Origin: Tepidanaerobacteraceae bacterium | GTDB taxonomy: Bacteria > Bacillota > Thermosediminibacteria > Thermosediminibacterales > Tepidanaerobacteraceae | Direction: 5' to 3' | Length of the DNA stretch: 64,000 bases | Assembly: GCA_024655905.1 (NCBI GenBank) | Contig: JANLFP010000001.1 | Span: 62,001-126,000, forward strand | Shown: piece after piece, positions 1 to 64,000 of the stretch | How the letters are laid out: the number at the start of each line of letters is the position of its first letter | Numbering within the stretch: position 1 is the first letter of the stretch | Program-made: the position numbers and the translations under genes | The notes under the pieces: generated by a model | The model's database searches: none | Seen by the model: only the letters and a program-made list of their open reading frames with translations | What the model was told of the DNA's origin: nothing

Positions 1-118
1 CAATGCCGAACTTAGTCGGGGGACTGAGTCAGGGGACGGTTCTTTGACTCATAATTATTCAATGCCGAACTTAGTCAGGGGACTGAGTCAGGGGACGGTT
101 CTTTGACTCATAATTATC
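1..118. repeat. Two tandem 59-bp direct repeats with GGGGACGGTTC core
   Basis: Positions 1-59 and 60-118 are the same 59-bp unit with one substitution (g at 18, a at 77). Each carries GAGTCAGGGGACGGTTC followed by TTTGACTCA, an imperfect inverted repeat. The core recurs at 119-153, 1736-1793, 21892-21923 and 52510-52541. Similar repeats are known from Clostridia genomes; no transposase is in the window. The array may continue past the left edge. Confidence 0.85.
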
Positions 119-153
119 GCAATGAGTCAGGGAACCGTCCCCTGACTCATTGC
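119..153. repeat. GGGGACGGTTC-type palindrome overlapping the permease stop
   Basis: Arms 119-132 and 140-153 are perfect 14-nt complements (GCAATGAGTCAGGG and its reverse complement) around a 7-nt centre. The TGA stop of the leftward permease lies inside the right arm. The hairpin could protect or terminate the permease mRNA, though no T-run follows. Confidence 0.85.
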
Positions 154-1607
154 TGGAATATGCGCAATCTTTCCCCGATTTTGTAGACAGCTGCCAGAAA
201 AAGTATAATCCCCACGGCAATCAGAACCGAAGTCCGCTGTTTTGGAATCATCACGGGCGAGGCCAGAATAACAGCGAGCAGCAAAAATGCAGCCCTGGTG
301 TTTAGCTCCGGCTTTGACATGGCGGATATGACAGTTGCTTTATCCATATGTTCGGCAGATTTGATTTCCCGACCCGGAGCCAATACGTTTTCGGGGTATA
401 TGGCGGCGGTCTCGGGAGCCATTTCCTGATTCCTCACGGCGGAAGGCCTCGCCTGGCGTTTTTTAAGGAAGGCCATAAAGGCTAGCAAAATTATCTCCCA
501 GTTGAAAAACAGCATAAAACCCGCCGCGCTGGTTATGTATTCGTAGACATCTGCCGGGAGAAGATAGGATAAAATCACGGCCACGGCGAGGCCAATACTG
601 CTTGCTCCCAAGGCGTAAACCGGAACGCCGCGGGAGTTTTCCTTTGCAAATATGCTCGGGGCCCATTCCCCTTGCCCCAGGGAAAAAAGCACCCGTGTCA
701 CACTGAACATAGCGGCGTTCATGGTAGTAAGTGCGGCGGTAAGAATGGCAAAATTCAGCATGGTGTCGATGTACGGGAGTTTCACATGTCTGAACATGAT
801 GACAAAAGGACTTGCATCCGCAGGAATAAGGTTCCATGGAGTCAGTGCCAGCAAAATGGCCATGGAAGTCATATAAAGGCCGATTAGAAGAAAAAATATC
901 CCCCGGATGCCCCTGGGTACATTTTTACGCGGGTTTTCAACGCTGCCAGCCGCCATAGCTGCAGCTTCTATACCGCCAAAAGGTATCAGCGACATCAGCA
1001 TTGCCTTTAAAAAACCCCTTATCCCTCCTGCAAAAAACCCCCCTCGAGCGTAGAAGTTTTCAATTCCTATGTCAGTGCTGGAGAATCTGGTCAAAAGCAG
1101 CCATAAGCCTATTAAAACCATAACGGTCAGAGCCCCAACTTTTATTAGGGAGAACCATGCCTCTATGGTTCCGAACTCCTTAGTGCCTTTTAAATTCAGA
1201 TAAACCACCATTACGGAATAGATTAATGCGAACGTCCATAGCGGAACACCCGGGAACCAATACCTGGTAAATATCCCGGAAGCCGCAACCTCGCTTGACA
1301 TCACCAGAACGCCTGCTGTCCAGTATATCCAGCCGCTCATGAAACCAGCAGCCCTTCCAAGATAAGCCTGAGCATATGCCCTGAAAGACCCCGCGTTCGG
1401 ATTCGCAGCGGACATTTCCGCTAGGGCGCAGAACACCCGCCACATTACAAAGGCAGACAGGCCATAATTAAGTATTACCGACGGCCCCGAAAAACGGATG
1501 GCAAGACCGGAAGCGAGAAAAAATCCCGCTCCAATGATGCCGCCGACTCCAATCAATATATACTGACCGAGAGAAAGCTTTTCTCCTATTGCCCCACTTT
1601 TTCGCAA
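147..1607 (-). CDS. APC-superfamily amino acid permease
   Basis: An integral membrane amino acid transporter of the APC family, 486 residues with about 12 hydrophobic segments. The first segment holds the family signature GVGGIIGAGFFLASG, the substrate and ion site region in APC carriers. A charged cytoplasmic stretch lies at about 385-430. The substrate cannot be told from sequence. I place the start at the TTG at 1607, seven bases after AAGGTGG; a TTG at 1613 is in frame but too close to that site. It is a single gene, with no partner enzyme next to it, and its stop lies inside a GGGGACGGTTC palindrome. Confidence 0.88.
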   Translation of the reverse strand: MRKSGAIGEKLSLGQYILIGVGGIIGAGFFLASGLAIRFSGPSVILNYGLSAFVMWRVFCALAEMSAANPNAGSFRAYAQAYLGRAAGFMSGWIYWTAGVLVMSSEVAASGIFTRYWFPGVPLWTFALIYSVMVVYLNLKGTKEFGTIEAWFSLIKVGALTVMVLIGLWLLLTRFSSTDIGIENFYARGGFFAGGIRGFLKAMLMSLIPFGGIEAAAMAAGSVENPRKNVPRGIRGIFFLLIGLYMTSMAILLALTPWNLIPADASPFVIMFRHVKLPYIDTMLNFAILTAALTTMNAAMFSVTRVLFSLGQGEWAPSIFAKENSRGVPVYALGASSIGLAVAVILSYLLPADVYEYITSAAGFMLFFNWEIILLAFMAFLKKRQARPSAVRNQEMAPETAAIYPENVLAPGREIKSAEHMDKATVISAMSKPELNTRAAFLLLAVILASPVMIPKQRTSVLIAVGIILFLAAVYKIGERLRIFQQ

Positions 1608-1735
1608 AACCAAGCCACCTTCAATCGCTATTTTGGTCTTTTTTTATTTTATCCACTATCTTCCGTACCAATTCAGATGGTTCTACCATTCAGCAACCGT
1701 TTAAAGCTTTGGGCGAATGGTTAATGCAAACAAAC

Positions 1736-1793
1736 GAGTCAGGGGACGGTTCCTTGACTCATCTTCATGAGTCAAGGAACCGTCCCCTGACTC
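1736..1793. repeat. Perfect 27-bp palindrome of the GGGGACGGTTC family
   Basis: Arms 1736-1762 and 1767-1793 are perfectly complementary over 27 bp around a 4-nt CTTC loop. The arms begin GAGTCAGGGGACGGTTCC. It starts four bases after the stop of the leftward gene at 1798 and would form a very stable RNA hairpin in either direction. Confidence 0.95.
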
Positions 1794-1797
1794 GGTA

Positions 1798-1980
1798 CTA
1801 ATCTCTGAAAGCCGTATCCAGGTAGAAATCAAGAACTGCCGTTGTCAACAGGAGCGATGTTCCGATTATCGCAAGAATATCGCCGAATATAAGCAAATTC
1901 CTCTTTCTATCCTGCTGCGGGCTTGTGCCCGGGTTTTGCGCACCGCTGCCGTTTTTCTCATCATCAACCACAATAGTCAC
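1798..1980 (-). CDS. Small single-span membrane protein, unknown
   Basis: A 60-residue protein with a polar N-terminal half (about 1-27, rich in D, N, G, Q) and one hydrophobic segment at about 29-50 (LLIFGDILAIIGTSLLLTTA). It probably sits in the membrane with its N terminus outside or inside as one short tail. I do not recognise a family. The GTG start overlaps the TGA of the gene before it (GTGA), and a GGGGGAGG ribosome site lies within that gene, so the two are translationally coupled. Confidence 0.6.
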   Translation of the reverse strand: MTIVVDDEKNGSGAQNPGTSPQQDRKRNLLIFGDILAIIGTSLLLTTAVLDFYLDTAFRD

Positions 1981-2312
1981 TTTTCAATACATCCTCCCCC
2001 TTTTTGCCAGGAGTCCAGCAGATTTTTTATGTCGTCAGGCATGGGGCCTGCCGGTATTGATTGGGACACTTCCAAAACCAGATTTGCAAGATATTTCTTC
2101 ATCTCCGGAGAAAAGCTTTCAGTCAGGCTTTTCACCATCTGCGCGGCATTTTCCGCATTCAATTCTTCGCTTATTCCCGCACCCTGCATGATTTCTTTCA
2201 TTGCATCCGGATTATCCGGGGTCATCCCGAACCTGGCAAATATTTCGCCGAGCTTTTCAGGAGAGTCTGCGGACTTTATGATTTCTTCTTTTAACTCCTC
2301 AAATTTGTTCAT
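1977..2312 (-). CDS. Hypothetical acidic helical protein
   Basis: A 111-residue, mostly acidic and helical soluble protein with no recognised domain. Short repeats of the type GMTPDNPDAMKEIM suggest stacked helices. It has an ATG start behind GGGAGG and is the first gene of a two-gene unit with the small membrane protein at 1798-1980. Its upstream region holds a CATATTATG box at 2346-2354, like the boxes in front of the neighbouring micro-proteins, so it may share their regulation (inference). Confidence 0.65.
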   Translation of the reverse strand: MNKFEELKEEIIKSADSPEKLGEIFARFGMTPDNPDAMKEIMQGAGISEELNAENAAQMVKSLTESFSPEMKKYLANLVLEVSQSIPAGPMPDDIKNLLDSWQKGGGCIEK

Positions 2313-2345
2313 AAATTAAAACCTCCCAAAAATTATTCACTTCTA

Positions 2346-2354
2346 CATAATATG
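2346..2354 (-). promoter_or_regulatory. CATATTATG box upstream of the 111-residue protein
   Basis: Read on the minus strand this is GCATATTATG, one base from the GCATATTATA boxes at 2488, 3973 and 4446. It lies about 33 bases before the start at 2312. It resembles a sigma-K -10 element (CATANNNTA, 8 of 9). No clear -35 is visible, so the call is tentative. Confidence 0.35.
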
Positions 2355-2468
2355 CGGGCAACGGGAAAAGTTGCTCCATCGCCACATCTTCTTTGATAAT
2401 AAAATATTCGGGAGTAGACATTTTAGTGAATGCGTTATCTATTAAAACGGCAAAAAAGTTTTACAGTG

Positions 2469-2496
2469 TCACCAAAAATAAAAATTGCATATTATA
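2469..2496 (+). promoter_or_regulatory. Putative sporulation-type promoter P1
   Basis: CATATTATA at 2488-2496 fits the sigma-K -10 pattern CATANNNTA. The sequence from here to the start codon at 2545 is closely related to the same stretch before the gene at 4500, sharing TGCATATTATATAGCAG and AATGAAAGGAGGAGCT. At the -35 position (AC, 17 bases upstream, in P3) this copy has TC. Confidence 0.5.
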
Positions 2497-2544
2497 TAGC
2501 AGGGCTAAACGCAGGGCCTTAAAAAATGAAAGGAGGAGCTGGGC

Positions 2545-2649
2545 ATGACCCAAACAGTATTCTGGATCTGGCTTATAATCTTCCTAATCATACTGATCCC
2601 TATAGTTATCATCTTCTTCCCGCTGCTGGGCAAAGCCGAAAAAGCCTGA
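2545..2649 (+). CDS. 34-residue hydrophobic membrane micro-protein, copy 1
   Basis: A very short protein that is one long hydrophobic helix: it begins MTQTVFWIWLIIF and ends FFPLLGKAEKA. The first 29 residues are the same as those of the second copy at 4500-4595. An AAAGGAGGAGCT ribosome site stands 4-14 bases before the ATG, and a 15-bp terminator follows at once, so this is a real monocistronic gene. Nucleotide differences between the copies are mostly silent, which argues for selection on the protein. I do not recognise a family; a role in the spore envelope or in membrane anchoring is only an inference from the promoter. Confidence 0.75.
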   Translation: MTQTVFWIWLIIFLIILIPIVIIFFPLLGKAEKA

Positions 2650-2659
2650 TAAAATCTAA

Positions 2660-2700
2660 AATTAGAGGGCTCCGTAAATCCGGAGCCCTCTAATTTTTTA
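2660..2700. terminator. Bidirectional intrinsic terminator
   Basis: A perfect 15-bp stem (2660-2674 with 2681-2695) around a 6-nt loop, followed by a T-rich tail to 2699. It lies between the convergent micro-protein gene (ends 2649) and protease gene (ends 2717) and can serve both. Confidence 0.9.
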
Positions 2701-2716
2701 TTGATTTAATTGAGTT

Positions 2717-3907
2717 TTAAAGCTGACAGTTTTCAATATTTTTCCTGGCATTCTTTATGGTTGCCGCAGCTCTTGACACGTTCACAAGGCCCGCTCCCTG
2801 TTTATTTTTGGGAAGCCCTATATCAATTGCGCTGGCAGTCAGCACTTCCTTCACTTTTGCCGGACTCATGCTGGACTTCGCCAGAATCAAAGCGCAAGCC
2901 GCAGTAACGTGAGGAGAGGCCATGGAAGTCCCGCTCATGGATTTGTAGCCTCCATCCTTATAAGTTGAAGGAATGCTTGCCCCCGGGGCTATGACATCAA
3001 CTTCTGGGCCCCCGCTTGAAAACCATGCAGCCTTGTTGGCCGAATTTGAAGCCGCAACTGCTATTACTTCGGGATATTTGGCGGGGTACATCACCGAGTC
3101 GTCACCGCCGGAATTACCGGCAGCGGCTACCAGAACAATGTTTTGCCTGTATGCCTCCTTTATAGCTCTTTCCAGAGCCATGCTGTTTTTGGTAAACCCG
3201 AAGCTCATATTTACAACCTGGACCTTTTTCTCTATACACCACCCCAGCGCATCTATCACATTGGATATGTTGCCTCTGCCGCTCTTGTCAAATGCCTTTA
3301 CGGGATACAAATCAACTCTGGGAGCAACGCCGACAACCCCTATATCATTGTCCAGTGCCGCGATGGTCCCTGCTACATGGCTTCCATGCCCGTTGTCATC
3401 GATAATATTTTTGCAGTCAAGTACGCCGCCTACTTCTTTTACATTATCCTTTAAATCAGGATGATTGATATCCACACCGGTGTCTATTATACCGACCCTG
3501 ACCCCTTCCCCCCTTATATCTTTCCAGACATGGGGAGCTCCTATCTTCTGGACACCCCACGGTATCTCCTGATTTGTTTTTTTGACATCCATGGTCAGGA
3601 AAGGAACCACCTGCACCTCTCCTTGCAGATCGTCCTCTATGAAATCTATGGTGGGGTCCATTGCGAGGCTTTTTATGGATGCATCTCCTTCGTCAACTTC
3701 GCACAGACAGGCATTGGCCAGCGGAAGGGACCTTTTTATTCTGATACCGTATGTTTCTATAACTTCCTGACCCTTTCTCAGGGTCAAACCCTGCTTGAAT
3801 CCCACTATTTTATATTTTACGCGCTTCGCATATCCATGCATCAGTTGAGCCCCCACTGCACCCAACAACAGGTTGAGGCAGTAGGAAGCCATCAATAATG
3901 GCAGCAT
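2717..3907 (-). CDS. Subtilisin-like serine protease (peptidase S8)
   Basis: A 396-residue S8 protease. The catalytic triad is visible: Asp about 142 in GIIDTGVD, His about 174 in NGHGSHVAG and Ser about 328 in GTSMASPH, with the oxyanion Asn in AAAGNSGG. A hydrophobic N-terminal segment (about 1-26) can act as signal or anchor, followed by an inhibitor-like propeptide (about 30-100) before the catalytic domain. I choose the ATG at 3907, nine bases after GGAGGGGG; the longer frame from the TTG at 3949 would translate through that ribosome site. It is divergent from the coiled-coil gene at 4014 and lies between the two micro-protein copies, so it may process a protein of this cluster (inference). 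Confidence 0.9.
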   Translation of the reverse strand: MLPLLMASYCLNLLLGAVGAQLMHGYAKRVKYKIVGFKQGLTLRKGQEVIETYGIRIKRSLPLANACLCEVDEGDASIKSLAMDPTIDFIEDDLQGEVQVVPFLTMDVKKTNQEIPWGVQKIGAPHVWKDIRGEGVRVGIIDTGVDINHPDLKDNVKEVGGVLDCKNIIDDNGHGSHVAGTIAALDNDIGVVGVAPRVDLYPVKAFDKSGRGNISNVIDALGWCIEKKVQVVNMSFGFTKNSMALERAIKEAYRQNIVLVAAAGNSGGDDSVMYPAKYPEVIAVAASNSANKAAWFSSGGPEVDVIAPGASIPSTYKDGGYKSMSGTSMASPHVTAACALILAKSSMSPAKVKEVLTASAIDIGLPKNKQGAGLVNVSRAAATIKNARKNIENCQL

Positions 3908-3953
3908 TTTCTTGCCCCCTCCTTTATTTTCTGATAATAACATATTCAAAGGG

Positions 3954-3981
3954 GCAAGATTTGGTGATATTGCATATTATA
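3954..3981 (+). promoter_or_regulatory. Putative sporulation-type promoter P2
   Basis: TGCATATTATA at 3971-3981 matches the -10 boxes of P1 and P3 and lies 33 bases before the coiled-coil gene at 4014. The -35 region is not clear. On the other strand the same bases read TGTATAATATGC, with a TATAAT that could serve the divergent protease. Confidence 0.45.
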
Positions 3982-4013
3982 CATTAGGTCAAAAATGAGG
4001 AAGGAGGTATTCT

Positions 4014-4421
4014 ATGACAAAAGAGGAACTGGAAAAGGCCCTCAAGGAGGTCGAAGAGCAGAGGAATCAATTGAGGGAAGAATTAAATAAATACGAAAAT
4101 CCCGACGAAAGCAACGTAGTCACCATGGCGGCTTCGGCAAAAAAAGCCCTGCAAAATGCTATCAGCTCGGGCAGCCTTAAAAACATACTGGAGAAAGTCT
4201 CCGGCTCCATAGATTTTATGAAAACTGCAGTAACCAGCTTTACGCAAATAGTAGATAAAGCCCAGCAAAAATTGGAAGGCAAAGTCGAGGAAATAACCAT
4301 TCAGGGCGGCATGAAGGTTATGAGCGATATGTGGGTGCCTATGGTACTAGGCCTCATACAGACTCAGGAATTCCAGCACATTATGGCAAATATGCTGGTC
4401 AAAATAATAAAAGATTCTTAG
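4014..4421 (+). CDS. Hypothetical coiled-coil protein
   Basis: A 135-residue protein, not recognised. Residues about 1-30 are heptad-like and highly charged (EELEKALKEVEEQRNQLREEL), so a coiled coil is likely; about 40-110 is amphipathic helix, and the end (VPMVLGLIQTQEFQHIMANM) is hydrophobic. There is no signal peptide. An AGGAAGGAGG ribosome site precedes the ATG. It is followed, five bases after its stop, by the P3 promoter of the second micro-protein, and shares the GCATATTATA promoter box with that gene, so co-expression is likely. Confidence 0.7.
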   Translation: MTKEELEKALKEVEEQRNQLREELNKYENPDESNVVTMAASAKKALQNAISSGSLKNILEKVSGSIDFMKTAVTSFTQIVDKAQQKLEGKVEEITIQGGMKVMSDMWVPMVLGLIQTQEFQHIMANMLVKIIKDS

Positions 4422-4426
4422 CGGTG

Positions 4427-4454
4427 ACACCGAAATTCAAAAATGCATATTATA
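4427..4454 (+). promoter_or_regulatory. Putative sporulation-type promoter P3
   Basis: AC at 4427-4428, a 17-base spacer, then CATATTATA at 4446-4454. This fits the sigma-K pattern AC-N17-CATANNNTA fully. It starts just after the coiled-coil gene and drives the micro-protein at 4500. Assignment to a mother-cell sigma factor is inference from motif alone. Confidence 0.55.
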
Positions 4455-4499
4455 TAGCAGAGCAGTCAAAAGCTCTTAAAATGAAAGGAGGAGCTCGAT

Positions 4500-4595
4500 A
4501 TGACTCAAACAGTATTCTGGATATGGCTCATAATCTTTCTTATTATCCTGATTCCCATAGTAATTATATTCTTCCCGCTTCTTGGAACAAAGTAA
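4500..4595 (+). CDS. 31-residue hydrophobic membrane micro-protein, copy 2
   Basis: Starts MTQTVFWIWLIIF and ends FFPLLGTK; residues 1-29 equal those of the copy at 2545-2649 and only the tail differs. The ribosome site AAAGGAGGAGCT and the -10 region are also conserved between copies. A terminator follows at 4672-4697. One membrane helix is predicted with almost no soluble part. Function unknown; the duplication around a protease and a coiled-coil protein suggests one functional unit (inference). Confidence 0.75.
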   Translation: MTQTVFWIWLIIFLIILIPIVIIFFPLLGTK

Positions 4596-4671
4596 GATTT
4601 TATTTCGGATGGATTCGCGCGATGTGCGGGTTTGTCCGAATCATAAAATGCAATAATGTACAGAAATTCAT

Positions 4672-4697
4672 TCCGGCATTTTTGCCGGATTTTTTTA
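4672..4697 (+). terminator. Intrinsic terminator
   Basis: CCGGC at 4673-4677 pairs with GCCGG at 4684-4688 (extended by a T-A pair), followed by TTTTTTT. It ends the micro-protein transcript. Confidence 0.85.
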
Positions 4698-4767
4698 TTC
4701 CCCGCTGTCCCATCAAGGTTAAAATTAACATTACGCAGCAAGTGCATTGTGATTTCTCCTTTTTAAA

Positions 4768-4796
4768 TTGATGAAACCGGTTATTTGATATATAAT
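4768..4796 (+). promoter_or_regulatory. Sigma-A promoter of the pseudouridine synthase gene
   Basis: TTGATG at 4768-4773, 17-base spacer, TATAAT at 4791-4796. It lies about 90 bases before the rsuA-type gene and after the previous terminator. Confidence 0.75.
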
Positions 4797-4888
4797 CGTG
4801 TTATAAGTTTACTCAATGCTTTCTTTAAAAAGCCATGGACCAACGAATATTTTCATTTTGAAATTTGCATGCGATGGGAGGGGCTTTA

Positions 4889-5641
4889 TTGGAAAAACAA
4901 AAGAACGAACGCCTGGACAAGATTTTAAGCATGAGCGGCTTCGGTACCCGAAAAGATGTAAAGAAGCTGATAAGGCATGGGGCCGTTACGGTTAACGGTC
5001 AAACGGTAAACGACGCCGGAAAAAGAGTTCAGCCCTTAACGGATGATATACGCGTATTTAAAGAAAAACTGGATTTCAAAGAGAATATATATATAATGTT
5101 GAACAAACCAGCCGGGGTTATTTCTTCCACCAAGGACGAGGAAGAAACCACCATAATCGATCTTTTGGAAGGAGAATATTCCCACAGGAATCTTTTTCCG
5201 GTGGGAAGATTGGACAGGGATGCAGAAGGCCTTATTCTCCTCACCGACGACGGCCAGTTATCCCATCGCCTACTCTCGCCGAAAAACAAAATCGAAAAAG
5301 TTTATTATGTGGAAGTCGCTGGCGAATTAAATGAAGACGATGTGACAGCCTTCGCCGGTGGCATACAACTGGAAGATTTCATTGCATTGCCGTCCAAGCT
5401 GGAAATACTGGAATCCGGCAAAACTTCAAAAGCACTGGTCAAGATACATGAAGGAAAATTTCACCAGGTAAAGCGCATGATGAAAGCCCGCAACAAGGAG
5501 GTGACATATCTTAAGCGAATTTCCGTAGGACCCCTGAAACTGGATGAAAGCCTTGAACCGGGGAATTGGCGGGAACTAACGGATTCGGAAATCGAGGAGC
5601 TGCAAAACATTATTTCAGATTCAAAAAAAGAGATGCCATAA
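4889..5641 (+). CDS. rsuA: RsuA-type ribosomal small subunit pseudouridine synthase
   Basis: Makes pseudouridine in rRNA; the RsuA branch acts on 16S rRNA (U516 in E. coli). About 250 residues: an S4 RNA-binding domain (about 1-55, RLDKILSMSGFGTRKDV), then the catalytic domain with the active Asp in GRLDRDAEGLILLTDDG, and the family motif KFHQVKRMM near the C terminus. A TQ-less LPSKLEIL stretch after GGIQL matches RsuA better than RluB. I choose the TTG at 4889, five bases after GGGAGGGG, over in-frame starts further up. Followed by ychF with a 42-base gap, so perhaps one transcript. Confidence 0.85.
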   Translation: MEKQKNERLDKILSMSGFGTRKDVKKLIRHGAVTVNGQTVNDAGKRVQPLTDDIRVFKEKLDFKENIYIMLNKPAGVISSTKDEEETTIIDLLEGEYSHRNLFPVGRLDRDAEGLILLTDDGQLSHRLLSPKNKIEKVYYVEVAGELNEDDVTAFAGGIQLEDFIALPSKLEILESGKTSKALVKIHEGKFHQVKRMMKARNKEVTYLKRISVGPLKLDESLEPGNWRELTDSEIEELQNIISDSKKEMP

Positions 5642-5683
5642 TGAAACAACTGAAATATTTCACTTTTGAAGGGAAGATAAAAA

Positions 5684-6778
5684 ATGCGGATAGGAATTGT
5701 GGGGCTTCCCAATGTGGGCAAAAGCACGCTGTTTAATGCTATAACAAAAGCCGGTGCCGAATGTGCCAACTATCCATTCTGCACAATCGAACCAAATGTG
5801 GGAGTCGTGGCGGTGCCTGATGAAAGGCTGGACAGGCTGGCGCAGATGGAGCGCCCCCAGAAGGTAACTCCTGCCACTATAGAATTCGTGGATATAGCCG
5901 GTCTTGTCAAAGGAGCCAGCCGCGGCGAAGGCTTGGGCAACAAGTTTCTTTCGCACATCCGGGAAGTGGATGCCATTGCCCACGTGGTCCGATGTTTCGA
6001 GGATGCCAATGTGGTCCATGTGGAAGGCGGCATTGATCCCATTAGAGATATTGAAACCATTAACCTGGAACTTATTTTCTCCGATTTAGAGGTGTTGGAG
6101 AGGCGCATTGACAGAGTGAAAAAACAGACAAAGTCCGGAGAAAAACAGTATCTGCAGGAGCTTGCGGTGCTGGAGCGTCTGAAGGAAGGCCTGGAACACA
6201 ACAAACCGGCCAGGGCTCAGGAATTCTCCGAAGAAGAGCGGGAAATAGCAAAACAGATTTTTATGCTTACTTCCAAGCCTGTAATATATGTCGCCAACAT
6301 TTCTGAAAATGATTTAATCTCCGGCAAGGAGAATGACAATGTCGGAAAAGTAAGGGAATATGCGTCTTGCGAAGGTTCCGAAGTGATTCCGATATGTGCC
6401 AGGCTGGAGGCCGAACTGGCGGAACTTCCCGAAGACGAGAAAAAGGAATTGCTTTCCGAATACGGCCTTGAAGAACCGGGGCTGAACAGACTTATCAAAG
6501 CAGGCTATAGGCTGTTGGGACTCATTACGTTTCTCACGGCGGGCCCCAAGGAGGTCCGGGCATGGACAATAAAACAGGGGACAAAAGCCCCTCAGGCAGC
6601 AGGAAAAATTCACAGCGACTTTGAACGGGGATTTATCCGGGCCGAAGTTGTAGCCTACGATGATTTAATAGCCTGCGGCAGTCAGCAGGCAGTCCGCGAA
6701 AAAGGCCTGCTGAGATCCGAAGGCAAAGATTATGTGATGAAAGACGGAGACGTCGTTGTGTTCAGATTCAATGTTTGA
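5684..6778 (+). CDS. ychF: Ribosome-associated P-loop NTPase YchF
   Basis: An OBG-family NTPase that prefers ATP and binds ribosomes. 364 residues, the normal size. The Walker A motif GLPNVGKST is at the N terminus; the G3 region reads VDIAGLVKGAS, with Leu-rich context typical of YchF; the NISEND stretch stands in place of the GTP-specific NKxD, as expected for an ATP-preferring member. A C-terminal TGS domain (about 280-364) ends in DYVMKDGDVVVFRFNV. GGGAAG precedes the ATG. Its last 49 bases overlap the convergent hydrogenase-protease gene. Confidence 0.96.
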   Translation: MRIGIVGLPNVGKSTLFNAITKAGAECANYPFCTIEPNVGVVAVPDERLDRLAQMERPQKVTPATIEFVDIAGLVKGASRGEGLGNKFLSHIREVDAIAHVVRCFEDANVVHVEGGIDPIRDIETINLELIFSDLEVLERRIDRVKKQTKSGEKQYLQELAVLERLKEGLEHNKPARAQEFSEEEREIAKQIFMLTSKPVIYVANISENDLISGKENDNVGKVREYASCEGSEVIPICARLEAELAELPEDEKKELLSEYGLEEPGLNRLIKAGYRLLGLITFLTAGPKEVRAWTIKQGTKAPQAAGKIHSDFERGFIRAEVVAYDDLIACGSQQAVREKGLLRSEGKDYVMKDGDVVVFRFNV

Positions 6779-7278
6779 TTTATTAATCTTGGAATGACCC
6801 TTGCCACCGAAGGCGACAATCCTATTCCCGGGCATATTTTTTCGGGTTCAACTCCGAGAATAAATCCACTGGGTTTTTTGCCGATGAGATATGCCATTTT
6901 CAGTGCCGCGAGAGGACCCCGTTCATGCAGGGAAAGGCCCGTGTTTTCATTGCATGCCATGATTTTTCCAAAAGGGATTCTGTAAAGTGTAGCCGGGGCT
7001 TTCCCGAAGACCATGGCATCCAATATTATAACATAGCCGTACCTTAGCAGTGTATCAAATACAATATCCATGTCCGTCCCCGCTTCTATAGCGATTATTG
7101 ATTCGCTGTTCGGTTTCGGGATGATGGTTCCGACATGTGAATATTTTGTTTCATACCCGCAGACATGCGGTCCCGAGATGGCTCCGGCAATTTGCCTCAC
7201 TGCCATTACACCGATGCCATCATCGCCCATAAGTACATTTCCAGCGCCAACGATGGCGGTTTTGAATGAATCCTGCAA
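6730..7278 (-). CDS. Hydrogenase maturation protease-like protein (M52 family)
   Basis: Members cut the C-terminal tail of the large subunit of [NiFe] hydrogenases after nickel insertion. This 182-residue protein has the family N-terminal signature GAGNVLMGDDGIG, the second metal-ligand region VIILDAM and the C-terminal PEKICPGIGLSPSV. The third ligand His is probably in LSLHERGP. The start is a TTG at 7278, with GGGAG about ten bases upstream; an in-frame stop excludes a longer form. No hydrogenase structural gene is in the window, so the target is unknown. The 3' end overlaps ychF tail to tail by 49 bp. Confidence 0.8.
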   Translation of the reverse strand: MQDSFKTAIVGAGNVLMGDDGIGVMAVRQIAGAISGPHVCGYETKYSHVGTIIPKPNSESIIAIEAGTDMDIVFDTLLRYGYVIILDAMVFGKAPATLYRIPFGKIMACNENTGLSLHERGPLAALKMAYLIGKKPSGFILGVEPEKICPGIGLSPSVARVIPRLINQTLNLNTTTSPSFIT

Positions 7279-7356
7279 AGCATTGCACTCCCTGTTTCAT
7301 AAAATCTTAAATCAGAGCAACAGTGTCGCCGAATTTCACCGACCCTGCGCTCCAAC

Positions 7357-7393
7357 AAAAAAAAGCGGCTGGATAACTTCCAACCGTTTTTAT
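7357..7393 (-). terminator. Intrinsic terminator of the tryptophan operon
   Basis: On the minus strand CGGTTGG pairs with CCAGCCG (one G-T pair) around a 7-nt loop and is followed by an eight-base T run. It lies about 45 bases after the micro-subunit gene. Confidence 0.75.
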
Positions 7394-7437
7394 TATTATC
7401 AACAATCCTGGTTTCAATTCATAGATTATGCCATATT

Positions 7438-7560
7438 CTATTTCAATTGTTCCTTTTTAAGTGCAATAGAGATAAAAGTCGCGAGGCCTCCGTAAAGCAG
7501 CACCAGTCCGAAGATTAGCATAACAACGGCTCCGGGTTCCATTCCTGTGTAGTTCATCAT
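7438..7560 (-). CDS. Small subunit of NSS transporter (MetS/MaAIMP type)
   Basis: A 40-residue protein, MMNYTGMEPGAVVMLIFGL at the start, with a single membrane helix (about 11-34) and a GxxLLYGGLA core. It matches the short companion subunit of NSS-family amino acid importers described for methionine/alanine uptake (MetS). Its ATG overlaps the transporter stop (ATGA), so it is translationally coupled. It closes the tnaA-transporter operon and is followed by a terminator. Confidence 0.85.
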   Translation of the reverse strand: MMNYTGMEPGAVVMLIFGLVLLYGGLATFISIALKKEQLK

Positions 7561-9092
7561 TTGTTCACCGCCCCGTCATCGATTTTATTAAAGCAGATAT
7601 GCGGATTGGTCCACGGCCTGCCGGAGAGGTAAAGGGCCACAATAAGCATGCCGACCGCTACCGACCACCCCAGACAAATAATCGCGCTCATGGGATACCC
7701 TGCATACGGCGCTTTGAATTCATTTATCAAATTCTGAATGAACATATAGCCCAGCATCAGAGGAGTGAGGTATTTCACGCAGAAATCGAGCCACCATCCA
7801 ATTCGAAAGTCGGAGTATAGGTTGGCATGCTGTTTTATTCTGTCGGTTCCATACACATATCCGAGCACAAGGGCTTCGACAAGACCCAGAAGAGCTATAC
7901 CGTAGCTGGAGACAAAATGGTCGACAATATCCAGTATATGCACTCCTGCGCCGGTAGCAATAAACATGCTGCCGATGAATCCTCCAATGGAAATTCTCTT
8001 AATTATCTCTTTACGGCTTATGTCATATTTATCAAGGGCAGCAGTAGCAAAGGATTCCAGCATTGAAATGCTCGAAGAAATGCCTGCAATAAACAAACTG
8101 AAGAAGAACATTATTCCGAATATGCTTTGGAAAATCCTGGGCATCGGCAACATGCTTATGGCTTTGGGAAAAGCCACAAAAGCAACTCCTGCCCCATTCG
8201 CAGCCACTTTTTCAAAAGGAACATTGGAAGCCACAGCAGCATATCCCAGGATGCTGAAAACTGCCAGGCCTGCCAGAAAATCGAAGCTGGAGTTGGAAAA
8301 AACCGTTATGAAGGAATTATTCACTATATCGGATTTTTCCGGCAAGTAACTGGCATAAGCTATCATTACCCCCACTGCCAGAGTCGTGGAAAAAAACACC
8401 TGACCGTATGCTGCTATCCACACCTGCGGGTCCATAATTTTCGAAAAATCGGGCTTTAAAAACCAGTTCAGGCCGTATGCAGCTCCGGGCAGCGTTAGAC
8501 CTCTGATGGTTATAATTACCATCAAAACAGCCAAAAGCGGCGTTATAATTCTGCAAGCCTTTTCTATTCCCCCGGATATGCCGTTTCTTGTGATGAAATA
8601 ATTCAACAGCCATACAACCACTACTCCCAGCGCTATAGTCCAGCGAAATCCTCCCAAATCCCACGGGCCGCTGGATACACCCAGAAATTTCCCTCCAAAG
8701 AAGGCATTGGGATCTGTGCCCCATGCCTGGGTAAAGGAAAACACCAAGTAGTTGAGGCTCCACGCAATTATGGTGGAATAATAGCACATGACAATAAGCG
8801 GCACCATGGTCTGCCACCAGCCTATGAATTCCCATTTTTTCCCGAGTTTTGCGAAGGAAAGGGTGGCACCTCCCTTCATTCTGTGGCCGAAAGAAAATTC
8901 CATTATCATTAAGGGAACACCGGCCGTAAGAAGAGCAAAGAAGTAAGGAATTAGAAAAGCCCCGCCGCCGTTTTTATAAGCCATGAAGGGGAAACGCCAG
9001 AAATTTCCCAAACCCACAGCAGCTCCAACGGTGGAAAAGATAAATCCTGCTCTTGATCTCCACTGGTCTCTTTCCAAATTTTCCACAAACAC
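7557..9092 (-). CDS. Sodium-dependent NSS-family amino acid transporter, probably for tryptophan
   Basis: A LeuT-fold sodium symporter of 511 residues with about 12 helices. The N-terminal segment holds the NSS signature SRAGFIFSTVGAAVGLGNFWRF, with the sodium-site residues AAVGLGN. It follows tryptophanase by 115 bases in the same direction. TnaT of Symbiobacterium, an NSS tryptophan carrier, is linked to tryptophanase, so tryptophan is the likely substrate here (inference from context). The micro-subunit gene downstream overlaps its stop by four bases. Confidence 0.9.
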   Translation of the reverse strand: MFVENLERDQWRSRAGFIFSTVGAAVGLGNFWRFPFMAYKNGGGAFLIPYFFALLTAGVPLMIMEFSFGHRMKGGATLSFAKLGKKWEFIGWWQTMVPLIVMCYYSTIIAWSLNYLVFSFTQAWGTDPNAFFGGKFLGVSSGPWDLGGFRWTIALGVVVVWLLNYFITRNGISGGIEKACRIITPLLAVLMVIITIRGLTLPGAAYGLNWFLKPDFSKIMDPQVWIAAYGQVFFSTTLAVGVMIAYASYLPEKSDIVNNSFITVFSNSSFDFLAGLAVFSILGYAAVASNVPFEKVAANGAGVAFVAFPKAISMLPMPRIFQSIFGIMFFFSLFIAGISSSISMLESFATAALDKYDISRKEIIKRISIGGFIGSMFIATGAGVHILDIVDHFVSSYGIALLGLVEALVLGYVYGTDRIKQHANLYSDFRIGWWLDFCVKYLTPLMLGYMFIQNLINEFKAPYAGYPMSAIICLGWSVAVGMLIVALYLSGRPWTNPHICFNKIDDGAVNK

Positions 9093-9127
9093 ACCGCCTT
9101 TCTCATAGATAGAAGTTTTGTTTTATT

Positions 9128-9158
9128 TTAAAAATAAGCACGGCGGCTTGCCGCCTGC
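9128..9158 (-). terminator. Stem-loop between tnaA and the transporter
   Basis: GGCGGC-aa-GCCGCC at 9142-9155, then a T-rich stretch on the minus strand. It may be a partial terminator or a processing site that lowers transporter expression relative to tnaA. Confidence 0.5.
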
Positions 9159-9207
9159 TGTAGAACCGGCTGACCCACCGCGCTTTAATCAAACACCGGC
9201 AAAAGTT

Positions 9208-10596
9208 TTATTCCACCGGTTCCAGACGAGCTGTAAAGTGACGGAGGATGGGCGGTTCATAGGTAAAGCGCAATCCTCTGATGCCGTCTCTCCTGGCATA
9301 CACTCTCTTCACCGCTTCGGCCACCACATCCATGTGACTGTTGGTATATACCCTGCGCGGAATGGTCAATCTGACAAAGTCCAAGGGGGGCATTACCTCT
9401 TGGCCGGTCAGGGGGTCCCGGCCCGCCAGAAGAGTTCCAACTTCAACCGCCCGGATGCCAGCCTCAATATACAATTCGACGCATATGGTATGTGAGGGGA
9501 ACTGCTTCTGGGGCACGTGGGGCAGGAATTTCTTGCCGTCTATAAACACAGCATGGCCACCGGTGGGGTATTGAATGGGGATTCCCGCTTCATGCAGCTT
9601 ATCCCCCAGATATTTTACCTGATTTATGCGCCATGAAAGGTATTCTTCGCTCAATACCTCCTCAAGACCTCTGGCCATGGCTTCCATATCGCGGCCCGCC
9701 AGGCCGCCGTAAGTCACAAAGCCTTCCATCGGTATCAGCATGGTCTTCACCTTGGTGAACAGTTCCTCATCGTCTTTTATCGCAATCAGACCGCCTATAT
9801 TCACCAATGCGTCTTTTTTGGCCGACATGGTAAAGCCGTCGCCGTACGAAAACATCTCCCTCACTATTTCCTTAATGCTTTTGTTTTCATATCCATTTTC
9901 CCTATGCTTCACAAAGTATGCATTTTCTGCAAAGCGGGCCGCATCAAAAAAAAGATACAGGCCATATTTGTCCGCCACTTTTCTGACTTCTTTAATATTC
10001 TCCATGGAAACAGGCTGACCGCCTGCACTGTTGCAAGTTACAGTAGCCAGGATAAAGGCGATTTTTTCGGGTCCTTTTTCTTCGATGAATTTTTTCAACG
10101 CCTCTATATCGAAATTCCCCTTAAATGGATGATAATTCTCAATATCCTCCGCTTCCTCGGTGACCAGATTCACAGCAATGCCTTCCGAAAGTTCGATATG
10201 GGCTTTGGTGGTATCAAAATGCATATTGCCCAATACATATTGGCCCTTTTTCACGAGGACCGGAAACAGCACCTTTTCCGCGCCGCGCCCCTGATGAGTG
10301 GGCACAACATAATTGTAATCAAAAATATCTTTTACCACTTCGGCCAGGTGGATATAATTCCTGCTGCCCGCATAGGATTCGTCTCCCAGCATCATCCCAG
10401 CCCATTGATTGTCGCTCATGGCTGAAGTGCCGCTGTCCGTCAGCAAATCAATATATACGTCCTCCGCATTCAATAAAAAAGGATTGTATCCGGCCTCCTT
10501 TATTAGTCTTTCTCTCTCATCCCTGGTCCTGATTTTCAGCGGTTCCACCATCTTGATTTTATACGGTTCCGCCATTCTTATTAAATCATCCTGCAT
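9208..10596 (-). CDS. tnaA: Tryptophanase (tryptophan indole-lyase)
   Basis: A PLP beta-eliminating lyase that splits tryptophan to indole, pyruvate and ammonia. 462 residues from the ATG at 10596, which follows AAAGGAGG by seven bases. PLP lysine is Lys261 in SAKKDA. Three positions separate it from the close relative tyrosine phenol-lyase: Asp128 (FDTT, Thr in TPL), Val386 (AVEVG, Arg in TPL) and His453 (LRHFTA, Phe in TPL). All three fit tryptophanase. It is the first gene of a tnaA-transporter-micro-subunit operon with a sigma-54 promoter at 10730-10745 instead of the TnaC leader control of E. coli. Confidence 0.93.
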
Positions 10597-10729
10597 ATCA
10601 ATTGCCTCCTTTTTACCCTTCAGTGCAGAAAGTCGCCCTCCTGCCGGGGATTTTGCGGCAGCAGGCTTAAATTCTGCGCCGAATAAATATTTGAAAAGGG
10701 TCAAATAATGTTATCTGTTTAAAATATTA

Positions 10730-10745
10730 TGCAATTGACATGCCA
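10730..10745 (-). promoter_or_regulatory. Sigma-54 promoter of tnaA
   Basis: Minus strand TGGCATGTCAATTGCA: GG and GC are ten bases apart, and only one base differs from TGGCACG-N4-TTGCA. It lies 134 bases before the tnaA start and between tnaA and its sigma-54 activator. The 366-base gap 10597-10962 holds this, the inverted repeat at 10874 and no gene. Confidence 0.85.
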
Positions 10746-10873
10746 GCTCTGTACAAAATTATTTATTGCCTTGGAGCCGGGCTGCATCAAGGCATACCGT
10801 CCGGCACCGCATCCAGATGCCAGATTCGATCATCGATAAATTGTTTTATTTTAGTACATCATATAGCAAAATC

Positions 10874-10888
10874 GTATCGTTTAGATAC
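10874..10888. promoter_or_regulatory. Candidate upstream activator site
   Basis: GTATC-GTTTA-GATAC, a perfect inverted repeat about 130 bases upstream of the sigma-54 promoter, the usual distance for an enhancer-binding protein. Another GATAC half-site (TTTGATACATT) lies at the 3' end of the activator gene. Confidence 0.5.
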
Positions 10889-10962
10889 ATTAATTAGCGG
10901 ACGATTCCCGATTAGTTTGCTGTGTCAAGAATATGCCAAAATAATTTTTCTGAGATTGCGTT

Positions 10963-12327
10963 TCATTTTGATACATTATCCCGCTTTAATTCCTCCAGCA
11001 TTCTATAAAGTGTAGCCCGTGATATGCCCAGTGCTTTAGCAGCCCTGGTCTTGTTTCCGAAAGCCGCTATAGTCTTTTCCAGCAACGTTTTTTCGACATC
11101 TTTCAGTTTGGGCCATTTCCCTTCAGTATCGATATAAAACCTCCCTGCACCCGCATCGGCATTTAAGAATCCGGGCAGATCATCATTGTCTATAGTTCCA
11201 TCCTCATCCATTACCATGCTTTTTTCCAATATGTTTTCCAACTCCCTGATATTGCCGGGAAAATCATAATTCATCAAAGTTTTCATTGCGCCCGGTGAAA
11301 TTCCGGGACAAGGAATTTTTAACTGTACTGCAAGTTTATCCAGCAGAAATCTTACGTATGATGGAATATCCTCTTTCCTTTCCCGAAGCGGAGGGAGGCT
11401 AATTTCAATTACATTCAAGCGGTAATACAGGTCTTCTCGGAAAGATTTTTCATTTATCATTTTTTCAAGGGGTTTATTAGTAGCAGCCATCACTCTGACA
11501 TCCAGCTTGATTCCGGTTGTGCCGCCAAGGCGCTGTATCTCTTTATCCTGCAGCACCCGGAGGAGTTTTACCTGCAGAGCAAGAGGCATGTCACCAACTT
11601 CGTCAAGAAATATTGTGCCGCCGTTGGCAAGTTCAAAGATTCCGGCTTTTCCCCTGTTTCCGGCTCCGGTGAAAGCTCCCGGTTCATATCCGAAAAGTTC
11701 GCTTTCAAGAAGGGTTTCGGGTATGGCGCCGCAATTAATGGCAACGAAGGGCTTTTCCTTGCGGGAACCCAACTTGTGTATATAATGCGCCAGCACTTCC
11801 TTGCCGGTGCCGCTCTCTCCCGTAATCAGCACATTGGAATTTACTCCTGCGGCTTTCTGGGCAATATACATTATCTTTTTCATAATTTCACTTTTTCCGC
11901 AAATAAAATTTCCATCTCCGGTAAATGTGGACAGCTCTCTGGAAAGTTTGTCTATCTGTTCCTGAGCCTTTTTCAATTTTAAGTTCAGATTCTCCACCTC
12001 GGTGACATCAAGAAACACGGATATACTGCCTATTATTTCAGATTCATCATATATGGGGACTATATTCGAAATCACATATTTATCCCTCACCCTGGTCCTG
12101 GTCCCCAGTTTTTCTCTGCCCGTCTTTATGACTTCTATCAGAGATGATTCCGGCACCACTTCTTTGACTAATCTTCCGAGAATTTTACTGTTGTCAAAGC
12201 CCGTTATCCTTTCATTGGCATCATTGACATATACAACCCTGCCTTCTCTGTCGGCAATTACAATTCCTTCATGCACATGTCTGAGAATTATTTCTATAGC
12301 CGAAATCATTTTCTCAAGTTTTCGCAT
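10963..12327 (-). CDS. Sigma-54-dependent activator, PAS-AAA-Fis
   Basis: An enhancer-binding protein that opens sigma-54 promoters with ATP. 454 residues from the ATG at 12327, placed six bases after GGAGGGA. One PAS domain (about 10-115, HEGIVIADREGRVVYVNDAN), the AAA+ domain (about 140-370) with Walker A GESGTGKE and the sigma-54 contact loop GAFTGA, and a C-terminal Fis-type helix-turn-helix (NKTRAAKALGISRATLYRML). There is no receiver domain, so it senses a ligand rather than a kinase. It lies directly upstream of tnaA in the same direction and is the likely activator of the promoter at 10730. Confidence 0.93.
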   Translation of the reverse strand: MRKLEKMISAIEIILRHVHEGIVIADREGRVVYVNDANERITGFDNSKILGRLVKEVVPESSLIEVIKTGREKLGTRTRVRDKYVISNIVPIYDESEIIGSISVFLDVTEVENLNLKLKKAQEQIDKLSRELSTFTGDGNFICGKSEIMKKIMYIAQKAAGVNSNVLITGESGTGKEVLAHYIHKLGSRKEKPFVAINCGAIPETLLESELFGYEPGAFTGAGNRGKAGIFELANGGTIFLDEVGDMPLALQVKLLRVLQDKEIQRLGGTTGIKLDVRVMAATNKPLEKMINEKSFREDLYYRLNVIEISLPPLRERKEDIPSYVRFLLDKLAVQLKIPCPGISPGAMKTLMNYDFPGNIRELENILEKSMVMDEDGTIDNDDLPGFLNADAGAGRFYIDTEGKWPKLKDVEKTLLEKTIAAFGNKTRAAKALGISRATLYRMLEELKRDNVSK

Positions 12328-12442
12328 AAAAGTCCCTCCATGAGGCCAATCGGCGCATATTTTTTCCGCCATAATAACAATTCTACAAACAAAAGCCAAT
12401 TTCCTTTTGCAAGTCACTGCAGTCAAAAGGCTATATTTTTAA

Positions 12443-12470
12443 AAATTAAAAGCCGGTAAAAAAACCGGCG
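12443..12470 (-). terminator. Probable intrinsic terminator of the phosphoesterase gene
   Basis: GCCGGT and ACCGGC (12453-12458, 12465-12470) form a 6-bp stem, followed on the minus strand by TTTTAATTTTT. It lies three bases after the stop. Confidence 0.65.
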
Positions 12471-12472
12471 AA

Positions 12473-13219
12473 TCACAAGTCGGGATTAATCCCCCGCACA
12501 TAATCGGCAAATTGGTGCGGAAGGCCCGATTCCTCTATGGCACGGGCGCTTTTTTCATAATCATACGGCACCCTCATGATCCTGAATATGTTGTCATCAT
12601 CATTGATATCCGCATAAATCCACACGGCGTCATTGCTGAAGCGCTTCTCATCGGGCGCCTGCGGCTTGGGTTTGCCGACGGTACCCGCATTTACCAAGAA
12701 TTTGTCTTTGTGGTTTCTAATATAGGGAATGTGTGTATGGCCGCAAAAAATAATGTCAGCTCCGGTCTCTGAAAAGATTCTCGATACATCTTCTTTCGGC
12801 AGAGTTTCATGGAGGTATTCATTTAAAGCACGGTGACTGCCGTGGACCATCAACGCTTTCCTGCCTTCGATTTCGAATTCCAGCTTCTTGGGCAATTGCC
12901 TGAGCATCTGTTTGTTTTCAAAAGTTATCTTCTGCCTGGTCCAGAGCAGAGATTTTTCACCCCTTAGAGCTTCTTCCTCATTTTTAAAATCGCAGCCGCA
13001 GAGAAGACGGTCAAACCCCACTCCATCGTCATAGTTGCCCATTACTGTAAATATCCCGTTATCTGCGATAAGCTCCACCACTTCATTGGGGTGCGCACCG
13101 TATCCCACCAGGTCTCCGCAGCAGATTACCCTGTCCACCGCAAATTTTTCCATGTCGGAAAGCACAGCTTCGAGGGCGTATAAATTTGAATGGACATCGG
13201 AAAAAACGGCAAGTTTCAT
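12473..13219 (-). CDS. YfcE/MJ0936-type metallophosphoesterase
   Basis: A calcineurin-like phosphodiesterase of 248 residues. All metal-binding motifs are present in order: FSDVHSN, CGDLVGYG, GNYDDG, VHGSH and GHTHIP. Such enzymes hydrolyse phosphodiesters; the physiological substrate is unknown for most. I start at the ATG at 13219, behind AAAGGAGA; the longer frame adds a non-conserved leader. The gene stands alone, next to the sigma-54 activator but with a terminator between them. Confidence 0.9.
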   Translation of the reverse strand: MKLAVFSDVHSNLYALEAVLSDMEKFAVDRVICCGDLVGYGAHPNEVVELIADNGIFTVMGNYDDGVGFDRLLCGCDFKNEEEALRGEKSLLWTRQKITFENKQMLRQLPKKLEFEIEGRKALMVHGSHRALNEYLHETLPKEDVSRIFSETGADIIFCGHTHIPYIRNHKDKFLVNAGTVGKPKPQAPDEKRFSNDAVWIYADINDDDNIFRIMRVPYDYEKSARAIEESGLPHQFADYVRGINPDL

Positions 13220-13474
13220 ATCATTTCTCCTTTCAATGAAATACCACGACACCGCCCAAAGACCGAGCATGTCACGGCTATGATGTCTTAGTCAAATTAA
13301 GCCCCGCGTTTTCATTATACCGCCAATACGGCATAGTATTCAACAGGATGTTTTCATGCCTGCAAAAAGGATATTTTTATTTTTCGTAGAATATTTTTAC
13401 TGAGGAGGCAGTCCGTTTCGGCAATTAAACAATTGTTATCCAGCTTGCAATTTTACTGCTGAAACGAAAATATC

Positions 13475-14620
13475 ATGGCGATATCCCAAAAGATTTGCAA
13501 AAAAGCTTTAATAACGTTTTTAGTATTTATTTTTTTATCAAACTCCGCTTTGCCCGTCAGTATACACGCGCAATCCCGAACCTTTTCAAAATTTTATGCC
13601 GCAGGCCCTCCCGCAAATTCGACATCCCAGGCCAAAAGCACCGAACAGAAACTGATAGAGGAAATCCTTTCCCTTGATTCAAAGGTCCTGGTTCTTCAAA
13701 ATAGAGCGAACCAACTTTCGAAAGAAAACAGCGAGCTCAAAAAAAGTCTTGTCGAAATGCGCAAAGAGCTGGCGAATCTTGACTTGGATGTAAAAAACCG
13801 GCAGAAAAGACTTGCCCGCTGGATAGTCTTCAGCTTCAAAGGAGGAATGGGCAGTTTTCTGGGTGTCCTGGTGGGTGCGGAAGATATGGGAGATTTTTTC
13901 CGCCGTCTCGACAACATCGTATTCATCATCGAATACTATAATAATATGATAATCGAGACCAAATCCCTTATCTTGCGCAGAAAACAGGAGGAATTGAATA
14001 TAATGGAAAAGCAGAACCGCATTCAGGAGCTGGAACTTAAAGCAAAAAAAGCTCTGGAGGAACTCAGGGCAGCCATTGCACAAAAACAGAAGGAACTGGC
14101 CCATGCCAGAATGATATTGAAGGATACTTCTTTTTTGGAAGAAATAAGCGAAAACTGGCAGGAAGCGCTGCCTTCCCTGGATTATTTGCTGAAAAATCTC
14201 ACCGCTCTGCCCTGGACGAGTATAAGCCCCGACGACTTGAAGGTTAACTGGTTCACCCTAACGGCCCGGGCTGAATTTAAAGACACCAGTCTCACTCAAA
14301 AATTGCTTTCAAAGGATGAGAAACTCAAGAATGTCTACTTTACTTTTCACCCGGAAGGTATAACCGTTTCGGAAAAAAAACCCGATAGCAGCGTTCCTCT
14401 TTATTCAATAACCTGCAGCATGGAATTGACTGAAAATCAAAAAATTAGATTTACTCCTAAAAGTCTGGAATTCAACGGTGTAATACTGCCACCGGACGTA
14501 ATAAAAGAACTGATGAAGGACTATAATCTTGAGTTCACACCCCCTCCCCTTCCTCAGGATTTGAAGATAACATCAATTTCCACCGACGAGGGAAAACTCA
14601 TAATGTACCTAAAACGATAG
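13475..14620 (+). CDS. Secreted coiled-coil protein, unknown
   Basis: A 381-residue exported protein. A signal peptide (about 1-33, ending in HAQ) precedes a linker and a long coiled coil (about 50-215) broken by a glycine-rich hydrophobic patch at about 122-140 (SFKGGMGSFLGVLVGAEDM). That layout recalls the N-terminal coiled coils of CwlO/PcsB cell-wall hydrolases, but no NlpC/P60 or peptidase domain follows. The C-terminal 150 residues look like a beta-rich domain I do not recognise. No good ribosome site is seen before the ATG. It is followed by the SleB gene, so a role at the cell wall or spore coat is plausible. Confidence 0.75.
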   Translation: MAISQKICKKALITFLVFIFLSNSALPVSIHAQSRTFSKFYAAGPPANSTSQAKSTEQKLIEEILSLDSKVLVLQNRANQLSKENSELKKSLVEMRKELANLDLDVKNRQKRLARWIVFSFKGGMGSFLGVLVGAEDMGDFFRRLDNIVFIIEYYNNMIIETKSLILRRKQEELNIMEKQNRIQELELKAKKALEELRAAIAQKQKELAHARMILKDTSFLEEISENWQEALPSLDYLLKNLTALPWTSISPDDLKVNWFTLTARAEFKDTSLTQKLLSKDEKLKNVYFTFHPEGITVSEKKPDSSVPLYSITCSMELTENQKIRFTPKSLEFNGVILPPDVIKELMKDYNLEFTPPPLPQDLKITSISTDEGKLIMYLKR

Positions 14621-14739
14621 CATCGAGAGGGTTTTTCAGCCTTTAGAGTTTTGCCATCATCTTCATTGGTGAAATTTACTTGATGAAATAGGGCCTGGGT
14701 TTATAGTATAATTGTCCCAGGGAAAGGAGATGATGGATT

Positions 14740-15711
14740 ATGCATTTATTCAAAAAACTGAATATCGCAATATTCACACTCGCTTTTTTTCTTTTTTTGG
14801 GAGGAGCTGCCCAGGCCCAGGTTTATACGGTCCAGCCCGGCGACACGATTTTTCTGCTGAGCAAGAGCACAGGAGTTCCGGTGGAGAAGATAATGTCTGC
14901 CAATGCGCTGGCCACTGATCAGATTTTTTCCGGCCAAGTCCTGTTATTGCCGGAAAAATACATAGTAAAGTCGGGAGATACTCTTTACCTCATAAGCCGC
15001 CGCTTCGAGATTGATTTGCAGGAGTTGAAAAGCTTGAACTGCCTTTCTTCCGATGAGATTTTTATTGGACAAGCACTTTATATCCCTCAAAAAAGTCCAT
15101 ATCAGAGAATTACGATAAAAAAAGGAGATACTCTTTTCTTGATATCAAAGGCTTACGGCGTAACTGTACTGGATTTGAAAAATATTAATGGGCTGGTAAA
15201 AGACAATATATATCCCGGGATGAAGCTCCTGATTCCGCAGAAGAATGCTCAAAATCCCGCACAAAATTCGGTTTCCCAGGTTTCCAGAGGAGGGATTGAC
15301 CGGGACGCTTATATGAAATCTGGTGCAGGCATATATTACACCGCCGAAGACCGGATGGTTCTGGCAAAGCTCATCCAGGCAGAAGCCGAAGGAGAACCCT
15401 ACGAAGGCAAAGTAGCAGTGGGCGCAGTAGTGGTCAACCGCGTGAAAAGCCCGAATTTCCCGAACTCCATAAAGGAAGTGGTTTATCAGATCGACGAACT
15501 GGGATTCTACCAGTTTTCTCCGGTAGAAGAGGGCCGCATGGATTATGTCACTCCAAACAGGGATTCCCTGAACGCTGCCGACGATGCACTGGCAGGAAAG
15601 GACCCAACCGGCGGAGCCCTGTATTTCTTCAACCCCGATAAAATCACAAACTCATGGCTTTTGTCAAAACCCGTGCTGTGTAAAATAGGAAGCCATGTAT
15701 TCACAAAATGA
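14740..15711 (+). CDS. LysM-containing SleB-family cell wall hydrolase
   Basis: A secreted peptidoglycan hydrolase of 323 residues. A signal peptide (about 1-26, ending AQA) is followed by three LysM peptidoglycan-binding repeats (about 27-71, 73-116, 122-165), each starting with a GDT motif, then a linker and a SleB/CwlJ domain (about 205-323) with the catalytic Glu region IQAEAEGEPYEGKVAVGAV. SleB enzymes are lytic transglycosylases that open the spore cortex on germination; LysM-bearing forms also act on vegetative wall. AAAGGAG precedes the ATG and a strong terminator follows. Confidence 0.92.
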   Translation: MHLFKKLNIAIFTLAFFLFLGGAAQAQVYTVQPGDTIFLLSKSTGVPVEKIMSANALATDQIFSGQVLLLPEKYIVKSGDTLYLISRRFEIDLQELKSLNCLSSDEIFIGQALYIPQKSPYQRITIKKGDTLFLISKAYGVTVLDLKNINGLVKDNIYPGMKLLIPQKNAQNPAQNSVSQVSRGGIDRDAYMKSGAGIYYTAEDRMVLAKLIQAEAEGEPYEGKVAVGAVVVNRVKSPNFPNSIKEVVYQIDELGFYQFSPVEEGRMDYVTPNRDSLNAADDALAGKDPTGGALYFFNPDKITNSWLLSKPVLCKIGSHVFTK

Positions 15712-15721
15712 AATATTAAAA

Positions 15722-15746
15722 GGCCGCAAAATGCGGCCAATTTTTT
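15722..15746 (+). terminator. Intrinsic terminator of the SleB gene
   Basis: GGCCGCA (15722-15728) pairs with TGCGGCC (15732-15738), then aa and six Ts. Confidence 0.9.
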
Positions 15747-15750
15747 ATTA

Positions 15751-15799
15751 TTTACAATCTAGATTATGTCTTGATAAGAAATTGTAAAACTGTTATAAT
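15751..15799 (+). promoter_or_regulatory. vapBC promoter with overlapping operator
   Basis: TTGATA at 15771-15776, 17-base spacer and TATAAT at 15794-15799 form a near-perfect sigma-A promoter. TTTACAAT at 15751-15758 and ATTGTAAA at 15781-15788 are inverted repeats that bracket the -35, a likely binding site for the antitoxin. Confidence 0.75.
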
Positions 15800-15817
15800 A
15801 ATTTAGAGGTGATAATC

Positions 15818-16060
15818 ATGGCAAGACAAAAAATTGGCACAGCCATTGATTCGAAGCTGTTATACAGGGCAAAACTCAGGTCAGTTCATGAGAAAAAACA
15901 TTTGAACGATATCATTGAAGAGGCTCTAGCCCAGTATTTAGCTAAAGATAAAGATATAAAAACATCTAAATCTATCGTTGAAGAAACAAAGGGAAAAATT
16001 AAAGCGGATTTGAAAATGGTAAAGGAAGTCCTCGAGGAGGAAGACTATCTTGAAATTTAA
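15818..16060 (+). CDS. VapB-like antitoxin
   Basis: An 80-residue protein with an N-terminal ribbon-helix-helix-like part (about 1-45, ARQKIGTAIDSKLLYRAKL) for DNA binding and a charged C-terminal tail that would neutralise the toxin. The ATG at 15818 follows GAGGTGATA; a GTG at 15809 is in frame but overlaps that site. The last 11 bases overlap the toxin gene. Upstream inverted repeats over the promoter fit autorepression. Confidence 0.75.
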   Translation: MARQKIGTAIDSKLLYRAKLRSVHEKKHLNDIIEEALAQYLAKDKDIKTSKSIVEETKGKIKADLKMVKEVLEEEDYLEI

Positions 16061-16553
16061 TGAACTTCGTTCCGGTAGTCAAATTTTCATTGATGCCAAT
16101 ATTTTTATTTATCATTTCAGCGGGACTTCAGAAGAATGCAGCCAACTTTTAAAAAGATGTGAAGATGGAGAAATAGCGGGGTTCACTACTGCACACACAT
16201 TATTAGAAGTTATGCATAGGATGATGATGTTGGAAGCCGTTTCAAAAAAAATAGTTGCTCCGGGTAACATTGCAAAAAAGCTAAAAGAAAGACCCGAATT
16301 AATCAAAAATCTCAACGACTATCCTAGCCTGGCATTAAAAATCCCCGCTATGCAGATAAATATATTGCCTATCACTCAGGAATTATGCTATGATGCTATA
16401 TACTTTCAGAAAAAGTATGGCATCATGACAAATGATTCGTTGCTTCTGGCATCGGCCAAATCAAACCGATGCTTTAATATAGCCAGTAATGACCTGGATT
16501 TTTTTCAAATTCAGCAATTTAATATATATAAACCTGATGATATTGTTCTATAG
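16050..16553 (+). CDS. PIN-domain toxin, VapC-like
   Basis: A 167-residue PIN-domain endoribonuclease. The acidic residues are visible: Asp in FIDANIFIYHFSG, Glu in TAHTLLEVMHR, and Asp in MTNDSLLLASA with NDLDFF at the end. It starts with TTG inside the antitoxin gene, with GAGGAGG about nine bases before. VapC toxins cut tRNA or rRNA when released from VapB. It ends two bases before the convergent lipoate ligase gene. Confidence 0.85.
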   Translation: MKFNELRSGSQIFIDANIFIYHFSGTSEECSQLLKRCEDGEIAGFTTAHTLLEVMHRMMMLEAVSKKIVAPGNIAKKLKERPELIKNLNDYPSLALKIPAMQINILPITQELCYDAIYFQKKYGIMTNDSLLLASAKSNRCFNIASNDLDFFQIQQFNIYKPDDIVL

Positions 16554-16554
16554 C

Positions 16555-17544
16555 CTATAATATCACATTTAGCAGGTCATCGAGGCCGATTTGGCCGAAA
16601 TACTCCTTCAAGTCCACTTTCGAAAGGGCTTTCCTTATATCTTCCTCCCGATAGTATACTCCCTTCAAAATATCCTCTATATCAGCCACATCCCTCATGC
16701 TCAGAAAATCGCCATAAAATTTTATGGCGGTAATCATTCCGTCTTTTACGTTGAGTTTTATTTCCACTTCGCCGGCATCAAAACGCCTGGATTTTGAAAG
16801 GTCAAATTCCGGCGAATATCCTATGTTCCATTCCCAGGTGGAATACTTTTCTTCGCGCAGTCTGTTAATCTGTTCCAAATCCCGCGAAGTCAGGACATAT
16901 TCTCTGAAGGGCTGATTTTCTACTTCAAATATGTATCTTGCCAGCAGTTCCTTAAATTCCTTCACACCGATATCCTGCTTCAAATACCGTTTGATGTTCG
17001 TCACCCGGCTTTTAACGGATTTCACGCCTTTGGAGGATATCTTCTCTATTTTCACGTTCAGAGCTTCGGAAAGCCTTGTCATATCGGAGTCAAAAAGAAG
17101 GGTGCCGTGGTGGAGCAGCCTCTTTTTGCAAAGGTACTGGGCATTGCCGGATATTTTCTTTCCATCGATGGTAATATCGTTCCTACCCGTAAACTCGGAT
17201 TTTACTCCGAATCGGTCCAGTGCTTTCACAACAGCCCTGGCAAATCTTTCAATGCTGTTGAAATCCTCAGGGCGGTAATCCACTACAAAAGTAAAGTTGA
17301 TGTTGCCCAAATCGTGATAAACCGCACCGCCTCCGGAAAGCCTGCGCACCACGGCTATGTCATGCTCTCTGGTGTATTTTAAGTTTACTTCTTCAACGGC
17401 ATTCTGGTTTTTCCCGATAATGACCGCCGGCCTGTTCTGCCATAGGATAAAATATTCCTCATCCGGATCAAGGTGTTTTACCGCATATTCTTCCAGTGCC
17501 ATATTGAAATACGGATCATTGGATTCATTTTTAATATAAAGCAT
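16555..17544 (-). CDS. lplA: Lipoate-protein ligase A
   Basis: Attaches free lipoate to carrier proteins through lipoyl-AMP. 329 residues: catalytic domain (about 1-245) with the RRLSGGGAVYHDLGNINFTF signature and the lysine-containing KISGNAQY region, plus the C-terminal accessory domain (about 250-329) of full-length LplA. It lies 27 bases after the gcv operon in the same direction; GcvH needs lipoylation, so co-transcription makes sense. AAAGGAAAGGGAG precedes the ATG. Confidence 0.94.
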   Translation of the reverse strand: MLYIKNESNDPYFNMALEEYAVKHLDPDEEYFILWQNRPAVIIGKNQNAVEEVNLKYTREHDIAVVRRLSGGGAVYHDLGNINFTFVVDYRPEDFNSIERFARAVVKALDRFGVKSEFTGRNDITIDGKKISGNAQYLCKKRLLHHGTLLFDSDMTRLSEALNVKIEKISSKGVKSVKSRVTNIKRYLKQDIGVKEFKELLARYIFEVENQPFREYVLTSRDLEQINRLREEKYSTWEWNIGYSPEFDLSKSRRFDAGEVEIKLNVKDGMITAIKFYGDFLSMRDVADIEDILKGVYYREEDIRKALSKVDLKEYFGQIGLDDLLNVIL

Positions 17545-17571
17545 GCTCCCTTTCCTTTCTTAAGATAATGT

Positions 17572-19026
17572 TCATTCAGTTGGAACATATTTAAGTTTCA
17601 CTTCTCTGGCGGCTTTTACTTCATCCACGCGCTTTGACGGCATATGGTGCGGCGCTTTTCGCAAGAGATCGGGATTTTCCCGGGCCTCTTCGCAAATCTT
17701 CCTCAGAGCGTCCGCAAAAGCGTCAAGCGTTTCCCTGCTCTCCGTTTCGGTGGGCTCGATCATCAAAGCCTCTTCCACTATGAGAGGGAAGTATATGGTG
17801 GGCGGGTGGAATCCATAATCCAGCAGGCGCTTGGCGATGTCAAGGGCTCTCACGCCGTATTTTTCCTTCCAGTTGCTGGCGCTGGCCACGAATTCATGCT
17901 TGCATATGGTGTTTACAGGGGCTTCAAATAAATCCTCTACTTGTTTTTTCAGATAGTTTGCGTTGAGTACCGCCATTTCACTAGCTTCTTTCAGGCCCCG
18001 GGCTCCGAGGCTTCTCACATACGTATAGGCCTTTAATACAACGCCGATGTTGCCGTAAAATGCCTTCATTCTGCCTATGGAATGGGGCAAATCGTAATTT
18101 AAGAAGTATTTATCCCCTTCCTTTTCCACAATGGGTTTTGGCAAAAAGTCCCTGAGAAATGCCTTCACGCCCACAGGCCCTGCCCCTGGGCCGCCGCCAC
18201 CATGGGGAGTAGAGAAGGTCTTGTGAAGATTCACGTGCACAACGTCAAATCCCATGTCTCCCGGGCGGGCTATGCCCATAATGGCGTTAAGATTGGCGCC
18301 GTCGTAATACAGCAAGGCTCCCTTTTCATGCAGAATGCGCGAAATTTCCAGTATGTGTTTCTCAAACAGGCCCAATGTGTTGGGGTTTGTAAGCATCAAT
18401 GCGGCCACATCTTCATCCACGGCCTTTTGAAGCTCTGAAATATCCACCAGGCCGTCTTTCCCGGAACTCACCTTCACTATTTCAAAACCGCTCTCTTTGG
18501 CGGTAGCTGGGTTGGTGCCGTGTGAGGAATCGGGAACGATTATTTTGGTGCGATTTTTGCCGGAAGCCTCCAGGTATTTCTTGATTATGAGTATTCCAGT
18601 GAGCTCGCCATGAGCCCCGGCAGCGGGCTGAAGGGTGAAAAAATCCATGCCGGTGATTTCACAGAGGTATTTCTGCATGCGGTACATAATTTCCAGCGTG
18701 CCCTGACAAAGCTCCTCGGGGGCGTAGGGATGGAGCTCGGAAAAATTCGGAATAGCCGCTATTTCCTCATTTATCTTTGGATTGTACTTCATGGTGCAGG
18801 AGCCGAGGGGATAAAAACCATTATCCACGCCGAAATTCATGTCAGAAAGCCCGGTATAATGCCTCACCACATCCACTTCGGAAACTTCCGGCAGGTCCGG
18901 TTCCCGCCCCAACAGTTCTTCACCTATGGTGTTGATTAAATCAATCTCGGGAACATCGGCCTTTTCCAGTCTGAAGCCTTCCCTGCCTGGCCGGGATTTT
19001 TCAAAAATGAGAGGCGTTCCATTCAT
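17572..19026 (-). CDS. gcvPB: Glycine dehydrogenase (decarboxylating) subunit 2
   Basis: The PLP-carrying half of the split P-protein of the glycine cleavage system. It decarboxylates glycine and passes the aminomethyl group to lipoyl-GcvH. 484 residues. The PLP lysine is in [20 protein letters not shown], with the glycine-rich loop after it. The ATG directly follows the gcvPA stop (TAGATG), with GGGGGTGAA as ribosome site. Last of four gcv genes behind the glycine riboswitch. Confidence 0.97.
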
Positions 19027-20358
19027 CTATTTCACCCCCAGTGCTTTCAACAAAATATCAACTTCGTGTTTTGTTCGCTTTTCGGTAAACGCCACCAGCA
19101 GGCGGTTCTCCTGCCCCGGAAAAAAGCGGGACAGCTTTACTCCCGGCAGTATTTTTTGTTCCACTGCGCTTTGGTACTTTCGCTCAAGATCATCTATTTC
19201 CACCACCACTTCGTTGAAAACCCTGCCGTTTATTATGCGGGCCCTGCCGCTTCTTGCTGCTTCATCGATAAAATATCTCGCCTTTGCGTGGGAGTGATAA
19301 GCCACATCTCTCAATCCCTTTTTGCCGAGATAGGCCATATAGACGGTTGCAGCCAGGGCATTCAGCGCCTCATTTGAGCATATGTTCGAAGTTGCCTTTT
19401 CCCGCCTAATGTGCTGTTCTCTGGCCTGGAGGGTGAGGACAAAGGCCCTGTTCCCATCGGCATCCACGGTCTCGCCCACCATGCGGCCCGGCATGCGCCG
19501 CACATATTCGGATTTTGCAGCCATAAACCCCAGGTAAGGCCCGCCGAAGTTCAGGGCGCTGCCAAGGGGCTGCCCTTCTCCCGTTACTATGTCTGCTCCG
19601 TATTTCCCCGGCGGAATTGTGAGCCCGAGGGAAATGGGATTTACGGAAACTATGAGCATAATATTTTTTGCTCTCGAAATTTCAGCGGCTCTTTTCACAT
19701 CTTCCAGCACGCCGAAGAAATTTGGCATGCTTACGACAATGGCGGCGGTGTCGCTGTCCACCATGTCCACCATATTGTTCCAATCCGTCTCCAGCAAATC
19801 CGTGCAGGGCACCACTTCTATTTCCTTATTATACCCGAAACCGTAGGTCTTGATCGTTTCAACATATTCCGGGTGCACGGCTTCGGATACTACCACTTTA
19901 TTCTTCCTCTTTATGTCGCAGGCCATCAGTACCGCTTCTGCCAGGGAACTGGCCCCATCGTACATGGATGCATTGACCACATCCATACCGGTAAGATTCG
20001 CCATCATGGTCTGGTATTCAAATATGGCTGCCAGGATTCCCTGACTTCTTTCGGGCTGGTAAGGCGTATAAGCTGTGTAAAACTCCGAACGCCCCACCAA
20101 TGCTTTTACCACTGCAGGGACATAATGGTCGTAGGCTCCTGCCCCCATGAAGCTGACGAAACCGGCGGCCTTGTTTTTTTCGGTAAGATTTAAAAATTCC
20201 CGTTTAAGTCCGATTTCATCCAAAGGCAAAGGCAGGTCCAGGTCACCTTTAATTTTAACTTCATCCGGTATATCTTCAAAAAGCTCGTCTATTTCGCTTA
20301 TCCCCAGAACATCCATCATCTCTTTTACCTGAAAAGGGGTATGGCTGATGTACCTCAT
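19027..20358 (-). CDS. gcvPA: Glycine dehydrogenase (decarboxylating) subunit 1
   Basis: The N-terminal half of the split P-protein, 443 residues; with GcvPB it forms the active alpha2beta2 decarboxylase. Recognisable stretches are the N-terminal RYISHTPFQVKEMMDVLG, GAGAYDHYVPAVV and the C-terminal SNICSNEALNALAATVYM. It lacks the PLP lysine, as expected. The split form is usual in Firmicutes, Archaea and Thermotogae. It starts three bases after gcvH ends, with GGAAGGGGAG before the ATG. Confidence 0.97.
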   Translation of the reverse strand: MRYISHTPFQVKEMMDVLGISEIDELFEDIPDEVKIKGDLDLPLPLDEIGLKREFLNLTEKNKAAGFVSFMGAGAYDHYVPAVVKALVGRSEFYTAYTPYQPERSQGILAAIFEYQTMMANLTGMDVVNASMYDGASSLAEAVLMACDIKRKNKVVVSEAVHPEYVETIKTYGFGYNKEIEVVPCTDLLETDWNNMVDMVDSDTAAIVVSMPNFFGVLEDVKRAAEISRAKNIMLIVSVNPISLGLTIPPGKYGADIVTGEGQPLGSALNFGGPYLGFMAAKSEYVRRMPGRMVGETVDADGNRAFVLTLQAREQHIRREKATSNICSNEALNALAATVYMAYLGKKGLRDVAYHSHAKARYFIDEAARSGRARIINGRVFNEVVVEIDDLERKYQSAVEQKILPGVKLSRFFPGQENRLLVAFTEKRTKHEVDILLKALGVK

Positions 20359-20361
20359 GAG

Positions 20362-20748
20362 TTACTCCCCTTCCAAAATATTTTTATAATCCTCCGGGCT
20401 CAATAGTTCATCCAGTTCATTCTCATCGTCCAGCTCAACCACAACCATCCATGCGTCTTCATAGGGGCTTTTGTTTATGAGTTCCGGGTTCTCCTTTAGC
20501 GCTTCGTTAACCTCCACCACGGTCCCTGAAACCGGCGCATAAATATCGGACGCCGCTTTCACCGACTCCACCGTTCCAAAGGTTTCGCCTTTTACAATCT
20601 TGTCGCCCACTGCCGGAAGATCCACATAAACCACATCCCCCAGAGCCTCCTGGGCATGATCCGTAATGCCGATGGTCCCCCTGCCATCTTCCACCATTAT
20701 CCACTCATGCTCTTCGGTGTACAATAAATTTTTTGGAACCTTACTCAT
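20362..20748 (-). CDS. gcvH: Glycine cleavage system H protein
   Basis: The lipoyl carrier that shuttles the aminomethyl intermediate between P, T and L proteins. 128 residues, the usual length. The lipoylated lysine is in TFGTVESVKAASDIYAPVSG. AAGGAGTGGA precedes the ATG. It lies between gcvT and gcvPA; lplA at the end of the cluster can lipoylate it. No L protein (dihydrolipoamide dehydrogenase) gene is in the window. Confidence 0.97.
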   Translation of the reverse strand: MSKVPKNLLYTEEHEWIMVEDGRGTIGITDHAQEALGDVVYVDLPAVGDKIVKGETFGTVESVKAASDIYAPVSGTVVEVNEALKENPELINKSPYEDAWMVVVELDDENELDELLSPEDYKNILEGE

Positions 20749-20775
20749 TATAATCCACTCCTTAATTTTTGATAT

Positions 20776-21864
20776 TTATAATTTTGGCTTTATAGCCTTT
20801 AGAAAATTTTTCGGCACGGCTTCAGCCTTAAGCCGTTTCTCTCGAATTTCCACCTCAAACTCACGCCCTGCATAATCTCCCATTATATCCTTCGGCAAAT
20901 CCACCAGCGCAAGGGCCAAGTATTCCTTAAGATACGGCGCAAAATTCCCTGAAGTTACAAATCCCACCTCATTGCCCCCGAAAAAAACTCTGTATCCCTG
21001 TCGGGGAACTCCTTTTTCCGCAAGTTTCAGTCCCACCAGCCTGCGGCCTTCATTTTCTTTGTACTGGCGATACAACACTTCTCTGCCGGAAAACTCCTTA
21101 TCGAATTTTATGAAAGGCAAAAGCCCCGCTTCCACCGGAGTTATATTCTCGGAAAGCTCATGGCCGTACAGGGGGAGCCCTGCCTCAAATCTCAGAGTAT
21201 CCCGTGCCCCAAGGCCGCAAGGAGCAACTTTTTCCTCAACGAAGTCCTCGAACAGCTCGACAATAGACTCCGGCGGCCCGTAAATCTCGATTCCGTCCTC
21301 TCCGGTGTAACCGGTTCGGGATAAAATCAAAGATGCTCCATTATAATTTAAATATGTGAAACAGAACCTCGAAATATGCAGCGGCCCCAGCAGCTTTTCG
21401 GCAAATTCGAAGCTTTCCGGCCCCTGAACGGCTATTTCCGCCCAATCTTTGCTCAAATCTTCGACTTTCACGTTGCAAGGAGCCTTTGACTTTATGTATT
21501 CAAAGTCCTTATCTTTATTTGAAGCGTTTACCACCAGAAAATATTTGTCGCCCCTCAATCGGTAAACCATCAGATCATCGACGGCGCCGCCGCTGTCGTA
21601 AGTCATAATGGTGTACATCACCTTGCCATCTTTCATGGCGGTAATGTCGTTTGTAAACAGGCCGTTTAAAAAGTCCGCAGCCTTTTCTCCTTCCACCAGA
21701 ATCTCACCCATATGGGATACATCGAAGATGCCGGCCTTTGTCCTCACGGCCATATGTTCATCGATTATAGAAGCATACTGTATGGGCATTTCAAAACCGC
21801 CGAATTCCACCATTTTTGCCTTCAGTTTTTGATGAACATCGTAAAGCGGAGTCCTTTTTAACAT
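20776..21864 (-). CDS. gcvT: Aminomethyltransferase (glycine cleavage T protein)
   Basis: Releases ammonia from the aminomethyl-H protein and transfers the carbon to tetrahydrofolate. 362 residues. Seen: N-terminal KRTPLYDVHQKLKAKMVEFGG, the DVSHMGEI motif, folate-region SRTGYTGEDGIEIY, GLGARDTLRFEAGLPLYGHE and a C-terminal barrel domain. AAAAGGAGGG precedes the ATG. It is the first gene of the operon, 120 bases after the riboswitch terminator. A GGGGACGGTTC repeat sits in this leader. Confidence 0.97.
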   Translation of the reverse strand: MLKRTPLYDVHQKLKAKMVEFGGFEMPIQYASIIDEHMAVRTKAGIFDVSHMGEILVEGEKAADFLNGLFTNDITAMKDGKVMYTIMTYDSGGAVDDLMVYRLRGDKYFLVVNASNKDKDFEYIKSKAPCNVKVEDLSKDWAEIAVQGPESFEFAEKLLGPLHISRFCFTYLNYNGASLILSRTGYTGEDGIEIYGPPESIVELFEDFVEEKVAPCGLGARDTLRFEAGLPLYGHELSENITPVEAGLLPFIKFDKEFSGREVLYRQYKENEGRRLVGLKLAEKGVPRQGYRVFFGGNEVGFVTSGNFAPYLKEYLALALVDLPKDIMGDYAGREFEVEIREKRLKAEAVPKNFLKAIKPKL

Positions 21865-21891
21865 CCTGTACCCTCCTTTTCATCTTCCAAG

Positions 21892-21923
21892 TGCGACAAG
21901 GGGACGGTTCTCGATTTGTCGCA
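21892..21923. repeat. GGGGACGGTTC repeat with TGCGACAA arms in the gcv leader
   Basis: TGCGACAA (21892-21899) and TTGTCGCA (21916-21923) are perfect inverted arms around GGGGACGGTTCTCGAT. The core is that of the repeats at 1-153 and 1736, but the arms differ (TGCGACAA instead of GAGTCA). It lies 28 bases before the gcvT start, downstream of the riboswitch terminator. Confidence 0.85.
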
Positions 21924-21987
21924 TTGCGAATGTCACATTGCGAACATTTAACCCTCCTTCCCGCCAAAGCAATATTTCCAAATCAAC

Positions 21988-22025
21988 AAAAAAAGGCTCC
22001 AAACTCCATAATGAGTTCAGAACCT
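21988..22025 (-). terminator. Riboswitch-controlled intrinsic terminator
   Basis: On the minus strand AGGTTC and GGAGCCT close the base (one G-T pair, one bulge), with ACTC/GAGT above it, and a seven-base T run follows. Placed just after the glycine aptamer, it is the expression platform: ligand binding presumably prevents the terminator. Confidence 0.8.
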
Positions 22026-22029
22026 CTGC

Positions 22030-22195
22030 CACACTTGCAAGCGCAGCATTTTGCCCTTCAGAGGCCGGTCCAAAAGCGGTCCTTTTGCCTGAGAGTATCA
22101 CCCCATAAATCAGAGGCTTACCCCTTCGGCGCCCGTGTTAGAAATCCATTCGCAAACCAATAAATAGGTCGAACTTGCCGGGTCTCTCCCGCCTT
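22030..22195 (-). promoter_or_regulatory. Glycine riboswitch, single aptamer
   Basis: The minus strand holds the conserved glycine-aptamer pieces in order: GGGAGAGACC at the 5' end (22183-22192), GCCGAAGGGGTAAG (about 22113-22126) and CTCTCAGGCAAAAGGAC (22079-22095). Only one such core is present. After it, CCTCTG and CAGAGG (about 22022-22064) can form a stem like the ghost aptamer of type-1 singlet riboswitches. A terminator follows at 21988. It lies upstream of gcvT and senses the substrate of the operon. A TATAAT at 22222-22227 (minus strand) may be the -10 of the promoter. Confidence 0.93.
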
Positions 22196-22262
22196 CTTCA
22201 TTCCCTTAAAATATTTTGTTTATTATATAATATCATACTTTATTTAATTTGACCACAATTTG

Positions 22263-23420
22263 TTAAAAAATTTCTTTCATACGCTTTATGGCTTCTTTTA
22301 TCCTATCGTCGGGGGTTGTCAGGGATATCCTGAAGAATCCTTCGCCGTATTCTCCGTACGCATTGCCCGGGATTACCACCACAGCTGCCTTTTCCACCAG
22401 CATTTCGGAAAAAGACATGGAGGTATATCCTTTCGGCACCGGAGCCCATATGTAAAAGGTACCCTTTGGAGCAGCCACGTCAAATCCCAACTCTTTTAAA
22501 GCGTTTACCATCATGTCCCGTCGGGCGGTGAATATGGCCCTCATCTCCTGCAGGCTGTCCTGAGGACCAGCAAGCGCTTCTATGGCCGCTTTCTGGATGG
22601 CCGTGAACTGGCCTGAGTCCACGTTGGTTTTTATCTTCCCAAGAGCCGAAATTATCTCTCTATTGCCAACGGCATACCCTATGCGCCAGCCGGTCATTCT
22701 GTACGGCTTTGACAGAGAGCCAAGTTCAATGGCAATATCCTCGGCTCCTTCAACCGAAAGCAGGCTGGGTGATTCGTATCCGTCATAGGTAATCTCGGCA
22801 TAGGCGCTGTCATTGCAGATGACTATATCGTAGGTTTTCGCAAACTCCACGGCTTCTTCAAAAAATTTTCTGTCCGCCACGGCCGATGTGGGATTGTTGG
22901 GATAGCACAAAAACATTAGCTTTGCTTTCTTTGCAATATCAGTATCTATCTTTGCAAAATCCGGCAGAAAATTGTTTTCTTTAAGCAGCGGCATGGTATA
23001 GGGTATGCCGCCGGCAAAAAGGGTAGCAGTCTTATAGACTGGATATGCGGGGTCCGGAATCAGCGCGTAGTCTCCATGGTCCACAAAAGCGTACGTCAGA
23101 TTCACAATGCCTTCCTTTGAACCTATGAGGGCCATGACTTCATTTTCGGGGTTCAATTCTACGCCAAAACGTCTCTCGTAATAGCCGGCAACAGCCCTGC
23201 GAAATTCAATGGACCCCTCGTAATCGGGATATCGGTGATATGCCGGTTCCCAAACGGCTTTTTCCATCACTTTAATTATATTTTCCGGAGTCGGCAGGTC
23301 TGGGTCTCCGATCCCCAGGGTTACCACATCCACGCCTTTTTTCCTGAGGTCGGCGATTTTTTTATCAATCTCGGCGGAAATATACGGCGGAATTTTTTTG
23401 ATGCGCTCTGCTGCTTTCAT
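22263..23420 (-). CDS. dapL: LL-diaminopimelate aminotransferase
   Basis: Makes LL-diaminopimelate from tetrahydrodipicolinate and glutamate in one step, for lysine and peptidoglycan. 385 residues, fold-type I PLP enzyme: the lysine lies in GSLSKPYRMTGWRIGYAVG, with the PNNPTSA motif and GIGDPDLPTPENII at the N terminus. Sequence alone leaves some doubt against other class I aminotransferases, but dapF lies two genes away. I take the ATG at 23420 because GGAGG stands too close to the one at 23426. Confidence 0.85.
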   Translation of the reverse strand: MKAAERIKKIPPYISAEIDKKIADLRKKGVDVVTLGIGDPDLPTPENIIKVMEKAVWEPAYHRYPDYEGSIEFRRAVAGYYERRFGVELNPENEVMALIGSKEGIVNLTYAFVDHGDYALIPDPAYPVYKTATLFAGGIPYTMPLLKENNFLPDFAKIDTDIAKKAKLMFLCYPNNPTSAVADRKFFEEAVEFAKTYDIVICNDSAYAEITYDGYESPSLLSVEGAEDIAIELGSLSKPYRMTGWRIGYAVGNREIISALGKIKTNVDSGQFTAIQKAAIEALAGPQDSLQEMRAIFTARRDMMVNALKELGFDVAAPKGTFYIWAPVPKGYTSMSFSEMLVEKAAVVVIPGNAYGEYGEGFFRISLTTPDDRIKEAIKRMKEIF

Positions 23421-23488
23421 ATGCATTCCTCCAAACTTTCGTGTATATTTATGTTTATATTACTTATATTTATATTATTTTTCAAGTC

Positions 23489-24493
23489 TTACAGCATATC
23501 TCCTATGATTTTTTCATATTGAAATACGCCTCCGAGCCCCCCGGTGTGTATAAATAACACCTTTGACCCGCGCGGTATGATTCCTTTGCTTATAAGGTCC
23601 AGCATACCGCAAAAAGCCTTGCCGCTGTATACCGGATCGAGGTAGAATCCTTCTCTGGATGCGGCATACATTATAACTTCTATTACTTCTCTGACGATGG
23701 TACCGTAACCTCCAAAGCCGTAACCGTCAATTGTAGCGGATTCAATAGTTTCACGGTTGATCTCTGTTTTTATGCCCAGAATCCCAGAAATGTCATTTAT
23801 AAGCTTCAAAACAGCTTCTATGAGTTCATCCCTGGGGTCTCCCACTCCGATATTAAAAACGCGGGTTTTGGGCTTTAACACATTAAATCCGAACAAAAGA
23901 CCGGCCTGGGTCCCACCGCTGCTGCTGGGGCTTATCACATAGTCAAAATCCAACCCCAACTCCCTTTCCTGCTCCAGTATTTCCGCCGCTGCCTTGATGT
24001 ACCCCAGGGCGCCGGTGGGATTTGAACCGCCGATGGGGATTACCATGGGCTTTCTGCCTTTCTTCTCAAGCTCTGCAGCTATGCCCAGCATAATATCATT
24101 TAACTCTCCGCCCGTCTTTACATCATATACCCGGACATCGGCCCGAAGCAACTTATCCATTAAAAGGTTTCCAATATTTTCTTCCTTTCCCCTCAGGACC
24201 AGGATTGGATAAAGCCCGAGTTTTTTCGACGATGCGGCTGTTTGAAGGGCGTGATTGGAATGGACGGCGCCCGCCGTTATCACCGTGTCGCATTTGCTGG
24301 CCAGCGCCTCCCCCATCAGGAATTCCAGCTTTCGCGTCTTGTTGCCGCCCAGAGCAAGCCCTGTAAGGTCATCCCGTTTTACGTACAGTTCGACTCCGGT
24401 TTCTCTGCTGATGTTGGCCGCACGGACTATGGGCGTATTTCCCCACAGCAACCTGACAGTCGGAAAACGGTTAATTTTTTCTATTATCTCCAT
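23489..24493 (-). CDS. D-cysteine desulfhydrase / ACC deaminase family enzyme
   Basis: A fold-type II PLP enzyme of 334 residues. The PLP lysine is in LALGGNKTRKLEFLMGEAL, followed by AGAVHSNHALQTAA, the family hallmark. Members open 1-aminocyclopropane-1-carboxylate or eliminate sulfide from D-cysteine; residues that decide between them cannot be judged safely here. D-cysteine desulfhydrase activity is more likely in an anaerobe. It lies between dapL and dapF, all leftward with small gaps, so it may belong to the same transcript. AAGGAG precedes the ATG. Confidence 0.85.
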   Translation of the reverse strand: MEIIEKINRFPTVRLLWGNTPIVRAANISRETGVELYVKRDDLTGLALGGNKTRKLEFLMGEALASKCDTVITAGAVHSNHALQTAASSKKLGLYPILVLRGKEENIGNLLMDKLLRADVRVYDVKTGGELNDIMLGIAAELEKKGRKPMVIPIGGSNPTGALGYIKAAAEILEQERELGLDFDYVISPSSSGGTQAGLLFGFNVLKPKTRVFNIGVGDPRDELIEAVLKLINDISGILGIKTEINRETIESATIDGYGFGGYGTIVREVIEVIMYAASREGFYLDPVYSGKAFCGMLDLISKGIIPRGSKVLFIHTGGLGGVFQYEKIIGDML

Positions 24494-24542
24494 ATTGCAA
24501 CTCCTTCCACCATCAGTTTTATATCATGAACCAACGTGAAAC

Positions 24543-25385
24543 TCACGTTTCGCATAGAACTACATCCCCAGAAAAAACTTCCTCTGCCGGACCCGTCATG
24601 AAAACCCTTCGATCTTCCTGTATCTCAACCATCAGATCACCTGCTGCAAGCGATACCCTAACCTTGTTTCCCACAATACCCTTTTTGTAAGCCGCCACCG
24701 CCGATGCACAGGCTCCCGTGCCGCAGGCCAGGGTTATTCCGCAACCGCGCTCCCATACCCTCATCCTGAGATTATCCTTGCCCTTTGCCTCAATAAATTC
24801 CACATTTGTCTTTTTAGGGAAGAGGGGATGATTTTCAAGAATTGGACCTACCTTTTCCAGCGCTACGCCATCTAAATTATCCACAAAAATTACGCAGTGA
24901 GGATTTCCCATAGATACACCCGTTGCAAAGTATTTACGATCATGTGCATCGATTTCAAGTTCCAGAGCTTCCTCTTCAGGGTCGCCCATTACCGGAACAT
25001 CTTTTTTCAAAAAACTGTACTTGCCCATATCCACCTTGATGGCTTCTATAACATCATCGATTATTATGAGCTCTGGCTTCATTATGCCTGCCAGAGTTTC
25101 CACAGACATTTTGGTTTTGGGAACAATGCCTCTTGTAAATACATACCGGGCAAAACACCTGATGCCGTTGCCGCACATGGGAGCTTCGCTGCCGTCGCTG
25201 TTTATTATCCTCATTTTTACGTCCGCCTTATCCGAAGGCAGAACAAGGAGCACTCCATCGGCGCCGATTCCCAGATGCCTGTCGCACAATTTTTTTGCAT
25301 TCTTCACGACGGCGGCGGCATCTTCCCTGAAACCATTTACCAGAATAAAATCATTTCCAAGTCCGTGCATTTTTGTAAAATGCAT
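24543..25385 (-). CDS. dapF: Diaminopimelate epimerase
   Basis: Converts LL- to meso-diaminopimelate without cofactor, using two cysteines. 280 residues. Both active cysteines are seen: PMCGNGIRCFARY and LACGTGACASAVAA. The N terminus MHFTKMHGLGNDFILVNG is typical. GGAAGGAG precedes the ATG. It is the first gene of the dapF-desulfhydrase-dapL set, which supplies meso-DAP by the aminotransferase route; a separate diaminopimelate dehydrogenase is encoded at 41862-42770. Confidence 0.96.
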   Translation of the reverse strand: MHFTKMHGLGNDFILVNGFREDAAAVVKNAKKLCDRHLGIGADGVLLVLPSDKADVKMRIINSDGSEAPMCGNGIRCFARYVFTRGIVPKTKMSVETLAGIMKPELIIIDDVIEAIKVDMGKYSFLKKDVPVMGDPEEEALELEIDAHDRKYFATGVSMGNPHCVIFVDNLDGVALEKVGPILENHPLFPKKTNVEFIEAKGKDNLRMRVWERGCGITLACGTGACASAVAAYKKGIVGNKVRVSLAAGDLMVEIQEDRRVFMTGPAEEVFSGDVVLCET

Positions 25386-25745
25386 AAGAATACTCCTTCC
25401 CGGTATTTTATCGTGGAAATATTATAGCATATGGTCCATTATAATAACAGCATTTTTTCTGCAATTTATAGTTGTAATGGAGCTTTATAGCGGGGCGCAG
25501 ACAATTACCGATTGCAAATTCAAGTTTTCCGAGCTAGTTGAGGGATAATGGTAAAAATAGAGTATAGTAGCCAAATTGCGTCGAAATTCAGCCAGATGTG
25601 AAGATCACTATGAATACTTCAAGGAAGGTATGGGAAAATAGTTAAAAGAGGATTTATTCCCTATGAACGAGTTAATGAGTTGAAATATTTGAGATATGGG
25701 TATTGCTACTGACCCAAATTCTATAAAATATAGGAGGTTTAATGA
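25386..25745. other. Non-coding gap between dapF and the ene-reductase
   Basis: 360 bases between divergent genes. It should contain the dapF promoter and that of the ene-reductase. I see no gene, no clear sigma-A or sigma-54 promoter and no terminator. The stretch 25570-25640 could be decayed coding sequence, but I cannot assign it. Confidence 0.4.
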
Positions 25746-27665
25746 ATGAGTGTTGATTTCAGCAAAATTTTCGAGCCCATTAGCATTGGAGGAGTTACTC
25801 TAAAAAACAGGATAATGATGTCACCTATGGAGGTAGGCATGGGTGAGTCCGGGGGTTTTGTAAGTGAAAGATTAATAGAATATATGAAAGAAAGAGCCGC
25901 CAACGATGTAGCTATAATCATTACGGGCTCGGTAGGCGTTTCGCCTGAAGGAAGGGGACTTGCAACTCAGCTGAGCTGCTATGATGACAAATTCATACCC
26001 GGACTAAAAAAACTTACAGACGCGGTGCACGAGGCCGGCGGAAAAATAGGGGCTCAGATTTACCATGCGGGCAGACAGGCCAGCGAACAGATTACAGGTC
26101 TTCAGCCCATTGCTCCTTCACCTATACCATGCCCTATAATGCAGGGAAATCCTCGGGAGATGACCGAGGAAGACATTCGAATAGTCCGTCAAAAATTTGT
26201 GGATGGTGCAAAAAGGCTTGAAAAAGCCGGATTTGACATCATTGAGGTTCATCTTGCCCATGGCTATCTATTGCACGGCTTCCTGTCGCCCTTTTCCAAC
26301 AAGAGGACAGACCAGTATGGAGGAAACCTGGAAAACAGATTGAGATTTCCCCGTCAGGTGGTAAAATCTATAATTGAATCTGTAAAAGTTCCGGTTACAA
26401 TCCGCATAAGTGCAGAGGAGTTTATCGAAGATGGGCTACACATTGATGAAGTCATAGAGATATGCAGGATACTTGAACAGGATGGTATAAAAGCTATAAG
26501 CGTTTCGGCAGGAAGCTATGGTAGCCTTCCGTGGGTAATTCAACCCATGATGATCGAAAGAGGATTCCTGGTGCCTTACGCTGAGAAAATAAAAAATGCT
26601 GTAAAGATACCTGTTATAGTGGCGGGAAGAATCAATCAGCCAGAGATGGTAGCTGAAATTATAAATTCCGGAAAATCCGATATGGTTGCGCTGGGTCGAC
26701 CCCTCATAACCGATCCTGAATTTGTGAGAAAGATAAAGGAAGGAAAACAGGACCGCATTGCAAAATGCATAGCATGTAACCAGAGGTGTATAGACAACGT
26801 CTTTATCGTCAAACACGCCTCATGCCTGATAAATCCCAGGGCGGGAAATGAAATAGATATCGCAATTCAAAAAGCGGCTGTTAAAAAGAAAGTTATGGTG
26901 ATCGGAGCGGGACCTGCTGGGATGGCGGCAGCAAAGACATGTGCCGAAAGGGGGCATGACGTTATCCTGGTGGAGGCCATGGGAGAATTGGGAGGTAAAA
27001 TCCCCCTGGCGTCGGCTGCTCCCGGAAAAAGTGAATTTGCTCTTACGGGCGAATACTATACAAGGGAAGTAAGGGCTTTGGATAACATAAATATTAAAAC
27101 TGACGTAAAAGCAGATAGCGACTTAATAAAAAAAGAAGCACCGGACACTCTCATAATCGCGGCCGGTTCACAACCCGTTATTCCACCGGTAGAAGGCATC
27201 GAAGGAGAGAACGTATTTACGGCAGAAGAAATTATGCTTGATAAGAGTTTTGTTCCCAATAAGGTGGTTGTCGTGGGGGGAGGATTGGTGGGATGTGATG
27301 CTGCCCTGGAGCTTGCCTCAAGAGGATGCGAAGTAACCATTGTAGAAATGATGCCGGAGATTGCAAGGGATATCGGTCTCATTGTAAAAATGGTACTTTT
27401 AAAAGAACTTGAAGAAGCACAAGTAAAGGTTATAACAGGCAAAAGGCTGAAGAAAGTAACCCAGGAGGGTATTATTCTGGAAGAAGAGGGCAAGGAAAGC
27501 CAGCTTGCGGGTGATGCGGTGGTTTTAGCTGTTGGTTACAGGTCAAGAAACGTAGAATCCCTGAAAGGAATAGTCAAAGAGGAATACGTCATAGGTGATG
27601 CAAGAGAGGTGGCCAAAGCCAGTGATGCCATAGAAGAAGGATTCCTCATTGGATTAAAGGTTTAA
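25746..27665 (+). CDS. Enoate / 2,4-dienoyl-CoA reductase-type ene-reductase
   Basis: A 639-residue flavoprotein of the old-yellow-enzyme family with an iron-sulfur cluster. The N-terminal TIM barrel (about 1-340) binds FMN and holds VHLAHGYLLHGFLSP and NKRTDQYGG. The cluster cysteines follow in CIACNQRC and, 11 residues on, a fourth Cys. The C-terminal half (about 375-639) has two dinucleotide folds, VMVIGAGPAGMAAA for FAD and VVVGGGLVGCDAA for NAD. Such enzymes reduce activated C=C bonds of enoates, dienoyl-CoA or bile acid intermediates. The substrate is unknown. AGGAGG precedes the ATG and the gene stands alone. Confidence 0.92.
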   Translation: MSVDFSKIFEPISIGGVTLKNRIMMSPMEVGMGESGGFVSERLIEYMKERAANDVAIIITGSVGVSPEGRGLATQLSCYDDKFIPGLKKLTDAVHEAGGKIGAQIYHAGRQASEQITGLQPIAPSPIPCPIMQGNPREMTEEDIRIVRQKFVDGAKRLEKAGFDIIEVHLAHGYLLHGFLSPFSNKRTDQYGGNLENRLRFPRQVVKSIIESVKVPVTIRISAEEFIEDGLHIDEVIEICRILEQDGIKAISVSAGSYGSLPWVIQPMMIERGFLVPYAEKIKNAVKIPVIVAGRINQPEMVAEIINSGKSDMVALGRPLITDPEFVRKIKEGKQDRIAKCIACNQRCIDNVFIVKHASCLINPRAGNEIDIAIQKAAVKKKVMVIGAGPAGMAAAKTCAERGHDVILVEAMGELGGKIPLASAAPGKSEFALTGEYYTREVRALDNINIKTDVKADSDLIKKEAPDTLIIAAGSQPVIPPVEGIEGENVFTAEEIMLDKSFVPNKVVVVGGGLVGCDAALELASRGCEVTIVEMMPEIARDIGLIVKMVLLKELEEAQVKVITGKRLKKVTQEGIILEEEGKESQLAGDAVVLAVGYRSRNVESLKGIVKEEYVIGDAREVAKASDAIEEGFLIGLKV

Positions 27666-27938
27666 TTAACTATTGTCCACCCAGATACATCCACGGTTAC
27701 TTAACTTCTGGTTAAGAATAGGAAACTTCAAATGCTTTTTAAGTTTAAGTTTAAAGTAGAATAAATAAAAATAATGATAAAATATTTTAAGCTGCGATAA
27801 AACCACAATTTTTGTTTTAATTATCATATGATCTTCTAAAGAGCCCATGATAGATTTAATTTCGTTCATCCAGGTTCAAGATACTTTCGTAAAACTTCCT
27901 TCTCATGGCTGCAGCAAAGGAATTGATGGGCATTTACT

Positions 27939-28151
27939 TTATATCATGTGGCATGCCACAGAATGACCGTCTTTATCCACTAGGGGAGGTTCCAGTTCAC
28001 CGCATACGACTTTCGCCATGGGACACCTGGTATGGAACCTGCAGCCGGAAGGAGGATTTATGGGACTCGGTACATCCCCTTCAAGGATAACCTTCTCCCT
28101 GTCACTTATATGCGGATTGGCTTCGGGCACCGCCGTGAAATGGCATCTCAC
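27939..28151 (-). pseudogene. Fragment of an oppF-like ATPase gene (C-terminal end)
   Basis: Codes for 63 residues that match the end of the intact OppF at 36033-37007: [38 protein letters not shown], then a stop. Homology stops at about 28137, so Walker motifs and most of the gene are missing. The two copies are roughly 80% alike in DNA with identical blocks of 29 and 19 bases, and lie in the same orientation 8.1 kb apart. The surrounding gap 27666-28259 holds no other gene I can support; 27700-27860 is AT-rich, with a 67-codon frame of no recognisable content. Confidence 0.85.
28015..28043 (-). repeat. 29-bp exact direct repeat, left copy
   Basis: Identical to 36112-36140, in the same orientation, and codes for the cysteine motif of OppF. 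The two copies bracket the PTS locus, 8,097 bases apart. They could be a recombination point or simply the best-conserved part of two oppF 3' ends. Confidence 0.8.
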
Positions 28152-28259
28152 TATGATACAGTAGTAATACCTGCAAGAGTAAGAAAACCAATTTGCTTTG
28201 CTCCGAGACTGAGCAGTTTCAATCGGAATAGGTGCTCAATTTAACCGGAAGGACGCAAA

Positions 28260-30173
28260 TTATGCAAAGGCTACTAAAAAGTTGATAAAATCATCATAAG
28301 TTTTCGCCTTCAACAATGATTGCAAATATATTTTATTTAGCACTATTTCTGTTACAAAATCAAATATGTCACGAAACAGCATCCGATCCTCTTCTTTGAT
28401 TGCAAGCATGAACACAACATTTACTTTATTCTCGTTCCAAATGATCGGCGCAGGATGTATGGATACGGCTATTGCGGTTGAAGAAGCGCTCATTTCCAAA
28501 GGATGAGGAATTGCAATATTCAAATATGCGCTGGGGCTGATGTTTTCTCGTTCGTAAATCTTTTCGCGAAAGCGAGAATCCACATAGCCGTATTTGTACA
28601 AGGCTTCCGACAAACGATCAATAACGTCTTCTTTAGACGATAAACCAGGGTTATAGAAAAATAATTCCTTTTTAAAAATGAATTTAAGTTTTTTCTCTAA
28701 AATATTCCGCAATCTGGCCAATTTGATTTTTTCAATTTCAGCCGCAATATTGATGATATCTTTATTATCAAGATAATTTTTTATGACTATTACGGGGACT
28801 GTGATGCATTTGTTTACATCTATAGTAGATATTAAAAAGTCATAATCTGACAAATCCTCCAATTCATCGGCGCTGGCAACGACTTTTGACAGTATTATGC
28901 TGTCCTCAAAGGTGTCCTGAATTTTCTTTGCCAGCCCGAGGCGCGCGGAATTATAAGGGCAGAGGATAATTGTTTTAACTTTGTTTCTCAGTGCCTTTTG
29001 TTCTTCAATTAAGACTCCTATGTGCAGCGATATATATGCTATTTCATCTTCTGATACTGTATGCTTTGTTTCTCTTGCGATGATGTTGGCAATAAATACT
29101 GAAACGTCGTAGATATATGGATAAGTGTTCTTGATAGTCGCAAACTGAGGATTTCTCAAATTGATTTTGTTTTTCAAGCGCATCAGTACATTATGGAGAT
29201 GCAGGGAAAAACGCATCATGAAATTCGGGTTGTTCAAGTCGATATTCAAAGCATCTTTAACTCTGCTTTGAATCAATGACATCAGATTGCATGTTTCAGA
29301 CCCTACAATTTTATTTAGCTGAGGATAACTCAATTGAGTCATATTTTCATTGACAATGCTGGTGGTTAATATTAGCGCCAAATTATAATATTCGTCGCAG
29401 TTAAAACAGACGTTGTAATAGTTTTTTAAATCATCAAGTATTTCATCTAAAAGCCCCGATATCTGCTGGTCTATGCAATAAGCATTGTTTAAAGAATCGG
29501 AAGCTTCGAGCGAAGCTGGATTGTCGATAGAACGCTGCATTATTATTGCAAGATGCAAAATGAAATTTGTCAGCGAAAAATCGTTTATAAAGTAGTGGTT
29601 TTTTAAAACCTTGCTTGTCACCACCTTTTTAATCAGCTTTAAATCTAAACTTGGGAAATATGTCTGTAAAGGGTCCAAGCTGAAGTTGTCTCTTATATCA
29701 TTATAGATAAGATGGGAAATCATCTTTTTTTTATTTTTTTCCGGGCCTTCTATAAAAGCACAATTATTTTTTATTTTGAATACAAGGTCAAAATCCAACA
29801 GCTCTTTTTTTATTTTTGATATCTCATTCGCCAGTGTTGCAGGAGATATGCACAGCTCATCCGCCAATTCATCAAGATTTTTTGTTTGCTGTCTGAACAA
29901 GAGAAGTTTGAGTATATATGCTTGCCGGCTTTTTGAAGACTGGGGTATTTGGCTGTCTTTCGCATTTAATAAGTCAAAGAGGCGTTCTTTATCATGTATA
30001 AAATAACCTTTTCTGGAGGAAAAGATTAAGTTAGGATAATTTGCATTAATACTGGCGATATAAGACTTTACGCTTCGGATTGAGAAGTTTAAATTGTCTG
30101 CTATGCTCGAAGCTGTAATCCAGCTTGTTTGATTTTTTAAATAGTTTAATATTTCATATTCTTTTTCCTGCAC
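28260..30173 (-). CDS. LicR/BglG-type PTS-regulated transcriptional activator
   Basis: A 637-residue multidomain regulator. N-terminal helix-turn-helix domains (about 1-150), two PTS regulation domains (about 170-400) with the phosphorylatable histidines in FILHLAIIMQR and ISLHIGVLIEEQ, an EIIB-like domain (about 400-490) with the cysteine in ILCPYNSAR, and an EIIA-like domain (about 500-637) with the histidine in IAIPHPLEMS. Such proteins activate PTS operons according to sugar supply through phosphorylation. It diverges from the PTS genes at 30397 and probably binds the inverted repeat at 30291. The gene is AT-richer than its surroundings. Confidence 0.92.
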   Translation of the reverse strand: MQEKEYEILNYLKNQTSWITASSIADNLNFSIRSVKSYIASINANYPNLIFSSRKGYFIHDKERLFDLLNAKDSQIPQSSKSRQAYILKLLLFRQQTKNLDELADELCISPATLANEISKIKKELLDFDLVFKIKNNCAFIEGPEKNKKKMISHLIYNDIRDNFSLDPLQTYFPSLDLKLIKKVVTSKVLKNHYFINDFSLTNFILHLAIIMQRSIDNPASLEASDSLNNAYCIDQQISGLLDEILDDLKNYYNVCFNCDEYYNLALILTTSIVNENMTQLSYPQLNKIVGSETCNLMSLIQSRVKDALNIDLNNPNFMMRFSLHLHNVLMRLKNKINLRNPQFATIKNTYPYIYDVSVFIANIIARETKHTVSEDEIAYISLHIGVLIEEQKALRNKVKTIILCPYNSARLGLAKKIQDTFEDSIILSKVVASADELEDLSDYDFLISTIDVNKCITVPVIVIKNYLDNKDIINIAAEIEKIKLARLRNILEKKLKFIFKKELFFYNPGLSSKEDVIDRLSEALYKYGYVDSRFREKIYERENISPSAYLNIAIPHPLEMSASSTAIAVSIHPAPIIWNENKVNVVFMLAIKEEDRMLFRDIFDFVTEIVLNKIYLQSLLKAKTYDDFINFLVAFA

Positions 30174-30290
30174 AGCAGATTCTCCCTTCTCACATTCATA
30201 AATTTAGGGATATGCAATCATATTATAACACAACAAAACTATTGTGAAAAATTTCGGCACGGCAGACGGCGCAATTTTACGCATTAAAAA

Positions 30291-30347
30291 TTGCACCGCA
30301 AAGGTGCAAATTCAAGAATAGAAATGCCTGTTTTCGTTAAGTATAAT
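30291..30347 (+). promoter_or_regulatory. Operator and promoter of the PTS operon
   Basis: TTGCACC-gcaaa-GGTGCAA at 30291-30309 is a perfect 7-bp inverted repeat. A TATAAT -10 stands at 30342-30347 with a poor -35, as expected for an activator-dependent promoter. The repeat lies just upstream of the -35 position. Binding by the LicR-like protein is an inference. Confidence 0.6.
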
Positions 30348-30396
30348 GAAATTGCATCAAGCAGATATGCAGTGCAAGATATGGAGGGAATAAACA

Positions 30397-30699
30397 ATGG
30401 ATGTAATTGAGAAATGCATGGTGATAATTGCTAATAGCGGTGAAGGCAAAAGTTTAGCAATGAGAGCGATTAAACAAGCCCGTGCCGGAAAATTCGATGA
30501 AGCGGAAATAGATTTAAAGCATGCGGAAGAAGCAATCACAAAGGCTCATCAAGCTCACAGCGAATTGTTGTTCTATGATGCAGAACATCAAGATTTGAGA
30601 ATAAACATGCTGCTGGTGCATGCAGCAAATCATCTGACATCAGCGGGTGTCATAAAGGAGCTGGTGGAAGAGATAATCTATTTGTATAAAACTAGATAA
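30397..30699 (+). CDS. PTS lactose/cellobiose-family IIA component
   Basis: A 100-residue EIIA of the Lac family, which passes phosphate from HPr to IIB. The three-helix sequence is complete. The active His is in LLVHAANHLTSA, and the N-terminal IIANSGEGKSLAMRAIKQAR is typical. GGAGGG precedes the ATG. It is the first gene of an operon IIA-IIB-IIC-ene-reductase-glycosidase. Confidence 0.93.
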   Translation: MDVIEKCMVIIANSGEGKSLAMRAIKQARAGKFDEAEIDLKHAEEAITKAHQAHSELLFYDAEHQDLRINMLLVHAANHLTSAGVIKELVEEIIYLYKTR

Positions 30700-30769
30700 T
30701 TGAATTTGTAAAGAAATGAAGGTTCAATATCAATTTGTCATAATCAAATAAAAGGAGGAGGTGATAATT

Positions 30770-31087
30770 ATGTATAAAATCGCTTTAGTATGCGAACACG
30801 GCGCCAGCACAGGCATTGTAGTCAAAAAAATGAAAGAGGCGGCCAAAAAGAACGGAATAGACGCAGAAATCCAGGCTTACTCTTATACTCAGCTTGAAAA
30901 TTTCATCGAAGAAATAGACGCCGTACTTTTGGGCCCTCAACTGGCTTACAAAAAAGATGATATCTTAAAGACATTCCCGGACTATGCGCACAAAATCGGC
31001 GTTATAAGACCAATGGATTTTGGAATGATGAATGGGGAAAAAATTCTTAAAGACGCTGTTTCCATCATTAGGCAAAAAGTAATTTGA
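30770..31087 (+). CDS. PTS lactose/cellobiose-family IIB component
   Basis: A 105-residue EIIB with the phospho-cysteine in ALVCEHGASTGIVV, a variant of the usual CxxGxST loop. It receives phosphate from IIA and gives it to the sugar. I start at the ATG at 30770, behind AAGGAGGAGGTG; a GTG at 30761 is in frame but lies in the ribosome site. Confidence 0.92.
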   Translation: MYKIALVCEHGASTGIVVKKMKEAAKKNGIDAEIQAYSYTQLENFIEEIDAVLLGPQLAYKKDDILKTFPDYAHKIGVIRPMDFGMMNGEKILKDAVSIIRQKVI

Positions 31088-31130
31088 TTTTTTTCATTAT
31101 TTTATAAATATCTTGCGGGAGGTAAGAAGA

Positions 31131-32393
31131 ATGGATAGATTTGTGGAAGCATTGCAAAAAAGGCTGATGCCGGTGGCAAAAAAAATAAGCAGTATAAAAT
31201 ATTTAAGCGCATTGGGCGCCACTTTCCAAATTTTATTGCCGGTGATTTTGTTGGGTTCTTTTGCCTGCCTCGGAGCATTCCTGGATATCCCGTGGTGGCA
31301 GAATTTTGTTAAAAGCAACGGACTAGCAACAATTTTTATGACGATTCAATCCCTCACTCTTAATATTATTTCTCTATATATTGCTATTGTGCTGCCGTAT
31401 CATTACGCCTTAAAATTGGAGATGAAGCCTCTTTCAACATCGATTATCAGTTTTATGACATTTTTGCTGATTACGCCCCATGAACTGTATACAAATATTC
31501 CCACCAAGTGGCTGGGATATCCTGGTTTGTTTACCGTGATGCTTTTAACTGCTTTTGTCGTGCAATTCACAAAATTGTTGCAGGATAAAAAGATATATTT
31601 GCGCATGCCGGAAGGCGTTCCTCCAATCGTTGAAGAATCTTTCGCAAGCCTTGTGCCGGCGCTGTTTTGCGCACTTATTGCAGTCGCCTTAGAATCAATA
31701 ATATCAAAGACGAGTTTTGGAAGCATTCATCAGATCATTTACTCTGCTATTCAAGTCCCACTGCAAGGTCTCGGCTTGTCATATCCGGCTTACCTGCTCG
31801 TGCAAATACTTACGACTTTGTTCATGTTTTGCGGCATTCATGGAAATTCCATCTTCGGAATCATTTCTCCGCTAACATTGGCAGCATCCGCCGAGAACTT
31901 GAAAGCATTCTCAGCCGGATTGCAACCGCCCAATATCATTACAGACTCATTTTCCGTTTTATGTCAGCCCGGAGGCATCGGTGGTACATTCGGCCTTGCA
32001 TTTTTAATGGCATTTGCTGCAAGGAGCAAAAGACTGAGGACTCTGGGGAAAATTTCTATAATTCCGGCAATTTTTGGGATAAATGAACCGTTGCTCTTTG
32101 GCATTCCAATTTTATTGAATCCATTATTATTCATTCCCTATGTTTTAAATCCAATTGTCTGTACAACCATAAGCTATTTCTCTATCGCACTCGGCATCAC
32201 GCCGAGGCTATCCGGCGTCGTGGTCAACTGGACTATGCCGCAGGTTATATCGGGCTTTCTGGCACAAGGCGTGCCGACCGCAATTTTGCAGGTTGTGTTG
32301 ATTCTTACAACGACCTTGGTATGGATACCGTTCTTTAAGATGGTTGATAAGCAAATTATGTCAGAAGAAACAGAAGAAACCCCGGAAAAATAA
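31131..32393 (+). CDS. PTS lactose/cellobiose-family IIC permease
   Basis: The membrane channel of the PTS, 420 residues with about ten hydrophobic segments. Family stretches are MFCGIHGNSIFGIISPLTLA and GINEPLLFGIPILLNP, the sugar-binding loop of Cel/Lic permeases. I start at the ATG at 31131 behind GGGAGGTAAG rather than the in-frame TTG at 31113. Sugar specificity cannot be read, but the 6-phospho-beta-glucosidase in the operon indicates a beta-glucoside. Confidence 0.93.
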   Translation: MDRFVEALQKRLMPVAKKISSIKYLSALGATFQILLPVILLGSFACLGAFLDIPWWQNFVKSNGLATIFMTIQSLTLNIISLYIAIVLPYHYALKLEMKPLSTSIISFMTFLLITPHELYTNIPTKWLGYPGLFTVMLLTAFVVQFTKLLQDKKIYLRMPEGVPPIVEESFASLVPALFCALIAVALESIISKTSFGSIHQIIYSAIQVPLQGLGLSYPAYLLVQILTTLFMFCGIHGNSIFGIISPLTLAASAENLKAFSAGLQPPNIITDSFSVLCQPGGIGGTFGLAFLMAFAARSKRLRTLGKISIIPAIFGINEPLLFGIPILLNPLLFIPYVLNPIVCTTISYFSIALGITPRLSGVVVNWTMPQVISGFLAQGVPTAILQVVLILTTTLVWIPFFKMVDKQIMSEETEETPEK

Positions 32394-32536
32394 CGCGGCT
32401 TTTTATAAAGAAGGGAGATGGCAGCATCTTTCCTTCCTTCTTGATTATTTGGAACGATTTTATTGATGAAAGAATCGGATAAAATTCATACATGAAAGAA
32501 ACAATCCTCATACGAGAACTTTTTAGGAGGCAAAAC

Positions 32537-34426
32537 ATGAAATATCCGAATTTATTTTCACCCATAAAAATAAATGATATGTTAGTTAGAAATCGAATCG
32601 TAGCCACTCCGATAGGTCAGAATTTTTTTGACAAATCCCTGGGAGGACCCGGCATCGTCATCGCCGGTTCGGTAATAGCGGAACCGGGAAGGTCTTCCTG
32701 GGCTTCTGCAGATGAGCCTTACGCATTTTCCAAGTACGAGGTAGAAAAAACGCGGCAGAGGATATTGATAGCGCGTCAGGCTGGAGCAAAAGCTTCTATA
32801 GAAATCGGACATGCAGGCCAATACGCACGGGTAAAAGACTTTGCAAAAGGGCCTTGCGGATTCATCCGGGAAGACGGAGTAGAAGTAAAAGAAATGACAG
32901 AAGAAATGATGGAAGAGACGCTTCGCTGGTACGAGCAAACCGCATCTGACGCCAGGGATATCGGCTTCGACATGATTTTTATGCACTTTGGCCACGGCTG
33001 GCTGGCCGCGCAATTCCTTTCACCTTTCTTCAATAAGAGAACCGATAAATACGGCGGCAGCCTTGAGAACAGGGCCAGATTTCCCAGAATGATTTTAGAA
33101 AGGGTTAGAAAAGCAGTAGGAGCCGATTTCCCTATCGACATGCGTATTTCGGCAACGGAATGGGTCAATGGAGGAATTGAATTTGAAGACGTGCTGGCTT
33201 TTATAAAAATGGTGGAGCCGCTGATCGACATGGTGCAGATATCATGCGGCTTGGATATGGTGCGCGAGGCCAATGTCCACATGGTTACCACTAATTTTTC
33301 AGAACATATGCCTAATGCAAAATATGCCAAAAAAGTGAAGGAAAATGTTCATATCCCTGTTGCGGTCGTTGGAGCGATTATGACTCCGGATGAAGCCGAG
33401 CACTTGATTTCAAATGGGTTTGCAGACATGGTCGCGCTCGGGCGTGCCCTGGTGGCAGACCCTGACTGGCCCAGGAAGGCAAGAGAAGGCAGAGCCGAGG
33501 ATATTGTTCCGTGTATAAGATGTTTGCAGTGTTATCATATATCTACAAATCGCAGGAACGTAGGATGCTCAGTAAACCCAAGATATTCCAACGAATCCTG
33601 GATACCCAGGAAATTGGAAAAAACAGATATAAAGAAAAAAATTATGGTAATAGGTGCCGGCCCGGCAGGGCTACAAGCCGCACTGACAGCAGACAGGAGA
33701 GGCCATGAAGTAGTTTTGTTTGAAAAAAATAGGTTCTTAGGCGGCGAACTCCACTATGTTGCTATGGAATATTATAAGAAAGATATCAAAGCATTTTTGG
33801 ATTATCTTAAAACACAGATCAATAAATCCAATGTCCAAGTTCATCTGGAAACAGAAGCCACGCCGGAACTTGTGAAAAGAATTATGCCGGATGCAGTAAT
33901 AATAGCGATGGGGGCAAGTCCTGCCACGCCCCGAATACCAGGAATCGAAAAGCGGCATGTGATTAATTTCTATCATGCCATCGAACATGAAGATAAGATT
34001 GGGCAAAATGTCGTGATTATTGGCGGTGGAACAATCGGTACGGAAATAGGACTGGAGCTTTCATTATTGAAGCGGAAAAATGTTGCAATTATCGAGCTTA
34101 CAGGGGAAATAGCATCACAAGGAAATATGCTTTATAGAATTGCACTTCACCAAAAGATCAAGCAGGCAAATACACTAAATATAATGTTGAAGACCGCATG
34201 TCAAGAAATCAGAGAAGATGGTGTAGTTGTTAAAACAAGTGACGGAGAAGAAAAATTCATTTGTGCGGATACTGTTATAATTGCAACCGGGATGAAACCA
34301 AATAAATCGGCAGCAGAAAGTTTTTACGGGATTGTACCAGAAACATTCATGGTTGGAGATTGCATCAAACCAAGAAAGATAATGGAAGCCGTAATGGAAG
34401 GATATACAATTGCCTCCAATTTATAA
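32537..34426 (+). CDS. Ene-reductase (NADH:flavin oxidoreductase) inside the PTS operon
   Basis: A 629-residue enzyme with the same plan as the one at 25746: FMN TIM barrel (about 1-340) with MHFGHGWLAAQFLSP and NKRTDKYGG, cluster cysteines in CIRCLQCY and a Cys about ten residues on, then FAD and NAD folds (VMVIGAGPAGLQAA, VVIIGGGTIGTE). The two are clearly different subfamilies: the N-terminal barrels share little. I start at the ATG at 32537 behind TTAGGAGG. It lies between PTS IIC and the 6-phospho-glucosidase, which suggests it acts on the aglycone or on an unsaturated glycoside (inference). Confidence 0.92.
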   Translation: MKYPNLFSPIKINDMLVRNRIVATPIGQNFFDKSLGGPGIVIAGSVIAEPGRSSWASADEPYAFSKYEVEKTRQRILIARQAGAKASIEIGHAGQYARVKDFAKGPCGFIREDGVEVKEMTEEMMEETLRWYEQTASDARDIGFDMIFMHFGHGWLAAQFLSPFFNKRTDKYGGSLENRARFPRMILERVRKAVGADFPIDMRISATEWVNGGIEFEDVLAFIKMVEPLIDMVQISCGLDMVREANVHMVTTNFSEHMPNAKYAKKVKENVHIPVAVVGAIMTPDEAEHLISNGFADMVALGRALVADPDWPRKAREGRAEDIVPCIRCLQCYHISTNRRNVGCSVNPRYSNESWIPRKLEKTDIKKKIMVIGAGPAGLQAALTADRRGHEVVLFEKNRFLGGELHYVAMEYYKKDIKAFLDYLKTQINKSNVQVHLETEATPELVKRIMPDAVIIAMGASPATPRIPGIEKRHVINFYHAIEHEDKIGQNVVIIGGGTIGTEIGLELSLLKRKNVAIIELTGEIASQGNMLYRIALHQKIKQANTLNIMLKTACQEIREDGVVVKTSDGEEKFICADTVIIATGMKPNKSAAESFYGIVPETFMVGDCIKPRKIMEAVMEGYTIASNL

Positions 34427-34452
34427 TTGATTTAAGTTTTAAAGCCAATCCC

Positions 34453-34483
34453 TCTGCCGGAGGTACCGGGCATCTTCGGCAGA
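34453..34483 (+). other. Stem-loop between ene-reductase and glycosidase genes
   Basis: TCTGCCG (34453-34459) pairs with CGGCAGA (34477-34483). No T run follows, so this is more likely an mRNA processing or stability element than a terminator. Confidence 0.45.
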
Positions 34484-34516
34484 AAATTGCCTTCCCATCG
34501 GAATCATAGTTAATAA

Positions 34517-35947
<1,431 letters not shown>

Positions 35948-35982
35948 GTTTATTTATTGTGCAGTTATCTATCGCCATTTTT

Positions 35983-36020
35983 ATACACAAAAATGGGGTT
36001 CATTACGAAAACCCCAATAT
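35983..36020 (-). terminator. Terminator between glycosidase and oppF
   Basis: GGGGTT (35995-36000) pairs with AACCCC (36010-36015), extended by flanking pairs; on the minus strand ATTTTT follows. It suits the leftward opp operon and may also stop the rightward PTS transcript. Confidence 0.65.
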
Positions 36021-36032
36021 TTCCCGTGTATT

Positions 36033-37007
36033 TCATTTTACAATATGGCATGCCACGAAATGGCCGTTCAAATCAATCATGGGCGGCTCCAGCTCTCTGC
36101 ATTCGGCCTTGGCCATGGGACACCTGGTATGGAACCTGCATCCCGAGGGGGGATTTATTGGGCTCGGAACATCCCCTTCCAGAATAACCCGCTCTCTATC
36201 CCTGATGTGAGGGTTGGCTTCGGGCACCGCCGACAGCAGGAATCGCGTGTAAGGATGCAGCGGATTGTTATATATTTCCCTGGTTTCCCCAGACTCCACT
36301 ATCTTGCCCAAGAACATAACGTACACCCGGTCCGAAATGTATTTTACAACCCTTAAATCGTGGGAAATAAAAATATATGTTAAATTGAATTTTTGCTGCA
36401 AATCCTTTAAAAGATTCAATACCTGGGATTGTATGGAAACATCCAGTGCCGATACCGGTTCGTCGCATACCACCAGTTCGGGATTTAAAGCCAGAGCTCT
36501 GGCTATGCCGATTCGCTGTCTCTGGCCTCCGCTGAATTGATGAGGGTACCGTTTCATATGATACGGCCTTAATCCCACTGTTTTCATTAATTCCATGACC
36601 CTCCGCTCCTTTTCCTTACCCGAAGCGACACCATGCGTGATCAGTGGTTCCCCTATTATATCAGCAACAGTCATCCGTGGATTCAACGAAGCATAAGGGT
36701 CCTGAAAAATAATTTGCATCTTTTTTCTCATCTGCCGGAGATTTTCTCTGCTCATATCAAACAGGTTCTGACCTTCAAAAAAGATTTCGCCCTCTGTAGG
36801 CTCCACCAACCTCAAAATAAGCCTTCCCAGGGTGCTTTTGCCGCAGCCCGATTCGCCCACAAGGCCGACGGTTTCACCTTTTCGAACTGTTAAATCAATG
36901 CCGTCAACAGCATGGACGATGCCTTTGTTTTTTTTAATAAGTACGGCACCTTCTGCTGAGAAATACTTTTTGAGTCCCTTTGCTTCGATGAGCAACTGTG
37001 CATCCAA
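36033..37007 (-). CDS. Oligopeptide/dipeptide ABC transporter ATPase (OppF/DppF type)
   Basis: One of two ATPases of a peptide-type importer, 324 residues. Walker [10 protein letters not shown], signature [15 protein letters not shown], Walker [13 protein letters not shown], and the C-terminal OppF/DppF extension with [10 protein letters not shown] and further cysteines. The start is a TTG at 37007, nine bases after AAGGAGGG. The end of this gene is repeated as a broken copy at 27939-28151. It is the last gene of the operon. Confidence 0.94.
36112..36140 (-). repeat. 29-bp exact direct repeat, right copy
   Basis: Within oppF; identical to 28015-28043. See the left copy. Confidence 0.8.
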
Positions 37008-37020
37008 AAAAATTCCCTCC

Positions 37021-38001
37021 TTAGGTCTTCTGATACTTCCAGCATTTCACCCGGTGACCTCTTTCCACTTCAAAAAATCCCGGCTCATCCTTCCTGCATA
37101 TTTCTTTTGCTTCTGGACACCGCGGCCAGAAACGGCATCCTTCCGGCAGATGCAGCAGGTTCGGCACAACGCCCGGTATGTTGAAAAGTCTCTTGTTTTC
37201 ATCCTGGGAAAGTTTTGGTATTGAGTTGTAAAGACCGACTGTATATGGATGGAGCGGGTTATCAAAAATAGTGAATACATCCGCATATTCCACCACCGTT
37301 CCCGCATACATAACGCAGACCTCGTCCGTTACCTCCGCCACCACGCCGAGGTCATGGGTAATCATTAAAACCGACATGTTGATCTTTTCCTGCAACTGTT
37401 TTATTAGCCGAAGGATCTGCGCCTGTATAGTCACATCAAGAGCCGTGGTGGGCTCGTCAGCTATCAGCAATTTCGGATTGCATGCCAGGGCCATGGCAAT
37501 CATTATCCTTTGCCTGAGTCCGCCCGACAATTGATGGGGGTAACAGCGCAATCTCTTCCTGGGATCCGGTATTCCGACCAGGTTGAACAATTCCAGGGTC
37601 TTTTCTTCAGCCTGCTTTTGCGTCAGGCGACGATGTATTTTTAATGATTCCGCCACCTGGCTTCCCACAGTATAAACGGGATTCAAAGAAGTCATCGGTT
37701 CCTGAAAAATCATCGCTATGTCGTTACCCCGGATGGCGCACATCTCATCTGCAGATTTTTTTACAAGGTCCTGGCCTTCAAAAAAAATTTCACCTTCCAC
37801 AATCCTGCCCGGAGGCGACGGTATCAGTCTCATTATCGAAAGGGCCGTTACGCTTTTGCCGCAACCAGACTCCCCTACGAGACCCAGGGTTTTCCCCTTA
37901 TTTATAGCAAAGCTCACACCGTCAACAGCAGGAACCACGCCTTCATCGGTGTAAAAATGGGTTTTCAGCTGTTTTACTTCTATCAAAACACCATCGTTCA
38001 T
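37021..38001 (-). CDS. Oligopeptide/dipeptide ABC transporter ATPase (OppD/DppD type)
   Basis: The partner ATPase, 326 residues. Walker [10 protein letters not shown], signature [15 protein letters not shown], Walker [13 protein letters not shown], and the C-terminal cysteine motif [14 protein letters not shown] followed by HRVKCW, which in this family may bind an iron-sulfur cluster. GAGGTGATA precedes the ATG. It lies 13 bases before oppF. Confidence 0.95.
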
Positions 38002-38013
38002 GTTTTATCACCT

Positions 38014-38925
38014 CTACTGCTTCATAAAGGGGTCCAGAGCGTCCCTCAGGCCGTCTCCCAGGAAATTGAATGCCATCACGATTATCAATATTGCAAAGCC
38101 CGGCGTAATGGCCACCCACGGGGCGGAAAGGAGATATTCCTTGCCGTTCGATATCATCAGACCCCAGCTCGGAGTCGGCGGCTGCGCTCCAACGCCCAGA
38201 AAGCTCAAACTGGCTTCGGACATGATCGCCTCGGGAATCCCAAGGGTTAGAAGAACCAGAAGAGGTGCAATGCAGTTTGGGAAAATATGCCGTATCATGA
38301 TAATCCAATTTTTCACCCCTATGGCCCTGGCCGACTCAACGAATTCCTTTTCTTTTATCGACAGAGTTTGCGCCCTAACCACTCTTGCCGTCCCGGCCCA
38401 GCCAACAATGCTCAAAGCTATAAAAATATTGTATAAATTGGCCCCCAGCGTATACATCACCGCCATGGCCAGAAGCAGAGAAGGAAACGCCATCACCATA
38501 TCGGCGACTCTCATTATGGCCGTATCCACCCTGCCGCCGTAATACCCGGATATTATTCCCAGAACAGATCCGAGAATCATTGATATTATCGAAGGAACCA
38601 ACCCTATAACAAGGGAAATGCGGGTTCCGAAAATAACCCTGCTAAGAACATCTCTGCCGTACATATCTGTTCCCAATAAGTATTTTGCGCATGGAGCTAT
38701 GAACTGTTCGTTCAAGTCCACCCTGTACGGATCATGAGGAGCCACCCATGGGGCGAAACATGCGATTAAAATAAGGAAAATTATGGTAATTGCGCCTGCC
38801 ATAGCCATTTTATTTCTTCTGAATCTGTACCATACTTCTCTCATAAAGGTGGTGCCCTGCAGCTCCATCTCTTCGTCAAACTCCAGTTGTTCATGCAAAG
38901 GTGTATCTTTTTTATCCACTCCCAC
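38014..38925 (-). CDS. Oligopeptide/dipeptide ABC transporter permease (OppC/DppC type)
   Basis: A 303-residue permease with six membrane spans. The N-terminal region has the OppC-type stretch WYRFRRNKMAMAGAI; the EAA loop that meets the ATPase is ESARAIGVKNWIIMIRHIFPN. It starts with GTG at 38925 behind AGAGGAGGGG. Located 12 bases before oppD. Confidence 0.95.
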   Translation of the reverse strand: MGVDKKDTPLHEQLEFDEEMELQGTTFMREVWYRFRRNKMAMAGAITIIFLILIACFAPWVAPHDPYRVDLNEQFIAPCAKYLLGTDMYGRDVLSRVIFGTRISLVIGLVPSIISMILGSVLGIISGYYGGRVDTAIMRVADMVMAFPSLLLAMAVMYTLGANLYNIFIALSIVGWAGTARVVRAQTLSIKEKEFVESARAIGVKNWIIMIRHIFPNCIAPLLVLLTLGIPEAIMSEASLSFLGVGAQPPTPSWGLMISNGKEYLLSAPWVAITPGFAILIIVMAFNFLGDGLRDALDPFMKQ

Positions 38926-38939
38926 TCAGAGCCCCTCCT

Positions 38940-39863
38940 CTATTCGTATTTAATCCTGGGATCAAGATATGAATAGGCAATATCTGCAACAAGGTTGCCC
39001 AGGATAACCAGCACCACGGTGAAAATCAAAGTGCCCTGCAAGAGGGGCATATCCCGGTTTTGAATGGCATTTACTGAAAGTCTGCCTATTCCCGGGATTC
39101 CAAAAACGCTTTCGGTTATCACCGCTCCCGACAGCAGGCTTGCTATCTGGATGGCCATTATTGTCACAACAGGCAGCATGGAATTTTTCAAAGCATGGTG
39201 AAACACCACCTGCCATTCCTTGAGCCCCTTTGCCCTGGCCGTCCTGATATAATCCGCCCTTATCACTTCCAAGAGGCTGGATCTGGTAAGCCTCGCGATG
39301 GATGCTGCTGAACTCCATCCCAGCACAATGGCGGGCATAATGATATATTTGGGTCCAGCAAATCCCGATACCGGCAATAATCCCAATTTCATCGAAAAAA
39401 TATACTGCATGATCAGTGCGGACCAAAACACGGGCATTGACACTCCTAACAAGGCAAATCCCATGAAAAAATTATCTATGAAAGAATACTGTTTTATGGC
39501 CGATACAATTCCTGCTGGTATGCCCACGGCCCATGCTATCAATACTGCTGCCAGCGACAACTTCAAAGTATTGGGAAATGCATCGATTATTAAATCCAGC
39601 ACCTTCCGGTTTTTCAGTTTATAGGATGTTCCCAAATCTCCGTGAAGCGCTCCCCACATGTATTTTATATACCTGAGATAGACCGGATCGTTCAAATGCA
39701 TTTCAGCCTTAACTCTTTCCACAACATCCGGGCTTATATGCTCTTTCATCATCAAAACCACCGGGTCTCCCGGCACAACATTCAGCAGGAAAAAAGTAAT
39801 AACTGTAATGCCAATTATAACGGGGATGGAGGTAAGAATTCTTTTCAACACATACCCTATCAT
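38940..39863 (-). CDS. Oligopeptide/dipeptide ABC transporter permease (OppB/DppB type)
   Basis: The second permease, 307 residues, six spans. N terminus YVLKRILTSIPVIIGITVI and the EAA loop RTARAKGLKEWQVVFHHALKN are typical of DppB/OppB. GAGGTGAAA precedes the ATG. It follows the binding-protein gene after a 90-base gap that contains a strong stem-loop. Confidence 0.95.
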   Translation of the reverse strand: MIGYVLKRILTSIPVIIGITVITFFLLNVVPGDPVVLMMKEHISPDVVERVKAEMHLNDPVYLRYIKYMWGALHGDLGTSYKLKNRKVLDLIIDAFPNTLKLSLAAVLIAWAVGIPAGIVSAIKQYSFIDNFFMGFALLGVSMPVFWSALIMQYIFSMKLGLLPVSGFAGPKYIIMPAIVLGWSSAASIARLTRSSLLEVIRADYIRTARAKGLKEWQVVFHHALKNSMLPVVTIMAIQIASLLSGAVITESVFGIPGIGRLSVNAIQNRDMPLLQGTLIFTVVLVILGNLVADIAYSYLDPRIKYE

Positions 39864-39908
39864 GATTTCACCTCGATTTCAGGCTGAGTCGCTGCAATAT
39901 ATTCATGG

Positions 39909-39948
39909 CAGGGCCCTGACCTCGCTTTAAGCCGGTTCAGGGCCCTCA
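39909..39948 (-). other. Intercistronic stem-loop after the binding-protein gene
   Basis: CAGGGCCCTGA (39909-39919) and TCAGGGCCCTC (39937-39947) pair over ten bases. No T run follows. It lies between the binding-protein and oppB genes, where such hairpins commonly give higher mRNA levels for the binding protein. Each arm is also nearly self-complementary. Confidence 0.7.
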
Positions 39949-39954
39949 TTTTGA

Positions 39955-41589
39955 TCATTGTTCTATTTTTACTTCATAGTAGGGCATGTTGCTCCACCCG
40001 TTCCAGGATACCTTAAAGTTTTTAACCTTGGGCTGCACTACAAACAGGTGATTCAAATGGAACAGAGGCACCCACGCCGCATCGTCGTACACTATCTTCT
40101 TCTCGATTTCCTGATATAGCTTATACCGCTCATCCATATTGGTCATAACCCTGGCCTTTTCTAAATCCGCCTGAACCTGCGCATTGGCGTAGTTGAAAGA
40201 CCTGGCTACAGAATTTCTCGGAGCAAAGAAGGTATATATGAAATTATCCGGGTCATTGAAATCCGCCGACCAGTCCGCCTGATACATGGGAAGTTTGCCT
40301 TCCTTTCTTGTGGCAAAATATGCAGCCTCATCCATCTGGTTAATCTCGGCTTTAATGCCCACATCATTCAGCATGGCCTGAACCGCTTCATTTATTTTTA
40401 ATGTGTTCGGCCTATCCGTAATCTGTGCTATGGTCATATTGAAGCCATTCGGATAACCCGCTTCCTTGAGCAATTCTTTCGCTTTTGCAGGGTCATAAGG
40501 AATGCCTGGCAGATCCGGATTATATCCCGCGAGGCCGGGCGCCATGATGCCTTTGGCGACGGTTCCGATGCCGTAATACAGTCTGTCTATGAGAAGCTGC
40601 CTGTCTATGGAGTACTGTATGGCTTTTCTAACCCTCACGTCATCAAAAGGCTTGATGGATTCATTAATGGCATAATAATATGTTCCAACTCGGGGACCGC
40701 TAACTATTTGGTTTTTCCATTTATCGCTCTTGGTAAAGTATGGTATTTGAGAAAGGGCATTGTCGCAGTCGAAAACATCCAGCTCTCCGTTTTCAAACAT
40801 CATCCTCTGAGTATCCGCATCGGGAACCACCTTTGCCACAATTTTGTCTATATCGGGCTTGCCCAAGAAATAATCCTTGTTGGCCGTCAGCACCACTTCG
40901 CTGTTAAAGGTCCATCCTGACAATTTGAATGGGCCTGTGCCTACCGTCGCCTCTGGCTTCACTCCAAAATCCGTACCTGCCGCTTCGGTAGCTTTCCTAT
41001 TATAGATAGAACCGGCAGGCGTCGCAAGACATGCCAGGAATGGGGCAAAAGGTTCGGTGAGAGTTATCTGTATGGTATAATCGTCGATGACTTTCAAGCC
41101 GCTGGTGGAATCCGCCTTTCCCTCCATTCTATCCTTGGCACCTGCTATCATGTCAAGAAAGTCTGTATTCAGGGCTTTTGTCTTTGGGTCCAGCATCCTG
41201 TCGAAGGTGTACAGCACGTCATCGGCCTTTAGTTCCTCACCGTTGTGGAATTTCACTCCTTTTCTGAGATGAAAGGTATATACCTTGCCGTCAGAAGATA
41301 TGTCCCATCTTTCCGCGAGGCCTGGCTTCAGCTCGGATTTTCCCGGTGCTGTGGTCACCGCTTCTACCAGTCGGTCATAGATGTTCAAAGGAATAAAATA
41401 AGCATCGGTGGTCAATTGAACATCAGCCGTACCGGGGTCGGTTGTCAGGGCAATGGTGAGGGTTTTTTCGCCACCTTGCTGACTGCCAGCCTGCTTTGAA
41501 GATCCGGAAGAACAACCTGCAAGCAGGGAAGCAACCAGCGAAAGAACTGTCATCAGCACAAAGATTTTTTTTACATAACGACTTTTCAT
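39955..41589 (-). CDS. Extracellular solute-binding lipoprotein, family 5
   Basis: The ligand-binding part of the peptide-type importer, 544 residues. The signal peptide ends in the lipobox LLAGC, so it is anchored by lipid on the outer face of the membrane. Family 5 stretches include YTFHLRKGVKFHNGEELKADDV and RKAIQYSIDRQLLIDRLYYG. Ligand may be a peptide, but family 5 also binds nickel chelates and sugars. I start at the ATG at 41589, because AAAGGAGG runs straight into the ATG at 41598. First gene of the operon. Confidence 0.93.
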   Translation of the reverse strand: MKSRYVKKIFVLMTVLSLVASLLAGCSSGSSKQAGSQQGGEKTLTIALTTDPGTADVQLTTDAYFIPLNIYDRLVEAVTTAPGKSELKPGLAERWDISSDGKVYTFHLRKGVKFHNGEELKADDVLYTFDRMLDPKTKALNTDFLDMIAGAKDRMEGKADSTSGLKVIDDYTIQITLTEPFAPFLACLATPAGSIYNRKATEAAGTDFGVKPEATVGTGPFKLSGWTFNSEVVLTANKDYFLGKPDIDKIVAKVVPDADTQRMMFENGELDVFDCDNALSQIPYFTKSDKWKNQIVSGPRVGTYYYAINESIKPFDDVRVRKAIQYSIDRQLLIDRLYYGIGTVAKGIMAPGLAGYNPDLPGIPYDPAKAKELLKEAGYPNGFNMTIAQITDRPNTLKINEAVQAMLNDVGIKAEINQMDEAAYFATRKEGKLPMYQADWSADFNDPDNFIYTFFAPRNSVARSFNYANAQVQADLEKARVMTNMDERYKLYQEIEKKIVYDDAAWVPLFHLNHLFVVQPKVKNFKVSWNGWSNMPYYEVKIEQ

Positions 41590-41679
41590 TAATTTCATCC
41601 TCCTTTTGTTTTTTTTTTTGCAAATATAAAATAAAACTATTATTCGACATCAAACCACATATTCCTCTTTTTTGTAGGT

Positions 41680-41713
41680 TTTTATTATAATCGAAAATTT
41701 TATTATAATCGAA
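41680..41713 (-). promoter_or_regulatory. Two 16-bp direct repeats upstream of the binding-protein gene
   Basis: TTTTATTATAATCGAA occurs at 41680-41695 and 41698-41713, 18 bases apart. On the minus strand each contains TCGATTATAAT with a TATAAT. They may be tandem -10 elements or an operator, about 95-125 bases before the start. Confidence 0.5.
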
Positions 41714-41861
41714 CATGTGATTATTCCGATATCTTTATCCCGAAAATATAAATAAATATTTTCATCATCTGATGGTGATGCGTTTTGCATCATATATGTC
41801 TAAATCTAATAAATGCACAAGCATAAAAGGGCTACTATTATATATACATTTTCCAAAGAAT

Positions 41862-42770
41862 TTATACCAGCCGCCGCAGCAATGCTTCCCTTTCCCCATA
41901 TAAGTAATCGATGGGCGGGATTTCCGGCAGGGTGTAGCATCCAGGTTTTTGCCTGAGGCTGGCTCTGGCCGCGGATACCATGACCTGTGCCGTTGCCGCT
42001 GGGTTTGTCACCGACATGATGAATTCCATCCTTTGGTTGTGAGTTATGCCCGACACGCCTTTTCTCTCCATGTGGACGCCGTGCCCTACATCGATAAGGC
42101 TTTCAACGTCTTCGACGCAATACACATGGGTCTCATCATGGGCAAAATACGGGTCCTGCTTGATGGCTTCCGCTACTTTTTCAAATTCGTACCCGTCTTT
42201 TAGCTTTACGTATACGAGGCGTTTGTGAAGGCCGGTGCCCTCGGGTATAGTCATAGATACCGCATCCTCTACACCTTCCACAGCCTTGACGGCCACCGTA
42301 TGCCCCATGCTCATGCCGGGACCGAAATTGGTATATGTAAGCCCTTTTGGAGCAATGGCTTCCATAACGGTCCTTATTATTGAATCAGTGCCCGGGTCCC
42401 AACCCGCGGAAATCACGGCAACAGCATTATGCGCCTTTGCCTCCATGTCTAGCTCCCTCTTCATCTCCATTATCGCTTCTCCATGTATGTCAAAGCTGTC
42501 TACGGTGTTTATTCCCCTTGCGAGATACTTTTTAGCCACTTCCGGCACCGCCCGGCTGGCAATTCCAAGTATTGCGACATCAACCTCCCCGAGCTCTTCA
42601 GCATCGGTAACCACGGGAATTTCTCCCACCTCTTTTTTAACCCCTGCCACTTTTTCAGGATTTCTAATTACGACTCCTGCCGCTTCCATGTCAGGGCTTT
42701 CCAGAACAGCAGCCATGGCTTCCCTGCTCACATGGCCGAAACCCACTATGGCGATTTTTGCTTTTCTCAA
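41862..42770 (-). CDS. ddh: meso-Diaminopimelate dehydrogenase
   Basis: NADPH-dependent, reversible conversion of meso-DAP to tetrahydrodipicolinate amino-ketopimelate with release of ammonia. 302 residues from a TTG at 42770 behind GGGAGGAGAAAGG, near the 299 residues of the Symbiobacterium enzyme. The Rossmann motif AIVGFGHVSREA opens the protein; TVDSFDIHGE, SAGWDPGTDS and FGPGMSMGHT are substrate-site stretches. The longer frame to 42842 is not supported. It has its own sigma-54 promoter and follows an activator gene. That control is unusual for a biosynthetic enzyme. Confidence 0.9.
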   Translation of the reverse strand: MRKAKIAIVGFGHVSREAMAAVLESPDMEAAGVVIRNPEKVAGVKKEVGEIPVVTDAEELGEVDVAILGIASRAVPEVAKKYLARGINTVDSFDIHGEAIMEMKRELDMEAKAHNAVAVISAGWDPGTDSIIRTVMEAIAPKGLTYTNFGPGMSMGHTVAVKAVEGVEDAVSMTIPEGTGLHKRLVYVKLKDGYEFEKVAEAIKQDPYFAHDETHVYCVEDVESLIDVGHGVHMERKGVSGITHNQRMEFIMSVTNPAATAQVMVSAARASLRQKPGCYTLPEIPPIDYLYGEREALLRRLV

Positions 42771-42847
42771 TCCTTTCTCCTCCCGAAGGTTAATTTTATT
42801 GTTGCCAGTTAAATTCAAAACCGAAGTTTTATTCGTGTGCAATAAAA

Positions 42848-42863
42848 AGCAATTTGCATGCCA
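42848..42863 (-). promoter_or_regulatory. Sigma-54 promoter of ddh
   Basis: Minus strand TGGCATGCAAATTGCT, with GG and GC ten bases apart and one mismatch to the consensus. It lies 78 bases before the ddh start and downstream of the activator gene. Confidence 0.85.
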
Positions 42864-42917
42864 TGCGTATTAGCATCAATAATTACCCAAAAGTTCCCGG
42901 CTATGCAAAATAAAAAA

Positions 42918-42933
42918 GTTCGCAAATGCGAAC
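42918..42933. promoter_or_regulatory. Palindrome GTTCGCAAATGCGAAC, candidate activator site
   Basis: A perfect inverted repeat (GTTCGCA-AA-TGCGAAC, arms of seven) about 55 bases upstream of the sigma-54 promoter. Likely binding site of the activator encoded at 43045, though nearer to the promoter than usual. Confidence 0.55.
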
Positions 42934-43044
42934 ATCGAAAAAATGATGCAACTCATAATTCAATTTAATGCACCATAAGATCCTTTTCGGACAGTTTTCA
43001 AGATAAATAAATAACACTCCGCATTTATGCACTATTTTCCGCAA

Positions 43045-44907
43045 TCACGAACTCCTGGCTTTTTTTAGCTTTTTATAGAAATTGGTTTTACCCACTCCCA
43101 GCATTTCCATGGCTTTTTTTCTGTTGCCGCCACAGATTTCAAGCGCTTTTTTTACCGCATTAATTTCAGTCTCCGTCAAAAGTTCTTTTAAAGGTCCGAT
43201 TTTTTTTACAGTTACCATGCCGCCGATATTATCTTCTTTGTTTTGCCCCAATATATATTCGGGCAGATGCCCGGTCATGATAATGTCCCCGTCGGCCATT
43301 ATTGCTGCTCTTTCCAGCACATTTTCCAGTTCTCTTACATTTCCGGGCCAATCGTAATCCAGAAATATCTTCATGACCTCGCCGGATATTTGAACAGCTT
43401 TCTTTCCAACCCTTTCCGCAACTCGCGGGAGAATATGGCTCACCAGAGGGTACAGATCTTCCCTGTGTTCCCGAAGGGGCGGCAGTTTAATGGATATTAC
43501 GTTTATCCTGTAAAACAAATCCTCCCTGAATATACCTTTTCTGACCGCATCCTCCAGGTCTCGGTTCGATGCCGCAATTATTCTTATGTCGACCTGTATC
43601 GGTTTTACTCCGCCCACCCTCGTGAAGGTCCTTTTCTGAATGACATGCAGGAGTTTAGCCTGAAGCGTCAGCGGCAATTCTGCTATTTCGTCAAGAAATA
43701 TTGTGCCGCCGTCCGCCAGTTCGAATTTGCCCGGTTTTTCAGCCACAGCGCCCGTAAAAGCGCCTTTTTCGTGGCCGAAGAGCTCGCTTTCCAGCAGATT
43801 TTCAGGAATGGAGGCACAGTTGACATAAACAAACGGCCCTTCCCTCCGGCAACCGGCCCGATGGATGGCTTCGGCAAAAAGCCCCTTGCCGGTACCGCTT
43901 TCCCCGGTCAGAAGCACCGTTGAACTGGTTTCCGCGGCTCTTTTGGCCATTTCCACCACCCGTCTGATTTTCTCGCCGCTTCTCACAACGTCTTTGAATG
44001 CTTCTTTCTGTATTCTTTCTTTTCTTATGCGGTTTTCAAGATTCTCAAGAGAACTCAATACTCTTTCACGTTCAATTTGAACGGCTTTCAACTCGGTGAT
44101 GTCCAACACTTTCAAAAAAGCCCCCGCATTATTGCCGTCGACCACAAGCGGCTCAATGGAGCATCTAACCGGAATACCGTTTATCATGGATTCGAGCCCT
44201 CTCACCGCGCAGCTTTCACCTCTCGCCACCGCTATCAGGCTCCGGATTATATGCGAATCGGGGTGAATTTCATTTATGTGCCTTTCAAGTATCTGAAAGA
44301 CCTGACCGAATTTTCCCTTTCCACGAAAAGGTTTGCCGCACAAAACCGCCTTCAGCTCTTCCTGCCGGGCCGTATATCCCCTGGTCTGATAAAACTTGAC
44401 ATCGCGGCTTGCCCTGTCAACTATGACCATGTGGCCTGCAGCCCATCGAAAAATATAATCGTAATGTCTGCCATCCACCGTTGCCCTCAAGCGTTTCAAA
44501 TCAAAATCAATCTGCGCTTTGAGCTTTAAACCGTCTATTGAGGTCTCAACCGAAAGACTTTCTCCCGGTATCTTTTTATCCAGCCTGTTGAATACACCGC
44601 TTCCAGTTCTGCCGCCCACCGTCCCTATTGCTACGACGGCATCTCCTCTTTCTATCCCCGAGGGTTCTATCCCTATTGCCCTCAAATCTTCCGGTTCAAG
44701 CCCGCCGTCATCGGCACCCAGAAGATTGTCCGCTATGATGACGATATCCCCTTGGGCAATTTTTCCCTCCGGGTGTCCGGGGCCCTCGTCGGGGTTCAGC
44801 CCGAAAATATCCCGCGCAATTCGGTTGTATATCTTGATGTGCGCCATGGAATCTATGGCTATTATACCTTCATCTATGAGTTCTATGACGTAAGATTGGT
44901 AATCCAT
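43045..44907 (-). CDS. Sigma-54-dependent activator upstream of ddh
   Basis: An enhancer-binding protein of 620 residues. Two PAS-like sensor regions (about 5-45 and 180-275) flank a domain I do not recognise (about 50-175). The AAA+ domain (about 310-540) has GESGTGKG and GAFTGA. The C-terminal Fis-type helix-turn-helix ends in [23 protein letters not shown] start at the ATG at 44907, six bases after AAAGGTG; the GTG at 44916 overlaps that site. It lies directly upstream of ddh in the same direction and probably activates it. Confidence 0.92.
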
Positions 44908-45148
44908 ACATTTCACCTTTACTGAATTAAATTCAGTTTCTTTCCTATATGCTTTATGATAGCACCCGTCGCAAAAAATGTCTATAACTTACTGTTGCAA
45001 GGCCTTCTTGACATTTGCCCGAAAAACTGTTATTTTTTTAATATCATATACAATCATGCGGAACGGGGAAAGTTTGACGGTAAAGCTGTGAGCCCCGGAG
45101 GTCCGGTGATTGTCAATCTAAAAAATGTAGGATGGAAGGATGGTTAAA

Positions 45149-46651
45149 ATGAAACTCGCATTAGTTGGCGTCTATGTCTTTGTCATGGTGGCCATAGGCT
45201 ACCTGAGCATGAAAAAAGTGAGCACTGTAAACGATTTCTTTCTCGGAAACCGCTCCATCGGGCCGTGGGTCTCGGCATTTGCTTACGGCACCACATATTT
45301 CAGCGCGGTGATATTCATAGGATATGCCGGAAAAGTAGGCTGGGGATTCGGATTATCGTCTCTGTGGATTGTCGCAGGAAATGCACTGATAGGCACTTAT
45401 CTGGCATGGCATGTTCTTGCAAACCCCACCCGCAGCATGACAATGAGGCTCAACGCTTTGACCATGCCTGATTTTCTGGCAAAGCGCTACGGCAGCCCCG
45501 GCCTTAAGTTACTTTCGGCTTTAATTATTTTTATTTTCCTCGTGCCTTACTCTGCTTCTGTTTACATGGGATTGAGCTATCTTTTTGAAAAAATCTTCAA
45601 CATCCCCTTTAATCTGGCGCTAATAATAATCGCCGCACTTACCGCCGTATACCTGGTCATGGGCGGCTATCTGGCCGTAGCGCTTACAAATTTTGTCCAG
45701 GGAATAGTTATGCTGGCCGGAGTTGTGCTTCTGGTCTGCTATATTATGGCTGATCCCCATATAGGAGGCATAGGTGCCGGCATCGCCAGGCTTGGCCAGA
45801 TAAACCCTCAGCTGGTACAGCCTTTTTCCCCTCCAAATCCTTTAGGGCTGTTTTCTCTGGTCGTGTTGACCAGTCTGGGCGCCTGGGGCATGCCCCAGAT
45901 GGTGCAAAAATTTTATGCCATAAGCGATGTTAAAGCAATACAACCGGCGAAAATAGTGTCTACGTTTTTCTCGATAATTATCGCTTTTGGCGCATATTTT
46001 ACCGGTAGCTTCGGACGCGTTTTTTTCAACAATGAACTTCCAGGCGGCAATTTCGATTTGGTAATGCCTTTGATGATACGCCAGGCTCTCCCCGAAGCCA
46101 CAGCCGTCTTAATACTTCTTCTGGTCCTTGCGGCTTCCATGTCCACGCTTGCTTCACTGGTTCTCGTATCCAGTTCTTCCATAGCAATTGATTTGATGAA
46201 GGGATTTTTCAGACCCAATATGAGTGAAAAAAGCACCATGTCGCTCATGCGCTGGTTGTCTTTATTGTTCATCGCTCTATCAGCATATATCGCATTAAAA
46301 CCAACATTTATCCTGAGTCTGATGTCCCTCTCCTGGGGCACCATATCGGGAGCTTTTCTTGCGCCTTATCTGTACGGCCTTTTCTGGAAGGGTGCCACCA
46401 AAGCCGGAGCCTGGACGGGAATGCTTACGGGAGTTTTGTTTTCCGTGAGTCTATCGCTGTACTTTAAAATGAATTCTTCGCTAATTCCGATGATAGGTTC
46501 GGCTGCAATGATAATACCTCTCTTTGTTCTTCCGGCGGTAAGCGTTTTGACTCCAAAACTTTCCGAAACCCATCTGGCATATATTTTCGAAGAGGATAAA
46601 GCGCGGAAAAACCGTTTGTGTTATTCCAGGCTCAGCGCCGAAGAACAATAA
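45149..46651 (+). CDS. Sodium:solute symporter (SSS family)
   Basis: A 500-residue sodium symporter with about 13 helices. SSS signature stretches are NDFFLGNRSIGPWVSAFAYG near the N terminus and the GGYLAVALTNFVQGIVML region, with the sodium site in AASMSTLASLVLVSSSS. The family takes up proline, pantothenate, sugars, acetate and others; the substrate is not evident. GGAAGGATGG lies before the ATG at 45149; an ATG at 45140 is in frame. It diverges from the ddh activator and is followed by a terminator. Confidence 0.92.
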   Translation: MKLALVGVYVFVMVAIGYLSMKKVSTVNDFFLGNRSIGPWVSAFAYGTTYFSAVIFIGYAGKVGWGFGLSSLWIVAGNALIGTYLAWHVLANPTRSMTMRLNALTMPDFLAKRYGSPGLKLLSALIIFIFLVPYSASVYMGLSYLFEKIFNIPFNLALIIIAALTAVYLVMGGYLAVALTNFVQGIVMLAGVVLLVCYIMADPHIGGIGAGIARLGQINPQLVQPFSPPNPLGLFSLVVLTSLGAWGMPQMVQKFYAISDVKAIQPAKIVSTFFSIIIAFGAYFTGSFGRVFFNNELPGGNFDLVMPLMIRQALPEATAVLILLLVLAASMSTLASLVLVSSSSIAIDLMKGFFRPNMSEKSTMSLMRWLSLLFIALSAYIALKPTFILSLMSLSWGTISGAFLAPYLYGLFWKGATKAGAWTGMLTGVLFSVSLSLYFKMNSSLIPMIGSAAMIIPLFVLPAVSVLTPKLSETHLAYIFEEDKARKNRLCYSRLSAEEQ

Positions 46652-46696
46652 TGGAACAATATCCCCCGAAAAATTTTTGCTCAATTACGCCCACAA

Positions 46697-46726
46697 AAAG
46701 CAGGAGTATCCGGCTCCTGCTTTTTT
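46697..46726 (+). terminator. Intrinsic terminator of the SSS symporter gene
   Basis: AAAGCAGGAG (46697-46706) pairs with CTCCTGCTTT (46714-46723), followed by more Ts. Confidence 0.9.
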
Positions 46727-46803
46727 CTTTCAATTGCTTTTTTTAAACGAAAGTTTCAGTCTTTTACGACATGAACCAATTTGATCATTGAGTCTATATA
46801 ATA

Positions 46804-48426
46804 TCAATTTCGTTCGTACTGTAATTTTCCGCCCACGAAAGTCTTTTCCACCTGCACATTCTTTATCTCATCCGGGGGCATGCCGAATATATCTTCGGAC
46901 AGCACAACCAAATCTGCCAGTTTCCCCGGAGTAATCGAGCCTTTAATATTTTCCTCATATGTACAATAGGCCGAACCCATTGTGAAAAGGTATACCGCCT
47001 GTTCCACCGAAAGTTTCTGTCCCGGCAGCCAGCCGGTTTCGGGAATGCCTCCCAGAGTCTTTCGGGTGACGGCGGCATATATACCCCACAGCGGGTTGAA
47101 GGATTCAACCGGCGAGTCGGAACCGGCCGCCACATGGACGCCTCTTTCCAGTAGGGACTTCCAGTTGTACGAACACTCGGCTCTTTGTTTGCCCACTCTT
47201 TCTTCGACTATCAAAAGGTCCGATGAAACAAATATGGGCTGGATGTCGGCGATAACATTATATTTTTTAAACTTGTCCAGAATTTCTTTCGTGGTAATCT
47301 GGCAGTGGATTATTCGAAAGCGCGGATCCTCTCTGGGGTACTTTTTAATCGCATTGCCGTAAGCCTCGAAAACCATCTCCATAGCCCGGTCCCCTATGGC
47401 GTGGCACGCCACCTGCATGCCGTTCATGTGAGCTTTTTCCACCAGCCTGTTGAGTTCTTCCTGAGTATATATGGCAATGCCGCTTGTTTTTTTATCGTCC
47501 TCATACGGTTCGGAAAGGGCCGCGGTTCTTGCCCCCAGGGAACCGTCGGTTAGAAGCTTCAGGGGGCCGATTTTGAAGAAGTCTCCGCCGTCTCTGGTCT
47601 TAAGTCCCAATTTCAGGAAATCCTCCAGTTTCGCCATTTCCGGAAGCAGGACCTGTTCACTCACCCTGAGCGGTAATCTATTTTCCCTTTCCAGTTCAAA
47701 ATATGCATCAAGTATGTCTTTAAAGTCACTTTTTGCGGCGCCAAAGTCATCGGTTTGAATGGAAGTAAGGCCGGCTCTCAAACAGTCTTTTGCTGCTTTT
47801 GAAATCATGTCTTTGATTTTGCATTTATCCGGCGGCGGAATGAGTCTGTATATAAGCTGCATGGCGTTTTCCCTCAGGATGCCCGTGGGAGTGCCGTCGT
47901 CTTCGACATCGATGCTGCCGCCGTCCACAGAAGGCGGGCTTTCCAAGATGCCGCATTCGGCAAGCGCCATCGTATTTGCTGCACATACGTGCCCGCAAGT
48001 CCTGGCAAGCACTATCGGGTGCTTTTGAGAAATTTTATCCAGATCATGCCTGGTTGGCATCCTTTTTTCAAAAAATCTTTCCTGATTCCAACCTCTGCCT
48101 TGAATCCATTGACCTTCAGGAATATTTTTTTCTTCGATAAATATCCTGACATTTTTTATAAGATCATCGATACTTGCAATTGCATTCAAGTCCGCCATCT
48201 CTAAACTGATGGCATAGCTTAATAAGTGCATATGGCTGTCATTAAAACCGGGCACAACGGTCTTGCTCTTTAAATCGATAATCTCGGTCGAGGAAACCTT
48301 TAAATCAAAAACTTCCTCATTTTTCCCCACAAAAGCTATCCTGTCTCCAGTAATACTAATTGCTTCAGCCTTTGGATAATTAGCGTCGATGGTTATTATG
48401 TTGCCGTTATAAAGAATTAAATCCAT
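46804..48426 (-). CDS. Amidohydrolase-superfamily protein (YtcJ-like)
   Basis: A 540-residue metal-dependent hydrolase of the amidohydrolase 3 group. Metal ligands are seen in GFNDSHMHL, ACHAIGDRAM, RIIHCQ and AAGSDSPVESFNP. The N-terminal beta-sandwich (LYNGNIITIDANYPKAEAI) and the C-terminal ITPGKLADLVVLSEDIF complete the fold. Relatives include N-substituted formamide deformylase; most have no proven substrate. AAAGGAG precedes the ATG. It faces the SSS symporter tail to tail and follows the AGCS remnant. Confidence 0.9.
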   Translation of the reverse strand: MDLILYNGNIITIDANYPKAEAISITGDRIAFVGKNEEVFDLKVSSTEIIDLKSKTVVPGFNDSHMHLLSYAISLEMADLNAIASIDDLIKNVRIFIEEKNIPEGQWIQGRGWNQERFFEKRMPTRHDLDKISQKHPIVLARTCGHVCAANTMALAECGILESPPSVDGGSIDVEDDGTPTGILRENAMQLIYRLIPPPDKCKIKDMISKAAKDCLRAGLTSIQTDDFGAAKSDFKDILDAYFELERENRLPLRVSEQVLLPEMAKLEDFLKLGLKTRDGGDFFKIGPLKLLTDGSLGARTAALSEPYEDDKKTSGIAIYTQEELNRLVEKAHMNGMQVACHAIGDRAMEMVFEAYGNAIKKYPREDPRFRIIHCQITTKEILDKFKKYNVIADIQPIFVSSDLLIVEERVGKQRAECSYNWKSLLERGVHVAAGSDSPVESFNPLWGIYAAVTRKTLGGIPETGWLPGQKLSVEQAVYLFTMGSAYCTYEENIKGSITPGKLADLVVLSEDIFGMPPDEIKNVQVEKTFVGGKLQYERN

Positions 48427-48501
48427 GGCAGGGTTCTCCTTTCATAGATATCCTTCCTCCACCATCCCGAAAGTATAGGCATAGTGTCTTTTTAATAGTT
48501 G

Positions 48502-48527
48502 ATGGGTATGACGGAAGTCATACCCAT
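48502..48527 (-). terminator. Stem-loop after the AGCS remnant
   Basis: ATGGGTATGAC and GTCATACCCAT form a perfect 11-bp stem with a 4-nt loop, ten bases after the remnant stop. The T run is weak. It may also insulate the amidohydrolase gene. Confidence 0.6.
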
Positions 48528-48536
48528 TGAATCCAC

Positions 48537-48859
48537 TTATTCCTCATAGAATAATTTAACTTTGCTGGAAGAAGCAATTTCCTTTTTACCGAATTCTCTG
48601 GCGTTGAAATCCCGCAGGAGTTCAAAGAATTTCGGAGCCAGGAAAAAGATGGTTATCAGGTTTATAAACACGGGTACTGCGCTGGTGACATCGCCCAGAA
48701 GCCATATTATGGCCGGAGGCAGGCCGGTAGTAACCGCGAAGATAACCATCAGAAAGCCGGGCAGTGGGAATAAATATTTATAAATAGTAAGTATTACTTT
48801 CTGGAGATTCTCCCTGCCCCTTACCAGATGCCTGAGTATGATTTCATTTTTTCAGTCAT
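48537..48859 (-). pseudogene. C-terminal remnant of an AGCS sodium:alanine symporter
   Basis: The open frame to 48749, continued upstream without a stop to about 48850, reads HLVRGRENLQ, LFPLPGFLMVIF, IIWLLGDVTSAVPVFINLI: the last two helices of AGCS symporters. The rest of a 450-residue carrier is missing. An ATG at 48859 with GGGAGG in front opens a different frame (MTEKMKSYSGIW, then stop); the frames would join if the A6 run near 48850 had one more A. So this is either a dead remnant or a frameshifted small membrane protein. Confidence 0.6.
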
Positions 48860-48887
48860 TTTTAAAACCTCCCGATAATATATAAAT

Positions 48888-50174
48888 TTATTTATTTTGG
48901 CCCTGCATCACCTGCAAAATGGCTTCATCCGTTTGAATCATCCCCGGATTGCAGACATATCCAAGGTTTTCAACGAGCTGTTTGAAATCCGGCGCAAGGA
49001 TTCCGTCTTTTTCGTTTATTACTGCGCCGCTCATCGACAACAATGCCGCCTCAACCGCCCATCCCGACGCCAGAGCCAGTTTGTACGCGCATCCTTCCTT
49101 GCCGCCGTCGCAGATTATTCCAGAAATCGACCCCGCCATGTTTCTTACGGCGCCCAGCATTTGTTCCGTGGTCCCGCCCAGAAGATACACAACTCCTGCG
49201 CTCGCTCCAATTCCAGCCGCAATGCCGCAGCCGCACATGGCCGACAGAGTGCCCGTATACGATTTTATATACACGGTTATGAGGTTGCTCAAAGCGAGAG
49301 CCCTGAGCAGTTTTTCTTCGGATATGCCTTTCATTTCCGCCACAGCGGTATTTGTAAGAAAGACCGTTATGCCGTGGTTCCCGCTTCCCGCGCTGCTCAT
49401 GACGGGTTTTTTAATTCCGGCCATCCTGGCTTCGGAAGCGGCGGCACACAGGATCTGAGCTCTGCTTATCATGCTATCGCAAAGCAATCCTTCAGAAATC
49501 ATTTTTTGAAATTTCCGGCCTATCCCCCTTTCCAATCTCAGACCTTCTTCGGCCATTTTTTTATTCATTTCGACGCCGTCGCCGAGAAATAACAGTTCTT
49601 CCAGAGGCACACCGCCGGCAAAATCCACAAAGTCATAAATATCGTATTCCCGAATCGCTTTAAATGTCTTGCCTGATCCATCGTCCTCAAACTCAAAAGG
49701 TTTGAATTCGCTTCCTTCTTCTACGCTTACAATATTTAAATGCCTGTCCAGGGTAATAACTCTTATCTTGCCCCTGTCGGTAGTCAATACTGTCTCTATA
49801 TAAAGGCGTTCAACTCCTTTTTTTATATGAACTTTTATCCTTCCCTGCGCAATCAGTGTTCTGGCCAGCCGGATTTCCTCCTCGCTCAATTCGTCGATAA
49901 CCTGAAAGCCTCTGTCGCATTTCCCTCCCGCATAGCCAAGAGCTGCCGCCATATCTAGACCTCTCTCTTCGACCCCCGGTATGCCGACCCGCATTCCGTT
50001 CTTAAAAAGGCCGGGGTTTACCCATATCTCCATTGATTCAAGCATGCCTTCAAGCCGCTCCCTGGCATTGGCCGCCGAATAGGCGACGGCAACAGGCTCG
50101 GTACATCCGGTGGCTGGCACTACCTCTCTTTTCAGGATGTCCAGCAACATTTTCTGGTTCAGCGAAATCATCAT
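48888..50174 (-). CDS. L-cysteine desulfidase / serine dehydratase alpha-like (CyuA/YhaM, UPF0597)
   Basis: A 428-residue iron-sulfur enzyme of the CyuA family, which breaks cysteine to pyruvate, sulfide and ammonia; relatives act on serine. Cluster cysteines are probably in VVPATGCTEPVAVAY and SAMCGCGIA, with CDGGKEGCAYKLAL near the C terminus. GGGGAGG precedes the ATG. It has a sigma-54 promoter at 50228 and follows an activator gene, so it is probably induced by its substrate (inference). In E. coli cyuA is controlled by an Lrp-type regulator, so this arrangement differs. Confidence 0.88.
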   Translation of the reverse strand: MMISLNQKMLLDILKREVVPATGCTEPVAVAYSAANARERLEGMLESMEIWVNPGLFKNGMRVGIPGVEERGLDMAAALGYAGGKCDRGFQVIDELSEEEIRLARTLIAQGRIKVHIKKGVERLYIETVLTTDRGKIRVITLDRHLNIVSVEEGSEFKPFEFEDDGSGKTFKAIREYDIYDFVDFAGGVPLEELLFLGDGVEMNKKMAEEGLRLERGIGRKFQKMISEGLLCDSMISRAQILCAAASEARMAGIKKPVMSSAGSGNHGITVFLTNTAVAEMKGISEEKLLRALALSNLITVYIKSYTGTLSAMCGCGIAAGIGASAGVVYLLGGTTEQMLGAVRNMAGSISGIICDGGKEGCAYKLALASGWAVEAALLSMSGAVINEKDGILAPDFKQLVENLGYVCNPGMIQTDEAILQVMQGQNK

Positions 50175-50227
50175 TTTTCCTCCCCTGAATGGTATGATGA
50201 ATTTTTTCTTCTTTTGATTGATTTCGT

Positions 50228-50243
50228 TGCAATACTCATGCCA
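50228..50243 (-). promoter_or_regulatory. Sigma-54 promoter of the cysteine desulfidase-like gene
   Basis: Minus strand TGGCATGAGTATTGCA, GG and GC ten bases apart, the same TGGCATG start as the promoters of tnaA and ddh. It lies 54 bases before the start codon. Confidence 0.87.
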
Positions 50244-50362
50244 TCAGGAGGAAAACATGCATCTTGCGTCAAAAGACAAACCGTTAAAAAATTAATTCTC
50301 AAAAGTGATACTGTTTAGCCCTATCCAACATATTCCTATTGAATAATTGCAAAGTTTCTCAT

Positions 50363-52213
50363 TTATGATACAGTATCATTTTTGAGACTAATCCCGAATT
50401 CCTTTACTTTTCGATAAAAAGTCGCCCTGCTCACTCCCAGATCCTCACAGACTTTATTCACAAGGCATTTGCCTTCCAAATGCCTGTAAGAAACCAGCTT
50501 TTCTTCTATAATCAATTTTTCCAGCTTTTTTAAGCGCTCTTCAAGAGAACGGCCGTCGCAATCATATTTAAATTCAGCTTTTCCGCTTTTGTCGCCGTCA
50601 AGGTTCAGCCTCTTCCTGACCAGGACTTCATTGATTTCTCTCCCGCTTTCGAAATTCACAGCATATTCCAGGATATTTTGCAATTCCCTAACATTTCCGG
50701 GCCACCGGTATTCGAGAAAAAGCCGGGCCGCCTTCTTTGACACGCCTATGATGTTTTTGCCGAAAACTCTGTTATAATAGTCGATAAAAAATTCCGTAAG
50801 AAAAAGAATGTCTTCTTTCCTTTCCCTTAGAGGAGGAATGTGAATGGGTATAATATTAAGCCTGTAGTAAAGGTCTTCTCTGAAGAGGCCGTCTCTGATT
50901 TTCTTTGAAAGGTCCGAATTGGTGGCGGAGATAATTCTCACATTTACCCTGCGTATCCTGTTGCTTCCAATGCGGCAGATCTCTTTTTCCTGCAAAACCC
51001 TCAAAAGTTTTACCTGGAGGGGGTAGGGCATTTCGCTTATTTCGTCGAGGAAAATCGTGCCGTTTTCAGCCACTTCAAACTTGCCTATCTTTGTATTGTA
51101 TGCTCCCGTAAAAGCTCCTTTTTCATAGCCGAAAAGTTCGCTCTCCAAAAGCTCGTCCGGAATGGCACCGCAATTGATGGGCACAAAGGGATATTCGCGC
51201 CTTTTGCTGCTGTTGTGTATAGCCCGGGCGAAAAGCTCCTTCCCGGTTCCGCTTTCGCCGTAGATTAGAACATTTGAGTCGGATTCGGCTGCTTTTTCCG
51301 CAATTCTCCGGGCTTCTACGAATGCTGAAGAGCGCCCGATGATATCGGAAAAACTGAAGCTTATCTGATTTCTTTCGGCCGATTGTATGACCTTTTTCTG
51401 CAATCTCTTCAGGTTCTGCAGTGTAATGATAAATTCATTTTCCGCATCATTTTCCTTCAACGCTGTAACCGACGCAAGAAAAGCGAAGCATTCGCCGTCT
51501 TGATGGATTAATATTTCATTGGGGCCGCCGTCCGGGTCATCGTTCGCCGTCGCCGTACGGGTTCTTATTTCCCGCCATATTTTCAGAATAAATTCGTCCT
51601 GGTCTTTTACATTCATCTCTTTGAACAGACGGTCTAAGGCCGCATTCCTGTACAGAACATTTCCCCTGCTATCATAGACTATAAGGCCCTCGTCTATTGT
51701 GTTCAAAATGCTGTTGAGTCTCATGGATAATTTTTGATTTTCTTTGCCCATTTGAATTTCCGAATACTTTGCCTCAAGCAGTGACGCCATCTTCTGGATA
51801 AAATTCAGGTACGCTTCTTGGTTGGAGATTATTTTCTGCTTTTGTTCATCATTGAAAGCTATAATTCCTATTACTCCCACCGGTTTATCCTTATATAAAA
51901 TGGGCACGCATATTTCTGCTTTTTCGAAACATACGAGCCTTTTCGGACAGTCAAGGCACACCGGGCTACTTTTTTCTTCTTCGGCAATTATCTGCGGCTT
52001 GCCGGAAAGCAAACATTTTTCAAAGGCCGTTTTTTTCTCTATCCTTTCATTTATCTTTTCTCTGTATCTTCCCGTTCCGGCTATCCTCAGCATATTGCTG
52101 TCCATTATGGTTACGTCTATTTTCAATACGGATTCGATGGCTTCCGCGACCTTTTGGGATATCTCGAGATATGCCCAGAAATCCGATTTTTCATGGCAAA
52201 GATAATCAGACAT
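50363..52213 (-). CDS. Sigma-54-dependent activator with cysteine-rich GAF-like sensor
   Basis: An enhancer-binding protein of 616 residues. The N-terminal GAF-like domain (about 10-160) contains four cysteines spaced C-x2-C-x5-C-x6-C (CLDCPKRLVC, then C), which could bind a metal or iron-sulfur cluster. A PAS domain follows (about 175-285, DEGLIVYDSRGNVLYRNAAL), then AAA+ (about 295-520) with GESGTGKE and GAFTGA, and a Fis-type helix-turn-helix (CEDLGVSRATFYRKV). The ATG at 52213 lies five bases after GGAGG. It probably drives the cysteine desulfidase-like gene downstream. Confidence 0.92.
   Translation of the reverse strand: MSDYLCHEKSDFWAYLEISQKVAEAIESVLKIDVTIMDSNMLRIAGTGRYREKINERIEKKTAFEKCLLSGKPQIIAEEEKSSPVCLDCPKRLVCFEKAEICVPILYKDKPVGVIGIIAFNDEQKQKIISNQEAYLNFIQKMASLLEAKYSEIQMGKENQKLSMRLNSILNTIDEGLIVYDSRGNVLYRNAALDRLFKEMNVKDQDEFILKIWREIRTRTATANDDPDGGPNEILIHQDGECFAFLASVTALKENDAENEFIITLQNLKRLQKKVIQSAERNQISFSFSDIIGRSSAFVEARRIAEKAAESDSNVLIYGESGTGKELFARAIHNSSKRREYPFVPINCGAIPDELLESELFGYEKGAFTGAYNTKIGKFEVAENGTIFLDEISEMPYPLQVKLLRVLQEKEICRIGSNRIRRVNVRIISATNSDLSKKIRDGLFREDLYYRLNIIPIHIPPLRERKEDILFLTEFFIDYYNRVFGKNIIGVSKKAARLFLEYRWPGNVRELQNILEYAVNFESGREINEVLVRKRLNLDGDKSGKAEFKYDCDGRSLEERLKKLEKLIIEEKLVSYRHLEGKCLVNKVCEDLGVSRATFYRKVKEFGISLKNDTVS
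50366..50378. promoter_or_regulatory. Palindrome TGATACAGTATCA, candidate activator site
   Basis: Perfect inverted repeat inside the last codons of the activator gene, about 125 bases upstream of the sigma-54 promoter. A further GATAC half-site lies at 50307-50311. The half-site equals that near tnaA (10874-10888). Confidence 0.55.
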
Positions 52214-52509
52214 CTTAACCTCCATTCTGCCGCTACCGCTGGCGGCAAAATAGTGATGAAAAGCTATTTTTCAAGCTATCTCCTCCGCATTCATTCGGGA
52301 ATCAATGACAAAGCAAATGCTTTATTGTTAATTTAAGATTAAGTAAAAATTGCAAAGTTGGTATTAATTTGAAAAACATGCCCGGTGTATTTTTCCGAGC
52401 ATAGTTTTCTGCCTGCAATTGCTCTTTTTATCACTGTGGTTAACATTGTCCCATTTATGACAATGTCAGGGAAATATAGTACCAACAACTATAGCTTGCC
52501 CTCCCTTAA
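52214..52509. other. Non-coding gap with inverted repeat
   Basis: No gene seen. ACATTGTC (52443-52450) and GACAATGT (52459-52466) form an 8-bp inverted repeat with an 8-base spacer, a possible operator or hairpin. The activator promoter should lie here, but I cannot pick one. Confidence 0.4.
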
Positions 52510-52541
52510 TGCAACAAAACAGAACCGTCCCCTGTGTCGCA
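52510..52541. repeat. GGGGACGGTTC repeat directly after a stop codon
   Basis: On the minus strand it reads TGCGACACAGGGGACGGTTC and ends TGTTGCA; arms match in six of seven. It begins at the base after the TAA of the gene at 52542. Same arm type as the copy at 21892. Confidence 0.8.
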
Positions 52542-53087
52542 TTAGGCTGGCTTGCACAAAATCTCCGAAATCCAGGTATCGAAGGCGCTGGCTGCATGGG
52601 ATGGCCTTATTATAACTGCGGTGTCCGCTCCTTCACCGCTTCCGCCCACCGCTATCACATCCTCGCCGTATGGTATTAGGCCCGCATCCAGCGCCATTAT
52701 GGCTATCTCCACACAAACCTTGGTGCCCTGCCCGAACATACGCAGTGTGTTTGCCATGATCTCTGCAGGATAAGCTCCTCCGAACTTTCGGCTTATACCC
52801 CTCTCCACTCCTGAGAGCACATGGGTGGCGGTGAGCACCTTTATCCCCGATGACACAAGCTCCCGGCGCAATTCCTCCGGGAACTGCATTTTGCCCGGAG
52901 CCTCAAAGCCGCATGCATGTGTTACTACCACAAGATTGGCATCCAGAACTGCATCCTTGAACAGCCGGGCGGTATAGCCCTCAGAAGATGCTACCACCAC
53001 GTGCTTGATGCCCCTCTCTTTAACGGCCTTCTTCACCACCTCCAGTGTTTTTTCAGTATTCTGTTTCCCTGGTTTATCCCAGTACAT
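52542..53087 (-). CDS. Pyruvate kinase C-terminal-domain-like protein
   Basis: A 181-residue stand-alone protein with the alpha/beta domain that in pyruvate kinase follows the catalytic barrel (about 1-170; TLEVVKKAVKERGIKHVVVASSEGYTA is split here as the typical start). It has no kinase active site. The function is unproven; the domain may bind a regulator nucleotide or phosphate. AGGAGGGC precedes the ATG. It follows deoC by 39 bases in the same direction, so the two are probably co-transcribed. Confidence 0.8.
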   Translation of the reverse strand: MYWDKPGKQNTEKTLEVVKKAVKERGIKHVVVASSEGYTARLFKDAVLDANLVVVTHACGFEAPGKMQFPEELRRELVSSGIKVLTATHVLSGVERGISRKFGGAYPAEIMANTLRMFGQGTKVCVEIAIMALDAGLIPYGEDVIAVGGSGEGADTAVIIRPSHAASAFDTWISEILCKPA

Positions 53088-53126
53088 TTTTTGCCCTCCT
53101 CAATACAAAATTCCTTTTTATTATTT

Positions 53127-53813
53127 TCACGCATTTTTACTGCGATTCAACTCGGATAAAATGGCCACACCGGAGCTGGTCCCGATCCTGGTTGCTCCGG
53201 CCTCAATCATAGCCATGGCTGTCCTGAGATCTCTTATTCCACCGGCGGCCTTTACGCCCATGGTTTCACCCACCAGTTTCTTCATAAGCTCCACATCTTC
53301 CACAGTGGCGCCTCCCGGCCCAAAGCCCGTTGACGTCTTTACAAAATCCGCTCCGGCATCCCTTGCCAGTTCGCACGCAGACACCTTCTCACCGGGATTC
53401 AGATAGCACATTTCCAAAATCACCTTTACTTTTGCCTCGGGATTGATCCGCTTGGCGGCCTTCACCACTGCCTCGATGTCCTCCCTGACTGCAAAATAAT
53501 CCCCGCTTTTTAATAACCCGATGTTTATTACCATGTCAACTTCCCTGGCGCCTGCTTTTATCGCTTGCTCGGCTTCAAAAGCTTTGGCCTCCGAAGAAGC
53601 CGCTCCGAGCGGAAAGCCAACCGCAACTCCTACATTCACTTCGCTTCCCATGAGTTTTTCAACCGCGTATTTGGCATAACACGAATTCACAAAAACCGAA
53701 CAAAATCCGTATTTTTTGGCTTCGCTGCACAGCTTTTCGACATCTTCATACGTGGCTTCGGGCTTCAACTGGGTGTGGTCAATGTATCGGGCCAGTTCCT
53801 TTATGCTTAGCAT
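53127..53813 (-). CDS. deoC: Deoxyribose-phosphate aldolase
   Basis: Splits 2-deoxyribose 5-phosphate to acetaldehyde and glyceraldehyde 3-phosphate. 228 residues, class I TIM barrel. The Schiff-base lysine is in [15 protein letters not shown]; the proton-relay lysine is in [12 protein letters not shown]; the N terminus has [20 protein letters not shown] precedes the ATG. No other nucleoside catabolic gene is near, apart from the pyruvate-kinase-domain partner downstream. Confidence 0.96.
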
Positions 53814-54100
53814 CGTATCACCTCATACCAATCTTTAATAATTAGTTTAGTTCGACATTCTATGGAATAATCCTCTTTTTGATTTCTAAATGCCACAATT
53901 ATTGCCATCACATCGGACTAAAAAAATTTTTTTATTTCATTATAAAGCATGTGTTGCGCAGCATATATAAAGCGATAAATCTTTCAAAGCAATGAATTGT
54001 TTAACCTTATCAGTAAGATACTATATAAGAAAACGTTTCGAAGTGGATTTTAATCCGCCTTTGTCTTAAATCAATTTCACTATTTCAAGGAGGTATTGAT

Positions 54101-54556
54101 ATGTCAGAGAACAGGCCAAACCCAAAAGTAAAATGCATAGTTAACACCTGCACCCACTGGATGCCGGGAAATAAATGTGCCGCCGCCAACATCGATATTT
54201 TGAATGAAGAAGTCGGCAAAATGTCCACGATTCCAGAACAGACTGAGTGCAAAACCTTTGCCGAAAGGCGCGGCATTGCCAATATGCTGGGGTCTTCCGA
54301 TAATGTAAACTGGGTTGGGTTTGCCGAAGAAATGGTGGGTCAAGGCCGCCAGCTGAATCCTACGGTGACCTGTGTGGTTGATACCTGCAAATACTGGTAC
54401 GATGGCAATCTCTGCAATGTGGAAGCCATAGAAATTGTCGGCAAAAAAGTCAGCGAATGTCAGGCTACGGACTGCGCCACCTTTGAATATAGCGGCAGAC
54501 CGTCCAAAAACGAAAAAATGCAGCAAGCCAGAGAAAAGGGTGAAAAATTCAGATAA
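54101..54556 (+). CDS. Tandem DUF1540 protein
   Basis: A 151-residue protein with two DUF1540 domains, each a short four-cysteine unit: CIVNTCTHWMPGNKC ending in TECKTF (about 8-52), and CVVDTCKYWYDGNLC ending in DCATF (about 88-130). The cysteine pattern suggests metal binding. DUF1540 proteins are common in spore-formers and often come as tandem repeats; function unknown. AAGGAGG precedes the ATG and a terminator follows, so it is a single-gene unit. Confidence 0.9.
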   Translation: MSENRPNPKVKCIVNTCTHWMPGNKCAAANIDILNEEVGKMSTIPEQTECKTFAERRGIANMLGSSDNVNWVGFAEEMVGQGRQLNPTVTCVVDTCKYWYDGNLCNVEAIEIVGKKVSECQATDCATFEYSGRPSKNEKMQQAREKGEKFR

Positions 54557-54576
54557 AGCTTTTTGTTATGCTGTAA

Positions 54577-54603
54577 TGAAAACCCGCTTCTCGCGGGTTT
54601 TCA
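54577..54603 (+). terminator. Intrinsic terminator of the DUF1540 gene
   Basis: GAAAACCCGC pairs with GCGGGTTTTC around TTCTC; the stem itself supplies the T-rich end. The symmetric sequence may also serve the convergent gene at 54646. Confidence 0.8.
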
Positions 54604-54645
54604 TATTTTGATATAATATCGAAATTGACTGGTTCTATTTGATTT

Positions 54646-55191
54646 TTAATCACTGTACCCATGTTTTTTTGGCGGTACGTTTTCATCCAGCAAAATTTCG
54701 GCGATCCACTTTGCGGCTGTTCCAACGACGTTAGTGCATTTATCCCTGTGGGCGCCCGCTTCTTCAAAAGCCTTTTTTTCGTCAGGATTGCTTATGTCAA
54801 AATTTCTCCCGAACACAAACTTCTGCACCGCCGGGCATGTTTCTCCCCCGTAAGTTTCATTAAAAAGCCTGCGCAGCTTCCTGACAAGCTCGCGGTACCT
54901 GAATTTTGAGCCGCTCATTCCGTAATGTTCCATATCTCTGCCGAAAAAGTAAGAAATGATCATTACGCCGCCCGCAAAGGCACCGCATGTGCCCTTGGCT
55001 TCGTCAGCAATCCCGCCGGAAAACCCGCTGGCCGCCTTGAAAATGATTTCGTCCACGTCAAAAAGCTCTGCCAAAGCCGCTACCACCGCTTGGGAACATC
55101 CTCTGTATTTGCCCTCGTAGTAGTAGCCTCTTTGGTAAGCTTTGTCGAGAATCTGCCTTTTCAAGTCATAAAAATCAATTTCTTTTTTCAT
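54646..55191 (-). CDS. C_GCAxxG_C_C family protein
   Basis: A 181-residue member of the family named for its motif: Cys in YRGCSQAVVAAL, GTCGAFAGG, then Cys in GETCPAVQ and DKCTNVV. The ordered cysteines suggest a redox or metal-binding protein; some relatives are fused to or linked with electron-transfer proteins. The family's activity is not established. It is convergent to the DUF1540 gene and lies after the operon end at 55283, with a 91-base gap. Confidence 0.88.
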   Translation of the reverse strand: MKKEIDFYDLKRQILDKAYQRGYYYEGKYRGCSQAVVAALAELFDVDEIIFKAASGFSGGIADEAKGTCGAFAGGVMIISYFFGRDMEHYGMSGSKFRYRELVRKLRRLFNETYGGETCPAVQKFVFGRNFDISNPDEKKAFEEAGAHRDKCTNVVGTAAKWIAEILLDENVPPKKHGYSD

Positions 55192-55282
55192 AAATATTCA
55201 CTCCAGTATTCTTTAACTATCCTTAGATATACCATATATATCATATTTTTTTCACATTGTCATCAAGCAAGATGATTAAGAT

Positions 55283-56329
55283 TTAAAATTCAGGTTTTTC
55301 ATTGGCATACAATATTGCTTTAACGTCTTCCCCGTTTTGAGAACGCACAAATGCTGTTTCCCAATCCTCAAGAGGGAAAATGCTTGTAGCCAGCAATTTT
55401 GTGTTCACCTTTCCCAGCTTTAAAAGTTCAAGAGCGGTTATCCATGATGAAGGTTTTTGACTTCTGCTGCCGATTATATTCAGTTCCCGATGGACAAGAC
55501 TGTCCGCATCGATGCTGATTTGCGGGTTTGTGAAAAGGCCCATCTGGACGTACTGGCCTTTCTTCCTCAATATTTCAATCCCCGATTTGACCGCTGAGTG
55601 AGAACCGGAGCACTCAAAAACAAGGTCCGCTCCATAACCATCAGTGAGGTTCATAATAAACGACTTTAAATCGGTTTCATCAGAGTTGACAACATAGTCG
55701 ATACCAACCTTCCCGGCCAATTCAAGTCTCGTAGTATCCTTAGAAATTCCCGCTATTACGACCTTCAAACCGCCAGCTCTTGCCACCTGTGCTGTCAAAA
55801 GGCCAATTGTCCCTGGACCGAACACCACCGCTATATCCCCTGCTCTCGCATTTGACTTTTCCATTACTGCATGTACGCCGCATGCCAGCGGTTCGGTCAA
55901 TGCCGCGGAAATAAAATCCACATTTTCCGGAATGATATGGACGCTTTCCTGTCGGGATATGACATACTGGGCAAATCCTCCGTTGACATGCGTGCCTAAT
56001 CCTCTTCTATTTGAACAAATATTATAATCCTTAGTTTTGCAATAATCACAAATCCCGCAGGTTTCCAGAGTAGTCTCGGTGGTTACCCTGTCGCCTATTT
56101 TTATTCCAGTCACGCCTTCTCCCACTTCCACCACAATTCCTGAAAATTCATGCCCTGGGACCAACGGTATGGATACTTTATGCCTTCCCTGCCATATTAA
56201 AAGATCGGTGCCGCATATGCCGGCGGCCATCACCTTGATTTTGACCTGACCTTTGCCCGGAACCGGTTCGGCTATATCAGCCAAGCGCATATTCCCAAAT
56301 CCTGCTTCATATTTTATAAGTGCTTTCAT
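55283..56329 (-). CDS. Zinc-dependent medium-chain dehydrogenase (polyol type)
   Basis: A 348-residue NAD(P)-dependent alcohol/polyol dehydrogenase. Catalytic zinc: CGTDLLIW and GHEFSGIVVEVG; structural zinc: CGICDYCKTKDYNIC; nucleotide fold: VFGPGTIGLLTAQVA. Closest in style to sorbitol (L-iditol) or threonine dehydrogenases. ATG at 56329 behind CGGAGG. It is the last gene of the leftward operon that starts beyond the right edge. Confidence 0.92.
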   Translation of the reverse strand: MKALIKYEAGFGNMRLADIAEPVPGKGQVKIKVMAAGICGTDLLIWQGRHKVSIPLVPGHEFSGIVVEVGEGVTGIKIGDRVTTETTLETCGICDYCKTKDYNICSNRRGLGTHVNGGFAQYVISRQESVHIIPENVDFISAALTEPLACGVHAVMEKSNARAGDIAVVFGPGTIGLLTAQVARAGGLKVVIAGISKDTTRLELAGKVGIDYVVNSDETDLKSFIMNLTDGYGADLVFECSGSHSAVKSGIEILRKKGQYVQMGLFTNPQISIDADSLVHRELNIIGSRSQKPSSWITALELLKLGKVNTKLLATSIFPLEDWETAFVRSQNGEDVKAILYANEKPEF

Positions 56330-56374
56330 TTTGCAACCTCCGAATGCTAGATAATTATACTGCAATTGCTCACT

Positions 56375-57025
56375 TCAGTTTTTCTGACCGTATTGATTAA
56401 GAAACAATTCCCTGGCTTTTTGAACTTCTGATTCCGGCAGAACTACCGGTTCGCCTATGCTTCTCGCTGCGAAATATGCCTTTGCCGCATCTTCAAGCAT
56501 AACTGCCGCCACCAACGCGTGCCGGACATCGGGTCCGACGGACACCACGCCGTGATTTGCCAGAAGACAAGCGCGCCTGTCCCCGATCGCTTCCAATATC
56601 GCCGGCCCCATTTCATCCGCTCCAACCGGAGTATAGCGAGCCACCGGCACGCTCCCACCCACTTCGTTTGCCAGTGTGGTCAAAACGCAAGGAATTTCTT
56701 CATGAAGCGAAGCAAAGCAACTTGCAAAAGTAGAATGGGTGTGAATTATGCCATTTATATCCCTGCGATTCTTATATATATGCAAATGGAATCCGGTGTC
56801 AACGGAAGGTTTCCATTTTCCTTCGACAACATTGCCCTCGGCGTCCATTACAACTATGTCTTCCGGAGTCAGGCCCTCGTACTCCATGCCGCTGGGCGTT
56901 ATGGCAATAAAACCGGTAATCGGATCCCTGCCGCTAACATTTCCTCCGGTGAGAGTGACCAACCTGTATTTTACGAGATTTAAAGATGCATCCAGAACCT
57001 GCTTTCTTAATTCGTGAAGCAGCAT
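56375..57025 (-). CDS. Class II aldolase (fuculose/rhamnulose-phosphate aldolase type)
   Basis: A 216-residue zinc aldolase, the length of L-fuculose-1-phosphate aldolase. Zinc histidines are in GIIHTHSTFAS and LLANHGVVSVG; LTGGNVSGRDP binds the phosphate. It would cut a 1-phospho-ketose to dihydroxyacetone phosphate and an aldehyde. ATG at 57025 behind GAGGAAGGGA; the longer frame overlaps the kinase gene. It follows the FGGY kinase by 23 bases, so it probably acts on that product. Confidence 0.92.
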   Translation of the reverse strand: MLLHELRKQVLDASLNLVKYRLVTLTGGNVSGRDPITGFIAITPSGMEYEGLTPEDIVVMDAEGNVVEGKWKPSVDTGFHLHIYKNRRDINGIIHTHSTFASCFASLHEEIPCVLTTLANEVGGSVPVARYTPVGADEMGPAILEAIGDRRACLLANHGVVSVGPDVRHALVAAVMLEDAAKAYFAARSIGEPVVLPESEVQKARELFLNQYGQKN

Positions 57026-57048
57026 AAAAATTCCCTTCCTCTCTGTTG

Positions 57049-58548
57049 TTATGATTGTGGCCATCCAATATATTGAGACCTCATGGACCAATAATCTTTC
57101 ATGATTTTTTTCAGCTCGCTATATATATCAAACAGTTTTATATATTTTTCATGTCTTGCAGCATCGGGTAAAAATACATCAAAATTGGCCCGCGGCGCTT
57201 TTGAAAAATCTTCGATCTTTAAACCCACTCTTACCAGAGAAGTGATGCCGCATATTCCATTTTCTCCTACTACAGGTCTTTTTACGGTTTTCCCCATAAT
57301 ATCAGCAAACATCTGGCACAAAAGATCGCTTTGAACCCCTCCCCCTGAGACATATATTTCCGTCACGCCGCAGGGGAAAGCGCTGTAACAATCGTACAGG
57401 GACAGGGCGAGGCTTTCATAAGCCGCTCTCAATATGTGAAATCTTCCATGCCTTGCCGTCAGTCCGTATATGCCGGCACAGGCAGCAGGGTTTCTGAAAG
57501 GCGCCCTTTCTCCATAAAAATATGGCTGAATAATGACTCCATCGCTTCCCACCGGCAATTTTTCAATATTGGATTCTATTTCTCCAAAAGAGAGTTCGCA
57601 TGCCAATAAACTTTTCATGCGGTCAAGAGTTGAAGTGCCGTTCTGTGTAGCCATGACCCTCAGATACTTGTCAGGAATTACATAGCACAGATTGCTCCCG
57701 CGTGTGTCTTCATGATGGACATTCTCCTTATCGAGGATCATCTCATTGCAAAGAGTCGTTCCGACGATCGTACAGGCATCCATGGATTGCCTCAGGCCCA
57801 CTCCAAAGGCAGCGGCAGCCACGTCGATGGCTCCGGCAATCACCGGAATGTTCTGCGGAATACCGGTCTCACGGCTGGCAATCTCTGTTACCTTCCCTAT
57901 GACATGGTGCGATGGAAAAAGGTCTGGAAAGAGATTTTTATAATCCAGCAAATCCATGATGCTCAGAAATTCTTCAGCATAAGCCTTTTCAAACACATTG
58001 ATTGATGCCGTAGAAGCATCCGTATAATCCGTTGCGATCTGACCCGTCAGTTTATAATTGATCCAGTCCTTGCAGTGTAAGATATAAGCGATGTTTTTAA
58101 CCGTCTCCGGTTCCTTTTCCAGCAACCACCTGAGCAGGACGGGTGCGGCACCGGCGAATATGGGCGTCGCCTTGCATTTTATGCAAACCTGTTTCAGCAA
58201 ATCTTCTTTTTCGAAACTCAACTTTCTGGCTCGAGTATCGTTCCACAAGATGGCGCGTCTCGCGGGCAAACCGTTTTTTGAAACAGGCCACAGGCCGTCG
58301 CCCTGACCCGTCACGCCTACGCCCGCTAAGTCGCTTGCCATATTTTCATTTCTTTTAAAAAGCCGTCCCGTTACTTTGCAGACTATTTCCCAGGTGTTGC
58401 CCATATCCATCTCGTAAGCCCCTTCGAAAGGTGAAAGCACTTCGCAAATTTCACTTTCCATATCTATCAAATTTCCATCTGCATCCACAAGGCCCGCTTT
58501 TATTTTTGTAGTTCCCGCGTCTATGCCCAAAATAACCGGTTTTCCCAT
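57049..58548 (-). CDS. FGGY-family carbohydrate kinase
   Basis: Phosphorylates a sugar or polyol with ATP. 499 residues with the two-domain actin-like fold: ILGIDAGTTKIKAGL (phosphate 1) at the N terminus, GVGVTGQGDGLWPV for substrate, and the C-terminal VSGGGVQSDLLCQMFADIMG. The TGQGDG form recalls erythritol-type polyol kinases more than xylulokinase, but specificity is not settled. AGGGTGAAA precedes the ATG. Gene order kinase-aldolase points to a kinase-aldolase cleavage pathway. Confidence 0.92.
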   Translation of the reverse strand: MGKPVILGIDAGTTKIKAGLVDADGNLIDMESEICEVLSPFEGAYEMDMGNTWEIVCKVTGRLFKRNENMASDLAGVGVTGQGDGLWPVSKNGLPARRAILWNDTRARKLSFEKEDLLKQVCIKCKATPIFAGAAPVLLRWLLEKEPETVKNIAYILHCKDWINYKLTGQIATDYTDASTASINVFEKAYAEEFLSIMDLLDYKNLFPDLFPSHHVIGKVTEIASRETGIPQNIPVIAGAIDVAAAAFGVGLRQSMDACTIVGTTLCNEMILDKENVHHEDTRGSNLCYVIPDKYLRVMATQNGTSTLDRMKSLLACELSFGEIESNIEKLPVGSDGVIIQPYFYGERAPFRNPAACAGIYGLTARHGRFHILRAAYESLALSLYDCYSAFPCGVTEIYVSGGGVQSDLLCQMFADIMGKTVKRPVVGENGICGITSLVRVGLKIEDFSKAPRANFDVFLPDAARHEKYIKLFDIYSELKKIMKDYWSMRSQYIGWPQS

Positions 58549-58565
58549 ATTTTCACCCTGCCAAA

Positions 58566-59753
58566 CTATATTTTTTTCAACGCATTATCAAAATCGGCTA
58601 TTATATCCTCCACTTCCTCTACGCCTACCGAAACGCGTATCATGTTGTCCGGTATCCCCATTCTAAGCCGTTCCTCAGGTGCAATCTTCCCATGTGTCAT
58701 GGTAGCCGGATGTTCCACAAGCGTATCAAGATCTCCCAGGCTTACGGCATAATGCGCCATTTTTAAATTATTTATAACGGTCTGGGCTTCCCTCAAACCA
58801 CCTTTTACAGTAAAACTCACCATCCCTCCGAACCCATTTCTAAACATCGATTCAGCGAGCTTGTGTTGAGGATGGCTTTGAAGTCCCGGATATATGGTTT
58901 TTTCAACTGACGGATTTGATTCCAGCCACTCTGCGAAAGCCATGGCATTATCACAATGCTGCCTCATCCTAAGATGCAGCGTCTTCAATCCTCTAAGCCC
59001 CAGCCAGCATGCAAAAGGGCTGGGCACGGGGCCCAATTCCTGGTATATGCCGCTTCGGATATTTTCAATAAAATCGGCATTTCCAACTATAACGCCGCCG
59101 ATATGGTCTCCATGGCCGTTTATATATTTCGTCGTGCTGTGTACAACCGCATCCACGCCAATTTCCAGCGGTCTGAAAAGATATGGAGTAGTAAAGGTGT
59201 TATCGACCATTGTCATCAATTTGTGCTTTTTCGCAAAAGCTACCGCCTCCGGGATATTCGGCACTTCCATGGTTGGATTTAAGATGCTTTCAATATAAAT
59301 CATTTTTGTATTTGGCCTCATGGCTTTAGCCAATTCTTCTTCATTTAATTCATTTACAAAAGTGACTTCTATTTTAAAATCTTTAAAAATCTTGGTAAAT
59401 AGCGCATACGTCCCGCCATACACCGTGTTGCACGATATGATATGGTCTCCCGAATGTACGAAACTCATTATTGCAAGCGAAATAGCGGCCATTCCTGAGC
59501 CCGTGGCCAGAGCCGACTCCGCCCCTTCCAATGCGGCTATCTTTTCCTGAAAAGAATTTTGAGTCGGGTTTCTGGAACGGCCGTAAGTAAAAATTCCCCT
59601 TTTGTCCCCCGCAAGATATCTTTCCATTTTTTCCGGAGTGAACACATAGGTGCTTGTCAAAAACATAGGCGAAACAAGTGCCCCGGTATCATGGTCCGGG
59701 TGTTGCCCCGCATGGACCGCTTTTGTTCCGAATTTTAATATTTTTGAATCCAT
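58566..59753 (-). CDS. Cys/Met-metabolism PLP enzyme (gamma-lyase or cystathionine synthase type)
   Basis: A 395-residue fold-type I PLP enzyme of the trans-sulfuration family. PLP lysine is in VVHSTTKYINGHGD; YGRSRNPTQ binds the neighbouring cofactor; the C terminus HPATMTHGKI and RVSVGVEEVEDI is gamma-lyase-like. In methionine gamma-lyase a cysteine follows YG near the substrate; here it is Gly (VYGGTYALF), so methionine cleavage is uncertain. ATG at 59753 behind CAGGAGG. It lies between a dehydrogenase and the sugar kinase in one operon, an odd place for a sulfur enzyme. Confidence 0.88.
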   Translation of the reverse strand: MDSKILKFGTKAVHAGQHPDHDTGALVSPMFLTSTYVFTPEKMERYLAGDKRGIFTYGRSRNPTQNSFQEKIAALEGAESALATGSGMAAISLAIMSFVHSGDHIISCNTVYGGTYALFTKIFKDFKIEVTFVNELNEEELAKAMRPNTKMIYIESILNPTMEVPNIPEAVAFAKKHKLMTMVDNTFTTPYLFRPLEIGVDAVVHSTTKYINGHGDHIGGVIVGNADFIENIRSGIYQELGPVPSPFACWLGLRGLKTLHLRMRQHCDNAMAFAEWLESNPSVEKTIYPGLQSHPQHKLAESMFRNGFGGMVSFTVKGGLREAQTVINNLKMAHYAVSLGDLDTLVEHPATMTHGKIAPEERLRMGIPDNMIRVSVGVEEVEDIIADFDNALKKI

Positions 59754-59787
59754 TATAATCCTCCTGTTAAAATTCATATGGTTTAAC

Positions 59788-60849
59788 TTATTCATCCAGA
59801 TCCGCAATTTTAACGATTATTTTTATATGATTTCCGCTATTTCTTATCAATTCTTCAAATCCGTCTTCAACTATTCGGTCGAGAATTATCTCGGAAGTAA
59901 TCAAATTTTCCATGGGAAAATTATTATTAATCAAGTATTGCAACGCCACTCCTATCTCGTCTATATACGCCTGTGACGACATGAGAATCCTTTCGCCTTC
60001 TTGAAACATGTTCATATCGATTCTGGGCATGCTTTCATAGACTCCCATCACCATTATTTTTGCGGCATTTCTTGATAGTCTAAGAGAAAGGTCCAGCGTC
60101 TGTTCAGTCCCGACGCATTCAAATACTATATCCGCCATCTCTCCATCCGACCAATTTTTTGTGTACTCAACCGCGTCCACTAATTTTGCGGCTGCATAAT
60201 CCACCCACAGTTTTCTTATAATCTGCTCTTTGGAATTTCCTCTCCCGATTACAAGAATCTTCCCTGAACCTCGCGATATTGCTGCAATGAGGCAGCTTAT
60301 TCCAATCATTCCTGCACCTACTATTACTATTTTCTGACCTGTCAAATCCCCCAGAAGCTTTGCCGCATGAAACCCGCACGCCAGCGGTTCTGCGAGAACC
60401 GCTTTTTTTAACGACAGCTTGTCCGGAATTTTAAAAAGCTGATGTTGAGGGACCACCACATATTCCGCAAATCCTCCATCCCTGCTTAAACCATTGAATC
60501 CAAGCTTTTCGCAAATATTGTACCTGCCTTCCCGGCACCACCTGCACCTGCCGCAAAAAAGGTTGCCGGAAGCGGTTACCCTGTCTCCAACCTTCCAATC
60601 TTTCACATCATCCGCAACTTCAACAATAACCCCCGAAAATTCATGACCCATTATCAGCGGAGCCATTTTGCCGGTCAATCGGTGCGGTTTCTTTGCAGGA
60701 ATAAAATTTGGCCCGACATATTCGTGGCGGTCAGTGCCGCAGATTCCGGCATATGCCACTTTAATCTTTACATGTCCCGGAAGAACGCACGGTTCGGGCA
60801 CATCCATGACTCTTATATCCTTATGGCCATACCATACAGCCGCTTTCAT
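59788..60849 (-). CDS. Zinc-dependent medium-chain dehydrogenase (butanediol dehydrogenase-like)
   Basis: A 353-residue dehydrogenase. Catalytic zinc CGTDRHEYVG and MGHEFSGVIVEV, structural zinc CGRCRWCREGRYNIC, NAD fold IVGAGMIGISCLIAA. The GPNFIPAKKPH and LTGKMAPLI stretch resembles (R,R)-butanediol dehydrogenases, yet the operon points to a polyol or sugar acid. ATG at 60849 behind AAAGGGGAG. It is a different subfamily from the one at 55283, so two oxidation steps are likely in the pathway. Confidence 0.9.
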   Translation of the reverse strand: MKAAVWYGHKDIRVMDVPEPCVLPGHVKIKVAYAGICGTDRHEYVGPNFIPAKKPHRLTGKMAPLIMGHEFSGVIVEVADDVKDWKVGDRVTASGNLFCGRCRWCREGRYNICEKLGFNGLSRDGGFAEYVVVPQHQLFKIPDKLSLKKAVLAEPLACGFHAAKLLGDLTGQKIVIVGAGMIGISCLIAAISRGSGKILVIGRGNSKEQIIRKLWVDYAAAKLVDAVEYTKNWSDGEMADIVFECVGTEQTLDLSLRLSRNAAKIMVMGVYESMPRIDMNMFQEGERILMSSQAYIDEIGVALQYLINNNFPMENLITSEIILDRIVEDGFEELIRNSGNHIKIIVKIADLDE

Positions 60850-60863
60850 ACCATTCTCCCCTT

Positions 60864-61841
60864 TCAATTAAACACTCTGTGAATCAGCTTGTTGATAATT
60901 GCACTCGGCGGCAGAAGTTTTATGTTATCAAAATCACCGCTTTTAATAAATTCCTTCGCCAGTGATTTTATCTTGCTGATGAAATTTAACGAAACTTCAC
61001 ATGCCGCAGAAGGGTCATCCCTGTAAGGATACAGGTCCAAGGAAAGCCAGCCGTCATATCCCGATTTCTCAAGAAAGTAGAAAAACTCCAGATACTGAGG
61101 CCAGTGAACCGTCCCCAGCGGCATATCGTCATCGGCAATGCGGTAATTATCATTTAGATGAATATGAAAAAGCCGTTTTTCCGCCATCAGCACGCTGGCG
61201 ATTTCGGCAGGGTTTTCTCCGGCATTGAATGCATGTCCCACATCGAGAGTGACGCCCACATTTTTGCGGTCTGTCAACACGGCGGCCGCCAGAGCTTTCC
61301 CTCCACTGTTTACCATGCAGCTCATCCTGGGCTCGCTTACTTTATACTCCAATCCCAGATTTATGTCAGGGTTATGATCCGCACATTTTTTTAAGCCCTC
61401 CAAAAGATTAATCCATGCATCTGAATAATCGGTTTGAAATACATAATCGAATCCATCCTGTCCCAGCCATAGATTTACCGTTTTTACACCCAGCTCATAA
61501 GCCACATCCATGGCTCTTGTCGTGAGTTCTACAGATTTTTTTCTGCGTTCCGGATCATAGGACGTAAACGAACCCGTCTTCCATTCTGCATCGCAAACAA
61601 GTTCTACGCCCATGGCCGATATCTTCAAATCCCTGCTTTCCAGGAGTTCGACGATGTTATCGAGATTTTTCTCGTTTACATCCTGGGGAAAAGTAACTTC
61701 AACTCCTTTTACTCCCTTTAAATTGGAAATCAGCTCTATCCTTTTTTCAAAATCGATAAAATCCTTATAACCCTTCCCCACGTAGCGATCTGTGCCCATG
61801 CCATAGCACCAGACACCCACGCTCAATCTGTCATCTCTCAT
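60864..61841 (-). CDS. Xylose isomerase-like TIM-barrel protein
   Basis: A 325-residue sugar isomerase/epimerase-fold protein. Metal-binding residues are likely the Glu in LGLEYKVSE, the Asp/His in TLDVGHAFN, the His in FHIHLNDNY and the Asp in WLSLDLYPYRDD. It probably interconverts a sugar and its keto form or epimerises it. ATG at 61841 with GCGAGGG before it; an ATG at 61859 is in frame. It is placed between the ABC transporter genes and the dehydrogenases, so it may act first on the imported substrate. Confidence 0.87.
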   Translation of the reverse strand: MRDDRLSVGVWCYGMGTDRYVGKGYKDFIDFEKRIELISNLKGVKGVEVTFPQDVNEKNLDNIVELLESRDLKISAMGVELVCDAEWKTGSFTSYDPERRKKSVELTTRAMDVAYELGVKTVNLWLGQDGFDYVFQTDYSDAWINLLEGLKKCADHNPDINLGLEYKVSEPRMSCMVNSGGKALAAAVLTDRKNVGVTLDVGHAFNAGENPAEIASVLMAEKRLFHIHLNDNYRIADDDMPLGTVHWPQYLEFFYFLEKSGYDGWLSLDLYPYRDDPSAACEVSLNFISKIKSLAKEFIKSGDFDNIKLLPPSAIINKLIHRVFN

Positions 61842-61881
61842 TATTAACCCTCGCTCCATGCAAATTTTACCTTTTTCCGGT

Positions 61882-62583
61882 TCAATCTCCCAAGTAGGCC
61901 TTTAAAAGCTTTTCGTCGGAAAGAAGTTCTTTGCTTGTTCCCGATTTCTCTATGACTCCGGTTGCCATAATATATCCCCGGTCGGCTACAGACAGGGCCT
62001 TATAAGCGTTCTGTTCAACTATCAATATGGCTGTTCCGCTTTTGTTTATCTCTTTCAGGATTTCAAAAATCTGATTTACAATTATAGGAGCAAGCCCCAG
62101 CGACGGTTCATCCAGGAGCAGCAATTTGGGATGAGCCATAAGCCCTCTGCTTATGGCAAGCATTTGCTGTTCTCCGCCGCTCAATAATCCGCCGTATTGA
62201 TGCTGCCTTTCTTTCAATCTCGGAAACAATGTATAGACCCATTCGAGATCCTGATTTATCCCATTTTTGTCATTTCTCAAAAAAGCCCCAACCATTAAGT
62301 TTTCATAAACCGTTAGGTTTGGAAAAATCTGCCTTCCTTCAGGCACGTGGACAATGCCGCATTGAACCACCAGATAAGGAAAAGAAGGTATTTTTCTATC
62401 GCAAAATGTTATACTGCCCGATACCGGCTTCATTACCGCGGAGATTATTTTCAACAGCGTGGATTTGCCGGCGCCGTTTGCTCCAAGCACCGCCACGCAT
62501 TCTCCCGGTTTTACTTCTATGCTGACGCCCCTTAAGGCTTTTATTCCTCCGTAAGCCGCATGAAGGTTGTCTATTTTCAACAC
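61882..62583 (-). CDS. livF: Branched-chain amino acid-type ABC transporter ATPase LivF
   Basis: A 233-residue ATPase of the LIV family. Walker A GANGAGKST, signature LSGGEQQMLAISRGL, Walker B LLLLDEPSLGLAP. The GTG start lies in the last codons of livG (7-base overlap), behind GGAGGTGAAG. LIV-type systems take up branched-chain amino acids, amides, urea and other small ligands. The substrate here is probably that of the catabolic genes downstream. Confidence 0.95.
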   Translation of the reverse strand: MLKIDNLHAAYGGIKALRGVSIEVKPGECVAVLGANGAGKSTLLKIISAVMKPVSGSITFCDRKIPSFPYLVVQCGIVHVPEGRQIFPNLTVYENLMVGAFLRNDKNGINQDLEWVYTLFPRLKERQHQYGGLLSGGEQQMLAISRGLMAHPKLLLLDEPSLGLAPIIVNQIFEILKEINKSGTAILIVEQNAYKALSVADRGYIMATGVIEKSGTSKELLSDEKLLKAYLGD

Positions 62584-63353
62584 GCTGCATCTTCACCTCC
62601 AAGGTAGGCTTCCCTGACCAGTTTGTTTGTTTGGATTTCTTTCGCCGTGCCTTCCGCAATTGTTTTGCCGAAATTCAATACTGTTATCCTCCTGCAGATG
62701 CTCATAACCACATCCATGTGGTGTTCTACCATCAGGATTGTCAATTTGAATTTCTCTTTCAGCTCATTAATGAACTCCACCAATTCCTTTGACTCATCCC
62801 GGTTCATTCCCGCCGCCGGTTCATCGAGAAGAAGAAGTTTGGGTCTTAGCGCCAGTGCCCTAGCTATTTCCAGTTTCCTTTGATGACCGTAAGGCAGACT
62901 TCCGGCCTTTTCGTTCAACTTGTCTGAAAGGCCCAGGATTTTCAGCAATTCTATACAGTTTTCTCTTAAGTATTTTTCTTTTTTGCCAAACTTGTTCAGG
63001 CGCAATATCGCTGCAAAAAGGTCATAATCCGCGTCCATATGACCCGCTATAAATACATTTTCAAGCACTGACAGCTGGCTGAATAACCTTATATTTTGAA
63101 AAGTCCTGCCTATGCCTTGCTGAGCCACCTGGTACGGTTTTTTGTTTGTAATGTCTTTGCCCATAAATTCTATTGTCCCGCCGGTGGGCTTGTAAATACC
63201 CGTTATTGTATTGAATATGGTCGTTTTCCCAGCCCCATTGGGCCCTATCAGGCCGTGAACGGTTCCTTCCTCAAGGGTGACAGAAAAATTGTCGATGGCG
63301 CATACTCCTCCGAATTTTTTTGTAAGATTGGCTATTTTCAAGATTTCTTTCAC
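62577..63353 (-). CDS. livG: Branched-chain amino acid-type ABC transporter ATPase LivG
   Basis: The partner ATPase, 258 residues: Walker A GPNGAGKTT, signature LPYGHQRKLEIARAL, Walker B LLLLDEPAAGMN, C-terminal EIQTNKLVREAYLGG typical of LivG. Start is a GTG at 63353, sharing its G with the livM stop (TAGTG), behind GAGGTGG. A TTG-type start further up at 63374 is in frame but would overlap livM. Confidence 0.95.
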   Translation of the reverse strand: MKEILKIANLTKKFGGVCAIDNFSVTLEEGTVHGLIGPNGAGKTTIFNTITGIYKPTGGTIEFMGKDITNKKPYQVAQQGIGRTFQNIRLFSQLSVLENVFIAGHMDADYDLFAAILRLNKFGKKEKYLRENCIELLKILGLSDKLNEKAGSLPYGHQRKLEIARALALRPKLLLLDEPAAGMNRDESKELVEFINELKEKFKLTILMVEHHMDVVMSICRRITVLNFGKTIAEGTAKEIQTNKLVREAYLGGEDAAC

Positions 63354-64000
63354 TATGCCACCTCTTTTCTGCATCTAAACATGCGCCTTACCTGAATCGG
63401 AAGGTTTTTTATCCAGCTTGCCGACAGTTCTTTATACCCCATCAGTCCGTTCGGCCTGAGGGTTATTATCAATACAACGGCTATACCGTAAAACAGCATC
63501 CTGTAATTGGCCACCGACCTCAATACTTCGGGCAGCAGCGTGAGTACTGTGGTCGCTATTACAGAGCCGGTCAAGCTTCCAAGGCCGCCGATAACCACGG
63601 TGATGGTGAGTTCCGATGATTTGTCCAGGTTAAACATTGCTGGTGTTATGAACATATAGTAATGAGCGAACAATGCCCCGGCCCATCCAGCATAGATGGC
63701 GCTCACCGTAAATGAGAGCTGTTTGAACCGCGCAGTATCTATTCCCACCGCATCGGCGGCTATTTCCTGTTCCCTTATGGCCTTAAGGTTTCTGCCGTAT
63801 TTTGAATTAAGGAGATTTCTTGCCACAGTTATGGCGAGCGCTACAGAAATCAGCACTATAAGCAACGTGGTTTTCTGTGGGATTCCGGCATAACCGCGGG
63901 CACCGCCGGTTATGGGATCCAAAAATTCGATCAAAACCCGCGTACACTCGCCGAAACCCAACGTCGTTATTAAAAAATAATCCCCTTTGAGGCCCAGGGT
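63353..64000 (-). CDS. livM: Branched-chain amino acid-type ABC permease LivM (partial)
   Basis: The C-terminal 215 residues of a LivM permease; the frame is open to the window edge (GLKGDYFLITTLGFGE). The ATPase-contact motif is GRNLKAIREQEIAADAVGID, followed by FKQLSFTVSAIYAGWAGALFAHY and the loop GGLGSLTGSVI. The N terminus, and probably livH and a binding protein, lie beyond 64000. Confidence 0.93.
   Translation of the reverse strand, partial: TLGLKGDYFLITTLGFGECTRVLIEFLDPITGGARGYAGIPQKTTLLIVLISVALAITVARNLLNSKYGRNLKAIREQEIAADAVGIDTARFKQLSFTVSAIYAGWAGALFAHYYMFITPAMFNLDKSSELTITVVIGGLGSLTGSVIATTVLTLLPEVLRSVANYRMLFYGIAVVLIITLRPNGLMGYKELSASWIKNLPIQVRRMFRCRKEVA

Follow-up and report, generated by a model that had tools for sequence, protein, structure and literature searches.

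A conserved set of membrane micro-proteins, helical proteins and a subtilase with mother-cell-type promoters, a candidate late sporulation module of Bacillota

The window analysed here, a stretch of 64,000 nucleotides, was found to carry a cluster of two genes for membrane micro-proteins (mpA and mpB; the family is called mp below), a gene for a coiled-coil protein (CC), a gene for a 111-residue helical protein (P111) and an S8 subtilase gene (S8). It is moderately probable that these genes form a late mother-cell sporulation module, most likely transcribed by sigma-K and made up of membrane anchors, helical proteins and a processing protease. The module probably helps build the outer layers of the spore. 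The host genome (3.2 Mb, estimated 99.98% complete; order Thermosediminibacterales) encodes SigA, SigE, SigF, SigG, SigK and SpoIVA, and its close relatives include Tepidanaerobacteraceae and Thermoanaerobacterales MAGs, Tepidanaerobacter sp. GT38, Thermosediminibacter litoriperuensis, Fervidicola ferrireducens and Thermovorax subterraneus. The first-pass annotation had proposed an undescribed sporulation-linked set. Homologues with the same gene context were indeed found and no family covers mp, CC or P111; the sporulation part of that proposal is well supported by inference. As judged from the homologue searches, the module is also wider than that annotation saw, with P111 as a core member and many Bacillota families as hosts.

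The mpA (2545..2649, plus strand) and mpB (4500..4595, plus strand) open reading frames, both present where they had first been placed, encode single-transmembrane micro-proteins of 34 residues (MTQTVFWIWLIIFLIILIPIVIIFFPLLGKAEKA) and 31 residues (MTQTVFWIWLIIFLIILIPIVIIFFPLLGTK), respectively. As had also been noted, they flank the S8 gene, on the minus strand, and CC. The two translations were identical over residues 1-29 (common sequence MTQTVFWIWLIIFLIILIPIVIIFFPLLG, then KAEKA or TK), and all 15 nucleotide differences over the 29 shared codons were synonymous, with no replacement. Each ATG was preceded at 5-9 nt by a ribosome site, AAAGGAGGAG (AGGAGG at 2531-2536 for mpA). Between genomes, mp dN/dS was 0.02-0.22, and thus below 0.25 in all tested pairs for which it could be estimated. 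The silent-only differences and the low dN/dS therefore show that mpA and mpB are real coding genes, and both are under strong purifying selection. Members of the family have a single hydrophobic segment with W or WW close to the start and, in most cases, a P in mid-segment; in some families a cysteine run is added. No mp sequence reached a family cut-off in Pfam or NCBIfam, and this family of ~30-residue proteins is likely to be missed by routine gene calling. A 17-bp palindrome (2658..2697), terminator-like on both strands, is common to mpA and S8, and an intrinsic-terminator-like site lies 3' of mpB (4672..4689, plus strand). A 5'-leader hairpin of the mp mRNAs (AGRGCU-loop-AGCYCU) is visible by eye and in several single folds, but RNAalifold gave no consensus pair on a MAFFT alignment, and the hairpin is no more than a suggestion.

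The S8 gene (2717..3907, minus strand; ATG at ~3907, stop at 2717) encodes a protein with an N-terminal hydrophobic segment and a prodomain. A Peptidase_S8 domain was detected (Pfam PF00082, E 6e-60) with the D, H and S motifs (DTG, HGSHVAG and GTSMASPH) all in the translation, and the protein aligned with pro-subtilisin E (3whi) over residues 33-384, prodomain included. Domain, catalytic motifs and prodomain are shared with known S8 subtilases such as subtilisin E, mycosin and Csp. In contrast to these, the module protease has CC, P111 and mp as fixed neighbours and reaches no NCBIfam equivalog cut-off; the nearest model was mycosin (180 of 279 bits), and the scores were 37 of 1250 bits for CspBA and 33 of 675 bits for CspC. 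Orthologues were found at the same place in relatives. CC (4014..4421, plus strand) lies between mpA and mpB and encodes a 135-residue helical protein, in which alignments showed a coiled coil at the N-terminus, variable in length, and a conserved C-terminal half with G, K and EFQxxxA positions. Its predicted model was of low confidence (pLDDT 67, pTM 0.35) and was therefore too uncertain for a fold search. P111 (1977..2312, minus strand) encodes an all-helical protein with invariant G and P; its AlphaFold model has six helices (mean pLDDT 72), and a fold search against the PDB gave nothing at E<0.001. Neither CC nor P111 reached a cut-off in Pfam or NCBIfam. Weak matches of the two to solved structures, mainly designed helical bundles and other helical proteins, were taken as composition. 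PADLOC and PHROGs returned just weak coiled-coil or general subtilase matches, and there was therefore no sign of defence or phage origin. By these searches mp, CC and P111 are families without a library model, and S8 appears to be a fourth family that travels with them.

The gene set is conserved and its members occur together. The CC profile matched 41 of 398 Bacillota genomes (19 of 267 genera), mp was found in 49 and P111 in 50 of the same genomes, and all three were present together in 35. The mp family was present in 38 of the 41 CC genomes compared to 11 of the 357 genomes without CC (Fisher 1e-39), and P111 in 37 of 41 compared to 13 of 357 (Fisher 2e-36), p-values that overstate the co-occurrence because the genomes are related. 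Counted by hand at the genus level, mp occurred in 18 of 19 CC genera and in 8 of 248 others. In 32 of 39 genomes mp lay no more than 3 kb from CC or P111. Loci near CC were the source of the mp model, a choice that favours agreement, although the model also found the distant pairs in families f18 and f33. A reading of the surroundings that did not use this model, and relied only on size and hydrophobicity together with the ribosome site and W, gave micro-genes beside CC in most of the loci fetched from beyond the order. SpoIVA was found in 38 of the 41 genomes of the relatives search.

Homologues of the peptides in the same context thus exist both within and beyond the order. Families are denoted here as f1 (the family of the window, Tepidanaerobacteraceae type) and f2 (Thermosediminibacteraceae), and f18, f26, f33, f53, f109 and f122 are known by label only. 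Beyond the order, f53 has MTQEIEFWWIIILLFVLLVPMFLIIFPIFPWSKNA and as many as three further micro-genes beside CC, f122 has FWWIFILLFILFIPLLFFFFIPVWGK two times, f18 has MHDFWWIFLLVIVIVIPVVVIVIPLM and f26 has GWWWILIIIIIIFFFFCCCFFGPFGG. P111 is divergent from CC in f26 and f53, and S8 was present at the f53 and f122 loci with ~40-45% identity. In an f18 genome (G278), S8, mp, mp and P111 stand in that order 8 kb from CC. In f33, P111 has two micro-genes next to it and CC is the gene immediately downstream of yabG, and in genome G398 three WW micro-genes lie near a germination permease gene; the yabG and permease neighbourhoods were counted for the sporulation reading. Common ancestry of mp across all families is likely from context, and is not proven by sequence because the proteins are short and hydrophobic. 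Within Thermosediminibacterales, the mp model found matches in 18 of 22 genomes and the synteny of the module spans two families. Thermosediminibacter has two micro-genes (...WWWWLFIPIIIVVFFFPIIIIVLG...) just 5' of CC1 and RsuA; in other f2 genomes the micro-genes are upstream of RsuA and CC is on a different contig. Constant in f2 is S8 divergent from CC and followed by P111. No mp, CC or S8 was found in the three genomes of the f1 genus g6, yet SpoIVA was present in two of them, and the module is therefore not needed for sporulation as such.

The twin micro-genes derive from an old tandem duplication of a unit of protease and divergent coiled-coil and micro-gene. The doubled unit was found in f1 genomes of other genera (loci L022, L023, L024, L025 and L027). 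There P111 is followed (in some) by S8-1, which diverges from the CC1 and mpA genes; next come S8-2, divergent from the CC2 and mpB genes, and lastly an RsuA-type pseudouridine synthase gene. The second S8 is retained at the CC1 unit in L024 and L025, and in L025 P111 directly follows S8. Comparison of these loci indicates that CC1 and S8-1 were lost in the genus of the window and in genus g5, so that mpA is the orphan of a lost operon. The motif GAATATTTTATTATC (2395..2409, minus strand), of a type that precedes S8 genes in f1 genomes, here stands upstream of P111, a relic of the promoter or leader of the lost second S8 gene. The box context of mpB in the window is of the mpA type (TATAGCAG), whereas mpB of G001 and G009 has TATGTATCAG. 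Past exchange between the mp copies, then strong selection, is suggested by this mpA-type box at mpB together with identical proteins that carry many silent differences.

The promoters of the module are of a conserved mother-cell type. The box GCATATTAT had been pointed out before mpA, mpB, CC and P111, and exactly these four copies were found in the 64-kb window, with no others, compared to 0.87 expected; one of 100 shuffles gave four anywhere. The mpA promoter reads GTGTCACC ... GCATATTATA (2466..2496, plus strand) and the mpB promoter GTGACACC ... GCATATTATA (4424..4454, plus strand; AC at 4427-4428, CATA from 4446), which agrees with the AC-N17-CATATTATA fit proposed earlier. The CC -10 element GCATATTATA (3972..3981, plus strand) is conserved in both families of the order, and the P111 box GCATATTATG (2347..2356, minus strand) is at the same position in loci L019, L020 and L021. 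The S8 promoter, TCACC-N15-GAATATGTTA (3933..3967, minus strand), has a layout that is kept in f1, f2 and f53 as TCACC-N15-GAATANNNT. In C. difficile the canonical mother-cell -10 is CATATTAT, with AC at -35 for sigma-K and ATA for sigma-E (Saujet et al., PMC3789822), and a spacing of 14-16 between the 5-nt and 10-nt elements has been described for sigma-K (Eichenberger et al., PMC517825). The -10 CATANNNT(A) is exact before mpA, mpB and CC. Counted as genes across genera, CATANNNT was found 15-100 nt upstream of 21 of 31 mp genes (2.9 in shuffles) and 16 of 23 CC genes (3.4 in shuffles), compared to 9.7% of 341 other ORFs. In 18 of the 21 mp promoters an AC was present 14-17 nt before CATA (shuffle mean 5.5; none of 5000 shuffles reached 18), and the sigma-E ATA was found at the -35 place in none of the 21. 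The mp promoters therefore have the features of the sigma-K regulon, a -10 CATANNNT(A) with AC and without ATA at -35. At the -35 position, CC of Thermosediminibacterales carries GGCA instead of AC. The strength of the promoter evidence lies in conserved position across species and not in the box alone. When GCATATTATR alone was tried as a regulon marker, it gave 39 genome sites compared to 11 for the backward control, many of the 30 sites inspected fell inside long ORFs, and it was rejected; a narrower pattern was too strict and matched mpA only.

The earlier assignment of a sigma-K-type promoter holds in so far as the mother-cell type is kept far beyond this genome, but the window alone also fits sigma-A. 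GTGACA-N18-TATTAT (mpB) and GTGTCA-N18-TATTAT (mpA) agree with sigma-A promoters in 9-10 of 12 positions, CATANNNT includes the sigma-A -10 core TANNNT, and given this resemblance the sigma factor cannot be assigned from the window by itself. One alternative that would account for the resemblance is a set for vegetative growth or general envelope stress under sigma-A, with mp and its helical partners protecting or organising the cell membrane and the protease serving quality control; its presence in spore-formers would then be purely taxonomic. The nearer relatives are mostly genetic spore-formers, which makes the taxonomic link weak evidence. However, across families AC persists at -35 and the TTG of TTGACA does not, and at -10 CATA persists with variable middle positions (TAGCCT, TATGCT, TATTGT) in place of TATAAT. 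CATATWAT moreover stands before 11 of 31 mp genes and 13 of 23 CC genes, compared to 0.2 and 0.4 expected. A sigma-A set is therefore considered unlikely.

Under the sporulation reading, sigma-K RNA polymerase would transcribe the module late in the mother cell, and mp would be an abundant product of short mRNAs that are strongly initiated. The micro-protein would insert as a single-pass protein into the mother-cell-derived membrane around the forespore and form a membrane layer or anchor for soluble helical CC and P111, which may be structural, coat-like components. S8, with its N-terminal hydrophobic segment and prodomain, would be exported and trim envelope proteins, much as YabG trims coat proteins. 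Expression during sporulation, location in the spore envelope, anchoring, contacts and processing are inferred here, as are cleavage of a partner by the protease and a scaffold role for CC, both suggested in the first-pass annotation. The parallels with SpoVM-SpoIVA and YabG on which this mechanism draws are analogies only. SpoVM, an amphipathic peptide of 26 residues, positions the coat basement protein SpoIVA on the outer forespore membrane. The module may resemble that pair in joining a tiny mother-cell membrane peptide to a larger soluble structural protein and in being restricted to spore-formers. In contrast to SpoVM, mp is multi-copy and by sequence uniformly hydrophobic, a transmembrane segment and not an amphipathic helix; neither CC nor P111 is related to SpoIVA, and these genomes carry SpoIVA separately (in the host on contig C22, with the module on C11). 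YjcZ-type Bacillus proteins (PF09680/TIGR01732), sporulation-linked by name (PMC11796252), are similar to mp in size (30-45 residues), in having one transmembrane segment and in occurring in several copies. They differ in that mp has WW and P motifs and fixed CC, P111 and S8 neighbours, and no match of mp to PF09680 or TIGR01732 was found up to E 1-5. YabG, controlled by sigma-K in C. difficile (PMC3789822), is likewise a sporulation protease, a coat-processing one that in f33 is encoded next to CC, but it is a U57 peptidase and the module protease is an S8 subtilase.

Three further readings concern what the micro-proteins are for. They could be substrates of S8, precursors of secreted signal or bacteriocin-like peptides with CC and P111 as accessories, since S8 lies beside mp in f1, f53, f122 and f18 and relatives of such subtilases mature peptides. 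However, mp persists at the f26 and f33 loci, where neither CC nor mp was found to have S8 beside it; there is no constant exporter or immunity gene, and the conservation of mp covers the transmembrane segment itself, with no variable core. This makes the precursor role improbable. Slightly less probable still is that mp are germination proteins, of the inner membrane or associated with a receptor and not of the outer envelope. The germination permease gene of G398 and the action of S8 proteases (Csp) in clostridial germination agree with that role, but from mother-cell promoters the proteins are expected on the outer side of the spore, ger genes are absent from the vicinity of most loci, and S8 is far under the CspBA and CspC cut-offs. 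That mp are membrane-active type I toxins (Fst/Ldr/TisB style) kept as tandem copies, as their size, single transmembrane segment, near-identical tandem copies and W-rich ends might suggest, is about as improbable, given that synteny with three other genes is kept vertically across many families, that ribosome sites are strong and open and promoters of the mother-cell type, and that no plasmid match for mp or phage match for CC was found.

A more specific form of the preferred sporulation reading is put forward tentatively: the module may be a new spore-envelope assembly system of anaerobic and thermophilic Bacillota, in which a WW-type mp layer on the outer forespore membrane is the site where CC and P111 assemble and S8 matures the layer. 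Most of the coat and spore-membrane components known so far were described in Bacillus and a few Clostridium models, and homology searches have difficulty recovering coat proteins from other spore-formers. Many hosts of the module are far from the Bacillus and C. difficile models. A literature search found no paper on mp, CC, P111 or the module S8, and the main tables of the Moorella spore proteome (PMC8745062) name none of the module proteins. The module provides a short list of new candidate spore-envelope proteins for thermophilic anaerobes.

Next to the module, P60 (1798..1980, minus strand) encodes a 60-residue single-transmembrane protein, and its start overlaps the stop of P111. Orthologues 65-82% identical adjoin P111 in L019, L020 and L021 only, and P60 appears to be a lineage-specific companion of the module.

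In family f33, the gene for the helical coiled-coil protein (CC) was found directly downstream of the sporulation protease gene yabG at loci L156, L165 and L166. An RNase-H-like gene and ksgA were located farther upstream at the same three loci. A conserved protein of approximately 340 residues was encoded near CC in L159 (2403-3425, minus strand) and was also present in L160, L161, L163, L164 and L166, all from families f53 and f33. This protein had no clear Pfam family, and it may be an additional protease-like member.

The third copy of the single-TM micro-protein gene in genome G009, found elsewhere in that genome (L029, 6112-6213, minus strand), was accompanied by a duplicated CC 3' end and a GAATATTATA box. 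It has a changed C-terminus and is a decaying duplicate. In genome G398 (family f125), three WW-type micro-genes were present in L191 (5113-5810), and the products of all three began with GYGYG. An endospore germination permease gene (TIGR00912) was observed beyond them, as were germination-receptor-like ORFs on the opposite strand.

In the window, GAGTCAGGGGACGGTTCYTTGACTCAT occurred in five copies (26-52, 85-111, 122-148 on the minus strand, 1736-1762, and 1767-1793 on the minus strand) compared to none expected. One inverted pair was found between the permease gene and the gene for the 60-residue single-TM protein P60, and the element looks like a REP-type palindromic repeat. At its end, a sodium-symporter-like gene (7557-9092) is accompanied by a 40-residue single-TM ORF (7438-7560, minus strand), which probably encodes a small transporter subunit.
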